Below, piece after piece: positions 1-64,000 of a DNA stretch of 64,000 nt. The stretch's first letter is position 1. Each line of letters begins with the position of its first letter. Below the pieces are notes generated by a model. That model did not search any database, was not told the DNA's origin, and saw only the letters and a program-made list of their open reading frames with translations. The stretch lies in assembly GCF_014490745.1 (NCBI RefSeq), contig NZ_LZEU01000001.1, positions 4,885,306-4,949,305 of the forward strand. The letters are read 5' to 3'. The position numbers and the translations under genes were made by a program. Origin of the DNA: Pseudomonas alcaligenes (GTDB lineage: Bacteria > Pseudomonadota > Gammaproteobacteria > Pseudomonadales > Pseudomonadaceae).

Positions 1-48
1 CGAGCCGGCCAGGGAGAACAGGGCGATGCTCAGCATCAGTCGTTTCAT
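1..48 (-). CDS. N-terminal fragment of a secreted or lipoprotein-like hypothetical protein
   Basis: Only the first 16 codons are inside the window; the gene runs off the left edge. They read MKRLMLSIALFSLAGS from an ATG at 48, that is a positively charged start followed by a hydrophobic stretch, which is what a signal peptide looks like. The mature protein lies outside, so family and function cannot be given. A GGAGCGTGACC stretch just upstream of the ATG contains a usable ribosome binding site. Confidence 0.55.
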   Translation of the reverse strand, partial: MKRLMLSIALFSLAGS

Positions 49-203
49 CGGTCACGCTCCTTCGTTGTACGAACGACCCAAACAGGTCATGGCGGGGCAA
101 TCCACCCCCAGACTGAAAGGCGTGCGCTGTTGTTCGAACCGCCGCGCCACGCCGCCAGACTCAGGCAGCCTAGCGCAAGGCCGGCAACACTGCCGGCGGC
201 GCT

Positions 204-419
204 TCAGCTATTGCCGATGCGGAAGCCGACCTTGAGGGTCACCTGGTAGTGGCCGACCTTGCCGCCCTCGATATGCCCGCGGGTTTCGGTGACCTCGAAC
301 CAGTCCATGTTGCGCACGGACTTGGCGCATTCGGCCAAGGCGTTGTTGATGGCGTCCTCGATGCTGGTCTTCGACGAGCCGACGACTTCGATTTTCTTGT
401 AGGTGTGGTGATCGGACAT
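204..419 (-). CDS. Dodecin, flavin-binding storage protein
   Basis: A 71-residue protein matching the dodecin family in length and sequence throughout. Dodecins assemble into hollow dodecamers that bind riboflavin or FMN in the cytoplasm and buffer free flavin; the stacking Trp (Trp40 in NMDWFEV) and the Gln in HYQVTLKV (Gln59) are present. A GAGGT ribosome binding site precedes the ATG. It lies downstream of trpI on the same strand with a gap of 47 bases, so read-through is possible, but no functional link with tryptophan synthesis is implied. A short hairpin (181-196) follows the stop codon but lacks a clear U-tract. Confidence 0.9.
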   Translation of the reverse strand: MSDHHTYKKIEVVGSSKTSIEDAINNALAECAKSVRNMDWFEVTETRGHIEGGKVGHYQVTLKVGFRIGNS

Positions 420-466
420 GGCAGCGACCTCAGGCAGTCAGTTTCCTGTTTGAGGCTAGTCCAGTT

Positions 467-1354
467 TCAGCCACCCAGCTCCGCGCGCAGCCACTGCGCC
501 AGGCGCTCGGCGCGGCTGTCGCGGGTACGCCCGGGCACCCACAGGGCCAGGCGCGCCGGGGTTTCGACAAAGCCCCAGGGCGCCAGCAGGCGCCCGCCGG
601 CAAGGTCGTCGGCCACCAGTTGCTGCGGGGCGATGGCCACGCCAAGGCCGGCGGCCGCCGCCTCCAGCAGGTAGTAGAGGTGCTCGAAACCCTGGCCCAG
701 CTGCAGACGCTCCACTGCCAGCCCCTGGGCCGCGGCCCACTGCGGCCAGGCCTGCGGGCGCGACACCGTGTGCAGCAGCGGCACGCCGAGCAGGGCGCTG
801 GCCGGGGCATCGATCAACGCGGCATGGCCGGCATAGCGCGGGCTGAGGACCGCGCCGATGCGCTCGGCGGCCAGCTCGAACACCTGCATGTCCGCCGGCC
901 AGGGCGGCGCGGCGAAGCACAGGGTGGCATCCACGCCCGGGCGGCGCGGATCCAGTTCGCCCTCGCTGGCCGACAGCTGCAGACGCAGTTCGGGCAGCTC
1001 GCGGTTGAGCCGATCCAGGCGCGGGATAAACCAGCGCGCCAGCAGGCTGCCCGGGCAACCGAGCACGAAGGGCGCGTCGTGGCTTTGCCGCTTGAGTTCG
1101 GCACAGGCGGTGCGCAGGCGCTCGAAGGCCTCGCTGGCGGCATCGCGCAGGCGCAGGCCGGCGTCGCTGGGGCGCAGGCCGCGGCCTTCCTTGACGAACA
1201 GGGCGACGCCGAGCTGTTCCTCCAGGGTCTTGATCTGCCGGCTCACCGCCCCGTGGGTCACGTGCAGCTCATCCGCTGCACGGCTGACGCTGTGCAGGCG
1301 GGCGACCGCCTCGAAGGCGTGCAGGGCGTTGAGCGATGGCAGTTCCTGGCTCAT
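467..1354 (-). CDS. trpI: TrpI, LysR-type activator of trpBA
   Basis: A 295-residue LysR-type regulator with an N-terminal winged helix-turn-helix (residues about 6-65, [20 protein letters not shown]) and a C-terminal effector domain. In pseudomonads TrpI activates the trpBA promoter in response to indoleglycerol phosphate. Identity as TrpI rests on close similarity to the P. aeruginosa protein, for example [20 protein letters not shown] and [20 protein letters not shown], and on the nearby trpBA genes. Unusually it is not directly divergent from trpB: a DUF3592 gene ends 3 bases before its ATG, so the two are probably cotranscribed and the TrpI operator should lie between DUF3592 and trpB. 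Confidence 0.88.
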
Positions 1355-1357
1355 GGT

Positions 1358-2026
1358 TCAGTCCGCCAGTTCCGGCAGGAAGCTGACGTCCATGCTGTAG
1401 CGCTTGGGCTTGTTCGGGTCGATCAACACGCGTACCTGCTTCTCGGTGATATAGGGGCTGGGGTCGAACCACAGGTTGTCGCTGGAGAACAGGTGCAGCT
1501 TGTTGGTTGCCGGGTTGAGCCACTGCGCGTCGATCTTCCACGGGTGCACGCCGTTGATGCTCAGCGACTCGTTGAGGCGCACGCTGACCAGGTCGGCGAA
1601 CACCGGCAGGCCGCTGACGCGCAGCTCGGCGGCGCGGCGCTTGGCGAATAGCGGAGGGAGCACGAAGACCAGGCCGAGCAGGGTAAATAGCGCGCCGATG
1701 CCGCCCAGTATCAGGCTGACAAACCAGTTCTCCATGAAGCTGTCGAGCTGCGCATGGCTGGGATTGGCCGCCTCGTAGAGCACCGCCACCGACTCGCCGA
1801 TAGCGAAGCTCGGCGGGTTGCTGCACACCCCGCCACGGAAGCTCACGGGCTCGCCATTACCCGTTGAAAACTCAATGGTCGGGCAGCCGCCGGCGATATC
1901 CGTCACCGTGCCGGTGGTGGCCAGCATGTTCACCTGATCGCCCACACGGTGCACCTGTACCGCCACCGCGCCGGCCAGCAGCGCAACACCGATCAGCGGA
2001 AAAATCCATAGCCAGGCCATTCTCAT
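1358..2026 (-). CDS. DUF3592 membrane protein of unknown function
   Basis: A 222-residue protein with two predicted membrane segments, one at the N terminus (about residues 4-24, rich in L, A, V) and one around 103-127 (SLILGGIGALFTLLGLVFVL), separated by a soluble loop containing the GxVTDI and GESVAVLYEAANPSHAQ stretches typical of DUF3592. The C-terminal about 90 residues form a second soluble domain. An AAAGGAG ribosome binding site sits 8 bases upstream of ATG 2026. Function is not known for this family. Its position between trpI and the trpBA promoter means it probably now shares the divergent control region; whether TrpI regulates it is inference. Confidence 0.75.
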   Translation of the reverse strand: MRMAWLWIFPLIGVALLAGAVAVQVHRVGDQVNMLATTGTVTDIAGGCPTIEFSTGNGEPVSFRGGVCSNPPSFAIGESVAVLYEAANPSHAQLDSFMENWFVSLILGGIGALFTLLGLVFVLPPLFAKRRAAELRVSGLPVFADLVSVRLNESLSINGVHPWKIDAQWLNPATNKLHLFSSDNLWFDPSPYITEKQVRVLIDPNKPKRYSMDVSFLPELAD

Positions 2027-2130
2027 CGGTACACTCCTTTGTCCTAGATGCCGTATTTATAATTGATTAAATCTCACAGTTACGAACGGAATTATCGGTT
2101 TTTCTCCACCGCTGTCCAGCCGTAAACTGA

Positions 2131-3389
<1,259 letters not shown>

Positions 3390-3390
<1 letters not shown>

Positions 3391-4199
3391 TGAGCCGTCT
3401 GCAGAGCCGATTTGCCGAGCTGAAACAGCAGAACCGCGCCGCCCTGGTGACCTTCGTCACCGCCGGCGACCCCAACTACGACGCCTCCCTGGCGATCCTC
3501 AAGGGCCTGCCGGAAGCCGGCGCCGACGTGATCGAGCTGGGCATGCCGTTCACCGACCCGATGGCCGACGGCCCGGCCATCCAGCTGGCCAATATCCGCG
3601 CCCTGGCGGCCAAACAGAACCTGGCGAAAACCCTGCAGATGGTTCGCGAGTTCCGCGCCGGCAACCAGAGCACCCCGCTGGTGCTGATGGGCTACTTCAA
3701 CCCCATCCACTACTACGGCGTGGCGCGCTTCATCGCCGACGCCAAAGAGGCCGGCGTCGATGGCCTGATCGTGGTCGACCTGCCGCCGGAACATAACGTC
3801 GACCTGTGCGATCCCGCCCAGGCTGCCGGCCTCGACTTCATCCGCCTGACCACCCCGACCACCGACGACCAGCGCCTGCCCACCGTGCTCAACGGCAGCT
3901 CGGGTTTCGTCTATTACGTCTCGGTGGCCGGCGTCACCGGTTCCGGCTCGGCCACCATCGAGCACGTCGAAGAGGCGGTAGCCCGCCTGCGCCGCCACAC
4001 CGACCTGCCGATCTGCATCGGCTTCGGCATCCGTACTCCGGAACACGCCGCAACCATCGCCCGCCTGGCCGACGGCGTGGTAGTCGGCTCGGCGCTGATC
4101 GACCAGATCGCCAATGCCGAGAACGACGATGCGGCAGTCAAAGGCGTGCTCAACCTGTGCAGCCAACTGGCCGAAGGGGTTCGCGGCGCGCGCCGCTGA
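3390..4199 (+). CDS. trpA: Tryptophan synthase alpha chain
   Basis: A 269-residue TIM-barrel enzyme that cleaves indole-3-glycerol phosphate and channels indole to TrpB. The catalytic acids are visible as Glu49 (VIELGMPF) and Asp60 ([10 protein letters not shown]), matching the E. coli numbering, and the phosphate-binding GIRTPEHA region is present. The start ATG overlaps the trpB stop, so the two genes form an operon. A rho-independent terminator follows at 4215-4240. Confidence 0.97.
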
Positions 4200-4214
4200 A
4201 TTCACCGTGCCAGG

Positions 4215-4240
4215 AAAAAGCCGCCCGAGGGCGGCTTTTT
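4215..4240. terminator. Bidirectional rho-independent terminator (trpA / desaturase)
   Basis: A stem of GCCGCCC / GGGCGGC with a GA-type loop flanked by A5 on the left and T5 on the right, so it can end transcription from both trpA on the plus strand and the desaturase gene on the minus strand. Confidence 0.9.
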
Positions 4241-4250
4241 CGTTTTCGTC

Positions 4251-5231
4251 TCAGCCGCGGCTGCTGACCAATCGCAACACCTGCCAGTAGCTCGGCGGCT
4301 CTGGCGTCAAGCCGCGCTGGCGCAGAAGGGCGTGTAGTTGTGGCAGGCGGAAGAAGGGCACCGAAGCCATCAGGTGGTGCTCGATGTGGTAGTTGACCCG
4401 GATCGGCGCGACGAAGGCGCGGGCCAGCCAGCCGGCGCGCGTGGTACGGGTATTGCGCAGGGTGTCGCGGCTCGGTTCCAGGCAGGCGTGTTCGGCCATC
4501 GAGCGGATGCGGATGAACAGTGGGAAGGGCGTGATGTAGGCCAGGGCCCAGACGCCATACAGCCAGGCGTGGCCGCAGGCCCAGAAGGCGGCCAGCAGCA
4601 GGCCGTTGGTGATCAGCATGCCGGCGGCATTGCCGAGGAAGGTCAGTGGGTAGTCCCACCAGCGACGACCGGCCTGGGGCAGGGGCTGGACATCGTTGGC
4701 CACCGTCCACTTGAGCACGCCGGCATCCATCAGCACGCGACCCAGCACGAACTTCGCCCCGGTCACGCCGAACAGATCACGGGCCAATTTACGCAGCAGC
4801 GAGCGGCGCGTGGTCGGAAAGCCGGCCACCAGGGAAAGGTCTGGGTCGTCCTCTGTCGAGGTCTTGGCGTGGTGCACCAGGTGGTAGGGGCGGTACTTGT
4901 GCAGCTCGTTCCACACCGGCCGCGCGCACAGCCAGTCGGCCAGCACGTCGTTGCCCCACTTGCTCTTGAACAGGGTGCCGTGCGCCGCATCGTGCTGCAG
5001 GATGGCCAGGCACAGCTGGCGCCCGCCGATGATCGCCAGGGCGAGCGGCAGGGCCAGGAACAGCGCCCACAGCGGCAGGCTCACCTGCACCCAGGCCAGT
5101 GCGGCGAAGGTCAGTGCCAGCACGGCCCAAGTCGAGAGCACGGCCCAGGCGCCGCGCCAGTCGGAGCGCTGGGTCAGGGCTTTGATTTCTTCACGGCTGA
5201 ACAGGTCGCTTATTTTTGTTTTTGTCTGCAT
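4251..5231 (-). CDS. Membrane fatty acid desaturase
   Basis: A 326-residue integral membrane di-iron desaturase. The three histidine boxes are present: HDAAH (80-84), HLVHH (117-121) and HIEHH near residue 285. Hydrophobic stretches at about 32-72 and 195-245 fit the four-helix membrane topology. Such enzymes insert double bonds into acyl chains to adjust membrane fluidity; the regiospecificity cannot be read from sequence. It lies 9 bases after a PaaX-family regulator gene on the same strand, so the two are likely an operon and the regulator probably senses an acyl-CoA-like ligand (inference). Carotenoid or sphingolipid-type substrates are possible alternatives. Confidence 0.9.
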   Translation of the reverse strand: MQTKTKISDLFSREEIKALTQRSDWRGAWAVLSTWAVLALTFAALAWVQVSLPLWALFLALPLALAIIGGRQLCLAILQHDAAHGTLFKSKWGNDVLADWLCARPVWNELHKYRPYHLVHHAKTSTEDDPDLSLVAGFPTTRRSLLRKLARDLFGVTGAKFVLGRVLMDAGVLKWTVANDVQPLPQAGRRWWDYPLTFLGNAAGMLITNGLLLAAFWACGHAWLYGVWALAYITPFPLFIRIRSMAEHACLEPSRDTLRNTRTTRAGWLARAFVAPIRVNYHIEHHLMASVPFFRLPQLHALLRQRGLTPEPPSYWQVLRLVSSRG

Positions 5232-5240
5232 GACGGGGAC

Positions 5241-6071
5241 TCAGTGAACGCGGCCAGCCGCTGGCCGCTGTAGGGTTTCCGGTAGGGTTTGGGCGCTGTC
5301 GAACAGGCCGCGCCAAATCTGCTGGCCGTGCTCGACAAAGCGCTGTACGCAGTCGATGAATGCCTGGCGCGCGGCGGTGTCGACCATCGGCTCGGGCAGC
5401 AGCGGATCGAAGCGCACCTGGCGAATCGCCCGGCTGCCGAGCAGGAACACTTCGCGGGCCGCCACGTCGGGCTCCAGCTCGTTCGACGTGCCGCGCCAGG
5501 CGTCCAGCTGGCGGCTGGTCTGCAGGTAACCGGCGGTCAGCGCCTGGCCGTCCCAGAGCCGGCGGATTCGCGCTTCCTGCTGCGCCTCGAAATGCGCGCC
5601 GACAAACACCAGCGCCTCCGGCTCCAGGCCCAACGTCAGCAGGCGCTGACGCACCGCCGCGCTGTTCGCCTCGAGATTGTCCGGGCGGATGTACAGGCCC
5701 TTGTCGAGTGCCTGGAACCCCAACATCTGCAAGGCCCGCTCGCGTCGGCGCAGGGCCAGGCGGTCGGTACGGCCGAGGCCGGCGCAGGCCACCATCAGGT
5801 AATCGCCGTTCCAGGGCCGCAGGCTAGCCTCGACACTGCGCCAGGTCGCCAGCTCGCCAGACAATTGCAGCGCTTCCGCGCCCAACCGGTAGCTGCCGCG
5901 CCCAGCGCCGGCGATCAGGGATTCGGCCGACAGCCGTGCCAGGGCCACGCGCACGTTATTCGGGCTGATGCCGAACAGCTGGCAAGCGCGGATCGCCTCG
6001 CGCGCCTGCAAGGGCTCACCGTTGCTGGCAACCAGCAGCTCGAGAATCAGGCTCTTGGCCGAAGGTTTCAT
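5241..6071 (-). CDS. PaaX-family transcriptional regulator
   Basis: A 276-residue protein when started at ATG 6071 (MKPSAKSLILELL), where PaaX-type proteins normally begin; an upstream in-frame ATG at 6134 would add 21 residues. The N-terminal winged helix (about 1-70, ACQLFGISPNNVRVALARLS) and the central region (YLMVACAG) fit the PaaX/repressor-of-phenylacetate-degradation family, members of which respond to acyl- or aryl-CoA. No phenylacetate genes are nearby; the only downstream gene is the desaturase, so it more likely controls that gene and itself. It is divergent from a LysR gene across about 220 AT-rich bases. Confidence 0.82.
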   Translation of the reverse strand: MKPSAKSLILELLVASNGEPLQAREAIRACQLFGISPNNVRVALARLSAESLIAGAGRGSYRLGAEALQLSGELATWRSVEASLRPWNGDYLMVACAGLGRTDRLALRRRERALQMLGFQALDKGLYIRPDNLEANSAAVRQRLLTLGLEPEALVFVGAHFEAQQEARIRRLWDGQALTAGYLQTSRQLDAWRGTSNELEPDVAAREVFLLGSRAIRQVRFDPLLPEPMVDTAARQAFIDCVQRFVEHGQQIWRGLFDSAQTLPETLQRPAAGRVH

Positions 6072-6291
6072 CGCAGGGATTCTTTCTAAAATTACACTTA
6101 ACGAATTTATATTCCCAACATCGTAATATTTCAACAGCAGAAATCTTCTGCTCCCGTTTGTACCTATTTTTGGCCGAAATCACTGCTGATCGGCCTGGAT
6201 GATCGGCTGAACTTGGTTGGCGAGCGCCATCTGCGCCAGACTCATGCAATAAATAGCGTTGACCGCCGCAATACTTGCCAGGAAAGCAAAG

Positions 6292-7194
6292 ATGAAAACC
6301 ACCCTGGACGAACTGCTTGCCCTCACCCATGTGGTCGATGGCGGCTCCATTACTGCCGCTGCCGAACAGCTGGGGCAGACCGCCTCGGGCATCAGCCGCG
6401 CGCTCAGGCGCCTGGAAGACAAGCTCGAAGTCACCCTGCTGCGCCGCACCACCCGGCGCCTGGAGCTGACCGAAGAGGGTGCGGCCTTTCTCGCCCAGGC
6501 GCGGCGCATCCTCGCCAGCGTCGAAGAGGCCGAGGAACAGATGGCCCTGCGCCGCCAGCTGCCGGCCGGGCGCTTGCGGGTGAATGCCGCCTCGCCGTTC
6601 ATGCTGCATGTCCTGGTGCCGCTGGTTGCCGGCTTCCGCCAGCGCTTCCCGCAGATCGAGCTGGAGCTGAACAGCAACGACCAGATCATCGACCTGCTGG
6701 AGCAACGCACCGACCTGGCCATCCGTATCGGCACCCTGCGCGACTCCAGCCTGCATGCGCGGCCGCTCGGCAGCAGCCGCATCCGCGTGCTGGCCAGCCC
6801 GGGCTACCTGACCGAGCGCGGCACGCCGAGCACGGTGGCGGAGCTGGAGCAACACAGCCTGCTCGGTTTCACCCAGCCCGACAGCCTCAACCAGTGGCCA
6901 CTGCGCCATGCCCTCGGCGACCACCTGGCCATTGCGCCCACGCTCAAGGCCTCTAGCGGCGAGACCCTGCGCCAGCTGGCCCTCGGTGGCGCCGGCATCG
7001 TCTGCCTGTCGGACTTCATGACCGCCGCCGATCGCGCCAGTGGCGCCCTGGTCGAGGTGCTCACCGAGCAAACCCTGGAAGTGCGCCAGCCGATCAACGC
7101 CGTCTACTACCGCAACACCGCGCTGGCTTCGCGCATCCTCTGCTTCCTCGATTACCTGAGCGAATGCCTGGTGCAGGAAGCCTGGCTGAGCTGA
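6292..7194 (+). CDS. LysR-type regulator, DmlR/CrgA-like group
   Basis: A 300-residue LysR regulator with a helix-turn-helix at residues 1-60 (GGSITAAAEQLGQTASGISR) and a substrate-binding C-terminal domain of the DmlR/CrgA subgroup (DLAIRIGTLRDSSLHARPLG). Start ATG 6292 is chosen over an upstream in-frame codon because AGGA at 6280-6283 is well placed. It is divergent from the PaaX-like gene and 94 bases upstream of the FAD oxidoreductase gene, so either could be its target. The effector cannot be inferred. Confidence 0.88.
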   Translation: MKTTLDELLALTHVVDGGSITAAAEQLGQTASGISRALRRLEDKLEVTLLRRTTRRLELTEEGAAFLAQARRILASVEEAEEQMALRRQLPAGRLRVNAASPFMLHVLVPLVAGFRQRFPQIELELNSNDQIIDLLEQRTDLAIRIGTLRDSSLHARPLGSSRIRVLASPGYLTERGTPSTVAELEQHSLLGFTQPDSLNQWPLRHALGDHLAIAPTLKASSGETLRQLALGGAGIVCLSDFMTAADRASGALVEVLTEQTLEVRQPINAVYYRNTALASRILCFLDYLSECLVQEAWLS

Positions 7195-7259
7195 AGACTC
7201 GCGCAGGTAAATCCCCCGCACTTGGCTTTGTGAAATTAATAGTGTATTTATTCATGAAC

Positions 7260-7273
7260 TTTCTAATAAGAAA
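7260..7273. promoter_or_regulatory. AT-rich palindrome upstream of the oxidoreductase gene
   Basis: TTTCTAATAAGAAA, 5-base arms around AATA, inside an AT-rich stretch (about 7228-7280) that also contains two copies of TTCATGA. It ends 15 bases before the start codon, where a repressor such as the cupin regulator encoded downstream could act. Function is inferred from position only. Confidence 0.4.
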
Positions 7274-7288
7274 TTTCATGAGGCTTTC

Positions 7289-8575
7289 ATGTTCAAGCAG
7301 TCCGCGCAGCACATCGGGACCTACTACGCCGCCACCTATGGCGACATTCCGCTGCGCCCGCGCCTGGAAGGCCGCGCAGACAGCCAGATCCTGATCATCG
7401 GCGGCGGTTTCAGTGGCCTGCACACCGCGCTGCGCCTGGCCCTGGCCGGCAAAAAGGTGGTGCTGCTGGAAGCCAGCCGCCTGGCCTGGGCCGCCTCCGG
7501 GCGCAACGGTGGCCAGGCGCTGCCGGGCTGGTCCTGCGATATGCCGGCGTTCGAGAAAGCCCTCGGCCTGGAGCGCGCGCGGACGCTGTGGGACAGCATG
7601 GTCTGGGCTGCCGAGGAAATGCGCGAGCTGCCGCAGCGCCACGGCTTCGACATCGACTACCGCACCGGCGCCATCTACACCGCCGTGCTGCCACGCCGGG
7701 TGCGCCAGCTGCAGGACAGCCTCGAAGAAGCCACCGAGAAATACGGCTACCAGCAGCTGAGCTTCATCCCCAAGCAGGACCTGCCGCAGTGGATCGCCAG
7801 CCCGCGCTACCTGGCCGCCCTGCATGATGCCGGCGCCGCCCACCTCAACCCGCTGAAGCTGGCCCACGGCCTGGCCAACGCCATCGAGGCCGCCGGCGGG
7901 CAGATCTTCGAGCAGAGCCAGGTGCTCGACTACCGCGAGACCGATGCCGGCTTCGTCGCCCGCACCGCACAGGGCGAAGTGCATGGCGATGTACTGGTGC
8001 TGGCCTGCAACGCCTATATCGATCGCCTCGACCGCACGCTGTCCAAACGCCTGCTGCCGGTCGGCTCCTACCAGGTGGCCACCGCGCCGCTGGACCCGGA
8101 ACTGGCGCGCTCGCTGTTCCCGCGTGGCACCTGCGCCATCGACAACCAGTTCGTCCCCGACTACTTCCGCGTCACCCCGGACAACCGCCTGCTGTTCGGT
8201 GGCGGCTGCACCTACCTGGGCGGCATTCCGGCGGACGTGCCGGCCGCGACCCGGCCGTACCTGGAGCGGGTGTTCCCGCAACTGCGCGGGGTGCAGATCG
8301 ACCATGGCTGGGGCGGGCATATTGATTGCACCATGCACCGCACCCCGGACGTCGGCCGCCAGGGCCACAAGTTCTGGCTGCAGGGCTTCTCCGGCCACGG
8401 CATCCTGCCGACCCTGGCCGCCGCCCGCGCGGTAAGCGATGCGATCCTCGGCGACGAACAACTGCTGGGCCTGTACCAGAGCCTGAGCAACCCGCGCTTC
8501 CCCGGCGGCGACCTGCTGGCCGCGCCGATCGAGGCGGTGGGCAAGGCCTGGTACCGGCTGCGCGATGTGATCTGA
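7289..8575 (+). CDS. FAD-dependent gamma-glutamylputrescine oxidase-like enzyme (PuuB/PauB family)
   Basis: A 428-residue member of the DAO family. The dinucleotide-binding motif GGGFSG lies at residues 38-43, followed by the EASRLAWAASGRNGGQ stretch typical of PuuB/PauB and OrdL-like oxidases, and the C-terminal GFSGHGILPTLAAARAVSD FAD loop. PuuB-type enzymes oxidise gamma-glutamyl-polyamine to the aldehyde with release of ammonia and peroxide. The downstream glutamine-synthetase-like gene supplies the glutamylated substrate, which supports the polyamine assignment; pseudomonads carry several PauB paralogues, so the exact polyamine is not known. Confidence 0.82.
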   Translation: MFKQSAQHIGTYYAATYGDIPLRPRLEGRADSQILIIGGGFSGLHTALRLALAGKKVVLLEASRLAWAASGRNGGQALPGWSCDMPAFEKALGLERARTLWDSMVWAAEEMRELPQRHGFDIDYRTGAIYTAVLPRRVRQLQDSLEEATEKYGYQQLSFIPKQDLPQWIASPRYLAALHDAGAAHLNPLKLAHGLANAIEAAGGQIFEQSQVLDYRETDAGFVARTAQGEVHGDVLVLACNAYIDRLDRTLSKRLLPVGSYQVATAPLDPELARSLFPRGTCAIDNQFVPDYFRVTPDNRLLFGGGCTYLGGIPADVPAATRPYLERVFPQLRGVQIDHGWGGHIDCTMHRTPDVGRQGHKFWLQGFSGHGILPTLAAARAVSDAILGDEQLLGLYQSLSNPRFPGGDLLAAPIEAVGKAWYRLRDVI

Positions 8576-8593
8576 ACAGGCACGACATACGCC

Positions 8594-8660
8594 GTAGGGT
8601 GGAAAACCGCGCAGCGTTTTCCACCAAAGCCGGTGGATGAAAAATCGCCATCCACCCTAC
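8594..8660. repeat. REP-like palindromic repeat
   Basis: A 67-base element bounded by GTAGGGTGG and CCACCCTAC. It contains two sub-hairpins, GGTGGAAAAC ... GTTTTCCACC and GGTGGATG ... CATCCACC. This composition is typical of the short interspersed palindromes of pseudomonad intergenic regions. It lies between the oxidoreductase and XRE-cupin genes and shares its GTAGGG...CCCTAC ends with the element at 13833-13883. It could form a long hairpin in mRNA between the two genes. Confidence 0.75.
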
Positions 8661-8681
8661 AAAAGCTCTAAGGAACACCCG

Positions 8682-9239
8682 ATGGACAGACAGGACGAAA
8701 TCGAAGGGCTGGCGATTCTGGTGCGCGACCTGCGCAAGCACAAGAACGTCACCCTCAATGAACTGGCCGAGCGTATCGGCCGCTCGGTGGGCTTCCTGTC
8801 GCAGGTCGAGCGCGGCCTGTCGCGCCCGACCGTGGCCGACCTCACCGCCATCAGCGAAGCGCTCGGCGTGCCGACCACCTACTTCTACAGCCTGAGCAAG
8901 CCGCGTGCGGTGCCCTGGGTGACCCGCCCCGGCGAGCGCCGCACCCTCTACTACGCCGGCGGCATCACCGACGTGCTGGCCTCGCCGACCATGGCCGGCG
9001 GCTTCTCCATGCTCGAGAGCCACCTGCAGCCCGGCGCCACCAGTGGCGAGGGGCACCTCAACGACAGTTCCGAGCAGGGCGGTTTCGTCCTCGAGGGCGA
9101 GCTGACCGTCTGGTACGGCGACGACGCCGAACCGGTCACCCTCGGCCCCAACGACAGCTTCCAGCTGCCGCCGCACGCCCAGTTCCGCTACGCCAACCTC
9201 ACCGATTTCCCCACCAGAGTGCTTTGGGTCTTCACCTGA
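8682..9239 (+). CDS. XRE-cupin regulator, PuuR/PauR-like
   Basis: A 185-residue protein with an N-terminal XRE helix-turn-helix (about 10-65, TLNELAERIGRSVGFLSQVE) and a C-terminal cupin domain (about 110-183, PGATSGEGHLNDSSEQGGFV). This arrangement is that of PuuR and PauR, repressors of polyamine catabolism. Start ATG 8682 follows AAGGAA at 8670-8675. It is flanked by the PauB-like and PauA-like genes, so it probably regulates them; the ligand is presumably a polyamine or its glutamylated form (inference). Confidence 0.87.
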   Translation: MDRQDEIEGLAILVRDLRKHKNVTLNELAERIGRSVGFLSQVERGLSRPTVADLTAISEALGVPTTYFYSLSKPRAVPWVTRPGERRTLYYAGGITDVLASPTMAGGFSMLESHLQPGATSGEGHLNDSSEQGGFVLEGELTVWYGDDAEPVTLGPNDSFQLPPHAQFRYANLTDFPTRVLWVFT

Positions 9240-9255
9240 CCGCGCAGATATCACC

Positions 9256-10608
9256 ATGACAACAACAACGAAATTCCCCGACCTGCTCAGCGAAGTACGT
9301 GCCTTCCGCAACCAGTACCCCGAGGTGCGCTATGTCGAGCTGATCTGCCTGGATCTGCCCGGGCACTTCTACGGCAAGCGCTACCCCGTGGAGATGCTGG
9401 AGAAGGTCGCCGCCGGCGGCCCGCTCAAGGTGCCGCAGAACTGCGTGCTGCTCGGCGCCCAGGGCGGCCTGCACCCGATCGGCGACTACTGCTTCAACGA
9501 CGGCGACCCGGACGCGCCGCGCCGCCTGATCCCCGGCACACTCAAGCCGGTGCGCTGGGAAAAGCAGCTGATGGGACAGATGCTGATCAGCTCCGACGGC
9601 ACCGAGGCACCGATCGAGTTCGAGCCGCGCGAAGTGCTGGCCCGCGTGCTCAAGCGCCTGGAAGCCCGTGGTATTCGTCCGGTGGTGGCCTTCGAGCTGG
9701 AGTTCTACCTGTTCGACCGGGCGCTTTCGAACGGCCTGCCGCAGTTCCCCCGCGACCCGCTGACCGGCGACGCCGACGACCAGCCGAACATGCACATCGA
9801 GCGCCTGACGCGCTTCTCCGAGGTGCTCCACGAGATGGTCGAGACCGCCCAGGAGCAGGGCGTGGAAGCCAACGTGATCACCGCCGAACTGGGCCCCGGC
9901 CAGTTCGAGATCAACTTCGCCCACTGCGAGGACGGCCTGCAGGCCGCCGACTGGGCCGCGCTGTTCACCCGCAGCACCCGCGGCGTGGCCATGCAGCACG
10001 GCTACCGCGCCAGCTTCATGAGCAAGCCCTACCTGCAGGCGCCGGGCAGCGGCATGCACGTGCATGTCAGCCTGTACGACCGTGGCGGCAACAACCTGCT
10101 CGACAGCGACGCCCAGCGCCCGCTGCGCCACGCCGTGGCCGGCTGCCTGGAGCTGCTGCCGCACTGCATGCCGATCTTCGCCGCCAACCACAACGCCTTC
10201 CGCCGCTACGGCGCCATGGTCAACTCGGCGAGCAAGGCCAGCTGGGGCTTCGAGGATCGCGACGCATGCATCCGCATCCCCGAATCGGATGGCAAGAACC
10301 TGCGCATCGAACACCGCCTGGCCGGCGCCGACGCCAACCCCTACCTGGTGCTGGCGGCCATCCTCAGCGGCATGGAATACGGCCTGGACGCAGCGCGCGA
10401 ACCGATCCCCTCGCTCAACCAAGACCGCTCCAGTGGCATCGGCTTCCCCAAGGACATGCTCACCGCGGTGGCAGCCATGGAGTCCCACGAGGTGGTGAAA
10501 GACAAGCTCGGCAGCGAGTTCGTCTTCGTCTACTGCGAGAACAAGCGCCACGACCATCTGGACTTCATGAACGAGGTCAGCGCGCGGGAGTATCGCTGGT
10601 TCCTGTAG
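9256..10608 (+). CDS. Gamma-glutamylpolyamine synthetase-like protein (PuuA/PauA family of the glutamine synthetase fold)
   Basis: A 450-residue type III-like glutamine synthetase homologue. The metal and ATP-binding elements FELEFYLFD, ELGPGQFEIN, GMHVHVSL, NHNAFRR and EHRLAGADANPYL are intact, so it should be an active ligase. PuuA and the Pau synthetases glutamylate putrescine and related amines as the first step of degradation; the PauB-like oxidase and the PuuR-like regulator just upstream support this over ammonia assimilation. It starts 16 bases after the regulator stop, so the two are probably cotranscribed, and ends at a strong terminator. Confidence 0.85.
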   Translation: MTTTTKFPDLLSEVRAFRNQYPEVRYVELICLDLPGHFYGKRYPVEMLEKVAAGGPLKVPQNCVLLGAQGGLHPIGDYCFNDGDPDAPRRLIPGTLKPVRWEKQLMGQMLISSDGTEAPIEFEPREVLARVLKRLEARGIRPVVAFELEFYLFDRALSNGLPQFPRDPLTGDADDQPNMHIERLTRFSEVLHEMVETAQEQGVEANVITAELGPGQFEINFAHCEDGLQAADWAALFTRSTRGVAMQHGYRASFMSKPYLQAPGSGMHVHVSLYDRGGNNLLDSDAQRPLRHAVAGCLELLPHCMPIFAANHNAFRRYGAMVNSASKASWGFEDRDACIRIPESDGKNLRIEHRLAGADANPYLVLAAILSGMEYGLDAAREPIPSLNQDRSSGIGFPKDMLTAVAAMESHEVVKDKLGSEFVFVYCENKRHDHLDFMNEVSAREYRWFL

Positions 10609-10624
10609 AACCCACCCCGAAAAC

Positions 10625-10652
10625 AAAAAGCCCGGCAATCGCCGGGCTTTTT
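10625..10652. terminator. Bidirectional rho-independent terminator
   Basis: Stem GCCCGGC / GCCGGGC with loop AATC, flanked by A5 and T5. It separates the convergent ligase gene (plus) and pbpG (minus) and can serve both. Confidence 0.9.
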
Positions 10653-10668
10653 GTTTGCTGCCAAACGC

Positions 10669-11571
10669 TTACTGCGAGGCCTGCATGGTTCGCGCGCGCG
10701 CCTGCTGGCGCTGCTTCTTGTAGGCCAGGGCGGCCGGGGCCACTGGCTGCACGCGGCCGGTCTCGACCCATTTCTTCAGGCGGCTGGCGTCGGCCATGTG
10801 GGTGTACTTGCCGAAGGCATCCAGCACCACGAAAGCCACCGGCTTGCCGCCCATGGTGGTGCGCATCACCAGGCAGTGGCCGGCTTCGTCGGTGAAGCCG
10901 GTCTTGGTCAGCTGAATGCTCCAGTCGGCCTTGTACACCAGGTGGTTGGTGTTGCGAAAACCCAGGGTGTAGTTGGGTTTGTGGAACGCCTGGGTACGCT
11001 CGCGGGTGGTGCTGAACTGGCCCATCAGCGGGTACTGGGTGGTGGCCTTGAGCAGCTTGACCAGGTCGCTGGCGGTGGAGACGTTGTGCTCCGACAGGCC
11101 GGTCGGCTCGACATAGCGGGTGTGGCTCATGCCCAGGGCGCGGGCCTTGGCGTTCATCGCCGCGACGAAGGCCGGCACGCCGCCCGGGTAGTGGTGGGCC
11201 AGGCTGGCGGCGGCGCGGTTCTCCGAGGACATCAGTGCCAGCTGCAGCATGTCGCGGCGGCTCAGCACGCTGCCCAGGCGCACACGCGAATAGACCCCGC
11301 GCATCTCGTGCACATCCTTGATCACCACCGGCAGCTGCTCGTCCAGCGGCAGCTTGGCGTCGAGGGTGACCATGGCGGTCATCAGCTTGGTTACCGAGGC
11401 AATCGGCACCTGCAGGTCGGGGTTGCTGGCGTACAGCACCTGGTTGGTATTGAGGTCGACCAGCAGGGCGCTGCCGGAGGCCAGCTCCTGGGTCTTGCCG
11501 GCGGCGTGCAGGGCAGGGGTGGCGGCCAGAGCCGCGCAGGCCAGCAGCAGGCTGGCGAGGGAACGAAACAT
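10669..11571 (-). CDS. pbpG: D-alanyl-D-alanine endopeptidase (PBP7)
   Basis: A 300-residue periplasmic penicillin-binding protein of the DacA/PbpG type that cleaves D-Ala-mDAP crosslinks. All three active-site motifs are present: SVTK with catalytic Ser59, SEN (116-118) and KTG (223-225). The first 24 residues ([23 protein letters not shown]) form a signal peptide, which fixes the start at ATG 11571 or the GTG six bases upstream. The length fits PBP7 rather than the longer PBP5/6. It is transcribed alone, ending at the terminator at 10625-10652. Confidence 0.92.
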
Positions 11572-11814
11572 TTTCACAAGGACTATCCGCTGGGCAGGTG
11601 GAAATGGGCCAGAGCGATCCTTGCCGGCCCATGCAGTATACGGAACCCGGCGGCAGCCGGCAGCCACCTCGGTCGGACGGGGCCGGGCCAATGTATCGAC
11701 TGGGTAAAGGTGAGGGTAAAGATCGGCTTACCCAGGAATGCTCGCGTGGCAAACAGGACTAAGCAGTAACGCCACTTTTCCTGCAGCCATCCTGCGCCAT
11801 TCGAGGAACACTCC

Positions 11815-12117
11815 ATGCAAGCCATCAACCCCTGGGTCGCCGCCCTCAGCATCGGCCTGTTGATCAGCAGCAGCCTGGTGCAGGTCAATGCCGCACCGGA
11901 GGACGACCGCCAATACCCGCAGGGTCAGCAGCAGGCCGGGCGCAGCAATCCGGGCCAGCCACTGCCCCACGGCTACGGCAAACGCCTGGACACTCGCGCC
12001 CTGCACGGCCTGCCGCACTACCCGGACTATGAATGACGACGGGTCGGCAGCGATATGGTGCTGATCGCTGTCACCAGCTGCATCGTCTACACCATCCTCC
12101 AGGGCGTGCTGAACTAG
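11815..12117 (+). pseudogene. CigR/RcnB-family small envelope protein interrupted by an in-frame TGA
   Basis: The reading frame starts at ATG 11815 with a signal peptide (MQAINPWVAALSIGLLISSS...VNA) and runs 73 codons to TGA at 12034-12036. In the same frame it continues for 26 codons to TAG 12115, reading RRVGSDMVLIAVTS and ending in ILQGVLN. CigR/RcnB-family proteins end with a YEWRRVGSDLVLIAV-type segment, so the TGA sits exactly where a conserved Trp (TGG) is expected. The joined product would be 100 residues. It is either a nonsense-mutated gene, a sequencing error, or a truncated product that lost its C-terminal hydrophobic segment. Its last four bases overlap the end of the EamA gene on the other strand. 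Confidence 0.8.
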
Positions 12118-12986
12118 GCCGCGGGCAGCGCCCGACCCGGGCGCCGCCCCAGGCGGCCGAGCCACAGCGAGAACAGGATCAGCGCGCCGCCGGCCGCCAG
12201 GCGCGGCAGGTCGGCGTCGCGATTCCAGATCAGCAGGTTGACCAGCAGCCCGGCCGGCACATGCAGCTCGTTGATGATCGCCAGGGTGCCGGCCTCCACC
12301 CGGGTGCTGCCCTTGACCCACCAGAACATGCCCAGGGCCGTGGCGAACAGGCCCATCCAGGCCAGCACGCCCCACTGCACGGCGCTCTGCGGCAGCTTGT
12401 CCGGGTTGCCGAACAGCAGGAAGGAGGGCAGCGCCAGCAGCAGGGCGCCGAGGAAAAAGTGGCCGAAGAAGCGCTGCAGCGGCTGCGCCGGCCGGTAGTG
12501 CAGGAGCAGGCGACGACACAGCACCTGGCCGGCGGCGAAGCTGGCGTTGGCCACCTGCAGCAGGACGAAGCCGAGCAGGTAGTCACCTTCCAGGCGGTCG
12601 AAGCGAATGATCACCCCGCCACCTACCGCCACCAGCGCGGCCACCAGCGCCCAGGGGTTGAAGCGCCGCGCCAGGGCATCGTCGAGCAGGGTCACGTAGA
12701 TCGGCGTGAGCACGGTGAACAGCAACACCTCAGCCACCGTCAGCACCTGGAAGCTGCGGTACAGACACAGATAGGTGATGCCGAACTGCAGCGCCCCGGC
12801 CAGCCAGAAGCCGACCAGCAAGCGGTGCGGCAGGCCACGCCAGCGGGTGAAGGGGAGGAACACCAGGGCGGCGATCAACACCCGCACCAGCACGGCGAAG
12901 TCGCTATCGACCCGCCCGGCCAGGTATTCGCCGATCAGGCTGAAGGAGAAGGCCCACAGCCCGGTGACGACCAGCAGGTAGGGCAT
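12114..12986 (-). CDS. EamA/DMT-superfamily transporter
   Basis: A 290-residue very hydrophobic protein with about ten predicted membrane helices and the internal two-fold repeat of the drug/metabolite transporter superfamily (EamA domains at about 1-135 and 145-280). Such proteins export amino acids, metabolites or drugs; the substrate cannot be read from sequence. It begins 6 bases after the aroE stop on the same strand, so it is probably cotranscribed with aroE. Confidence 0.85.
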   Translation of the reverse strand: MPYLLVVTGLWAFSFSLIGEYLAGRVDSDFAVLVRVLIAALVFLPFTRWRGLPHRLLVGFWLAGALQFGITYLCLYRSFQVLTVAEVLLFTVLTPIYVTLLDDALARRFNPWALVAALVAVGGGVIIRFDRLEGDYLLGFVLLQVANASFAAGQVLCRRLLLHYRPAQPLQRFFGHFFLGALLLALPSFLLFGNPDKLPQSAVQWGVLAWMGLFATALGMFWWVKGSTRVEAGTLAIINELHVPAGLLVNLLIWNRDADLPRLAAGGALILFSLWLGRLGRRPGRALPAA

Positions 12987-12992
12987 GCCGGG

Positions 12993-13811
12993 TCAGACCA
13001 GCTGGTGACGCAGCTCGGCCAGTACCGGCGCGCTCTGCGGACGCACCCCGCGCCAGAGGAAAAAGGCCTCGGCGGCCTGCTCCACCAGCATGCCCAGGCC
13101 ATCGATGCAGCGTGCCGCGCCATGTTCGGCAGCCCAGCGGTTGAAGGCGGTCTGCTGCTTGCCATACATCATGTCGTAGCACACCGTGTGGCCGGGCTGG
13201 ATCAGGCTCGGCTCGAGCGGCGGCAGCTCGCCGGCCAGCGAGGCCGAGGTGCCATTGATGATCAGGTCGACCGGTTCGCTGAGCCAGTCGAAGCCGGCCG
13301 CGGCCAGCGGGCCGAGGTCGGCGAACTCGCGGGCCAGCTGCTCGGCCTTCTCCACCGTGCGGTTGGCGATCACCAGGGCCTGCGGGTTGTGCGCCAGGAT
13401 CGGCGCCAGCACACCGCGCACGGCGCCGCCGGCGCCGAGCAGGAGGATGCGCTTGCCGCTCAGGTCGAGCCCGGCATTCACCGTGAGATCGCGCACCAGG
13501 CCGGCGCCGTCGGTGTTGTCGCCGAGCAGGCGGCCGTCCTCCAGTTTCTTCAGGGTGTTCACCGCGCCGGCGCGGCGGGCGCGCTCGGTCAATTCGTCGG
13601 CCAGCTGATAGGCCTGCTCCTTGAACGGCACGGTGACGTTGCCGCCGCGGCCCTCGGCGAAGAAGCTGCGGGCAAACCCGCTGAAGTCATCCAGCGGCGC
13701 CAGCAGGGCCTCGTAGGACAGCTGCTGGCCGGTCTGCGCGGCGAACATGCCGTGGATCAGTGGCGACTTGCTATGACCGATGGGGTTGCCGAATACGCCG
13801 TAGCGATCCAT
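12993..13811 (-). CDS. aroE: Shikimate 5-dehydrogenase
   Basis: A 272-residue NADP-dependent enzyme that reduces 3-dehydroshikimate in the aromatic amino acid pathway. The substrate-binding motif [13 protein letters not shown] is at residues 7-19, NTDGAG and the cofactor loop GAGGAVRGV follow, and the family length is about 270. The start is ATG 13811 ([14 protein letters not shown]), not an upstream codon that would add an unrelated 21-residue leader. It lies between hemF and the EamA gene on the minus strand, as hemF-aroE does in other pseudomonads. Confidence 0.95.
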
Positions 13812-13832
13812 GGGGGAATCCTTATCTCGAAA

Positions 13833-13883
13833 GTAGAGCGGGTGAAACCCGCATGCTCGCTTCGCGGGTTCCACCCGCCCTAC
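13833..13883. repeat. REP-like palindromic repeat between hemF and aroE
   Basis: A 51-base imperfect palindrome with outer ends GTAGAGCGGGTG and CACCCGCCCTAC and inner arms AACCCGC / GCGGGTT. The GTAG...CTAC ends and G-rich arms match the element at 8594-8660. It occupies most of the gap between hemF and aroE. Confidence 0.7.
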
Positions 13884-13890
13884 ACGGCGA

Positions 13891-14871
<981 letters not shown>

Positions 14872-14917
14872 TCAGGGTCGGCGCTTGGATGGAGCTCTTT
14901 TGCAGAGGAGTCCCGAG

Positions 14918-15895
14918 ATGGCCAAGCGTATCCAGTTTTCCCGCCACGGCGGCACCGACGTACTCGAGCTCATCGACAGCCAGCCGGCCGCGCCGGGGCC
15001 GCTGGAGGTGCGGGTGCGCAACCGCGCCATCGGCCTGAACTTCATCGACACCTACTACCGCAGCGGTCTGTACCAGCCGCCGAGCCTGCCGTCCGGGCTG
15101 GGCTGCGAGGGCGCCGGCGAGGTGGAGGCGGTGGGCAGCGCAGTGACCCATCTGCAGGTCGGCGACCGCGTGGCCTACGGCACCGGGCCGCTGGGTGCCT
15201 ACGCCGAGCTGCACGTGCTGCCGGCCCAGCATCTGGTCAGGCTGCCGGATGCGGTCAGCTTCGAGCAGGCCGCCGCGCTGATGCTCAAGGGCCTGACCGT
15301 GCAGTACCTGCTGCGCCAGACCTACCGGGCCGAAGCCGGGCAGACCATCCTCTGGCACGCAGCGGCCGGCGGTGTCGGGCTGATCGCTTGTCAGTGGGCG
15401 CGGGCGCTGGGCGTCAAGCTGATCGGCACTGTGTCGTCGCCGGAAAAAGCCGCCCTGGCCAAGGCCAACGGCGCCTGGGCGACCATCGACTACAGCCGCG
15501 AGGACGTGGTGCAGCGAGTGCTGGAGCTGACCGGCGGAGCCAAGTGCCCGGTGGTCTACGACTCGGTGGGCAAGGACACCTGGGAGCGCTCGCTGGACTG
15601 CCTGGCGCCGCGCGGCCTGCTGGTCAGCTTCGGCAACGCTTCCGGCGCGGTGACCGGGGTCAACCTCGGCGTGCTGGCGCAGAAGGGCTCGCTCTACGTG
15701 ACCCGGCCGACCCTGGGCAACTACGCCAGCAATGCCGAGCACCTGCAGGCCATGGCCGACGAGCTGTTCGCCCTGCTCGCCAGCGGTGCGCTCCAGGTGG
15801 AGATCGGCCAGCGCTATGCCCTGGCCGATGCGGCCAAGGCGCAGGAGGCGCTGAGCAGCCGGCAGACCACCGGCTCGACCATTCTGCTGCCCTGA
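14918..15895 (+). CDS. qor: NADPH:quinone oxidoreductase (zeta-crystallin type)
   Basis: A 325-residue zinc-free medium-chain dehydrogenase/reductase. The substrate region GLNFIDTYYRSGLY and the NADPH-binding Rossmann motif AAAGGVGLIACQWARALG are present. It reduces quinones with one electron in the cytoplasm. ATG 14918 is chosen because GAGGAG precedes it at 14905-14910; an earlier in-frame codon gives an unrelated leader. Divergent from hemF, as in P. aeruginosa. Confidence 0.93.
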   Translation: MAKRIQFSRHGGTDVLELIDSQPAAPGPLEVRVRNRAIGLNFIDTYYRSGLYQPPSLPSGLGCEGAGEVEAVGSAVTHLQVGDRVAYGTGPLGAYAELHVLPAQHLVRLPDAVSFEQAAALMLKGLTVQYLLRQTYRAEAGQTILWHAAAGGVGLIACQWARALGVKLIGTVSSPEKAALAKANGAWATIDYSREDVVQRVLELTGGAKCPVVYDSVGKDTWERSLDCLAPRGLLVSFGNASGAVTGVNLGVLAQKGSLYVTRPTLGNYASNAEHLQAMADELFALLASGALQVEIGQRYALADAAKAQEALSSRQTTGSTILLP

Positions 15896-15923
15896 CCGGC
15901 AGGAGCTCGCTCCGCCAACAGAA

Positions 15924-16481
15924 TCAGGACGGGCGGATCACATCGCCCGTGCGCAGGTCGCGGATCAGGCTGGGGTTGCGCCGCCCGCCCAGGGCGCCGC
16001 CGAGCACCGCATCGAGCTGGCCATGGAAATACTGCTCGACACGCAGGCGCGAACGCGCAGACGGGCGCCCGGCCGGGTTGGCCGAGGTGGACACCAGCGG
16101 GCCGACCTGGGCGCACAGCTCGCGCACCAGCGGATGGTCGCTGACGCGCAGGGCTACCGTGTCATGGCGGCCGGTGATCCATTCGGGCAGGCGATCCTGG
16201 TGCGGCACCAGCCAGGTGTTCGGCCCCGGCCAGGTGCTGGCCAAACGGTCGATCCAGCGCTCGGGCAGATCGTCGAGAAGGAAGTCGAACTGGCGGATGC
16301 TGTCCGCCACCAGGATCAGGCCCTTGTGCATCGGCCGATCCTTGAGCGCCAGCAGGCGCTCAACGGCCGCTTCGCTCCACGGATCGCAACCCACCCCCCA
16401 GACGGCCTCGGTGGGATAAGCGATGACGCCGCCCTGACGCACCACCCGTGCCACCCGCTGTACCTGCCAACTGCTTTGCAT
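15924..16481 (-). CDS. tsaC: Threonylcarbamoyl-AMP synthase
   Basis: A 185-residue YrdC-domain protein that makes threonylcarbamoyl-AMP from threonine, bicarbonate and ATP for the t6A37 modification of ANN-decoding tRNAs. The [13 protein letters not shown] motif near the N terminus, [13 protein letters not shown], and [11 protein letters not shown] are family hallmarks. Length matches the short TsaC form rather than the two-domain Sua5. It is downstream of dprA on the same strand with about 43 bases between them. Confidence 0.94.
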
Positions 16482-16524
16482 GCCTACCCCCGAACCGGCT
16501 TGAATGGCGGCGAGTTTAGCGGCC

Positions 16525-17613
16525 TCAGGCGCTGCGGGGTACCCAGCGACCGACCTCGCACACCACCAGGCCGTCCAGTTCCAGCTCGGTGAGCTGCGCC
16601 AGGGTCTCGCCCAGGGCCAGGTCGCAGGCCCGCGCCAGCTCCTCGCTGCTCAGCGGTGCGGCGCGCAGCTGGCGCAGCAAGGGGTGATCGCGAACCGCCA
16701 CGGCAGGCGCTGCCGGCGCCAGGCTCTGCCAGCCGCGCAGGGCCTGGAGAATATCCTCGACACTCTCCACCAGGGTCGCGCCCTCGCGGATCAGTTGATG
16801 ACAGCCTCGCGCGCCGGGGTGGTGAATCGAACCGGGAATGGCGTACACCTCGCGCCCCTGCTCGGCAGCCAGCCGCGCGGTGATCAGCGAGCCGCTGGAC
16901 GGGCTGGCCTCGACCACCAGCACACCGAGCGCCAGGCCGCTGATGATGCGGTTACGCCGCGGAAAGTTGCCGGCCTGAGGCGGACTGGCCAGCGGCAGCT
17001 CGGAGACCAGCGCGCCGCCTTCGGCCACTATCCGCTCGGCCAGGCCGGCATGGCGCTGCGGGTAGATGCACTGCAGACCGGTACCCAGCACTGCCAGCGT
17101 GGCACCTCCAGCATCCAGCGCGCCCTGGTGCGCCGCACCATCGATACCCAGGGCCAGCCCGCTGGTGATCGCGAAACCGCCACCGGCCAGGCTGCGAGCA
17201 AAGGCCCGGGCGGTATTCAGCCCCGGACGCGAGGCGCGCCGGCTGCCGACCATGGCCAGCTGCGGGCGTTCCAGCAGCCCCGGCTCGCCGGCAACGAACA
17301 GCAGCGGCGGGGCATCGCTCAGCTCGGCGAGCAAGGCCGGATAGCGGGCATCGTCCCACATCAGCAGTTGCTGGTTCGGCGACTCCAGCCAGGCCAGCGC
17401 CTCGGCGGCCTGCTGGCGAGTCGCCGCACTGCGCCGCGCCTCGGCACAGATGGCCGGCAGGCCGAGGCTGCGCCAGGCGGCAGCCGGAGCACTGAGGGCA
17501 GCGGAGGCGGATTGGAAAGCCTCGAGCAGGCGGCGGAACCGCCGTGGCCCGAGTTCGGGCAGGCCATGCAGGCGCAGGCGCGCCTCCAGTTCGGCGGGGG
17601 ATATGGCACTCAT
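16525..17613 (-). CDS. dprA: DNA-processing protein DprA
   Basis: A 362-residue protein (368 if started at ATG 17631) that loads RecA onto incoming single-stranded DNA during transformation. The Rossmann-type core is clear: [34 protein letters not shown] and [15 protein letters not shown]. An N-terminal SAM-like region (1-70) and a C-terminal winged helix (about 300-360) complete the usual three-domain layout. Between tsaP and tsaC, as in P. aeruginosa. Confidence 0.93.
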
Positions 17614-17657
17614 CTGATCATCCTTGATCAAGCGCGCCCGGTGCGGGCCGCAGAAAG

Positions 17658-17685
17658 CAAAACCCCCGCTTTCGCGGGGGTTCTG
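17658..17685 (-). terminator. Rho-independent terminator after tsaP
   Basis: Stem ACCCCCGC / GCGGGGGT around a TTTC loop, followed on the minus strand by TTTTGCTTT. It lies between the tsaP stop and dprA. Confidence 0.75.
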
Positions 17686-17689
17686 GGTA

Positions 17690-18715
17690 TTACGGGTTCT
17701 TCACCTTGTCCATCACCGCCAGGTCGCGGGTGGCGTAGAGCACCAGGCCGTAGCTGAGCTTCTCGTAGGTGCGGAACACCATCAGCAGGCCGGAGCGCTC
17801 GTCGGGGATCTTCACCGACTCGTCGGTAACCCGGTCACGCACGGTCTCGCCGGTCTTGTACACCGCCAGCACGTTGCCTTCGCTCAGACCGTCGATCTTG
17901 CCCTTGTTGATGGTCACCACATCGTACTGGCCGATCTTGGCCACACCGCGCGGTACATCGAGGATCAGACCATTGACATCGGTCGGCGGCTCGCTGGGCA
18001 TGAAGGTCGAAGTAACCGCACGCTCCTCGGTGGGGAACAGGCGGTCACCCGGGCGAACTTCCTGGGTCGAACGGGTCAGGGTCAGGGTACCAATGTCGCC
18101 CTCTTCGGCCACCAGCTCGCCGCTGCCGATATCGTCGGCATTGATGCCGAGGAACTCCTGGGTTTCCGGGTCGGTGTAGGTCTTGCCCTGACGGAAGATG
18201 CCATAGGCCGGTTGTGTCTGGTCGAAAGCACCGCGGGCATAGACCCGGTCACCGGCACCGCTGATCACACTTTCCTGCTGCCCGGCTACCACGTAGGGCT
18301 TGCCGTTGAAATCTTCGGCCGAATCGACGATGCGGTTGCTCAGCAGGAAGCTGTTGATCGCCTCCAGCGGGATGGCCGGAATGGCCTGAGCCATCGGTGT
18401 GGTACGTACCTGGGGCGACAGCTTGATGGTGCCGCGCGACTCGCCGCGGTTGAGCACCAGGCGCGGCTGGCCGTCAACGTAGACCAGGCTCAGGGTATCG
18501 CCCGGATAGATCAGGTGCGGATTCTCGATCTGCGGGTTGGCGTGCCACAGTTCGGGCCACTTCCACGGTTGGCTGAGGAATTTGCCGGAAATGTCCCAGA
18601 GCGTGTCACCCTTGACCACGGTGTAGCGGTCCGGATGACCTTCCTTGAGCTGCACTTCTGCCTGGGCCAGACCGCCAACGGCGAGAAGTAGCAGGGCGAG
18701 TAGTGATTTCCTCAT
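17690..18715 (-). CDS. tsaP: TsaP, LysM protein anchoring the type IV pilus secretin
   Basis: A 341-residue secreted protein with a signal peptide (MRKSLLALLLLAVGGLAQA) and an N-terminal LysM domain (about 29-80, YTVVKGDTLWDISGKF ... HLIYPGDTLSLVY) that binds peptidoglycan, followed by a long C-terminal domain. It matches the P. aeruginosa TsaP family, which aligns the PilQ secretin with the cell wall. ATG 18715 is preceded by AAAGGG, and an upstream in-frame start would bury the signal peptide. Divergent from def. Confidence 0.9.
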   Translation of the reverse strand: MRKSLLALLLLAVGGLAQAEVQLKEGHPDRYTVVKGDTLWDISGKFLSQPWKWPELWHANPQIENPHLIYPGDTLSLVYVDGQPRLVLNRGESRGTIKLSPQVRTTPMAQAIPAIPLEAINSFLLSNRIVDSAEDFNGKPYVVAGQQESVISGAGDRVYARGAFDQTQPAYGIFRQGKTYTDPETQEFLGINADDIGSGELVAEEGDIGTLTLTRSTQEVRPGDRLFPTEERAVTSTFMPSEPPTDVNGLILDVPRGVAKIGQYDVVTINKGKIDGLSEGNVLAVYKTGETVRDRVTDESVKIPDERSGLLMVFRTYEKLSYGLVLYATRDLAVMDKVKNP

Positions 18716-18848
18716 GCGGTGAATCCCTTTATTATGTGGCTGGCGCCTGTAAGCCGCAGAATACGTGGCTTCAAAGCCGTTTTTCAAAGCTGTTCATCAT
18801 CTTAGCAGCGGTTTTTGACTTTATTCCACAAGTGCATCACAAACATCT

Positions 18849-19355
18849 ATGGCGATTCTCAACATCCTCGAATTTCCCGACCCGCGCCTGCGCACCATCG
18901 CCAAGCCGGTAACCGTATTCGACACGGCGCTGAACACGCTGATCGACGACATGTTCGAGACCATGTACGCCGCGCCCGGCATCGGCCTGGCCGCGACCCA
19001 GGTCAACGTGCACAAGCGCGTGGTGGTGATGGATCTGTCCGAGGACAAATCCGAGCCGCGGGTGTTCATCAACCCCGAGTTCGAATCGCTCACCGAAGAG
19101 ATGGATCAGTACCAGGAAGGCTGCCTGTCGGTGCCCGGCTTCTACGAGAACGTCGACCGCCCGCAGAAGGTCAAGATCAAGGCCCAGGGCCGTGACGGCA
19201 AGCCCTACGAGCTGATCGCCGAAGGCCTGCTGGCCGTGTGCATCCAGCACGAGTGCGACCATCTCAACGGCAAGCTGTTCGTCGACTACCTGTCCAGCCT
19301 CAAGCGCGACCGGATCAAGAAGAAGCTGGAAAAACAGCACCGCCAGCAGGCGTGA
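18849..19355 (+). CDS. def: Peptide deformylase
   Basis: A 168-residue metalloenzyme that removes the formyl group from nascent chains. The three family motifs are intact: [13 protein letters not shown] with the metal-binding Cys, and HECDH with the metal-binding histidines and catalytic Glu. First gene of the def-fmt-rsmB-trkA group, although a terminator-like hairpin sits between it and fmt. Confidence 0.97.
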
Positions 19356-19367
19356 TCCCCGACTCCC

Positions 19368-19394
19368 AAAGGCTTGCCCCGGCAAGCCTTTTTC
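19368..19394 (+). terminator. Terminator-like hairpin between def and fmt
   Basis: Stem AAAGGCTTGCC / GGCAAGCCTTT with a CC loop followed by TTTTTC. It has the full form of an intrinsic terminator but lies inside what is normally a def-fmt operon, so fmt expression must depend on read-through or a promoter of its own. Confidence 0.75.
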
Positions 19395-19409
19395 TTTAGC
19401 GAGCCCTTC

Positions 19410-20342
19410 ATGCGCATCATCTTCGCCGGCACCCCGGAATTCGCTGCCCAGCACCTGCAGGCCCTGCTCGATGCAGGCCGCGAGATAGTCGCCGTCTACA
19501 CCCAGCCGGATCGCCCAGCCGGGCGCGGGCAGAAGCTTATGCCCAGCCCGGTCAAACAACTGGCGCTGCAGCACGGCATCGCCGTGTACCAGCCGCAGAC
19601 CCTGCGCGACCCGGCGGCCCAGGCCGAGCTCAAGACCCTGGATGCCGACCTGATGGTGGTGGTGGCCTACGGCCTGATCCTGCCCCAGGTGGTGCTGGAC
19701 ACCCCGCGCCTGGGCTGCATCAACAGCCACGCTTCGCTGCTGCCACGCTGGCGCGGCGCGGCGCCGATCCAGCGCGCCGTGCAGGCTGGCGACGCCACGA
19801 GCGGCGTCACCGTGATGCAGATGGAAGCCGGCCTGGATACCGGCCCGATGCTGCTCAAGGTCAGCACCACCATCACCGCCGAAGACACCGGCGGCAGCCT
19901 GCACGACCGCCTGGCCCAGCTCGGCTCGGCAGCAGTGGTCGAGGCCGTGGGCAAGCTGGCGGCCGGCGAGCTGCATGGCGAAGTGCAGGACGACAGCCTG
20001 GCCACCTATGCGCACAAGCTGAACAAGGACGAGGCGCGCCTCGACTGGAGCCGCCCGGCCGTGGAGCTGGAGCGCCTGATCCGCGCCTTCAACCCCTGGC
20101 CGATCTGCCACAGCACGCTGAATGGCGAGCCGCTCAAGGTACTGGCCGCCCAGTTGGGCGAGGGTAAAGGCGTACCTGGCAGCGTACTGGCCGCCGACAA
20201 GAATGGCCTGACCGTCGCCTGCGGCGACGGCGCCCTGCGCCTGACCCGCCTGCAGTTGCCCGGTGGCAAGCCGCTGGCCTTCAGCGACCTGTACAACAGC
20301 CGCCGCGAGCAATTCGCCGTCGGCCTGGTACTCGGTCAATGA
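19410..20342 (+). CDS. fmt: Methionyl-tRNA formyltransferase
   Basis: A 310-residue enzyme that formylates initiator Met-tRNA using 10-formyl-THF. The N-terminal formyltransferase core carries FAGTPEFAA and the [15 protein letters not shown] catalytic segment; the C-terminal OB-like domain begins around residue 205. ATG 19410 is chosen because homologues begin [13 protein letters not shown]; the ribosome binding site is weak. The stop overlaps the rsmB start by 4 bases (ATGA). Confidence 0.96.
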
Positions 20343-21652
20343 ATCCACGCCTGGCCGCCGCCCGCGCCCTGGCGGCCGTACTCAACGGCAAGGCCTCGCT
20401 GGGCAGCAGCTTGCCGCCGCTGCTGGACAAGGTCGAGCCGCGCGATCGCGGCCTGGCCCAGGATCTCGCCTTTGGCACCGCGCGCTGGCAGCCACGCCTG
20501 GCACTGCTCGCCGACAAGCTGTTGCAGAAGCCGTTCAAGGCCGCCGACCGCGATGTCGAGGCGCTGTTGCTGGTCGGCCTGTACCAGCTGCTGTACACCC
20601 GCATCCCGGCCCATGCCGCCATCGGTGAAACGGTGGCCTGTGTCGACAAGCTGAAGAAGTCCTCGCTCAAGGGTCTGCTCAACGCCGTGCTGCGCAATGC
20701 CCAGCGCGATCACGAGGCGCTGTTCGCCGAGCTGGAGCGCGACCCGGTGCTGCACACCGCCCATCCGCGCTGGCTGCAGAAGGCTCTCAAGGCGCGCTGG
20801 CCGGAGCACTGGCAGGCCATCTGCGCCGCCAACAACGCCCATCCGCCGCTGCTGCTGCGGGTCAACCGCCGCCATGGCAACCGCGCCGCCTACCTGGCCG
20901 AACTGCAGGCTGCCGGCATCGAAGCCGTGCCCTGCACCTTCAGCCGCGATGGCGTGCGCCTGCTGCAGCCCTGCGATGTGAAGACCCTGCCGGGCTTCAT
21001 GGACGGTCGCCTCAGCGTGCAGGACGAAGCCGCCCAGCTGGCCGCCGACCTGCTCCAGCTGGCTCCCGGCCAGCGCGTGCTGGATGCCTGCGCCGCTCCC
21101 GGCGGCAAGACCTGCCACCTGCTCGAAGCCGAACCCGGCCTCGCCGAGGTGGTCGCCATCGACCTCGAGCCGGCGCGCCTGGCGCGAGTACGCGAGAACC
21201 TCGAACGGCTGCAGCTCGACGCCACCCTGATCGCCGCCGACGGCCGCGACACCGCCAGTTGGTGGGACGGCAAGCCGTTCCAGCGCATCCTGCTCGATGC
21301 GCCCTGCTCGGCCACCGGGGTGATCAGGCGCCACCCGGACATCAAGCTGACCCGCCAGGCCGAGGACATCCCGGCCCTGGCTCAGCTGCAGGCCGAGCTG
21401 CTCGACGCCCTGTGGCCGACCCTGGAGGTCGGCGGCATCCTGCTCTACGCCACCTGCTCGGTGATGCCCGAGGAGAACAGCGACAACATCGCCGCCTTCC
21501 TCGCCCGCACCCCGGGCGCCCGCGAGCTGGATATCGCCGGCGCCTTCGGCCTCAAGCAGGCCCATGGCCGCCAGTTGCTGCCGCAGATCGACGGCCACGA
21601 CGGCTTCTACTATGCCAAGCTGATAAAAATCGCCGCCTCCACCCGCGGCTAA
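20339..21652 (+). CDS. rsmB: 16S rRNA (cytosine-967-C5)-methyltransferase
   Basis: A 437-residue protein with an N-terminal NusB-like RNA-binding domain (1-130) and a C-terminal SAM methyltransferase domain. SAM motif [14 protein letters not shown], motif [19 protein letters not shown] and the catalytic motif [12 protein letters not shown] are all present, including both cysteines used by RNA m5C enzymes. Translation is coupled to fmt by a 4-base overlap. Confidence 0.95.
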
Positions 21653-21663
21653 CGGAGCGATCA

Positions 21664-23037
21664 GTGAAGATCATCATCCTCGGTGCCGGGCAAGTCGGCG
21701 GCACCCTGGCCGAGCACCTGGCCGGCGAAGCCAACGACATCACCGTGGTCGATACCGACAGCGAGCGCCTGCGCGACCTCGGCGACCGCCTGGACATCCG
21801 CACCGTGGTCGGCCGCGGCTCCTTCCCCACCGTGCTGCGCCAGGCCGGCGCCGACGACGCCGACATGCTGGTGGCGGTGACCAACAGCGACGAGATCAAC
21901 ATGGTCGCCTGCCAGGTGGCCTACACCCTGTTCCATACCCCGACCAAGATCGCCCGGGTACGCGAGTCGGCCTACCTGACCCGCGAAGCGCTGTTCGACA
22001 ACGAGGCCATTCCGGTCGACGTGCTGATCAGCCCCGAGCAGGTGGTGACCAACTACATCAAGCGCCTGATCGAATACCCCGGCGCTCTGCAGGTGATCGA
22101 CTTCGCCGAGGGCAAGGCCCAGCTGGTGGCGGTCAAGGCCTACTACGGCGGCCCGCTGATCGGCCAGCAGATCCGCCAGCTGCGCGAGCACATGCCCAAC
22201 GTCGACACCCGGGTGGCGGCCATCTTCCGGCGCAACCGACCGATCATGCCGCAGGGCGACACGGTGATCGAAGCCGACGACGAAGTGTTCTTCATTGCCG
22301 CCAAGGCTCACATCCGCGCGGTGATGAGCGAGCTGCGCCGCCTGGAAGACAACTACAAGCGCATCGTCATCGCCGGCGGCGGGCATATCGGCGAGCGCCT
22401 GGCCGAGGCCATCGAGAGCCGCTACCAGGTAAAGATCATCGAGATGAACCCGGCGCGCTGCCGCTACCTGTCGGAGAACCTGGAGAGCACCATCGTGCTG
22501 CAGGGCAGTGCCTCCGACCGCGACCTGCTGGTGGAAGAGAACATCAACGAGGCCGACATCTTCCTCGCCCTGACCAACGACGACGAGGCCAACATCATGT
22601 CCTCGCTGCTGGCCAAGCGCCTCGGCGCGCGCAAGGTGATGACCATCATCAACAACCCGGCCTATGTCGACCTGGTGCAGGGCGGCGACATCGACATCGC
22701 CATCAGCCCGCAGTTGGCCACCATCGGCACCCTGCTGACCCACGTGCGCCGCGGCGATATCGAGAGCGTGCACTCGCTGCGCCGCGGTGCGGCGGAAGCC
22801 ATCGAGGCCATCGCCCACGGCGACGCCAAGTCGAGCAAGGTGGTCGGCCGCATGATCGAGGAGATCGCCCTGCCACCGGGCACCACCATCGGCGCGATCA
22901 TTCGCGACGAGGAAGTGCTGATCGCCCACGACGACACCCTGATCGAGTCCGGCGACCACGTGATCCTGTTCCTGGTCGACAAGAAGTACATTCGCGATGT
23001 AGAACGGCTGTTCCAGGTTGGTTTGACCTTCTTCTGA
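21664..23037 (+). CDS. trkA: Trk potassium uptake regulatory subunit TrkA
   Basis: A 457-residue cytoplasmic protein made of two tandem RCK units (RCK-N at about 1-120 and 233-350), each beginning with a nucleotide-binding Rossmann motif ([18 protein letters not shown] and [18 protein letters not shown]) and ending in an RCK-C domain. It binds NAD(H)/ATP and gates the TrkH/G channel. The GTG start at 21664 follows GGAG and matches the family start; the reading frame stays open far upstream across rsmB, but that extension is not coding. Confidence 0.95.
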
Positions 23038-23047
23038 GACCCGCTGC

Positions 23048-23377
23048 ATGACCACTCCGGATTCCCTGGAAAAGCTGCTGGCCCGCGGGGTGGACAACGC
23101 CCTGCTGCGCTTCGGCCTGGGCAAGGCCTACCTCGACGCCGGCCAGGCCGAGCAGGCGGCCGAGCACCTGCAGCACTGCCTGCGCTTCGACCCCAACTAC
23201 TCGGCGGCATGGAAGCTGCTGGGCCAGGCCTGCCAGCGCCAGGGCATGCAGGAAGAAGCGCGCCAGGCCTGGCACAACGGCCTGGAGGTGGCGCGCAAGC
23301 GTGGCGACAAGCAGACGGAAAAGGAAATGACGGTGTTTCTGCGGCGCCTGGAGAAGGCGGCGGGAGAGGGCGTCTAG
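23048..23377 (+). CDS. Tetratricopeptide repeat protein
   Basis: A 109-residue protein with two or three TPR units (LRFGLGKAYLDAGQAEQAAE ... AWKLLGQACQRQGMQEEARQ). No signal peptide. It follows trkA by 10 bases, so it is probably the last gene of the def-fmt-rsmB-trkA transcription unit. TPR proteins act as protein-binding scaffolds; the partner is not known. Confidence 0.85.
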   Translation: MTTPDSLEKLLARGVDNALLRFGLGKAYLDAGQAEQAAEHLQHCLRFDPNYSAAWKLLGQACQRQGMQEEARQAWHNGLEVARKRGDKQTEKEMTVFLRRLEKAAGEGV

Positions 23378-23412
23378 CGCCTCAGGCGGCCTGCCACTAA
23401 GGAATCAGGCTC

Positions 23413-23682
23413 TCAGTCTTCGCGCTGGAAGATCAGCGCCACGCCACTGGGCTCGAAGCGCACCACCTGCATCTGCACCACCGGCGCCGGGATCGGCAGG
23501 CCCTGCACCTGGCCGCTGACCACCTCGCCGATCTGCAGCAGGCGCTGGGCATCGTCGATCACCACGAACACACCGCTCTCGGAGATATCGCGGGTAGTCA
23601 CCAGCATCTGCCCGTGCAGCGGGTGGTCGATGCGTAGCTGTACCTTGAGCGGGGTACGCTTGTGATCGCGCTTGTTGTCCAT
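23413..23682 (-). CDS. PilZ-domain protein
   Basis: An 89-residue single-domain PilZ protein. The c-di-GMP-binding residues are present as RDHKR (the RxxxR motif, residues 5-9) and DISESG (the D/NxSxxG motif). A stand-alone PilZ is likely an adaptor that changes the behaviour of a partner on binding c-di-GMP. It is divergent from nothing and sits 60 bases downstream of the acyltransferase gene on the same strand. Confidence 0.88.
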   Translation of the reverse strand: MDNKRDHKRTPLKVQLRIDHPLHGQMLVTTRDISESGVFVVIDDAQRLLQIGEVVSGQVQGLPIPAPVVQMQVVRFEPSGVALIFQRED

Positions 23683-23742
23683 GCCTGTCCTGTTGTTATG
23701 GGCTGGAAATGCTTCAGACGGTACTGGCTAATGCCTTGCGCA

Positions 23743-24630
23743 TCAATACCACTTCTTCTCGCCGGCCGGGCGCTTCTTGAAGCGTTTCATGCTCCACATG
23801 TACTGGCTCGGCGCCTGGCGCACCTGCTTCTCAATGCCCGCGTTCAGCGCCGCCACCGCCGCCTCGACGTCCTCGCCGTAGATCGCCTCCGGCGCCGCCT
23901 CGATCACCACCCGGTAGCCGCTGCCGTCGTCCAGGCGCAGAGCATGCATGAACACCGCCTCGGCCTTGCGCCCGTGCACCAGCGAGGGCACGAACTTGCT
24001 GGTCAGGGTCGGCACGCCGAAGAAGGGCACGAACACCCCGCTGGACAGGCTCGGCTCGGGGTCGGCGGCGATCCCGGCGACTCCGCCTTTGCGCACGGTC
24101 TTGATCAGGCTGAGGATGCCTTCCTTGGTCGAAGCGGCCAGGTGGTTGCCCAGCTGGGTGCGCTGCCTGACCAGCAGCTCGTCCACCGCCTGCAGCTTCT
24201 GCGGACGGTAGAGAATGATCGGCTGGCAGATCGAGCTGACGTACTGCAGCAGCAGTTCCCAGTTGCCCAGGTGGCTGCTCAGCAGCACCACGCCCTTGCC
24301 GCTGGCCAGGGCCGCCTGCAGCACCTCGCCGCCTTCCACCTGGCGAATCAGCTGCAGCGACTTCTGCGCCGGCCAGATCCAGGCACAGGCGCTCTCGGTC
24401 AGGGTGCGGCCGATGTCGCGCAGGCTTTGCCCGACCAGACGCTCACGCTCGTCCGCCGATAGCTGCGGGAAGCACTTTTCCAGGTTGATCCGTACCACCT
24501 CGCGCGAGCGGTTCGGCAGCTTCCACAGCAGCCAGCCGATCAGCCCGCCGACCGCCTGCGCGGCGCGCCAGGGCAGCAGGGCGAACAGTCGCAGGAAACC
24601 GACAACCAGGGCGCCTTTGAACTTCTCCAC
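23743..24630 (-). CDS. Lipid A biosynthesis-type acyltransferase (LpxL/HtrB family)
   Basis: A 295-residue membrane-bound acyltransferase with an N-terminal hydrophobic segment (about 5-35) and the catalytic HLGNWE (HX4E form of HX4D/E) motif near residue 120. Homologues in this chromosomal position in P. aeruginosa (HtrB1) add a secondary laurate or hydroxylaurate to lipid A. The exact acyl chain is not evident from sequence. Adjacent PilZ gene is unrelated functionally as far as can be seen. Confidence 0.87.
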   Translation of the reverse strand: MEKFKGALVVGFLRLFALLPWRAAQAVGGLIGWLLWKLPNRSREVVRINLEKCFPQLSADERERLVGQSLRDIGRTLTESACAWIWPAQKSLQLIRQVEGGEVLQAALASGKGVVLLSSHLGNWELLLQYVSSICQPIILYRPQKLQAVDELLVRQRTQLGNHLAASTKEGILSLIKTVRKGGVAGIAADPEPSLSSGVFVPFFGVPTLTSKFVPSLVHGRKAEAVFMHALRLDDGSGYRVVIEAAPEAIYGEDVEAAVAALNAGIEKQVRQAPSQYMWSMKRFKKRPAGEKKWY

Positions 24631-24694
24631 AGGGGACTCCGGAACACGAAAAAGGTGGGCATTGTAGCGACTGTGACCCGCGGGTGCAGGCCGC

Positions 24695-25243
24695 CTAGCT
24701 CAGCGCGGCATAACGCTCGCAGTCGCGGGTGTGATCCATGACCATGCCGGTGGCCTGCATGTAGGCGTAGCAGATGGTCGGGCCAACGAAGGTGAAGCCG
24801 CGCTTCTTCAGCGCCTTGCTCATCGCCTCGGCCTCGGGCGTCACCGCCGGCACGTCACCACGACCGCTGAAGTGATTGATCTTCGGTGCGCCGCCGACGA
24901 ACGACCACAGCAGCGTCACCGGGTCTTCCAGCTTGAGCCAGGCCTGGGCGTTCTGCCGCGCCGCCTTGAGCTTGAGGCGGTTGCGGATGATGCCGGGATC
25001 CTGCATGCGCTCCTCGATCTCCGCGTCGCTCATCAGCGCCAGGCGCGCGGGGTCGAAACCGAACAGCACTTCGCGGTAGCGCTCGCGCTTCTTCAGCACG
25101 GTGATCCACGACAGCCCGGCCTGGGCGCCTTCCAGCAGCAGCATCTCGAACAGATGCCGGGCATCACGCGAGGGCACGCCCCACTCTTCGTCGTGGTAGC
25201 GGATATACAGCGGATCGTCGTTACACCAGAAGCAGCGCGGCAT
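24695..25243 (-). CDS. tag: DNA-3-methyladenine glycosylase I
   Basis: A 182-residue helix-hairpin-helix glycosylase that removes 3-methyladenine from DNA. The N-terminal zinc-site residues in MPRCFWCNDDPLYIRYHDEE and the GLSWITVLKKRERYRE segment are typical, as are the C-terminal His and Cys residues (DHTRDCERY). ATG 25243 is chosen because homologues begin MPRCxWC; ATG 25252 is also possible. Confidence 0.95.
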   Translation of the reverse strand: MPRCFWCNDDPLYIRYHDEEWGVPSRDARHLFEMLLLEGAQAGLSWITVLKKRERYREVLFGFDPARLALMSDAEIEERMQDPGIIRNRLKLKAARQNAQAWLKLEDPVTLLWSFVGGAPKINHFSGRGDVPAVTPEAEAMSKALKKRGFTFVGPTICYAYMQATGMVMDHTRDCERYAALS

Positions 25244-25294
25244 GGCGTTCATATCCAGACATAGTCGTGGCGCACTGTAGCGCAACGGCGACCG

Positions 25295-26512
25295 TTAAAA
25301 GCGCCCGTCGGCCTGCAGCAGGGTTTCCAGGCAATGTTCCTGGATGCCGTAGAATTGCTTGATGCCCTGGATCTTCTCCAGCAGCGCGCCCGGTTCCACC
25401 GGTTCGGGGCGCTTCACCGCAAGAATCATCTTGTTCTTGTTGGTGTGCTCCAGGGAGACGAACTCGAACACCTTGGTCTCATAACCGCAGGCTTCCAGCA
25501 GCAGGGCGCGCAGGCTGTCGGTGACCATCTCGGCTTCCTGGCCGAGGTGCACGCCGTACTGCAGCATGGGCTTGAGCAGGCTCGGCATCTGCATCTGCGG
25601 GCGGATCTGCTTGTGGCAGCAGGGCGAGCACATGATGATCGCCGCGCCGCTGCGAATGCCCAGGTGCAGGGCGTAGTCGGTGGCCACGTCGCAGGCGTGC
25701 AGGGCGATCATCACGTCGATGGCGGCCGGGGTGTAGGTGCGCACATCGCCGTGCTCGAAGCGCAGGCCCGGCTGCTCCAGGCGGGCAGCGGCGGTGTTGC
25801 CCAGGCGCACCATGTCTTCGCGCAACTCCACGCCGGTGACCTGGCCCTGCAGGCCCAGGCTGTTGCGCAGGTAGTCGTGCATGGCGAAGGTCAGGTAGCC
25901 CTTGCCCGAACCGAAGTCGACCGCATGGATCGGCAGCTGCGGATCGCGCTGCTGCAGCGGCGAATGGCTCAGGGCGTGGGAAAACACCTCGATGAACTTG
26001 TTGATCTGCTTCCACTTGCGCGCCATCGCCGGCACCAGCTCGTGCTTGGCGGTGGTCACTCCCAGATCGGTGAGAAAGGGCCGGCTCAGTTCGAGAAAGC
26101 GCTTCTTCTCCCGGTCATGGCCAGCGGCCGGCGCCTCGCGCTCGACCGCCTTGCCGACGAACAGACGGGCCTTGTCCTTCTTGCCGAAGCTCAGCTGCAC
26201 ATCCTCGGTCAGCGACAGCAGGTGGGCGTTCTTGAAGGCTGCAGGCAGCAGGCTGGCGATATGCGCCAGGGCTTCGACCACGGGCAGGTTCTTGGTCAGG
26301 TCGCGGGTCTTGTAGGTGGAAACGAACGACAGGCAGGCCTGGCCCTTGACCGTTACCGGGCGAATGGTCAGGCGCTGCAGCTCGGCTTCCTCGCCCTGGT
26401 ACTTGCTCAGCAGCAGCTTGACCAGGGTGTTCTGCACCACGCTGGTTTCCAGCAGGGTAAGAAACTCGTCACGGGCGGTAGCGGCGGCGTTGGGCAAGGG
26501 TTCGACTGACAT
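25295..26512 (-). CDS. Class I SAM methyltransferase (Methyltransf_32-like)
   Basis: A 405-residue protein. The C-terminal part carries a Rossmann methyltransferase fold with motif I VDFGSGKGYLTFAMHDYL, an acidic loop TGVELREDMV, the ALHACDVATDYAL segment and a CSPCCHK motif, a combination shared with the Methyltransf_32 group that includes eukaryotic METTL25/GSTCD-type proteins. The N-terminal about 150 residues are a separate domain that I do not recognise. The substrate is unknown. It lies between a MITE-like element and tag. Confidence 0.8.
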   Translation of the reverse strand: MSVEPLPNAAATARDEFLTLLETSVVQNTLVKLLLSKYQGEEAELQRLTIRPVTVKGQACLSFVSTYKTRDLTKNLPVVEALAHIASLLPAAFKNAHLLSLTEDVQLSFGKKDKARLFVGKAVEREAPAAGHDREKKRFLELSRPFLTDLGVTTAKHELVPAMARKWKQINKFIEVFSHALSHSPLQQRDPQLPIHAVDFGSGKGYLTFAMHDYLRNSLGLQGQVTGVELREDMVRLGNTAAARLEQPGLRFEHGDVRTYTPAAIDVMIALHACDVATDYALHLGIRSGAAIIMCSPCCHKQIRPQMQMPSLLKPMLQYGVHLGQEAEMVTDSLRALLLEACGYETKVFEFVSLEHTNKNKMILAVKRPEPVEPGALLEKIQGIKQFYGIQEHCLETLLQADGRF

Positions 26513-26530
26513 GGAAAAGGCCTGAATTAA

Positions 26531-26697
26531 GAACCTGTTTACGATCTTCTGGACTAGAGCCAGACAAGGCGCTACGCCAGTAACAGCCTCCGGCTGGTCA
26601 AAACGGCGAGGAAGCGGAGTTTACGAGCTGTAAATGAGCATTCCGAGCCTGTTTTTGACGTGGTATGGCCGACGGACAGGGGATCGTAAACAGGTTC
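26531..26697. mobile_element. MITE-like element with 16-base terminal inverted repeats
   Basis: A non-coding 167-base element with perfect inverted ends GAACCTGTTTACGATC (26531-26546) and GATCGTAAACAGGTTC (26682-26697). It is flanked on both sides by TAA, consistent with a 3-base target duplication of the kind made by some IS5-family transposases. No transposase is encoded, so it must be mobilised in trans. It sits in the divergent gap between the methyltransferase gene and glyQ and could affect either promoter. Confidence 0.8.
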
Positions 26698-26809
26698 TAA
26701 GCGCTGCCGGTACTGGCAAGGGGCAGTAATGCTACAGGGTACGCCGCGTCCGTGCGCACCGGGCTGACGGGGTACGCCTGCTGCCACATCCAGCGCGGGC
26801 CTGATCGGG

Positions 26810-26815
26810 TATACT
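26810..26815 (+). promoter_or_regulatory. Candidate -10 element for glyQ
   Basis: TATACT lies 40 bases upstream of the glyQ start. No convincing -35 is seen at 17 bases, so this is weak. The rest of the gap 26513-26854 is the MITE-like element and GC-rich sequence without a gene. Confidence 0.4.
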
Positions 26816-26854
26816 GCGCGGCTTTACGCAAACGCCTCGATACCGGTGAAATTC

Positions 26855-27802
26855 GTGAGCCAGACTACGCCCGACGTGAGCACCTTCCAAGGTCTGATCC
26901 TTGCCCTGCAGAGTTACTGGGCCGAGCAGGGTTGTGTGATCCTGCAGCCCTACGACATGGAAGTGGGGGCCGGCACCTTCCACACCGCCACCTTCCTGCG
27001 CGCCGTAGGCCCGGAGACCTGGAACGCTGCCTACGTGCAACCGTCCCGCCGTCCCGCCGACGGCCGCTACGGCGAGAACCCCAACCGCCTGCAGCACTAC
27101 TACCAGTTCCAGGTGGTGCTCAAACCCAACCCGAGCAACTTCCAGGAACTGTACCTGGGCTCGCTGAAGGCCATCGGCATCGACCCGCTGGTGCACGACA
27201 TCCGTTTCGTCGAAGACAACTGGGAATCGCCGACCCTCGGCGCCTGGGGCCTGGGCTGGGAAATCTGGCTGAACGGCATGGAAGTCACCCAGTTCACCTA
27301 CTTCCAGCAGGTTGGTGGTATCGAGTGCTACCCGGTCACCGGCGAGATCACCTACGGTCTCGAGCGCCTGGCCATGTACATCCAGGGTGTCGACTCGGTG
27401 TACGACCTGGTCTGGACCGACGGCCCCTTCGGCAAGGTCACCTACGGCGACGTGTTCCACCAGAACGAGGTGGAGCAGTCCACCTACAACTTCGAACACG
27501 CCAATGTCGACAAGCTGTTCGAACTGTTCGACTTCTATGAAGCCGAAGCCAACCGCCTGATCGAGCTGCAGCTGCCGCTGCCGACCTACGAGATGGTGCT
27601 CAAGGCCTCGCACACCTTCAACCTGCTGGACGCCCGCCGCGCCATCTCGGTGACCGCGCGCCAGCAGTACATCCTGCGCGTGCGCACCCTGGCCCGCGCC
27701 GTGGCACAGAGCTACCTGCAGGCGCGTGCCAAGCTCGGCTTCCCCATGGCCAGCCCCGAACTGCGTGACGAAGTACTGGCCAAGCTGGAGGCAGCAGAAT
27801 GA
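26855..27802 (+). CDS. glyQ: Glycyl-tRNA synthetase alpha subunit
   Basis: A 315-residue catalytic subunit of the bacterial alpha2-beta2 glycyl-tRNA synthetase. The class II motifs are present, including [40 protein letters not shown] and [20 protein letters not shown]. Start GTG 26855 (then [11 protein letters not shown]) matches the family; a GTG nine bases upstream is possible but would overlap the likely ribosome binding site. Overlaps glyS by 4 bases. Confidence 0.97.
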
Positions 27803-29853
27803 GTGCTCATGATTTCCTGGTTGAACTGGGCACCGAAGAGCTGCCACCGAAAGCCCTCAACAGCCTCGGCGAAGCCTTCCTCGCCGGCGTCGAGAAAGGC
27901 CTCAAGGTCGCCGGCCTGAGCTACACCAAGGCGCGCTACTACGCCGCCCCGCGCCGTCTCGCCGTACTGGTCGAAGCCCTCGCCAGCCAGCAGCCGGATC
28001 GCACCGTCAACCTCGACGGCCCGCCCGTGCAGGCGGCCTTCGACAAGGACGGCAACCCGACCCAGGCCGCCCTCGGCTTCGCCAAGAAATGCGGCGTCGA
28101 ACTGAGCCAGATCGACCAGAGCGGGCCCAAGCTGAAGTTCAGCCAGAGCATCGCCGGCCAGCCGGCCGTCAGCCTGCTGCCAGGCATAGTCGAAGCCTCG
28201 CTGAACGACCTGCCGATTCCCAAGCGCATGCGCTGGGGCGCCGGCAAGACCGAGTTCGTCCGCCCGAGCCAGTGGCTGGTGATGCTCTTCGGCCAGCACG
28301 TGATCGACTGCGAGATCCTCGCCCAGAAGGCCGGGCGCATGTCCCGCGGCCACCGCTTCCACGCCAACTTCGACGTGGCGATCGAGAGCCCGGCCAGCTA
28401 CTCCCACGACCTGCGCGGCGCCTTCGTGATCGCCGACTTCGCCAAGCGTCGCGAACAGATCGCCCAGCGCATCGCCGAGCTGGCCCGCGCCGAGAACGGC
28501 ACGGCCATCGTGCCGCCGGCCCTGCTCGACGAAGTGACCGCCCTGGTCGAATGGCCGGTACCGCTGGTCTGCTCGTTCGAGGAGCGCTTCCTTGAAGTGC
28601 CGCAGGAAGCCCTGATCACCACCATGCAGGACAACCAGAAGTACTTCTGCCTGCTGGACGCCAACGGCAAGCTGCTGCCGCGCTTCATCACCGTGGCCAA
28701 CATCGAGTCGAAAGACCCGGCGCAGATCGTTTCCGGCAACGAGAAGGTGGTGCGCCCGCGCCTCACCGACGCCGAGTTCTTCTTCAAGCAGGACAAGAAG
28801 CAGAAGCTGGAAAGCTTCAACGCCCGCCTGCAGAACGTGGTGTTCCAGGCCCAGCTCGGTACCGTCTATGACAAGGCCGAGCGCGTCTCCAAACTGGCCG
28901 GCTTCATCGCCGAGCGCATCGGCGGCGACGCCGCCCGCGCTGCCCGCGCCGGTATCCTGAGCAAGTGCGACCTGGCCAGCGAGATGGTCGGCGAGTTCCC
29001 GGAAATGCAGGGCATCGCCGGCTACTACTACGCCAAGCACGACGGCGAGCCGGAAGACGTGGCCCTGGCGCTGAACGAGCAGTACATGCCGCGCGGCGCC
29101 GGCGCCGAGCTGCCGAGCACCCTGACCGGTGCCGCCGTGGCGGTGGCCGACAAGCTCGACACCCTGGTCGGCATCTTCGGCATCGGCATGCTGCCGACCG
29201 GCTCCAAGGATCCCTACGCCCTGCGCCGTGCCGCCCTCGGCGTGCTGCGCATCCTGATCGAGAAGCAGCTGGATCTCGACCTGGTCGAGACCGTCGGCTT
29301 CGCCATCGGCCTGTATGGCGACAAGGTCAAGGCCGACGGCCTGGCCCCGCAGGTGCTGGACTTCATCTTCGACCGCCTGCGTGCGCGCTACGAGGACGAA
29401 GGCGTGGACGTTGCCGTGTACCAGGCCGTGCGTGCCCTCAAGCCCGCTGCGCCGCTGGACTTCGACCAGCGCGTGCAGGCCGTGCAGGCCTTCCGTCAGC
29501 TGCCGCAGGCCGCTGCCCTGGCCGCCGCCAACAAGCGCGTGTCGAACATCCTGGCCAAGGCCGAAGGCGAGCTGCCGGCCACGCTGAACAGCGCCCTGCT
29601 GGAAGCCGGTGCCGAACAGGCCCTGGCCCAGGCCGTGGCCAGCGCGGCGCAGAGCGTGGCGCCGATGGCTGCCGCGCGCTGCTATCGCGAAGCCCTGGCC
29701 CAGCTGGCCAGCCTGCGCGAGCCGGTGGATGCGTACTTCGACGCGGTCATGGTCAATGCCGATGACGCCGCCGTACGCGCCAACCGCTATGCGCTGCTCA
29801 ACCAGCTGCGCGGCCTGTTCCTCGGCGTCGCCGATATCTCCCTGCTGGGCTGA
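27799..29853 (+). CDS. glyS: Glycyl-tRNA synthetase beta subunit
   Basis: A 684-residue tRNA-binding subunit, typical length, starting [15 protein letters not shown] and carrying the HD-like and anticodon-binding C-terminal region (about 580-684). It starts inside the end of glyQ, so the two chains are translated in a coupled manner. A strong GC hairpin (29862-29884) lies just after the stop codon. Confidence 0.97.
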
Positions 29854-29861
29854 CGGCTACA

Positions 29862-29884
29862 CCGGGCGGCGCAATGCCGCCCGG
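29862..29884 (+). other. Strong GC hairpin between glyS and gmhB
   Basis: A perfect 9-base stem CCGGGCGGC / GCCGCCCGG around GCAAT, 8 bases after the glyS stop and 16 bases before the gmhB start. It has no U-tract, so it is more likely to affect mRNA stability or gmhB translation than to terminate. Confidence 0.6.
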
Positions 29885-29900
29885 TTGCCCGGGTAACTGC

Positions 29901-30431
29901 ATGAAGCTGCTGATTCTCGACCGCGACGGTGTCATCAACGAAGACTCCGACGCCTACATCAAGTCGCTCGCCGAGTGGATCCCGATCCCCGGCTCGATCG
30001 ACGCCATCGCCCGCCTGAGCAAGGCCGGCTGGATCGTGGCCGTGGCCACCAACCAGTCGGGCCTGGCGCGCGGCTACTACGACGCCGCCACCCTGGAGGC
30101 GATGCACAACCGCCTGCGCCAGCTGGTGGCCGAGCAGGGCGGTGAAGTCGGCCTGATCGTGCATTGCCCGCACGGCCCGGATGATGGCTGCACCTGCCGC
30201 AAGCCCAAGCCGGGCATGCTCGAGCAGATCGCCGCGCACTACGGCACGGAACTGGCAGGCGTATGGTTCGTCGGTGACAGTCAGGGTGACCTCGACGCGG
30301 CGCTGGCCGTCCATTGCCAGCCCGTACTGGTAAAAACCGGCAAGGGCGAACGTACCCTGGCCAAGCCATTGCCAGCGGGAACCCTGATATTCGATGATCT
30401 GGCGGCGGTTGCCGATCAGCTTCTTCTCTAG
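29901..30431 (+). CDS. gmhB: D-glycero-beta-D-manno-heptose 1,7-bisphosphate 7-phosphatase
   Basis: A 176-residue HAD phosphatase that removes the 7-phosphate in ADP-heptose synthesis for the LPS core. The nucleophile motif LDRDGVIN is at residues 5-12, and the zinc-type loop with HCPHGPDDGCTCRKP and GDSQGDLDAA are family marks. ATG 29901 is chosen by homology. It leads into the PlsC-type gene 15 bases downstream. Confidence 0.93.
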   Translation: MKLLILDRDGVINEDSDAYIKSLAEWIPIPGSIDAIARLSKAGWIVAVATNQSGLARGYYDAATLEAMHNRLRQLVAEQGGEVGLIVHCPHGPDDGCTCRKPKPGMLEQIAAHYGTELAGVWFVGDSQGDLDAALAVHCQPVLVKTGKGERTLAKPLPAGTLIFDDLAAVADQLLL

Positions 30432-30446
30432 AGAACGCGAGCCCCC

Positions 30447-31220
30447 ATGACGACAGTGCAGGCCATCAGAACCTTCTTCTTCTACCTGCTGCTGTCATCC
30501 AGCTCCTTCTTCTGGTGCATCCTCTGCGTGTTCGTCGCACCGCTGCTGCCGTTTCGCGCCCGCTACCGTTTCGTCATCCAGACCTGGTGCCGCTGCGCCA
30601 CCTGGCTGGCCAAGGTGGTAGTGGGCATCCGCTATGAGGTGCACGGCCTGGAGAACATCCCGCAGCAACCCTGCGTGATCCTGGCCAAGCACCAGAGCAC
30701 CTGGGAAACCTTCTTCCTTTCCGCCTTCTTCGAGCCGCTGTCGCAGGTGGTCAAGCGCGAGCTGCTGTACGTGCCGTTCTTCGGCTGGGCAATGGCCATG
30801 CTCAAGCCCATCGCCATCGACCGCAGCAATCCCAAGGCAGCGCTCAAGCAGTTGGCCAAGCAGGGCGACGAGCGCATCAAGCAGGGCGCCTGGGTACTGA
30901 TCTTCCCGGAAGGCACGCGTATTCCACCGGGGCAGATCGGCAAGTTCTCCCGCGGCGGCGCCGCCCTGGCGGTGAATGCCGGCCTGCCGGTGCTGCCGAT
31001 CGCCCACAACGCCGGCGAGTTCTGGCCGAAGCAGGGCTGGGCAAAATTCCCCGGCACCATCCAGGTGGTGATCGGCCCACTGATGCATGCCGAGGGCAGC
31101 GGCCCGCGAGCCATCGCCGAACTCAACGAGCGCGCGTTTGCCTGGGTCTGCCAGACCCAGCAGCAGATCAGCGGCGCTGCCGTACAGGTGAGCAGCCAGG
31201 ACATCTCCAGCCCGGCCTGA
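30447..31220 (+). CDS. 1-acyl-sn-glycerol-3-phosphate acyltransferase (PlsC family)
   Basis: A 257-residue membrane acyltransferase with an N-terminal hydrophobic segment (about 10-32), the catalytic HQSTWE motif (an HX4E variant of HX4D) and the glycerophosphate-binding FPEGTRIPPG. It makes phosphatidate from lysophosphatidate. Its position after gmhB corresponds to the acyltransferase next to gyrB in P. aeruginosa (LptA/PA0005). In this genome a second PlsC-like protein is encoded in the ynb-like cluster downstream. Confidence 0.9.
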   Translation: MTTVQAIRTFFFYLLLSSSSFFWCILCVFVAPLLPFRARYRFVIQTWCRCATWLAKVVVGIRYEVHGLENIPQQPCVILAKHQSTWETFFLSAFFEPLSQVVKRELLYVPFFGWAMAMLKPIAIDRSNPKAALKQLAKQGDERIKQGAWVLIFPEGTRIPPGQIGKFSRGGAALAVNAGLPVLPIAHNAGEFWPKQGWAKFPGTIQVVIGPLMHAEGSGPRAIAELNERAFAWVCQTQQQISGAAVQVSSQDISSPA

Positions 31221-31227
31221 GAGCGCC

Positions 31228-31236
31228 TGTGGATAA
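31228..31236 (-). other. Consensus DnaA box
   Basis: TGTGGATAA, that is TTATCCACA on the minus strand, located just after the PlsC stop codon, about 12 kb from oriC. Confidence 0.65.
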
Positions 31237-31290
31237 GCTGTGCGCGAAATACCGGCGCAGTGCCATTACGCAAGCCAAAAAGCTGATTTA

Positions 31291-31315
31291 ATTGGTTTTT
31301 ATCAAAACCTCCAAT
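31291..31315. promoter_or_regulatory. AT-rich inverted repeat upstream of the ynb-like cluster
   Basis: GGTTTT TATC AAAACC with flanking ATTGG and CCAAT, in the 235-base gap between the PlsC gene and the first cluster gene. It has no U-tract, so an operator is a better guess than a terminator. No clear sigma-70 promoter was found here. Confidence 0.4.
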
Positions 31316-31455
31316 GTCCCACGGACGGGGCATAAGTTTTTTCCGCGAAGCCGGCAGGGCGAATTCGGCAATGCCGCACAGTCTTGCCGGAACGCCCCTG
31401 CGCTAAAGCGGTTAAGCTAGACCGACTCGTCTTGTGTGAAAGGGAATTTCGCTCC

Positions 31456-32079
31456 ATGCCGTCCATCTACCAGCTCAAGCCACGCTTCCAGAATCTGCTG
31501 CGTCCGGGCGTCACCCGCCTGCATGCTCGCGGCGTCACCGCCAACCAGGTGACCCTCGCCGCCGGCCTGGTCTCCGTGCTGCTCGGCGGGCTGCTGGCCC
31601 TGGGCAGCAGCCATGTCTGGCTGTTCGCCCTGCTGCCGCTGTGGATGCTGCTGCGCATGGCACTGAATGCCGTGGACGGCATGCTCGCCCGCGAATTCGG
31701 CCAGCAGTCCAAGCTCGGCGCCTACCTCAACGAACTGTGCGACGTGATCGCCGACAGCGCCCTGTACCTGCCGTTCGCCCTGCTGCCCGGGGTTTCCCCG
31801 CTGCTGGTGGTGCTGGTAGTGCTGCTGGCAGTGATCAGCGAATACGCCGGCGTGCTCGGCCCGATGATCGGCGCCACACGGCGCTACGACGGGCCCATGG
31901 GCAAGAGCGACCGCGCCTTCTGCTTCGGTGCTCTGGGTGCCGGTGTGGCGTGCGGCCTGTTGCCGTCGTCTTGGATAAACGGGCTGCTGGCAGTGATTCT
32001 GCTGTTGCTGCTGGCGACTCTGGCCAATCGCGTGCGCCAAGGCCTGGCCGAGGTAGCGCGAACCTCTCAATCGGAATAA
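31456..32079 (+). CDS. CDP-alcohol phosphatidyltransferase, YnbA-like
   Basis: A 207-residue membrane enzyme with about six hydrophobic helices. It matches YnbA of E. coli from the start (YQLKPRFQNLLRP, then TANQVTLAAGL) through the active site. The CDP-alcohol signature reads NAVDGMLAR ... GAYLNELCD: relative to the canonical D-x2-DG-x2-AR-x8-G-x3-D-x3-D, the first and third Asp are Asn, as I recall them also being in E. coli YnbA. It would transfer a phosphatidyl group from CDP-diacylglycerol to an unknown alcohol. First gene of a six-gene cluster; ATG 31456 follows AAAGGGA. Confidence 0.85.
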   Translation: MPSIYQLKPRFQNLLRPGVTRLHARGVTANQVTLAAGLVSVLLGGLLALGSSHVWLFALLPLWMLLRMALNAVDGMLAREFGQQSKLGAYLNELCDVIADSALYLPFALLPGVSPLLVVLVVLLAVISEYAGVLGPMIGATRRYDGPMGKSDRAFCFGALGAGVACGLLPSSWINGLLAVILLLLLATLANRVRQGLAEVARTSQSE

Positions 32080-32089
32080 GGATGTTTCG

Positions 32090-33844
32090 ATGCGCGAAGT
32101 CCAGAACCACATCTTCACCACCCACGATGGTGTCGAGCTGCTCTATCGCCACTGGCCGGCCAGCGCGCCGGCAAACGGCCCGCGCCAGGCGGTAGTGCTG
32201 TTCCACCGCGGCCACGAGCACGGCGGGCGCATGGCCCACCTGCCGGGCGAGCTGGATCTGCCCGACTACGACTTCTTCGCCTGGGATGCCCGCGGCCATG
32301 GCCTGTCGCCCGGCGCCCGCGGCGACAGCCCGAGCTTCGCCACCAGCGTGCGCGACGTGCAGACCTTTATCGAGCATATCAGCGCAACATACGGTATCGA
32401 ACAGACGGATATGGCCGTGCTGGCCCAGAGCGTCGGCGCCGTGGTGGTGTCGACCTGGGCCCACGACTACGCCCCGCAGATCCGCTGCCTGGTGCTCGCC
32501 TCGCCGGCGTTCAAGGTCAAACTCTACGTCCCCTTCGCCCGCCCCGGCCTCAAGCTGCTGCGCGCCTGGCGCGGCAACTTCTTCGTCAACAGCTATGTGA
32601 AGGCGCGCTTCCTCAGCCACGACCCCGAGCGCATCGCCTCGTTCGAGAACGACCCGCTGATCACCCGGCCGATCTCGGTGAATATGCTGCTGGGTCTCTA
32701 TGACGCCGCTGACCGCGTGGTGGCCGATGCCCAGGCAATCCAGATTCCGACCCAGCTGCTGATCTCCGGTGCCGACTTCGTCGTCCATCGCCAGCCGCAG
32801 GAGCAGTTCTTCGAGCGCCTGGGCAGCCTGCGCAAGGAAAAGCACATCCTCCCCGGCTTCTTCCACGACACCCTCGGCGAGCGTGATCGCGCCCATGCCC
32901 TGAGCCGCGCCCGGCGCTTTATCCTGGAGAGCTTCGCCCAGCCGGCCACGCGTCCCGCGCTGCTGGACGCCGACCGCTGCGGCTGGAGCTGCGCCGAAGC
33001 CGAGAGCCTGGCCGCGCCACTGCCGCATAACTCCCTGGGCGACCTGTACTGGCGCGCCACCCGCGCCGGCCTCAAGCTCGGCAGCGGGCTGTCCGACGGT
33101 GTGAAGCTGGGCTTCGAGACCGGCTTCGACTCCGGCAGCACCCTCGACTACGTCTATCGCAACCAGCCTTCCGGCAAATCCGCGTTGGGCCGGCTGATCG
33201 ACCAGAACTACCTCAACTCCATCGGCTGGCGCGGTATCCGCCAACGCAAGCTGCACGCCGAGGAGCTGCTGCGCCTGGCCATGGCCAAGCTGCGCGAGGC
33301 AGGCCGGGGTGTACGTATCGTCGATATCGCCGCCGGCCATGGCCGCTACATTCTCGAATCCCTCGAAGGGCTGGAGCACAAGCCAGACTCGATCCTGCTG
33401 CGTGACTACAGCGAGATCAACGTGCGCGACGGCAGCGCGCTGATCGCGCAGAAAGGCCTGGGCGACATCGCCCGCTTCGTCAAAGGCGATGCCTTCGACA
33501 AGGCTGACCTCGCCGCGCTCGAGCCCAGGCCGAGCCTGGCGGTGGTTTCCGGCCTGTACGAGCTGTTCGGCAGCAACCAGATGGTCGGTGATTCGCTGGC
33601 CGGCCTGGCCGCAGCGGTCGAGGAGGGCGGCTACCTGATCTACACCGGCCAACCCTGGCACCCGCAGCTGGAACTGATCGCCCGCGCCCTGACCAGCCAT
33701 CGCGAAGGCCAGCCCTGGGTCATGCGCCGCCGCAGCCAGGCGGAAATGGATCAGCTGGTAGCCGCTGCCGGCTTCCGCAAGCTGGCCCAGCGCGTCGATG
33801 AATGGGGCATCTTCAGCGTAGCCCTGGCCCAGCGGGTGTCCTGA
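32090..33844 (+). CDS. Fused alpha/beta hydrolase and SAM methyltransferase, YnbC-like
   Basis: A 584-residue two-domain protein. Residues about 1-280 form an alpha/beta hydrolase (LFHRGHEHGGR, AWDARGHGLSPG, nucleophile in AQSVGA, late His in PGFFHDTLGE) and residues about 360-584 a class I methyltransferase (motif I VDIAAGHGRYILESLEG). E. coli YnbC has the same fusion. The likely role is processing and methylation of a lipid or its head group, but no substrate is known. It follows the YnbA-like gene by 10 bases and overlaps the next gene by one base. Confidence 0.85.
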   Translation: MREVQNHIFTTHDGVELLYRHWPASAPANGPRQAVVLFHRGHEHGGRMAHLPGELDLPDYDFFAWDARGHGLSPGARGDSPSFATSVRDVQTFIEHISATYGIEQTDMAVLAQSVGAVVVSTWAHDYAPQIRCLVLASPAFKVKLYVPFARPGLKLLRAWRGNFFVNSYVKARFLSHDPERIASFENDPLITRPISVNMLLGLYDAADRVVADAQAIQIPTQLLISGADFVVHRQPQEQFFERLGSLRKEKHILPGFFHDTLGERDRAHALSRARRFILESFAQPATRPALLDADRCGWSCAEAESLAAPLPHNSLGDLYWRATRAGLKLGSGLSDGVKLGFETGFDSGSTLDYVYRNQPSGKSALGRLIDQNYLNSIGWRGIRQRKLHAEELLRLAMAKLREAGRGVRIVDIAAGHGRYILESLEGLEHKPDSILLRDYSEINVRDGSALIAQKGLGDIARFVKGDAFDKADLAALEPRPSLAVVSGLYELFGSNQMVGDSLAGLAAAVEEGGYLIYTGQPWHPQLELIARALTSHREGQPWVMRRRSQAEMDQLVAAAGFRKLAQRVDEWGIFSVALAQRVS

Positions 33845-35199
33845 TGGACAGCGACCATACGCGCGAAACCGGGCTATGGAAGCGCGGGGTACTCTGGCTG
33901 TTGCTGCTGGCCCCGCTGTTTTTCACCAGCTACAGCTTCGCCAACTGGCTGAGCGGCCAGCGCAACGATGTCGGCAGCCTGGTATTTGCCTGGGAAAGCC
34001 ACACACCGCTGTGGCCCTGGACGATCCTGCCCTACTGGTCGATCGACCTGCTCTACGGCCTGTCCTTCCTCCTCCCGGCCAGCCGCCGGGAAATGGATCG
34101 GCATGCCCTGCGCCTGCTCAGCGTGCAGATCCTGTGTGTGGCCTGCTTTCTGCTCTGGCCGCTGCGCTTCACCTTCGAGCGCCCGGAGCTGAGCGGCTTG
34201 TTCGGCTGGATGTTCGACGTGCTGATGGGCTTCGACAAACCGTTCAACCAGGCGCCTTCGCTGCATATCGCCCTGCTGGTGGTGATCTGGACGATGTTCG
34301 CCCGGCACACCCATGGCCTGCTGTTGCGCGGCCTGCTGCACGGCTGGATGGCGCTGATCGGTCTGTCGGTGCTGACTACCTGGCAGCATCACTTCATCGA
34401 TGTGCCCACTGGAGCGCTGGCCGGCTGGCTATGCGTATGGCTGTGGCCCGTCGAGGGACGCAGTCCGCTGCAGCAGCTGCACCTCGCCCGGGATGGCAAA
34501 CGTTGGCGCCTAGCCCTGCGCTATGGGCTGGGTAGTGCCATCTGTGCGGCGCTGGCGGTCAATCTCGGTGGTGTCTGGCTGTGGCTGCTGTGGCCGTGCG
34601 CATCCCTGCTGCTGGTCGCCCTGAATTACGCGCTGCTCGGTGCCGGCGGTTTCCAGAAGCAGGCCGATGGTTCCCTGAGCGCAGCAGCCTGTTGGCTGTT
34701 TGCGCCTTATCTGGCTGGCGCCTGGCTCAACTCGCGGCTGTGGACGCGCCGGCATCCGCAGCCCGCTCAGGTCAGCCCCGGGATCTGGCTCGGGCGTCTG
34801 CCGAGCAGAACCGAAATGCAGCCCTTCGCCGCAGTGCTCGATCTGTGTGCCGAGCTGCCGCTGCGCCGTCGGGGCCAAGCCTATCGCAACGTACCGGTAC
34901 TGGATCTGACCACTCCCAGCACGGCCGACTTACACCAGGCTGCCGAAGCCATCGAGCAACTGCGTCAGCACGGCCCGCTGCTGGTCTGCTGCGCGCTTGG
35001 CTACTCGCGCAGCGCCTGCGCCGTCGCCGCCTGGCTGCTGCAGTACGGCGATTGCCAGGATGTCGACCAGGCATTGCAGCGGACTCGCCAGGCACGCCCG
35101 CAAATCGTCCTCGGCGAGGCGCACCAACAGGCCCTGGCATTGCTGCGACAGCTGCCGGAACAGCCAACCCCAGTCCATGAGGTGGCCCATGGCCTCTGA
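33844..35199 (+). CDS. PAP2 / dual-specificity phosphatase fusion, YnbD-like
   Basis: A 451-residue membrane protein. The N-terminal two thirds has several hydrophobic helices and PAP2-like motifs (NQAPSLHIALL and TWQHHFIDVPTGALAGW), and the C-terminal about 130 residues is a tyrosine/dual-specificity phosphatase domain with the P-loop CALGYSRSA (CX5R). E. coli YnbD has the same architecture. It may dephosphorylate a lipid intermediate such as phosphatidylglycerophosphate-like product. The ATG overlaps the previous stop (TGATG), so translation is coupled. Confidence 0.85.
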   Translation: MDSDHTRETGLWKRGVLWLLLLAPLFFTSYSFANWLSGQRNDVGSLVFAWESHTPLWPWTILPYWSIDLLYGLSFLLPASRREMDRHALRLLSVQILCVACFLLWPLRFTFERPELSGLFGWMFDVLMGFDKPFNQAPSLHIALLVVIWTMFARHTHGLLLRGLLHGWMALIGLSVLTTWQHHFIDVPTGALAGWLCVWLWPVEGRSPLQQLHLARDGKRWRLALRYGLGSAICAALAVNLGGVWLWLLWPCASLLLVALNYALLGAGGFQKQADGSLSAAACWLFAPYLAGAWLNSRLWTRRHPQPAQVSPGIWLGRLPSRTEMQPFAAVLDLCAELPLRRRGQAYRNVPVLDLTTPSTADLHQAAEAIEQLRQHGPLLVCCALGYSRSACAVAAWLLQYGDCQDVDQALQRTRQARPQIVLGEAHQQALALLRQLPEQPTPVHEVAHGL

Positions 35200-35644
35200 G
35201 ATGTCCCTGCTGCTGATCGCCGGCCTGCTGCGCCGCGGTCGCCAGCTCGACCAGCTGTCCACCGGGCTGACCCTGCTGGGTCTGGCTGGGGGCTTGCTGC
35301 CCATGCTGATCGGGCGTGGCAACTTTCTGATGGCCGGGCCCTGCGTGCTGCTGATTCTGTTCGGCCTGGCGCAGAAGTACTGGGCGATCCGCTCGGCCCT
35401 GGACGCCGAGTTGTTCGCCGTCCTGGCAGCTGATCCGCTACAGCGCGAGGCACGTATAGCCGAACTCGATAGCGCCCTGGTCGAGCTGCGCCTGCAGCCC
35501 GCCAACCAGACTGCCCGTCCATGGGAGGCACGCATTCGCGGCGCCCGCCGCCTGCTGCGCATGCAGGGCCTGTGGCTGGCCGCGCAACTGTTACTGGCAC
35601 TGATCATGATCCTGGTCGTGCCGTGGTTTTCCTTCGCTGGATAA
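35189..35644 (+). CDS. Small membrane protein of the ynb-like cluster
   Basis: A 151-residue protein that I do not assign to a family. It has three likely membrane helices: about 24-39 and 41-60 (LTLLGLAGGLLPML, MAGPCVLLILFGLA) and a C-terminal one at about 128-147 (AAQLLLALIMILVV), with a charged soluble stretch between. ATG 35189 is chosen because GAGGTGG lies just upstream; it overlaps the YnbD-like gene by 11 bases. It is not part of the E. coli ynb operon, so it is a cluster-specific accessory here. Confidence 0.7.
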   Translation: MASEMSLLLIAGLLRRGRQLDQLSTGLTLLGLAGGLLPMLIGRGNFLMAGPCVLLILFGLAQKYWAIRSALDAELFAVLAADPLQREARIAELDSALVELRLQPANQTARPWEARIRGARRLLRMQGLWLAAQLLLALIMILVVPWFSFAG

Positions 35645-35654
35645 GGAGTTGTCC

Positions 35655-36278
35655 ATGCTCGCTTCATTGACCGCTTTCGCCATTACCTCGGCGGCGCGTC
35701 TGCTTACCGGAGCCCGCGCGCTCTGGCTGGGCAGCACAGCGCAGCCGGTGCAACGGCTGTATTACGCCAACCACAGCAGCCACGGCGACTTCGTCCTGTT
35801 GTGGGCCTCGCTGCCGGCCGAACTGCGCCGCAGCACCCGTCCGGTGGCTGGCGCCGACTACTGGCAGAAGGGCGGCCTGCGCAGCTTCCTGATCAACGAT
35901 GTGTTCAACGGCGTGCTGGTCGACCGTGACCGCAGCAATCCGGAGCACAACCCGCTGCAGCCGATGCTCGACGCGCTGGGGCAGGGCGACTCGCTGATCA
36001 TCTTCCCCGAAGGCACGCGCAACCTCGGCGACGACCCGCTGCTGCCGTTCAAGAGCGGTCTCTACCACCTGGCCCAGGCTCATCCACAGGCCGAGCTGAT
36101 CCCGGTGTGGATCGCCAACCTCAACCGCGTAATGCCCAAGGGCAGGGCGCTGCCCCTGCCGCTGCTGTGCACCCTGAGTTTCGGCGCCGCCCTGGAACCC
36201 GTCGAGGGGGAAGGCAAAGCCGCGTTCCTCGAGCGCGCACGCAACGCCCTGCTGGCCCTGGCCCCGGAGGAAGTCTGA
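35655..36278 (+). CDS. Lysophospholipid acyltransferase-like protein
   Basis: A 207-residue PlsC-fold protein with the catalytic HSSHGD (HX4D) and the FPEGTRNLGDDPLLPFK phosphate-binding motif. AAGGAG at 35643-35648 fixes ATG 35655. It has no long N-terminal membrane anchor, unlike the PlsC protein encoded at 30447. Located between the small membrane protein and the YnbB-like gene with gaps of 10 and 1 bases, so it is part of the same operon. It probably acylates an intermediate of the lipid made by this cluster. Confidence 0.85.
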   Translation: MLASLTAFAITSAARLLTGARALWLGSTAQPVQRLYYANHSSHGDFVLLWASLPAELRRSTRPVAGADYWQKGGLRSFLINDVFNGVLVDRDRSNPEHNPLQPMLDALGQGDSLIIFPEGTRNLGDDPLLPFKSGLYHLAQAHPQAELIPVWIANLNRVMPKGRALPLPLLCTLSFGAALEPVEGEGKAAFLERARNALLALAPEEV

Positions 36279-36279
36279 G

Positions 36280-37212
36280 ATGGATCGCAATACCCTGCTG
36301 CTGTTCGCCGGTATCGGCGCCATTCTGCTGCTGGCCAGCCTGATCGGTCGCGTACTCAAGCGCCGCGCTGGCGATACGCCCAACTCGGTGATCGACAACC
36401 TCAATGCCCGCATCGATGCCTGGTGGGTGATGGTGCTGGTGATCGGCATCGCCTTTATGTTCGGCAAGAACGGCGTGGTGCTGCTGTTCTACGGCGTGTC
36501 CTTCTACGCCCTGCGCGAGTTCATGACCCTGACCCCGACCCGGCGCAGCGACTATCCGGCGCTGGTAGCCGCCTTCTACTTCGCCCTGCCGATGCAGTAC
36601 CTGCTGATCGCCATCGGCTGGTATGGCCTGTTCAGCATCTTCATCCCGGTCTATTTGTTCCTTCTGCTGCCGATTCTCGCCTCGCTCGGCGGCGATACTA
36701 CCCGCTACCTGGAGCGGGCGGCCAAGGTGCAGTGGGGCCTGATGATCGCGGTGTACTGCGTGTCCATGGTGCCGGCGCTGCTGACCCTGGAGATTCCAGG
36801 CTATGAGGGGCGCAACCTGCTGCTGATCGCCTGGCTGATCATCGTCGTGCAGCTCTCGGACGTGCTGCAGTACGTCTGCGGCAAGCTGGCCGGCAAGCAC
36901 AAGATCGCCCCCAAGCTGTCGCCCTCGAAGACGGTGGAAGGCTTCGTCGGTGGTGTGGCACTGGCGACTCTGGTCGGTGCGCTGCTGTGCTGGATCACCC
37001 CGTTCAACTTCTGGCAGGCCGCGCTGATGGCGCTGACCGTCAACCTGCTGGGCTTTGCCGGTGGCCTGGTGATGTCGGCGATCAAGCGCGACCGCGGAGT
37101 GAAGGACTGGGGCCACATGATCGAAGGCCACGGCGGTATGCTCGACCGCATGGACTCGGTGTGCTTCGCCGCACCGATCTTCTTCCACTTCGTACGCTAC
37201 TGGTGGGCCTGA
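36280..37212 (+). CDS. CDP-diacylglycerol synthase-like protein, YnbB-like
   Basis: A 310-residue polytopic membrane protein of the CdsA family. The family signature is complete near the C terminus (SAIKRDRGVKDWGHMIEGHGG), so it should activate phosphatidic acid with CTP. It is a CdsA paralogue; the E. coli counterpart YnbB has been linked in the literature to MPIase glycolipid synthesis, which I cite from memory. It ends the cluster, starting one base after the acyltransferase stop, and is followed by a terminator at 37313-37338. Confidence 0.87.
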   Translation: MDRNTLLLFAGIGAILLLASLIGRVLKRRAGDTPNSVIDNLNARIDAWWVMVLVIGIAFMFGKNGVVLLFYGVSFYALREFMTLTPTRRSDYPALVAAFYFALPMQYLLIAIGWYGLFSIFIPVYLFLLLPILASLGGDTTRYLERAAKVQWGLMIAVYCVSMVPALLTLEIPGYEGRNLLLIAWLIIVVQLSDVLQYVCGKLAGKHKIAPKLSPSKTVEGFVGGVALATLVGALLCWITPFNFWQAALMALTVNLLGFAGGLVMSAIKRDRGVKDWGHMIEGHGGMLDRMDSVCFAAPIFFHFVRYWWA

Positions 37213-37312
37213 CGGCCCACTGTTCTGCCGCCGCAAAAAATGGCCGGGAGGCATTTTTGACATTGCCTCCGGCGACGACCCGAAGAGTTGCCGCCATGGA
37301 ACGGCAGGCAAC

Positions 37313-37338
37313 AAAAAACCCGCCGAGGCGGGTTCTTT
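37313..37338 (+). terminator. Rho-independent terminator after the ynb-like cluster
   Basis: Stem AACCCGCC / GGCGGGTT around GAG, with A6 on the left and TCTTT on the right. Confidence 0.8.
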
Positions 37339-37510
37339 ATGACCTTCCGACATCCTGTCGTCTGCCATCCTGGGCGCGGTCTGTCTTCCTTGACTCGGGA
37401 CTTCCTGTTCCCGATGGATGTGTAGATTAGCCACTAGCCCAGGGTAGCAACAGACTCCCATTGCGCTTCGCCGTGTAAGCCTTTGGCTATTCATCGGGGG
37501 GCCGATAAAA
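37339..37510. other. Unexplained stretch between two terminators
   Basis: About 170 bases between the cluster terminator and the gyrB terminator hold no convincing open reading frame. With 37213-37312 they make a gene-free gap of 343 bases. A short non-coding RNA ending at 37511-37545 is possible, but I see no good promoter. Confidence 0.3.
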
Positions 37511-37545
37511 CAAAACCCCGACCAAGGCCGGGGTTTTGTTTTTGC
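37511..37545. terminator. Bidirectional rho-independent terminator after gyrB
   Basis: Stem AAAACCCCG / CGGGGTTTT with T-tracts on both sides (GTTTTGTTTTT on plus, GTTTTATC on minus). It ends gyrB transcription and could end transcription from the left. Confidence 0.85.
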
Positions 37546-37555
37546 TAAAAGCGGA

Positions 37556-41076
<3,521 letters not shown>

Positions 41077-41083
41077 TCAGGGG

Positions 41084-42187
41084 TTACAGGCGCATCGGCA
41101 TAACGACATAGGAAGAATCGTCATTGCCGGCTTCCTGCACCAAGGCGCTGCTGTTGGCGTCGGACAGGATCAGGCGCACCTGTTCGGTGGTCATCACGCC
41201 CAGCACGTCGAGCAGGTAGCTGACGTTGAAACCGATCTCCAGCGAGCCGCCGTTGTAGTCGACCGCCACTTCTTCTTCCGCTTCTTCCTGCTCCGGGTTG
41301 TTCGCCTGGATCTTCAGCAGGCCGCTGGCCAACTGCAGACGGATGCCGCGGTACTTTTCGTTGGACAGGATGGAGGTGCGACTGAAGGCTTCACGCAGGG
41401 CCTGGCGATCGCCGATGACCAGCTTGTCGCCACCACGCGGCAGCACGCGCTCGTAATCCGGGAACTTGCCGTCCACCAGCTTGGAGGTGAAGGTGAACTC
41501 GCCAGTGGTGGCGCGAATATGGTGCTGACCGAGGACGATGGCCACTTCGCCGTCCTGCTCGGTGAGCAGACGGGCCAGCTCGAGGATACCTTTGCGCGGC
41601 ACGATGACCTGGTGCTTCTCGGTGTTCTCGATGGCGGCATCCATGGCGCACATGGCCAGGCGGTGACCGTCGGTGGCAACGGCGCGCAGCACGCCGGTCT
41701 GCACTTCGATCAGCATGCCGTTGAGGTAGTAGCGCACATCCTGCTGGGCCATGGCGAAGCTGGTACGCTCGATCAGGCGGCGCAGCTTGCTCTGGATCAG
41801 CGAGAAGGTCAGCGACCCCGGGCCTTCCTCGACGGTGGGGAAATCGTTGGCCGGCAGAGTCGACAGGGTGAAACGGCTGCGACCAGCCTTGACCAGCAGC
41901 TTCTGCTCGTCGACGCGGATATCGATCAGCGCATCACTGGGCAGACTCTTGCAGATGTCCATCAGCTTGCGTGCCGGCACGGTGATTTCGCCCGGCTCGG
42001 CACTGTCTTCCAGGGCCACGCGCCCAACCAGTTCGACCTCCAGGTCGGTACCGGTCAACGACAGCTGCTGGCCTTCGACCACCAGCAGTACGTTCGACAA
42101 TACCGGCAAGGTCTGACGGCGTTCGACGACGCCGGCGACCAGTTGCAGGGGTTTCAACAAGGCTTCGCGTTGAATGGTGAAATGCAT
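41084..42187 (-). CDS. dnaN: DNA polymerase III beta sliding clamp
   Basis: A 367-residue clamp subunit of three similar domains, starting MHFTIQREALLKPLQLVAGV and ending YVVMPMRL, the conserved clamp C terminus that contributes to the partner-binding pocket. Standard length. Between dnaA and recF on the minus strand. Confidence 0.98.
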   Translation of the reverse strand: MHFTIQREALLKPLQLVAGVVERRQTLPVLSNVLLVVEGQQLSLTGTDLEVELVGRVALEDSAEPGEITVPARKLMDICKSLPSDALIDIRVDEQKLLVKAGRSRFTLSTLPANDFPTVEEGPGSLTFSLIQSKLRRLIERTSFAMAQQDVRYYLNGMLIEVQTGVLRAVATDGHRLAMCAMDAAIENTEKHQVIVPRKGILELARLLTEQDGEVAIVLGQHHIRATTGEFTFTSKLVDGKFPDYERVLPRGGDKLVIGDRQALREAFSRTSILSNEKYRGIRLQLASGLLKIQANNPEQEEAEEEVAVDYNGGSLEIGFNVSYLLDVLGVMTTEQVRLILSDANSSALVQEAGNDDSSYVVMPMRL

Positions 42188-42218
42188 GGTCTAGTCCCTT
42201 GCCTAATGAGGCTGCGTG

Positions 42219-43664
42219 TCAGGTAGTCAGGGTGCGCAGCAGGTTCTTGTAGTCCTCGCGGATATCCGCGTCGGATTCCCGCAGTTCGGCAATCTTACGA
42301 CAGGCGTGCAGAACTGTGGTGTGGTCTCTTCCGCCAAAAGCATCGCCGATTTCCGGCAGGCTGTGGTTGGTCAATTCTTTCGACAAGGCCATGGCCACCT
42401 GGCGCGGGCGCGCGATGGAGCGCGAGCGACGCTTGGAGAGCAGGTCGGCAATCTTGATCTTGTAGTACTCGGCCACCGTGCGCTGGATATTGTCCACACT
42501 GACCAGCTTGTCTTGCAGGGCCAGCAGGTCTTTCAGCGACTCGCGGATCAGCTCGATGGTGATCGGCTGGTTGGTGAAGTGCGAGTGGGCGATTACCCGC
42601 TTGAGTGCACCTTCCAGCTCGCGCACGTTGGAACGAATGCGCTGGGCGATAAAGAAGGCGGCGTCGTGCGGCAGATCGACCTTGGTCTGCTCGGCCTTCT
42701 TCATCAGGATGGCCACCCGGGTTTCCAGCTCCGGCGGCTCGACCGCCACCGTCAGCCCCCAGCCGAAGCGCGACTTCAGACGCTCTTCCAGGCCTTCGAT
42801 TTCCTTCGGGTAACGATCGCTGGTGAGAATCACCTGCTGGCCGCCCTCGAGCAGGGCGTTGAAGGTGTGGAAGAACTCCTCCTGGGAGCGCTCCTTCTTG
42901 GCGAAGAACTGGATATCGTCGATCAGCAAAGCGTCCACCGAACGGTAGAAACGCTTGAACTCGTTGATCGCATTGAGCTGCAGCGCCTTGACCATGTCAG
43001 CGACGAAGCGCTCGGAATGCAGGTAGACCACCTTGGCATTCGGATTCTTCTTCAACAGGTGGTTGCCCACCGCATGCATCAGGTGGGTCTTGCCCAGGCC
43101 GACACCGCCATACAGGAACAGCGGGTTGTAGCCGTGCTTGAGGTTATCCGCCACCTGCCAGGCCGCGGCGCGGGCCATCTGGTTGGACTTGCCCTCGACG
43201 AAGTTCTCGAAGGTAAAGGTGCGATTCAGGTAACTGGTGTGCTTCAGCGCACCCTCGACCTGAACCGAGCGCTCGGTCGGGCGAGGGGCGGGCACCGGCG
43301 GACTGCTCAGCGGATCGCTGCTGGGCTGCTCTGCTACGGCGGGAGCGACAGCGCGAGGGACTTCGGCAGCGCCACTATTAATAGTCGGTGCCGGGGCCGC
43401 GACACGTGGAGCGGCGCTGCGCTTGCTGCCGATCAGCAGGGACAGGCCAGGAGCCAGGCCGTTGGCACGCTCGGCCAGCAACTCCAGCAGGCGCACCATG
43501 TATTTTTCATTGACCCAGTCGAGCACGAAGCGGTTGGGGGCATAGACCCGCAGCTCATCACCTTCGGCTTCCACCTGCAGAGGGCGGATCCAGGTATTGA
43601 ATTGCTGTGCGGGCAACTCGTCGCGTAGCAGCTCAACACACTGCTGCCAAAGTTCAACGGACAC
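42219..43664 (-). CDS. dnaA: Chromosomal replication initiator DnaA
   Basis: A 481-residue initiator. Domain I ([20 protein letters not shown]), a short proline/alanine-rich linker (about 90-150), the AAA+ domain with Walker [11 protein letters not shown] and Walker [10 protein letters not shown], and domain IV with the box-binding [15 protein letters not shown]. The start GTG 43664 is preferred: AGGGGA is six bases upstream and homologues begin SVELW; ATG 43670 would leave no room for a ribosome binding site. It is about 30 residues shorter than P. aeruginosa DnaA, the difference lying in the linker. Confidence 0.97.
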
Positions 43665-44190
43665 TGACATCCCCTAGGTCGCTACGGTTGGCGAGGCAAA
43701 AAACAGCCTGCATTGTAGCCCTGCCCAGGCTGAGTTATCCACATGATTTACCGTTCTCATCCGAACAAAATCAAGGATTTATTAGTGTTTCCAAGGTTCA
43801 CGCATGACGCCGACAAAGCTGTGGATAAAGGTAACCTGAAGCCTTTGGAAAAGCCTGGGGAAAAGCGCGGAGCAAACCGCCCTGTGGGCAAAAACGCCTT
43901 TCATGCACAGCCCGCCACCAGCCAGCGCACAGCTGCAGCACGGCTTACCGACAGCTTTCCCGAGCGCTGAAAGACAGACCAGGCCTGGCCTGCAGCGACT
44001 TACCCACAGAACCCACGCCCACTAAAAGCTATAAACACTTCTAGTCTTTCAAGAATTCCTTTCCTTTTATCTATCTTTCTCTTGGGAAGCCTGGTTGGAA
44101 ATTGACCTGAGCCTCGGCTTTCACTAGAATCGCCGGTCTCTTTAAACGGGGGCCATTCCGGCCCGTAGTGGACCCACCAGGTAACGCACC
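43665..44190. other. oriC: Chromosomal replication origin oriC (dnaA-rpmH gap)
   Basis: This 526-base gap carries consensus DnaA boxes TTATCCACA at 43735-43743 and TGTGGATAA at 43820-43828, one-mismatch boxes TGTGGGCAA (43883-43891), TTACCCACA (44000-44008) and TCATGCACA (43901-43909), and AT-rich stretches at about 43744-43790 (with GGATTTATTAGTG) and 44025-44090, either of which could unwind. The rpmH-dnaA gap is the known origin position in pseudomonads. The box 71 bases from the dnaA start may also serve autoregulation. Confidence 0.92.
44102..44130 (+). promoter_or_regulatory. Sigma-70 promoter of rpmH-rnpA
   Basis: TTGACC (-35, 44102-44107) and TAGAAT (-10, 44125-44130) with an exact 17-base spacer, about 60 bases upstream of rpmH. 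Confidence 0.8.
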
Positions 44191-44325
44191 ATGAAACGCA
44201 CTTTCCAACCCAGCACTATCAAGCGCGCTCGTACCCACGGTTTCCGCGCCCGCATGGCCACCAAGAACGGCCGTGCCGTCCTGTCGCGTCGTCGCGCCAA
44301 GGGCCGCAAGCGTCTGACCGTCTGA
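44191..44325 (+). CDS. rpmH: 50S ribosomal protein L34
   Basis: A 44-residue very basic protein matching L34 throughout ([18 protein letters not shown] ... GRKRLTV). It starts the rpmH-rnpA-yidD-yidC group that faces away from oriC, with its own sigma-70 promoter upstream. Confidence 0.98.
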
Positions 44326-44338
44326 TAAACCGGAACGG

Positions 44339-44743
44339 GTGGTGAGTCGAGACTTCGGTCGGGAAAAGCGCCTGCTGACTCCCCGGCACTTCAAAGCGGT
44401 TTTCGACTCACCCAGCGGCAAAGCCCCCGGCAAGAACGTACTCCTTCTCGCTCGTAGCAACGGTCTCGACCATCCCCGCCTGGGGCTGGTGATCGGCAAG
44501 AAAAGCGTCAAGCTTTCCGTCGAGCGTAACCGCCTGAAACGCCTGATCCGGGATTCCTTCCGGCTCAATCAGGAGTTGCTGGCCGGTCTGGATATTGTCG
44601 TGGTGGCCCGCAAGGGTTTGGGCGATTTGCACAACCCGGAACTGCACGAGCAGTTCGGCAAATTGTGGAAACGCCTGGCCCGCCAGCGCGCAGCCCCTGA
44701 ACCGAAAACCGACTCAGGGGTGAGCGATAGTCCCCATGCGTAA
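44339..44743 (+). CDS. rnpA: Ribonuclease P protein component
   Basis: A 134-residue basic protein that helps the RNase P RNA process tRNA 5' ends. The RNR signature ([15 protein letters not shown]) is present around residue 62. Starts at GTG 44339 or the adjacent GTG 44342; homologues begin MVSRDF. It overlaps yidD by 8 bases. Confidence 0.96.
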
Positions 44744-44972
44744 ACTGGCGATCCTTCCGATCCAGTTCTACCGCTACGCCATCAGCCCTTTGATGGCCAG
44801 TCACTGTCGCTTCTATCCCAGTTGTTCCTGCTACACCCAGGAAGCCATTGAAACCCATGGCCTCCTGCGGGGTGGTTGGCTCGGCATTCGCCGCCTGAGC
44901 CGCTGCCATCCCTGGAATCCCGGTGGTTACGACCCGGTTCCCCCCTCTTCCTCCCCTTCGATGACCGAGTAA
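44736..44972 (+). CDS. yidD: Membrane protein insertion efficiency factor YidD
   Basis: A 78-residue protein with the YidD core [20 protein letters not shown] and three conserved cysteines. It assists YidC/Sec insertion at the inner membrane. Start overlaps rnpA and the stop is 3 bases from yidC, so the order rpmH-rnpA-yidD-yidC is a tight operon. Confidence 0.95.
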
Positions 44973-44975
44973 TCC

Positions 44976-46706
44976 ATGGATATCAAACGCTCGATCCTGC
45001 TCGTCGCCCTGGCCGTCGTCGCCTACATGATGGTGCTGCAGTGGAACAAGGATTACGGCCAGGCCGCGCTACCGGCCCAGACCGCAACCATTGGTGGCCA
45101 ACAGACCACCCTGCCGGACAGCAACAGCGCTGATGCCGCCCATAGCGATGTGCCGAGCGGCGTCGACAGCAGCAGCCTGCAGCCCAGCGCCGCGCCGGTC
45201 AGCGCCGAGCTGATCCGGGTCAAGACCGACGTGCTCGACCTGGCCATCGACCCGCGCGGCGGCGATATCGTGCAGCTGAACCTGACCGCCTACCCGCGCC
45301 GCCAGGATCGCCCCGATGTGCCGTTCCAGCTGTTCGACAACGGCAGCGAGCGCACCTACCTGGCACAGAGCGGCCTGACCGGCAGCAACGGCCCGGATGC
45401 CCGCACCAGTGGCCGTCCGCTGTACAGCAGCGCGCAGCGTGAATACCGCCTGGCCGACGGCCAGGATCAACTGGTCGTCGATCTCAGCTTCAGCGAAGCC
45501 GGCATCAACTACACCAAGCGCTTCACCTTCAAGCGCGGCCTCAATGCCCAGTGCACGGCCAAGCAGCAGGCCCTGAAGAAGCCAGGTTGCGTCGATCCGT
45601 CTTCCTACCAGGTCGAAGTGCGCTACCTGATCGACAACCAGAGTGCACAGAACTGGAGCGGCAGCCTGTACGCCCAGCTCAAGCGCGACAACAGCGGCGA
45701 TCCATCGTCGACCACCGCGACCGGCACCGCCACCTACCTGGGTGCAGCGATCTGGACTCCGGAGAAGTCGTACACCAAGGTGTCGATGAAGGACATCGAC
45801 AAGCAGCAACTGAAGGAAACCGTACAGGGCGGCTGGGTCGCCTGGCTGCAGCACTACTTCGTCACTGCCTGGATTCCCAGCAAGACCGACAGCAACCTGG
45901 TGCAGACCCGCAAGGATGCCCAGGGCAACTACATCGTCGGTTTCACCGGCCCGGCGCTCAACGTGGCCGCCGGCGCCAAGGGCGAAACCAGCGCCATCCT
46001 GTATGCCGGCCCGAAGATCCAGAAATACCTCGGCGAGCTGTCCCCGGGTCTGGAGCTGACCGTCGACTACGGCATTCTGTGGTTCATCGCCCAGCCGATC
46101 TTCTGGTTGCTGGAACATATCCACAGCCTGCTGGGCAACTGGGGCTGGTCGATCATCGCCCTGACCATCGTCATCAAACTGGCCTTCTTCCCGCTGTCCG
46201 CCGCCAGCTACCGTTCGATGGCGCGCATGCGCGCGGTGTCGCCGAAGCTGCAGGCGCTGAAGGAACAGCATGGCGATGATCGCCAGAAGATGTCCCAGGC
46301 GATGATGGAGCTGTACAAGAAGGAGAAGATCAATCCGCTCGGCGGCTGCCTGCCGATCCTGGTGCAGATGCCGGTCTTCCTCTCCCTCTACTGGGTACTC
46401 CTGGAAAGCGTGGAAATGCGCCAGGCTCCGTGGCTGCTGTGGATCACCGACCTGTCGATCAAGGATCCGTTCTTCCTCCTGCCGATCATCATGGGCGCCA
46501 CCATGTTCATCCAGCAGCGCCTCAACCCGACACCACCGGATCCCATGCAGGCCAAGGTGATGAAGCTGATGCCGATCATCTTCACCTTCTTCTTCCTCTG
46601 GTTCCCGGCTGGCCTGGTGCTGTACTGGGTGGTCAACAACTGCCTGTCGATCGCCCAGCAGTGGTACATTACCCGCCAGATCGAGGCGGCCACGGCGAAA
46701 GCCTGA
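44976..46706 (+). CDS. yidC: Membrane protein insertase YidC
   Basis: A 576-residue insertase of the Oxa1 family. It has an N-terminal membrane helix (about 5-20), a large periplasmic domain (about 30-350) and the conserved C-terminal five-helix core ([20 protein letters not shown] ... [20 protein letters not shown]), ending with a short basic tail. Typical gammaproteobacterial length. Confidence 0.97.
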
Positions 46707-46723
46707 ACCCGCTAAGCTGCACA

Positions 46724-46748
46724 AGACGCCCCCTCGTGGGGCGTTTTG
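46724..46748 (+). terminator. Rho-independent terminator after yidC
   Basis: Stem ACGCCCC / GGGGCGT with loop CTCGT, followed by TTTTGCT. Confidence 0.8.
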
Positions 46749-46783
46749 CTATCCGCAAGATATCCACAGTCGAGAAGCTGATC

Positions 46784-48151
46784 ATGTCCAACGCTCGCGA
46801 AACCATCGCCGCCGTCGCCACCGCCCAGGGCCGTGGGGGTGTCGGCATCGTGCGCGTCTCCGGCCCCCGAGCACGCGCCATTGCCATCACCCTGGCCGGT
46901 CTGGAACCGAAACCACGCCATGCCCATTACGGCCCCTGGCACGACGATGACGGCGAAGTGATCGACCAGGGCCTGCTGCTGTTCTTCCCCGGCCCGCACT
47001 CCTTCACTGGTGAAGACGTGCTGGAGCTGCAGGGCCACGGCGGCCCGGTGGTGCTCGACATGCTCCTGCAACGCTGCCTGCAGCTTGGCGCGCGCCAGGC
47101 CCGCCCGGGAGAGTTCAGCGAACGCGCCTTCCTCAATGACAAACTCGACCTGGCCCAGGCCGAAGCCATCGCCGACCTGATCGAAGCCAGCTCGGCCCAG
47201 GCCGCGCGCAATGCCCTGCGCTCGCTGCAGGGCGAGTTCTCACGGCGCGTGCATGAGCTGACCGAGAAGCTGATCGAGCTACGCATCTACGTGGAAGCCG
47301 CCATCGACTTCCCCGAGGAAGAGATCGATTTCCTCGCCGACGGCCATGTGCTCGGCCTGCTCGATGGTGTGCGCGACAACTTATCCACAGTGCTGCGTGA
47401 AGCCGGCCAGGGTGCCCTGCTGCGCGACGGCATGACCGTGGTCATTGCCGGTCGGCCCAACGCCGGCAAGTCCAGCCTGCTCAACGCCCTGGCCGGGCGC
47501 GAGGCGGCCATCGTCACCGAGATCGCCGGTACCACCCGCGACGTGCTGCGCGAACATATCCACATCGACGGCATGCCGCTGCACGTGGTGGATACCGCCG
47601 GCCTGCGCGACACCGAGGATCATGTCGAACGCATCGGCGTGGAGCGCGCACTCAAGGCCATCGGCGAGGCCGACCGGGTGCTGCTGGTGGTCGACTCCAC
47701 AGCCCCGGAAGCCGCCGATCCCTTTGCCCTGTGGCCCGAGTTCCTCGACCAGAAACCCGATCCGGCGCGGGTCACCCTGATCCGCAACAAGGCCGACCTG
47801 TCGGCGGAAACGGTGGAACTGACCACCTGTGCGGATGGCCACGTCACCCTCAGCCTGTCGGCCAAGTCCACAGCCGGGCTGGATCTGCTGCGCGAGCACC
47901 TCAAGGCCTGCATGGGTTATCAACAGACCGCCGAGAACAGCTTCAGCGCCCGCCGCCGCCACCTGGAAGCCCTGCGCCTGGCGTCCAGCCACCTCGAGCA
48001 CGGCCGTGCCCAGCTGACCCTGGCCGGTGCCGGCGAACTGCTGGCCGAGGATCTGCGCCAGGCCCAGCAGGCCCTGGGCGAAATCACCGGCGCATTCAGC
48101 TCCGACGACCTGCTCGGGCGCATCTTCTCCAGCTTCTGCATCGGCAAATAG
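46784..48151 (+). CDS. mnmE: tRNA uridine-5-carboxymethylaminomethyl GTPase MnmE
   Basis: A 455-residue GTPase that works with MnmG on the wobble uridine of tRNAs. The N-terminal THF-binding domain (1-120), central GTPase domain with G1 [10 protein letters not shown]2 GTTRD and G3 DTAGL, and C-terminal FCIGK with the conserved Cys are all present. ATG 46784 matches homologues; the frame is open upstream through yidC but is not coding there. A consensus DnaA box lies inside the gene at 47381. Confidence 0.97.
47381..47389 (+). other. Consensus DnaA box inside mnmE
   Basis: TTATCCACA within the mnmE coding sequence, about 3.5 kb from oriC. Confidence 0.65.
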
Positions 48152-48574
48152 CCCGGCCACCGGAAGTTATCCAACGCCTGAAATCCCCGGCCTGAGCCCT
48201 GTGGAAAACCAGGCCTGAGCTCGGTCGATAAGCCGGTCAGAAAGCTGATGACAAAACCATCTGTGCATAACAACCCAATTCATCCACAGGGGGTGGGCAG
48301 CTTGCCCAGTGGAAAGTGCCAGGAATGGCACAGGGTTATCATTCGCTGTAGGCCTTGAATGGCAAGGCCTGTAGCAATCTATCCACAGAAAGCTGCTGCA
48401 CCATACATAAGAATAAAAATAAGGCTTTATATAAATTCATTCTTTTTATTCTCTATAAGCCTGAAAGCCGACCGACTGGCTATTTTTTGTGCAGAAGGCT
48501 TCATTCACTCAGGCTAAGTCCCTATACTTGCGCCCCTTCCTATTTTTCCCTTTTCTACAGGCACGAGGTGCGTG
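48152..48574. other. AT-rich mnmE-mnmG gap with DnaA-box-like sequences
   Basis: This 423-base gap holds no gene. It has near-consensus DnaA boxes TTATCCAAC (48167-48175), TGTGGAAAA (48200-48208), TGTGCATAA (48262-48270, that is TTATGCACA on minus), TCATCCACA (48280-48288) and CTATCCACA (48379-48387), followed by a very AT-rich tract at about 48401-48465 (ATAAGAATAAAAATAAGG, TTTATATAAATTC). It also must carry the mnmG promoter. Confidence 0.6.
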
Positions 48575-50467
48575 GTGGATTTCCCTTCCCGTTTTGACGT
48601 GATCGTGATCGGCGGCGGTCATGCCGGTACCGAAGCTGCGCTGGCAGCCGCACGCATGGGCGTGAAGACCCTGCTGCTGACCCACAACGTGGAAACCCTC
48701 GGCCAGATGAGCTGCAACCCGGCCATCGGCGGTATCGGCAAGAGCCATCTGGTCAAGGAGATCGATGCCCTCGGCGGTGCCATGGCGCTGGCCACCGACA
48801 AAGGCGGCATCCAGTTCCGCGTGCTCAACAGCCGCAAGGGCCCGGCCGTACGCGCCACCCGCGCCCAGGCTGACCGTGTGCTGTACAAGGCAGCCATCCG
48901 CGAGATCCTGGAGAACCAGCCCAACCTGTGGATATTCCAGCAGGCGGCCGACGACCTGATCGTCGAGCAGGATCAGGTCAAGGGCGTGGTCACCCAGATG
49001 GGCCTGCGCTTCATGGCTGACAGCGTGGTGCTGACCACCGGTACCTTCCTCGGCGGACTTATCCACATCGGCCTGCAGAACTATTCCGGCGGTCGTGCCG
49101 GCGATCCGCCCTCGATCGCCCTGGCCAAACGTCTGCGCGAGCTGCCGCTGCGCGTCGGCCGGCTGAAGACCGGTACCCCGCCGCGTATTGACGGCCGTTC
49201 CGTGGACTTCTCGGTGATGACCGAGCAGCCCGGCGACACGCCGACCCCGGTGATGTCCTTCCTCGGCAATCAGGCCATGCACCCGCGCCAGATCAGCTGC
49301 TGGATGACCCATACAAACGCGCGCACCCACGAGATCATCGCCAGCAACCTGGATCGCTCGCCGATGTATTCCGGCGTGATCGAGGGCATCGGCCCGCGTT
49401 ACTGCCCGTCGATCGAGGACAAGATCCATCGCTTCGCCGACAAGGACAGCCACCAGGTGTTCATCGAGCCCGAGGGGCTCACGACTCATGAGCTGTACCC
49501 CAACGGTATCTCCACCTCGCTGCCGTTCGATGTGCAGCTGGAGATCGTGCGTTCCATCCGCGGCATGGAAAACGCCCATATCGTGCGCCCCGGCTACGCC
49601 ATCGAGTACGACTACTTCGACCCGCGTGACCTCAAGTACAGCCTGGAGACCAAGGTCATCGGCGGCCTGTTCTTTGCCGGCCAGATCAACGGCACCACCG
49701 GCTATGAAGAAGCCGGTGCTCAGGGCCTGCTGGCCGGGGCCAACGCCGCGCTGCGCGCGCAGGGCAAGGAAAGCTGGTGTCCGCGCCGCGACGAGGCCTA
49801 TATCGGCGTGCTGGTCGACGACCTGATCACCCTGGGTACCCAGGAGCCGTACCGCATGTTCACTTCGCGCGCCGAATACCGGCTGATCCTGCGCGAGGAC
49901 AATGCCGACCTGCGCCTGACCGAGAAGGGCCGCGAGCTGGGCCTGATCGACGACGCCCGCTGGGCCGCCTTCGAAGCCAAGCGCGAAGGTATCGTCCAGG
50001 AAGAACAGCGCCTGAAGAGCACCTGGGTGCGCCCGGGCACGCCACAGGGGGATGCGATTGTCGAGCGCTTCGGTACGCCGCTGGCCCACGAGTACAACCT
50101 GCTCAACCTGCTCAGCCGCCCGGAGATCGACTACGCCAGCCTGATCGAAGTGACCGGCACTGGTGCCAGCGACCCGCAGGTCGCCGAGCAGATCGAGATC
50201 AAGACCAAGTACGCCGGTTACATCGAGCGTCAGCAGGAAGAGATCGAGCGCCTGCGCGCCAGCGAAGACACCAAGCTGCCGGCCGACATCGACTACGCCG
50301 CCATCTCCGGGCTGTCCAAGGAGATCCAGGGCAAGCTCGGCAAGACCCGTCCGGAAACCCTCGGCCAGGCCTCGCGTATCCCGGGCGTGACCCCGGCGGC
50401 GATTTCCCTGTTGCTGATCCATTTGAAGAAACGCGGCGCTGGCCGTCAGCTGGAGCAGAGCGCCTGA
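48575..50467 (+). CDS. mnmG: tRNA uridine 5-carboxymethylaminomethyl enzyme MnmG (GidA)
   Basis: A 630-residue FAD enzyme that forms the MnmEG complex. FAD-binding [17 protein letters not shown] near the N terminus and the CysCys-type [17 protein letters not shown] region are typical. Start GTG 48575 is preferred over GTG 48572 because homologues begin MDFP and GAGG is then well spaced. It ends with the QSA tail that overlaps rsmG by one base. A consensus DnaA box lies inside at 49059. Confidence 0.97.
49059..49067 (+). other. Consensus DnaA box inside mnmG
   Basis: TTATCCACA within mnmG coding sequence, about 5 kb from oriC. Confidence 0.65.
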
Positions 50468-51114
50468 TGTCCGCCGTCACCCAACGCCATGCCGATGAAC
50501 TCGCGCAAGGCGCGCAGACGCTTGGCGTCGCCCTGACCGCCCAGCAGCAGGAACAGCTGCTGGCCTACCTGGCGCTGCTGATCAAGTGGAACAAGGCCTA
50601 CAACCTGACCGCCGTGCGCAATCCGGACGAGATGGTCTCGCGCCACCTGCTCGACAGCCTGTCGGTGGAGCCCTTCGTCGCCGAGCGCGGTGCCAGTTGG
50701 CTCGACGTCGGCAGCGGCGGCGGCATGCCGGGTATTCCCCTGGCCATCCTGTTTCCCGGGCGGCAGTTCACCCTGCTCGACTCCAATGGCAAGAAGACCC
50801 GCTTCCTCACCCAGGTGAAGCTGGAGTTGAAACTGGCCAACCTGGAAGTTATCCACAGCCGGGTCGAGGAATTCCGTCCCGAGGTGCCGTTCGCCGGTAT
50901 CTGCTCGCGCGCGTTCAGTTCGCTGCAGGACTTCTCCGACTGGACTCGCCACCTCGGCGACGGCCATACCGAGTGGCTGGCGATGAAGGGCGTGCACCCG
51001 GACGACGAGCTGCAGGCGCTGCCGGCGGACTTTCGCCTGCAAAGCACGCACGTGCTCAAGGTTCCCGGTTGCCAAGGCCAGCGCCATCTGTTGATACTGC
51101 GACGCTCGGTCTAG
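50467..51114 (+). CDS. rsmG: 16S rRNA (guanine-527-N7)-methyltransferase
   Basis: A 215-residue GidB/RsmG methyltransferase; SAM motif [16 protein letters not shown] is clear and [20 protein letters not shown] precedes it. Loss of RsmG confers low-level streptomycin resistance in other bacteria. Start overlaps the mnmG stop (TGATG). A consensus DnaA box lies inside at 50849. Confidence 0.97.
50849..50857 (+). other. Consensus DnaA box inside rsmG
   Basis: TTATCCACA within rsmG coding sequence. Confidence 0.65.
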
Positions 51115-51127
51115 GGGGAAGCACAAG

Positions 51128-51916
51128 ATGGCCAAGGTATTCGCAATCGCCAACCAGAAAGGCGGCGTGGGTAAGACCACCACCTGCATCAACCTGGCTG
51201 CCTCGCTGGTCGCGACCAAGCGCCGTGTGCTGTTGATCGACCTTGATCCACAGGGCAACGCCACCATGGGTAGCGGTGTGGATAAGCAGGCGCTGGAGCA
51301 CTCGATCTACGATGTGCTGATCGGCGAGAGCACGGTCGGCGAGGCCATGCAGTTCTCCGAGCATGGCGGCTACCAGCTGCTGCCGGCCAACCGCGACCTT
51401 ACCGCCGCGGAAGTTGCCCTGCTGGAAATGAAGATGAAGGAGAGCCGCCTGCGCTACGCCCTGGCGCCGATCCGCGAGAACTACGACTACATCCTCATCG
51501 ACTGCCCGCCTGCGCTGTCCATGCTCACGGTCAACGCGCTGGTCGCCGCCGATGGCGTGATCATCCCCATGCAGTGCGAGTACTACGCACTGGAGGGCCT
51601 GAGCGACCTGATGAACAGCATTCAGCGCATCGCCCAGCTGCTCAACCCGAGCCTGAAGATCGAAGGCCTGCTGCGCACCATGTACGACCCGCGCATCAGC
51701 CTGACCAACGACGTCACCGAACAGCTCAAGGCACACTTCGGCGACAAGCTCTACGACGTGGTCATCCCGCGCAACGTGCGTCTCGCCGAGGCGCCCAGCT
51801 TTGGCATGCCGGCGCTGGTCTACGACAAGCAATCCCGTGGCGCCATCGCCTACCTGGCGCTGGCTGGCGAACTGGTGCGCCGTCAGCGCAGCACCGCCAA
51901 AACCGCTACTGCATAA
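51128..51916 (+). CDS. parA: Chromosome partitioning ATPase ParA (Soj)
   Basis: A 262-residue Walker-type ATPase. The deviant Walker A KGGVGKTTTCINLAASL is at residues about 11-27 and the DCPPALSMLTVNALVAAD region follows. It moves ParB-parS complexes along the nucleoid. Followed by parB 8 bases later. A consensus DnaA box lies inside at 51277. Confidence 0.97.
   Translation: MAKVFAIANQKGGVGKTTTCINLAASLVATKRRVLLIDLDPQGNATMGSGVDKQALEHSIYDVLIGESTVGEAMQFSEHGGYQLLPANRDLTAAEVALLEMKMKESRLRYALAPIRENYDYILIDCPPALSMLTVNALVAADGVIIPMQCEYYALEGLSDLMNSIQRIAQLLNPSLKIEGLLRTMYDPRISLTNDVTEQLKAHFGDKLYDVVIPRNVRLAEAPSFGMPALVYDKQSRGAIAYLALAGELVRRQRSTAKTATA
51277..51285 (-). other. Consensus DnaA box inside parA
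   Basis: TGTGGATAA within parA coding sequence (TTATCCACA on the minus strand). Confidence 0.65.
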
Positions 51917-51924
51917 GGAATCCC

Positions 51925-52797
51925 ATGGCCATCAAGAAGCGCGGGCTCGGCCGCGGACTCGACGCCCTGCTCGGCGGTACCACCGCTGCCACCCTGGAAA
52001 ACGAGGCGGTGCAGGTCGATAGCCGCGAGCTGCAGCACCTGCCGCTGGATCTGGTGCAACGCGGCAAGTATCAGCCGCGCCGCGACATGGATCCGGCCGC
52101 GCTCGAGGAGCTGGCCAACTCGATCAAGGCCCAGGGCGTGATGCAGCCGATCGTGGTGCGCCCCATCGGCGGCGGTCGCTTCGAGATTATTGCCGGCGAG
52201 CGGCGCTGGCGCGCCAGCCAGCAGGCCGGCCTGGACAAGATCCCGGCCATGGTGCGCGAGGTGCCGGACGAGGCAGCCATCGCCATGGCGCTGATCGAGA
52301 ACATCCAGCGCGAAGACCTCAACCCGATCGAGGAAGCCGTGGCCCTGCAGCGCCTGCAGCAGGAGTTCGAGCTGACCCAGCAACAGGTCGCCGACGCGGT
52401 GGGCAAGTCGCGTGCGACCATCACCAACCTGCTGCGCCTGATCGCCCTTCCCGAGGAGATCAAGACTCTGCTGTCCCATGGCGATCTGGAAATGGGCCAT
52501 GCCCGCGCCCTGCTCGGTCTGCCCCTGGAAAGTCAGGTCGAAGGTGCGCGACATGTTGTCGCACGCGGCCTCACCGTGCGCCAAACCGAGGCACTGGTTC
52601 GCCAGTGGCTGAACAGCAAGGACAAACCCGCCGACAAGCCCAAGGCCGACCCCGACATCAATCGTCTGGAACAGCGCCTGGCCGAGAAGCTAGGGGCTCC
52701 GGTGCAGATCAAGCACAGCCAGAAGGGCAAGGGCCAGCTGGTCATCCGTTACAACTCGCTGGACGAGCTGCAGGGTGTGCTGGCCCACATTCGCTGA
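51925..52797 (+). CDS. parB: Chromosome partitioning protein ParB (Spo0J)
   Basis: A 290-residue CTP-dependent DNA clamp that loads at parS. The CTP-binding motif GERRWRASQQAGL and the ENIQREDLNPIEEA segment, the helix-turn-helix (TQQQVADAVGKSRATITNLL) and a C-terminal dimerisation region are present, with GLGRGLDALLGG near the N terminus. ATG 51925 follows AAGGAAT. Its targets are the parS sites in recF. Confidence 0.97.
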   Translation: MAIKKRGLGRGLDALLGGTTAATLENEAVQVDSRELQHLPLDLVQRGKYQPRRDMDPAALEELANSIKAQGVMQPIVVRPIGGGRFEIIAGERRWRASQQAGLDKIPAMVREVPDEAAIAMALIENIQREDLNPIEEAVALQRLQQEFELTQQQVADAVGKSRATITNLLRLIALPEEIKTLLSHGDLEMGHARALLGLPLESQVEGARHVVARGLTVRQTEALVRQWLNSKDKPADKPKADPDINRLEQRLAEKLGAPVQIKHSQKGKGQLVIRYNSLDELQGVLAHIR

Positions 52798-52850
52798 AAT
52801 CCGGACACAATTGGACGTGTAGCGGGCGGTCGGAATTCACTACCGGCCAG

Positions 52851-52879
52851 TTGAACAGGGGGGGAACCCCCCCTATACT
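52851..52879 (+). promoter_or_regulatory. Sigma-70 promoter of the atp operon with a G7/C7 inverted repeat in its spacer
   Basis: -35 TTGAAC (52851-52856) and -10 TATACT (52874-52879) are separated by exactly 17 bases, which are almost entirely GGGGGGGAACCCCCCC (52858-52873). The gap downstream to atpI is 75 bases. Confidence 0.85.
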
Positions 52880-52954
52880 CTGCGCGCATTTTGTCGGCAC
52901 AAACTATGCCAAGTCGTTGATTTAAAGGCGGCCGACGCCAGAGGAACAGTAGTG

Positions 52955-54247
<1,293 letters not shown>

Positions 54248-54248
<1 letters not shown>

Positions 54249-54264
54249 GAGGCTTCGGCCTCTT
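54248..54264 (+). other. UUCG-tetraloop hairpin between atpB and atpE
   Basis: AGAGGC TTCG GCCTCT immediately after the atpB stop codon, with only three T residues following, so read-through is expected. It may protect or process the mRNA. Confidence 0.65.
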
Positions 54265-54321
54265 TAGGTAACGAAAACCGCTTTACCGCTTCACTTAACC
54301 CTTTAAACAAATACGACGTAA

Positions 54322-54594
<273 letters not shown>

Positions 54595-54641
54595 TTCCCG
54601 GTTTCGGGAATTTGGACTGACAACGAGAGCGAGGTATTGGC

Positions 54642-55112
54642 GTGAACATTAATGCAACCCTGATTGGCCAGGCCGTTGCGTTCTTCATTTTCGTGCTGTT
54701 CTGCATGAAGTTCGTATGGCCTCCGGTCATCACGGCTCTGCGCGAACGCCAGAAGAAGATCGCTGAAGGTCTGGACGCCGCCAACCGTGCGGCTCGCGAT
54801 CTGGAACTGGCCCACGAGAAAGTGGCCCAGCAACTGCGCGAAGCCAAAACCCAGGCTGCTGAAATCATCGAGCAAGCCAAGAAACGCGGTACTCAGATCG
54901 TCGACGAAGCCCGTGATCAGGCTCGTGTCGAAGCTGACCGCGTGAAGGCTCAGGCTCAGGCCGAGATCGAACAGGAACTGAACAGCGTTAAAGATGCCCT
55001 GCGTGCCCAAGTGGGTGCCCTGGCCGTCGGCGGTGCTGAGAAGATCCTGGGTGCCACCATCGATCAAAACGCGCATGCGGAGCTGGTTAACAAACTGGCA
55101 GCCGAAATTTAA
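54642..55112 (+). CDS. atpF: ATP synthase F0 subunit b
   Basis: A 156-residue peripheral stalk subunit with one N-terminal membrane helix (about 6-24) and a long charged coiled coil. It starts at GTG 54642 with GAGG upstream. Confidence 0.97.
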
Positions 55113-55124
55113 GCGAGGGCGATC

Positions 55125-55661
55125 ATGGCAGAACTGACCACGCTGGCCCGACCTTACGCCAAGGCTGCTTTCGAGCACGCTCAGGCCCACCAGCAACTGG
55201 CCTCCTGGTCAGCCATGCTTGGCCTGGCTGCAGCGGTGTCGCAAGACGACACCCTGCAGCGCGTGCTCAAGGCTCCGCGTCTGACGAGTACAGAAAAGGC
55301 CACCGCTTTTAACGAAGTGTGTGGTGACAAGTTCGACGCCCAGGCACGTAACTTCATTTCCATCGTTTCCGAAAACGGCCGTCTCGGCCTGTTGCCGGAA
55401 ATCGCCGCCCAGTTCGAGCTGTACAAGGCCGAGCAGGAGAAGTCGGTAGACGTGGAAGTGACCAGTGCCTTCGCATTGAGCACCGAACAGCAAGACAAAC
55501 TCGCCAAGGTTCTCAGCGCACGGCTCAGCCGAGAAGTGCGTCTGCACGCGACGGAAGACTCCTCCCTCATCGGTGGTGTCGTGATCCGCGCGGGCGACCT
55601 GGTTATCGATGGCTCGGTTCGCGGCAAAATCGCGAAGCTGGCCGAAGCGTTGAAATCTTGA
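55125..55661 (+). CDS. atpH: ATP synthase F1 subunit delta
   Basis: A 178-residue protein linking the peripheral stalk to F1 ([10 protein letters not shown] at the N terminus, [18 protein letters not shown] at the C terminus). Standard position and length. Confidence 0.97.
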
Positions 55662-55682
55662 GTTTGAAGGGGCAGCAGAGCA

Positions 55683-57227
55683 ATGCAGCAACTCAATCCT
55701 TCCGAAATTAGTGAAATCATCAAGGGACGTATCGAGAAACTCGACGTCTCTTCCCAAGCCCGCAACGAAGGTACCGTGGTATCCGTTTCCGACGGTATCG
55801 TGCGTATCTACGGTCTGGCCGACGTCATGTACGGCGAAATGATCGAGTTCCCGGGCGGCGTCTACGGTATGGCGCTGAACCTGGAGCAAGACTCCGTCGG
55901 CGCCGTAGTGCTGGGTGCATACACCAGCCTCGCCGAAGGCATGAGCGCCAAGTGCACCGGCCGCATCCTGGAAGTACCGGTTGGTCCGGAACTGCTGGGC
56001 CGCGTAGTCGACGCACTGGGCAACCCGATCGATGGCAAAGGCCCGATCAATGCTCAAGCCACCGACGCCGTCGAGAAAGTCGCTCCGGGCGTGATCTGGC
56101 GTAAGTCGGTCGACCAGCCGGTACAAACCGGTTACAAGTCGGTCGATGCCATGATCCCGGTAGGCCGTGGCCAGCGCGAGCTGATCATCGGTGACCGTCA
56201 GATCGGTAAGACCGCTCTGGCCGTCGACGCCATCATCAACCAGAAGAACAGCGGCATCCGCTGCGTCTACGTAGCCATCGGTCAGAAGCAATCGACCATC
56301 GCCAACGTGGTGCGCAAGCTGGAAGAAGCTGGCGCTCTGGCCAACACCATCGTGGTTGCCGCCTCGGCTTCGGAATCGGCTGCTCTGCAGTTCCTGGCTC
56401 CGTACGCCGGTTGCACCATGGGCGAATACTTCCGCGACCGCGGTGAAGACGCTCTGATCGTGTACGACGACCTGTCCAAGCAGGCTGTTGCCTACCGCCA
56501 GATCTCCCTGCTGCTGCGCCGTCCGCCGGGCCGCGAAGCCTACCCGGGTGACGTGTTCTATCTCCACAGCCGTCTGCTGGAGCGCGCTTCCCGCGTTTCC
56601 GAAGAGTACGTCGAGAAGTTCACCAATGGCGCCGTGACTGGCAAGACCGGTTCCCTGACCGCTCTGCCGATCATCGAAACCCAGGCTGGCGACGTTTCCG
56701 CGTTCGTTCCGACCAACGTGATCTCGATCACCGACGGTCAGATCTTCCTTGAATCGGCCATGTTCAACTCGGGTATCCGTCCGGCCGTCAACGCCGGTAT
56801 CTCGGTTTCCCGCGTGGGTGGTGCCGCTCAGACCAAGATCATCAAGAAGCTGTCCGGTGGTATCCGTACCGCTCTGGCTCAGTACCGTGAACTGGCGGCT
56901 TTCGCCCAGTTCGCTTCTGACCTGGACGAAGCTACCCGCAAGCAGCTGGATCATGGTCAGCGCGTTACCGAGCTGATGAAGCAGAAGCAGTACGCGCCGA
57001 TGTCGATCGCCGACATGTCGGTGAGCCTGTATGCCGCCGAGCGTGGTTTCCTGGCCGACATCGAAGTCGCCAAGATCATCAGCTTCGAGCAGGCCCTGAT
57101 CGCCTTCTTCAACCGTGAGAACGCCGCTCTGATGGCGAAGATCAACGAGAAGGGCGACTTCAATGACGACATCGATGGCCAGCTGAAAGCCGGTATCGAG
57201 AAGTTCAAGGCCACCCAAACCTGGTAA
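55683..57227 (+). CDS. atpA: ATP synthase F1 subunit alpha
   Basis: A 514-residue subunit with Walker [10 protein letters not shown] near residue 170 and the conserved [20 protein letters not shown] region near the C terminus. It binds nucleotide but is non-catalytic. Followed by a strong GC hairpin. Confidence 0.98.
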
Positions 57228-57235
57228 GCCGCAGT

Positions 57236-57253
57236 GGGGGCCTGCGGGCCCCC
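57236..57253 (+). other. GC hairpin between atpA and atpG
   Basis: GGGGGCC TGCG GGCCCCC, seven base pairs, 9 bases after the atpA stop. No U-tract, so not a terminator. Confidence 0.65.
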
Positions 57254-57277
57254 GCTTGCTAACCTGATAGGTGTTAC

Positions 57278-58138
57278 ATGGCAGGCGCAAAAGAGATTCG
57301 CAGCAAGATTGCGAGCATCAAAAGCACGCAGAAGATCACCAGCGCCATGGAAAAGGTGGCGACCAGCAAAATGCGCAGAGCTCAACAGCGCATGGCTGCT
57401 AGTCGTCCCTACGCGGAGCGTATCCGCCAGGTGATTGGTCATCTGGCCAACGCCAACCCGGAATATCGTCACCCGTTCATGATCGAGCGTGAAGTCAAGC
57501 GCGTCGGTTACGTGGTGGTGAGTTCGGACCGTGGTCTGTGCGGTGGTCTGAATACCAACCTGTTCAAGGCTCTGGTCAAGGACATGGCGAGCAATCGCGA
57601 GCAAGGCGTAGAGGTTGATCTCTGCGTGATTGGCAGCAAGGGTGCGGCGTTCTTCCGCAACTTTGGTGGCAATGTCGTTGCTGCGATCAGCCACCTGGGC
57701 GAAGAACCGTCGATCAACGATCTGATCGGTTCCGTCAAGGTCATGCTCGATGCTTACCTCGAAGGTCGCATCGATCGTCTGTCCGTGGTCTCGAACAAGT
57801 TCGTCAATACCATGACGCAAAAGCCGACAGTGGAGCAGCTCGTTCCCCTGGTGGCGACTCCGGATGAAGGTCTCAAGCACCACTGGGACTACCTGTACGA
57901 ACCCGACGCCAAGCAGATCCTCGACGGTCTGATGGTGCGTTACGTGGAGTCGCAGGTGTACCAGTCGGTAGTAGAGAACAACGCTGCTGAACAAGCGGCG
58001 CGGATGATCGCGATGAAGAACGCCACCGACAACGCTGGCGATCTGATCAAAGACCTGCAGCTGATTTACAACAAGGCGCGTCAGGCAGCGATCACCCAGG
58101 AAATTTCGGAAATCGTCGGCGGCGCTGCCGCGGTTTAA
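57278..58138 (+). CDS. atpG: ATP synthase F1 subunit gamma
   Basis: A 286-residue rotor subunit of coiled-coil type; the conserved N-terminal [20 protein letters not shown] and C-terminal [20 protein letters not shown] segments are present. Confidence 0.97.
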
Positions 58139-59545
<1,407 letters not shown>

Positions 59546-59553
59546 TCCCCTGT

Positions 59554-59571
59554 GCGCCCGGCAACGGGCGC
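59554..59571 (+). other. GCAA-tetraloop hairpin between atpD and atpC
   Basis: GCGCCCG GCAA CGGGCGC, seven base pairs with a GNRA loop, between the atpD stop and the atpC start. Confidence 0.65.
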
Positions 59572-59586
59572 TCGTGAGGCAAGCGT

Positions 59587-60006
59587 ATGGCCATTACTGT
59601 CCATTGCGACATCGTCAGCGCCGAAGCGGAGATCTTCTCCGGTCTGGTCGAGATGGTGATCGCGCACGGCAACCTGGGCGATCTCGGTATCGCTCCGGGC
59701 CACGCCCCGCTGATCACCGACCTGAAACCGGGCCCGATTCGCCTGGTCAAGCAGGGCGGCGAGCATGAGGTGTACTACATCTCCGGCGGTTTCCTCGAAG
59801 TGCAGCCGAACATGGTGAAGGTCCTGGCCGACACCGTGACTCGCGCCGGCGACATCGATGAAGCAGCTGCTCAGGAGGCCCTCAAGGCCGCCGAGAAAGC
59901 ACTCAACGAGAAAGGCTCGGAATTCGATTACGGTTCCGCCGCCGCTCACCTGGCCGAAGTTGCAGCCCAGCTGCGCACCGTCCAGCAGATGCGCAAGAAG
60001 TACTGA
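59587..60006 (+). CDS. atpC: ATP synthase F1 subunit epsilon
   Basis: A 139-residue subunit with an N-terminal beta-sandwich ([13 protein letters not shown] ... [14 protein letters not shown]) and a C-terminal helical hairpin that can inhibit ATP hydrolysis. Last gene of the operon, followed by a terminator. Confidence 0.97.
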
Positions 60007-60036
60007 GTCCCGTACTCCGGCTTTAGCGCACGCAAG

Positions 60037-60066
60037 TAAAAGGGTAGCCTTGGCTACCCTTTTTCT
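60037..60066 (+). terminator. Rho-independent terminator after atpC
   Basis: Stem AGGGTAGCC / GGCTACCCT with a TT loop, followed by TTTTTCTT. Confidence 0.9.
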
Positions 60067-60077
60067 TGTCTGCCGTT

Positions 60078-60086
60078 TTTATCCAC
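60078..60086 (+). other. Consensus DnaA box upstream of glmU
   Basis: TTATCCACA in the gap between atpC and glmU, about 16 kb from oriC. Confidence 0.65.
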
Positions 60087-60123
60087 AGGCGCTATTGCGT
60101 CTGTGTCCGCTCAGGATCCTGCC

Positions 60124-61482
60124 ATGTCCCTCGATATCGTCATCCTCGCCGCCGGCCAGGGCACCCGCATGCGTTCTGCCCTGCCCAAGGTGCTGCATCC
60201 GGTAGCTGGCAAACCCATGCTGGCTCATGTCATCGACACCGCCCGCCAGCTCGCCCCGCGCAAGATCCACGTGGTTATCGGCCATGGTGCCGAGCTGGTT
60301 CGCGAGCACCTGGCGGCGGACGATATCCACTTCGTGCTGCAGGCCGAGCAGCTGGGTACCGGCCATGCCGTGGCCCAGGCACTGCCTCAGCTTTCCGCGG
60401 ACAAGGTGCTGATCCTCTATGGCGATGTACCGCTGACCCGGGTGGAAACCCTGGCCCGCCTGCTGGAACAGGCCAGCGACAGCCATCTGGGCCTGCTCAC
60501 CGTCAACCTGGCCGACCCCACCGGCTATGGCCGCATCATTCGCAACGAAGCCGGCGTGGTGCAGGCGATCGTCGAGCAGAAGGATGCCAGCGCCGCGCAG
60601 CGCACCATCAAGGAAGGTAACACCGGCATCCTCGCGGTACCGGGCAAGCGCCTGGGCGACTGGCTGGGGCGGCTGTCCAACAGCAATGCCCAGGGCGAGT
60701 ACTACCTCACCGACGTGATCGCCATGGCCGTGGCCGACGGCCTGCTGGTGGCCACCGAAACCGCCCAGGACGAGATGGACGTGCTCGGCGCCAACGACCG
60801 CATCCAGCTGGCCCAGCTCGAACGCCACTACCAGCAGCGCGCGGCACGCAGCCTGATGGCCCAGGGCGTGACCCTGCTCGACCCGGCGCGCTTCGACCTG
60901 CGTGGCGAGGTGAGCGTCGGCCGCGACGTGCTGATCGACGTCAACGTGATCCTCGAAGGCCAGGTGGTCATCGAGGACGGCGTACAGATCGGCCCCAACT
61001 GCGTGATCAAGAACAGCACCCTGCGCCGCGGCGCCATCGTCAAAGCCAACTGCCACCTGGATGGTGCCGAGCTGGGCGAGGGCGCCGACTGCGGCCCGTT
61101 CGCCCGTCTGCGCCCGGGCGCCAAGCTGGGCGCCAAGGCCCACGTCGGCAACTTCGTCGAGCTGAAGAACGCGGTACTCGGTGAAGGCGCCAAGGCTGGC
61201 CACCTGAGCTACCTGGGCGACGCCGAGATCGGTGCCCGCAGCAATATCGGCGCCGGCACCATCACCTGCAACTACGATGGCGCCAACAAGTTCCGCACCG
61301 TGATGGGCGAGGACGTGTTCATCGGCTCCAACAGCTCCCTGGTCGCCCCGCTGACCCTGGGCGATGGCGCCACCACCGGCGCCGGCTCCACCGTGACCCA
61401 GGACGTGCCGGCCAAGACCCTGGCCGTGGGCCGCGCCAAGCAGCGCAACATCGAAGGCTGGAAGCGTCCGAGCAAGAAGTAA
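60124..61482 (+). CDS. glmU: Bifunctional GlmU: glucosamine-1-phosphate acetyltransferase / UDP-GlcNAc pyrophosphorylase
   Basis: A 452-residue enzyme that makes UDP-GlcNAc for peptidoglycan and LPS. The uridyltransferase signature [15 protein letters not shown] is at residues 8-22; the C-terminal half (from about 230) is a left-handed beta-helix of hexapeptide repeats carrying the acetyltransferase site (YDGANKFRT). ATG 60124 follows AGGA. It is separated from glmS by the GlmR-like gene. Confidence 0.97.
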
Positions 61483-61497
61483 CGACGGCGCGCTCCA

Positions 61498-61524
61498 CAA
61501 AAAGGCGGCCCAGGCCGCCTTTTG
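61498..61524 (+). terminator. Rho-independent terminator after glmU
   Basis: Stem AAGGCGGCC / GGCCGCCTT with a CA loop, A-tract before and TTTGTCT after. Confidence 0.85.
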
Positions 61525-61578
61525 TCTGCTCGAGGCTTGACCATCAGCTTTCGTTAGGTTTTGATTCGCACACTTATC

Positions 61579-61591
61579 TTTCGAATCGAAA
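61579..61591. promoter_or_regulatory. Palindromic operator candidate just before glmR
   Basis: TTTCGAATCGAAA, six-base arms around a single base, ending 4 bases before the ATG of the DeoR-family gene. DeoR-family operators often contain TCGA-type half sites, so autoregulation is plausible. It occupies the place where a ribosome binding site would be. Confidence 0.55.
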
Positions 61592-61595
61592 CTTA

Positions 61596-62369
61596 ATGAT
61601 CTCCAAGCGCAACACACCGCAGCGTCGTCACACCATCCTCGCCTTGCTCGCCGAGCAGGGCGAGGTCAGTGTCGATCAGCTGGCCAGCGCCTTCGCCACT
61701 TCCGAGGTGACCATCCGCAAGGATCTCGCCGAACTGGAGAAGAACGGCCTGCTGCTGCGTCGCTACGGCGGCGCCGTGCCCATGCCGCAGGAGTTGATCG
61801 GCGAGCCGGCGCAGCCGGTTTCCCCATACAAGCAGGCCATTGCCCGCGCCGGGGTTGAACGCATTCGCGAGCACGCGCGGATCATCATCGACAGCGGCAC
61901 CACCACGGCAGCGATGATCCCGCAGCTTGGCCACAAGCCCGGCCTGGTGGTGATGACCAACTCGCTGAGCGTGGCCAATGCCCTGCGCGACATCGAGCAC
62001 GAGCCGATGCTGCTGATGACCGGCGGCACCTGGGATCCGCACTCGGAATCCTTCCAGGGCCAGGTGGCCGAGCAGGTGCTGCGCTCCTACGATTTCGACC
62101 AGCTGTTCATCGGTGCCGATGGCATCGACCTGCAGCGTGGCACCACCACCTTCAACGAGTTGCTGGGCCTGTCGCGGGTCATGGCCGAGGTGGCGCGCGA
62201 AGTCATAGTCATGGTCGAGAGCGACAAGGTCGGCCGCAAGATTCCCAACCTGGAACTGCCCTGGGGCAGCGTCCACACCCTGATTACCGATGACCGCCTG
62301 GATGCCCGGGCGGCTGAACAGATCGAAGCGCGCGGGGTCAATCTGATCCTCGCCGCTGTGCATTCCTAA
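61596..62369 (+). CDS. glmR: DeoR-family regulator GlmR
   Basis: A 257-residue regulator with an N-terminal DeoR helix-turn-helix (about 5-60, [20 protein letters not shown]) and a C-terminal sugar-phosphate sensor domain of the ribose-5-phosphate-isomerase fold ([25 protein letters not shown]). Between glmU and glmS it corresponds to GlmR of P. aeruginosa, a repressor of amino sugar synthesis genes. No clear ribosome binding site precedes ATG 61596. The effector is probably glucosamine-6-phosphate (inference). Confidence 0.85.
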
Positions 62370-62380
62370 GGAGAACAGCC

Positions 62381-64000
62381 ATGTGTGGCATTGTTGGCGC
62401 CGTCGCCGAACGCAGCATCACCCCGATCCTGGTCGAAGGCCTCAAGCGCCTGGAATACCGCGGCTACGACAGCGCCGGCGTGGCCGTCTTCACCCAGAGC
62501 GGTGAACTGCAGCGCTGCCGCCGCGTCGGCAAGGTCGCCGAACTGGGCCAGGCCCTGGCCGGCACGCCGCTCAACGGCCACCTGGGCATCGCCCACACCC
62601 GCTGGGCTACCCATGGCGCGCCCAGCGAGCGTAACGCCCACCCGCACTTCTCTGGTGAAGAGCTGGCCGTGGTGCACAACGGCATCATCGAGAACCACGA
62701 GGAGCTGCGTGAGCGCCTCAAGGGCCTCGGCTACGTGTTCAGCTCGGATACCGACACCGAAACCATCGTCCACCTGCTGCAGCACAAGCTGCAGCAGCTC
62801 GACGACCTGGCCGCCGCGCTCAAGGCCACCATTCCCGAACTGCATGGCGCCTACGGCCTGGCCGTGATCAGCGCCAAGCAGCCCGATCGCATCCTCGCCG
62901 CCCGCAGTGGCAGCCCGCTGGTGATCGGCCTCGGCCTGGGCGAGAACTTCCTCGCCTCCGACCAGCTCGCCCTGCGCCAGGTCACCGACCGCTTCATGTA
63001 CCTGGAAGAAGGCGACATCGCCGAAATCCGTCGCGACAGCGTGCAGATCTGGGACGCCAACGGCCAGTCGGTGCAGCGCGAGCAGGTGCAATACCACGAA
63101 GGCGCCGAGGCCGCCGACAAGGGCGAATACCGCCACTTCATGCTCAAGGAAATCCACGAGCAGCCCAAGGTCGTGCAACGTACCCTGGAAGGCCGCCTGG
63201 GCACTGATCACGTCCTGGTGCAGGCGTTCGGCCCGCAGGCCGAAGAACTGTTCGCCAAGGTACGCAACGTGCAGATCGTCGCCTGCGGTACCAGCTACCA
63301 CGCCGGCATGGTTGCCCGTTACTGGCTCGAAGGCCTGGCCGGTATCCCCTGCCAGGTCGAAGTGGCCAGCGAGTTCCGCTACCGCAAGGTGGCGGTACAG
63401 CCGGACACCCTGTTCGTCAGCATCTCCCAGTCCGGCGAAACCGCCGACACCCTGGCCGCCCTGCGCAACGCCAAGGAGCGCGCGCCGGGCAACGGCGGCT
63501 ATCTGGCCAGCCTGGCCATCTGCAACGTCGGCATCAGCTCCCTGGTACGCGAATCCGACCTGACCCTGCTGACCCAGGCCGGCCCGGAAATCGGCGTGGC
63601 CTCAACCAAGGCCTTCACCACCCAGCTGGTTGGCCTGATGCTGCTGACCCTGTCCCTCGGCCAGGTGCGCGGCACCCTCGAAGCCGGCGTGGCCGCCGAA
63701 CTGGTGGAAGAACTGCGCCGCCTGCCGACCCGCCTGGGCGAAGCCCTGGCCATGGACAAGACCGTGGAGAAGATCGCCGAACTGTTCGCCGAGAAGCACC
63801 ACACCCTGTTCCTCGGTCGTGGCGCGCAATACCCGGTGGCCATGGAAGGTGCGCTCAAGCTCAAGGAAATATCCTACATCCACGCCGAAGCCTACCCGGC
63901 CGGAGAGCTCAAGCACGGCCCGCTGGCCCTGGTCGACAGCGACATGCCGGTGGTCACCGTGGCGCCGAACAACGAGCTGCTGGAAAAGCTCAAATCCAAC
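62381..64000 (+). CDS. glmS: Glutamine:fructose-6-phosphate aminotransferase (5' part)
   Basis: The first 540 codons of glmS are in the window; the family is about 610, so the C-terminal tail lies outside. Cys2 of MCGIVGAV is the glutaminase nucleophile, and the two SIS sugar-isomerase domains carry [14 protein letters not shown] and [13 protein letters not shown]. It makes glucosamine-6-phosphate, feeding GlmU. AAGGAGAA is a strong ribosome binding site. The Tn7 insertion site would be just past the window end. Confidence 0.97.

Follow-up and report, generated by a model that had tools for sequence, protein, structure and literature searches.

What a second set of phospholipid-type enzymes does in a Pseudomonas genome is the question raised by the locus described here. 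In E. coli, ynbA-D are already known genes with an unexplained function, and the Pseudomonas set is related to them. The window analysed, a stretch of 64,000 nucleotides from Pseudomonas alcaligenes (contig NZ_LZEU01000001.1), contains on its + strand a block (31456-37212) that an ORF check resolved into six adjacent genes in the order ynbA-ynbC-ynbD-X-plsC2-ynbB. With moderate confidence, we regard this block as a second, dedicated assembly line for phospholipid to which a removable tailoring cassette is attached. The six head-to-tail ORFs that a sequence-only reading had placed here were recovered, with Pfam backing for the domain calls (Table 1). The genes are tightly packed, with intergenic gaps of 1-10 bases and overlaps of 1-11 bases (1 base for ynbC/ynbD, 11 bases for ynbD/X). 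The start of plsC2 is taken as the ATG in the table, and a TTG at 35649 is a possible alternative.

Table 1. Genes of the block and flanking features, in coordinates of the window.
Feature	Coordinates	Strand	Description	Placement
plsC1	30447-31220	+	flanking PlsC-like gene, PF01553 97.7 bits	left boundary, outside block
ynbA	31456-32079	+	207 aa; CDP-alcohol phosphotransferase-fold membrane protein; Pfam PF01066	core gene
ynbC	32090-33844	+	monoglyceride-lipase-like alpha/beta hydrolase fused to PF12147 methyltransferase	cassette gene
ynbD	33844-35199	+	PAP2-like membrane domain fused to dual-specificity phosphatase domain	cassette gene
X	35189-35644	+	151 aa, hydrophobic stretches, directly downstream of ynbD	cassette gene
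plsC2	35655-36278	+	short PlsC-fold acyltransferase, HX4D + FPEGTR	core gene
ynbB (cdsA2)	36280-37212	+	second CDP-diacylglycerol synthase-type protein, complete C-terminal signature	core gene
gyrB	37556-39979	-	convergent right-hand neighbour; ORF + translation	outside block
dnaA	42219-43670		two perfect DnaA boxes upstream at 43735, 43820	

The block is not a chance arrangement, since a search across pseudomonads, as the sequence-only reading had proposed, found the six genes in identical order in 80 of 80 fetched loci, all from Pseudomonas and representing the best 80 of 482 YnbC relatives. Among 249 genomes of the genus, 132 gave a strong YnbC-family match, and all of these also gave a strong YnbA match. 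Seven others had a strong YnbA match without YnbC, each with ynbA-plsC2-ynbB beside plsC1, and 110 had neither a strong YnbA nor a strong YnbC match, so the product is dispensable. The block is modular, with a YnbA-PlsC-YnbB core and a frequently missing C-D-X part; among the fetched loci X was never seen apart from YnbD, nor YnbD apart from YnbC. The six genes had earlier been read as a full path, a view that holds for the domain types but not for one fixed pathway, as 13 loci fetched from other genera, like the seven Pseudomonas genomes, have the core but no YnbC. The cluster-borne acyltransferase is not obligatory either, plsC2 being absent from the E. coli locus and some others. As a marker, PF12147 misses part of the systems: in 369 genomes of the class it gave 10 strong hits, where the YnbA profile gave 19. 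A search for homologues by the YnbA profile drew at least 8000 candidates.

Repeated deletion has probably removed the C-D-X part in Pseudomonas, leaving the core intact. Insertion of C-D-X as a cassette was weighed against deletion, and the latter was favoured because the core-only genomes are scattered among six-gene relatives in a quick tree (67 rows including 18 of the 80 named loci, and flagged for long branches) and because the spacers of five of the seven core-only genomes resemble the ynbC start region. Among the tree rows labelled as lacking ynbC, L246 and L254 are odd or broken, and L248-L253 come from a distant family. The spacers of L149, L151, L153, L154 and L261 outdid 100 shuffles in their resemblance to the ynbC start of one or more relatives, six references per spacer being tried and no correction made for this; that of L154 was clear of the shuffles against one reference and ahead by one point against the other. 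The shuffle comparison revealed no left-hand ynbC remnant in the spacers of L148 and L260. A resemblance on the right-hand side of the spacer carries less weight, because a ribosome site is required for plsC2 in any case.

The location of the block between a plsC gene and gyrB agrees with the earlier description, with plsC1 on the left and gyrB on the right. Its end lies ~6.5 kb from the dnaA start, and an origin upstream of dnaA, near the DnaA boxes, would agree with the proposed distance of 6 kb. As a trait of the system, near-origin placement did not hold: neither plsC1 nor gyrB was present in the fetched flank of 45 of the 80 loci, and proximity to the origin was rejected as part of the function. 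plsC1 itself was found in all 119 genomes of the genus searched. Fifteen sites in congeners have no ynb gene next to plsC1; in seven of them the fetched stretch included gyrB, at distances from plsC1 of 301 to 4269 bases, and the site is therefore open to other inserts too. A perfect DnaA box at 31228, upstream of ynbA, was considered and rejected as a regulatory element of the block because it is likewise present behind plsC1 in congeners whose site lacks the block. A sigma-70 promoter scan of the region found no match.

The acyltransferase and CDP-diacylglycerol synthase-type genes have the features expected of their families. PlsC-type acyltransferases are characterized by the motifs HX4D and FPEGTR, and plsC2, which scored 61.2 bits against PF01553 (Acyltransferase), kept both in 87 of 87 loci, with one T to S change, and belongs to this family. 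YnbB, one of two CdsA-type proteins in the genome, scored 239.9 bits against PF01148 (CTP_transf_1); it has the C-terminal signature of CdsA, KR(D)...KD...GHGG..DR.D, and this is kept across loci (91 of 92 loci covered). The presence of a second synthase-type and a second PlsC-fold protein, as claimed from the sequence, is thereby borne out, and the motifs of both are intact in all seven core-only Pseudomonas genomes. E. coli YnbB is reported to make CDP-DAG from PA and CTP (excerpt of the review PMC7018664).

The cassette proteins are conserved as well. YnbC matched Hydrolase_4 (PF12146, 235.9 bits) and Methyltransf_20 (PF12147, 509 bits), and its hydrolase residues S114, D229 and H259 were kept in 93 of 93 loci. 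YnbD scored 54 bits against DSPc, and its dual-specificity phosphatase membership is supported by the site C383-x5-R389 in 88 of 89 loci, the other lying outside alignment coverage. Despite a weak score against PAP2_3 (17.7 bits, under the cut-off of 27), the PAP2 residues H141, H182 and D186 were kept in 89 of 89 loci. PgpB-type PAP2 phosphatases carry the motifs K-x6-RP, PSGH and H-x3-D; YnbD shares their His-His-Asp and keeps R-P and H-x3-D, but it has PSLH for PSGH and lacks the Lys, and it does not qualify as a PgpB-type enzyme. According to an excerpt of PMC7413402, E. coli YnbD could not substitute for PGP or C55-PP phosphatases, i.e. for PgpB functions. X, earlier singled out as an unrecognised small protein, is indeed a small membrane protein without a match in Pfam or NCBIfam. 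It forms a conserved family of 102 homologues that is not confined to Pseudomonas, since 12 loci fetched from other genera also have X after ynbD.

YnbA has an altered active site. The protein scored above the cut-off of PF01066 (CDP-OH_P_transf; 31.6 bits, cut-off 22), in line with the earlier call of a CDP-alcohol phosphatidyltransferase, but that call did not mention that two signature aspartates are asparagines. The motif reads N71-x2-D74-G-x2-A-R-x8-G-x3-N92-x3-D96 and thus deviates from the family signature D1xxD2G1xxAR...G2xxxD3xxxD4: Asp1 and Asp3 are replaced by Asn in 98 of 98 YnbA hits, in which the remaining six signature residues are kept (Arg being Lys in two). Two other family members in the genome, presumably PgsA and PssA, have the canonical signature. 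The four Asp have been published as "absolutely conserved". N30, T33 and D96 of YnbA are invariant in 20 aligned sequences; a P(D/N)xx(T/S) motif has been described as the cytidine contact and Asp4 as the base (PMC4634129, in excerpt), and N30/T33 match (D/N)xx(T/S), the Pro not being kept. The YnbA motif is intact in all seven core-only Pseudomonas genomes, and a more distant relative (loci L248 and L250-L253) has the same two Asn beside PlsC and CdsA-type genes, which suggests that the Asn/Asn arrangement may predate the Ynb family. YnbA is homologous to the CDP-alcohol phosphotransferases and may have the predicted activity, and we do not file it as a canonical member. It is conceivable, though we would not bet on it, that YnbA represents a distinct class of CDP-alcohol phosphotransferase with a two-Asp/two-Asn centre that, together with PlsC and CdsA-type partners, makes a phospholipid class undescribed in Pseudomonadota, including E. 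coli K-12.

Family chemistry suggests how the assembly line that we favour would operate, both in its single reactions and in their order. plsC2 would attach an acyl chain to a lyso-phospholipid acceptor, yielding phosphatidic acid or a closely similar compound, YnbB would convert this with CTP to a CDP-lipid, and YnbA would transfer the phosphatidyl group to a small polar acceptor, perhaps one bearing a phosphate. The product would be trimmed and methylated by YnbD (PAP2-like and dual-specificity phosphatase) and YnbC (esterase and methyltransferase), with X as a putative small membrane partner of YnbD. The sequence given in the earlier reading, dephosphorylation ahead of methylation or hydrolysis, is conjectural. 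The failure of E. coli YnbD to complement, the loci without plsC2 and the dispensability of the product in the genus count against such a line.

A different role for YnbB is hinted at by E. coli, where its overproduction raises MPIase without replacing CdsA for bulk phospholipid (excerpt of PMC6362211), and where ynbB was one of five genes in which transposon insertions were less frequent in a strain making only phosphoglyceride-linked ECA (excerpt of PMC8609368). YnbB may accordingly serve a pyrophosphate glycolipid, a point against the assembly line. The block would then feed an MPIase-type glycolipid, YnbB (perhaps with YnbA) leading from CDP-DAG to a sugar-pyrophosphate-diacylglycerol, e.g. 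GlcNAc-PP-DAG, which C, D and X would modify or recycle; the altered metal centre of YnbA might be suited to a phosphate nucleophile instead of an alcohol. We consider this unlikely: the same excerpts report an MPIase level unchanged by ynbB knockout (PMC6362211) and ynbB as not needed for phosphoglyceride-linked ECA (PMC8609368), YnbA keeps Asp4, which has been proposed to act as the base when the acceptor is an alcohol, and no glycosyltransferase was recognised among 20 neighbouring ORFs annotated as a selection.

The relatives of YnbA point elsewhere, its best NCBIfam neighbours being archaetidylinositol-P synthase (66.6 bits, cut-off 180) and PI-P synthase (45 bits, cut-off 170), both below cut-off, and its best PDB relative the CDP-DAG-inositol phosphatidyltransferase 6h53 (E 3e-4). 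With a dual-specificity phosphatase encoded alongside, YnbA could be a synthase of the phosphatidylinositol-phosphate type, with YnbD as the phosphatase completing phosphatidylinositol. However, the Asp signature is broken, and the residue after Asp4, a conserved Arg in enzymes that use inositol phosphate (R94 of PgsA1 from M. tuberculosis; PMC6506517, in excerpt), is Val in YnbA, with no Lys or Arg at this position in any of 20 aligned sequences. Inositol phosphate is thus an unlikely acceptor and, as an Ino1 match (PF07994) is also absent from this one genome, phosphatidylinositol is disfavoured as the product and the reading as a whole is highly improbable. The loss of two of the four metal Asp in every full member could also mean that YnbA has no transferase activity, which again counts against an assembly line; a related family in four Pseudomonas genomes (L256-L259) has lost Asp2 and Asp4 as well. 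A catalytically dead YnbA might bind lipid or CDP-lipid as a subunit, with plsC2, YnbB and the cassette as the working enzymes that remodel or turn over phospholipids already present. We find this improbable, as the Asn are invariant rather than drifting, the retention of Asp2, Asp4, both Gly and the cytidine contacts in every aligned member is unlike decay, and the block would be left without a consumer for the CDP-DAG made by YnbB.

An extra phospholipid enzyme set in over half of the sampled genomes (139 of 249) of a genus that ranks among the most thoroughly studied in bacteria, with part of the set also present in E. coli K-12, points to a membrane lipid perhaps missed or unassigned by lipidomics; these bacteria may make an undescribed lipid. 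The invariant Asn/Asn change poses a concrete and testable question in a family whose four Asp have been called absolutely conserved, and the natural core-only genomes are ready controls for distinguishing a core product from a tailored one.

Compared with bacterial PI-phosphate synthases (PDB 6h53, 5d91), YnbA shares Asp2, Asp4, Gly1, Ala-Arg, Gly2 and the N-x2-T contact, and differs in the Asn at Asp1 and Asp3, the lack of a basic residue after Asp4 and a genome without an Ino1 match. The C-x5-R site links YnbD to the dual-specificity phosphatases, of which PTPMT1 is an example. YnbB resembles the enzyme of the CdsA/MPIase pathway in being CdsA-type with the full C-terminal signature; the effect of E. 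coli YnbB on MPIase is described as auxiliary (PMC6362211, in excerpt), and a literature search found no MPIase data for Pseudomonas. Among the open-licence PMC papers that the searches listed, none was seen to name a Ynb product, which does not prove that there is none. Among the closest known systems is ynbABCD of E. coli K-12 (NC_000913.3 1477621-1482201), in which four homologues, each with the matching domain architecture, lie next to one another, and the four Ynb homologies first recognised from the sequence are clear by homology search (identities of 49, 38, 58 and 43% for YnbA, B, C and D). The E. coli YnbA motif is likewise Asn-Asp-Asn-Asp, but there the order is A-B-C-D without plsC2 and X, whereas the four homologues here are joined by two further genes in the order A-C-D-X-plsC2-B.

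Between plsC1, a flanking PlsC-like gene, and the convergent gyrB, the window carries six tightly packed genes on the + strand: ynbA, plsC2 and ynbB, here called the core, and ynbC, ynbD and X, here called the cassette. The domains assigned by the sequence-only reading were recovered with Pfam and NCBIfam, with weak backing for the PAP2 part of YnbD. The nearest named matches of YnbC are from Pseudomonas. The host genome (4.97 Mb, 3 contigs) encodes two further proteins of the CDP-alcohol phosphotransferase family besides YnbA and one further CdsA-type protein besides YnbB, and the block is thus an addition to functions already present.

Coordinates of the block, its flanks and side features (window positions unless a fetched locus is named)
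Feature	Sequence	Position	Strand	Remark
plsC1	window	30447-31220		left of block
DnaA box	window	31228-31236	+	TGTGGATAA
ynbA	window	31456-32079	+	block
ynbC	window	32090-33844	+	block
ynbD	window	33844-35199	+	block
X	window	35189-35644	+	block
plsC2	window	35655-36278	+	block
ynbB	window	36280-37212	+	block
gyrB	window	37556-39979		convergent, right of block
SnoaL-like / PEMT/ICMT-like gene region	L113	8346-9469
SnoaL-like / PEMT/ICMT-like gene region	L114	762-1352
SnoaL-like / PEMT/ICMT-like gene region	L108	11528-12121
Split ynbD	L116 (genome G078)	5550-8939
YnbA-like and PF01467 genes	L246	9420-10064
Second ynbB-like stretch	L058	14662

A search for the six-gene order across pseudomonads, as proposed from sequence alone, found it in 80/80 loci, these being the best 80 of 482 YnbC relatives among named genomes and all from Pseudomonas. 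The fetched flanks include plsC1 in 34 of the 80 loci (26 of them with gyrB too), gyrB alone in one, because that contig starts at ynbA, and neither gene in 45. Across 249 genus genomes, the YnbC methyltransferase family was matched in 133 (G027 only at threshold) and the YnbA profile in 143 (139 strong, 4 weaker); comparing the two lists, all 132 strong-YnbC genomes have a strong YnbA match, and seven genomes have a strong YnbA without YnbC. In a class sample of 369 genomes, YnbC was matched in 16 at E <=0.001 (10 strong) and YnbA in 29, 19 of them with >=146 bits, the weakest of these being partial at a contig end. A phylum sample gave YnbA matches in 49/398 (37 with >=166 bits, 12 weaker). 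As a side observation, L058 has a second ynbB-like stretch (66% identity) downstream of its six-gene block. A perfect DnaA box directly behind plsC1 is conserved in the window and 15 aligned plsC1-linked loci (15 of 34 such loci used); a box lies near the plsC1 end at 14/20 sites in congeners, of which 9 lack all ynb genes and 5 carry the core, and the window holds 8 perfect boxes vs 0.12 expected.

The core and the cassette are separable. In all seven core-only Pseudomonas genomes (L148, L149, L151, L153, L154, L260, L261), ynbA-plsC2-ynbB adjoins plsC1, with the HX4D and FPEGTR motifs of plsC2, the C-terminal signature of ynbB and the Asn-Asp-Asn-Asp motif of YnbA intact; the first two are PlsC motifs and the third is the CdsA signature. 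Outside Pseudomonas, 13 fetched loci have YnbA, YnbB and PlsC without YnbC (L224, L225, L227-L230, L234-L236, L240, L241, L243 and L255; L255 is truncated by a contig end), while the order ynbA-ynbC-ynbD-X-plsC2-ynbB recurs in L106, L231, L232, L238, L242, L244 and L245, and other arrangements with YnbC occur in L107, L233, L237 and L247. YnbC stands without YnbD within the fetched stretch in L108, L110, L113 and L239, and YnbC and YnbD without X in L111, L112 and E. coli; in all fetched loci, X is accompanied by YnbD, and YnbD by YnbC. These counts exclude L109 (contig without YnbA), L114 and L226 (short contigs), and L246 and L254 (YnbA odd or broken, and no other). A tree of 67 YnbA sequences, built quickly and subject to long-branch warnings, requires 12 changes in the presence of YnbC, at least seven of them forced by starred branches; on it, the core-only pseudomonads sit among six-gene ones. 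Their ynbA-plsC2 spacer resembles the ynbC start region of relatives beyond shuffles in 5/7 genomes, by a slight margin against one of two near references in L154; L148 and L260 show no such likeness above shuffles. The simplest reading is that the cassette was deleted several times over and the core retained.

One report describes the eight residues of the family signature D1xxD2G1xxAR...G2xxxD3xxxD4 as absolutely conserved, assigns metal binding to D1-D3 and takes D4 for the likely base (PMC4634129); in another, two metals are held by all four Asp residues (PMC6506517). In YnbA, D1 and D3 are Asn in all 98 tblastn matches, among them a few that overlap with the window or with one another; counted per locus, 80/80 named loci and 42/44 others with YnbA have the motif, the exceptions being L255 (truncated) and L246 (divergent). 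The four Asp residues are complete in three distinct aligned structures (four alignments, two near-identical) and in the host's two other family members, PgsA-like and PssA-like by eye. YnbA keeps Asp2, Asp4, both Gly and the N-x2-T cytidine contact, and a distant family (L248-L253, 41-48 bits), which has lost the signature Arg and adjoins PlsC and CdsA-type genes in 5/6 loci (L249 shows none), has Asn at both places in 6/6. Given these retained residues and the recurrence of Asn, the change is old and maintained rather than decay. Four Pseudomonas genomes (L256-L259) encode a YnbA-like protein in which Asp2 and Asp4 are gone as well; this protein, by contrast, looks like a true pseudoenzyme. 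Its gene, at 8.1-8.9 kb in each locus, belongs to a conserved cluster with SPFH proteins and a P-type ATPase. In L258 this cluster comprises three SPFH/Band 7 proteins and a P-type ATPase along with a disulphide oxidoreductase and a cyclopropane synthase-like gene. The divergent YnbA-like gene of L246 lies next to a cytidylyltransferase-like gene (PF01467), perhaps a hint of another activated donor.

Among the cassette proteins, YnbC conserves Ser114, Asp229 and His259 in 93/93 loci, along with most residues of the methyltransferase motifs. The search with its hydrolase part hit monoacylglycerol lipases, and that with its methyltransferase profile gave only two solved structures, both distant. 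YnbD conserves His141, His182 and Asp186 in 89/89 loci and Cys383/Arg389 in the 88 loci covered by the alignment, but is without the Lys and Gly found in the usual PAP2 motifs. X combines hydrophobic stretches with a conserved R-x-A-x-D-A core and adjoins ynbD in 12 loci outside Pseudomonas. In one congener, ~2 kb of intervening DNA splits ynbD. L113 and L108 have a SnoaL-like protein next to their Ynb genes, and L113 and L114 a PEMT/ICMT-like membrane methyltransferase; both are possibly alternative tailoring genes.

Gene content, order, residues and the separability of core and cassette are all that the comparison shows, and the best-supported model, with each reaction inferred from its family, is one where plsC2 would acylate, YnbB would then activate, YnbA would transfer the product onto a polar acceptor (inositol phosphate being unlikely), and YnbD, YnbC and X would provide optional tailoring. 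Counting against such an assembly line are the missing Asp pair of YnbA, the absence of plsC2 from E. coli and some other loci, the absence of the entire system from many congeners, and the E. coli MPIase results for YnbB and negative complementation for YnbD.

No paper found in the open-licence literature searched names a product of these genes. According to the E. coli reports, YnbB is a CdsA paralogue that does not replace CdsA for bulk lipid, and the glycolipid MPIase rises on YnbB overproduction and is unaltered in a ynbB knockout (PMC6362211); ynbB was among five hits of a transposon screen in an ECA-modified strain and is not required for phosphoglyceride-linked ECA (PMC8609368). No function had been assigned to YnbD, which failed to complement strains without C55-PP or PGP phosphatases (PMC7413402). 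A possibly polar transposon disruption of ynbC was accompanied by polyphosphate accumulation in one strain background, and the Keio ynbC deletion was not (PMC2435150); a table from a c-di-GMP screen includes ynbA (PMC13031359). The kinship with ynbABCD claimed by the sequence-only reading holds: the E. coli K-12 region encodes homologues of YnbA, YnbB, YnbC and YnbD at 49, 38, 58 and 43% identity, respectively. It differs from the block in gene order and in lacking plsC2 and X, and its YnbA carries the same Asn-Asp-Asn-Asp motif.
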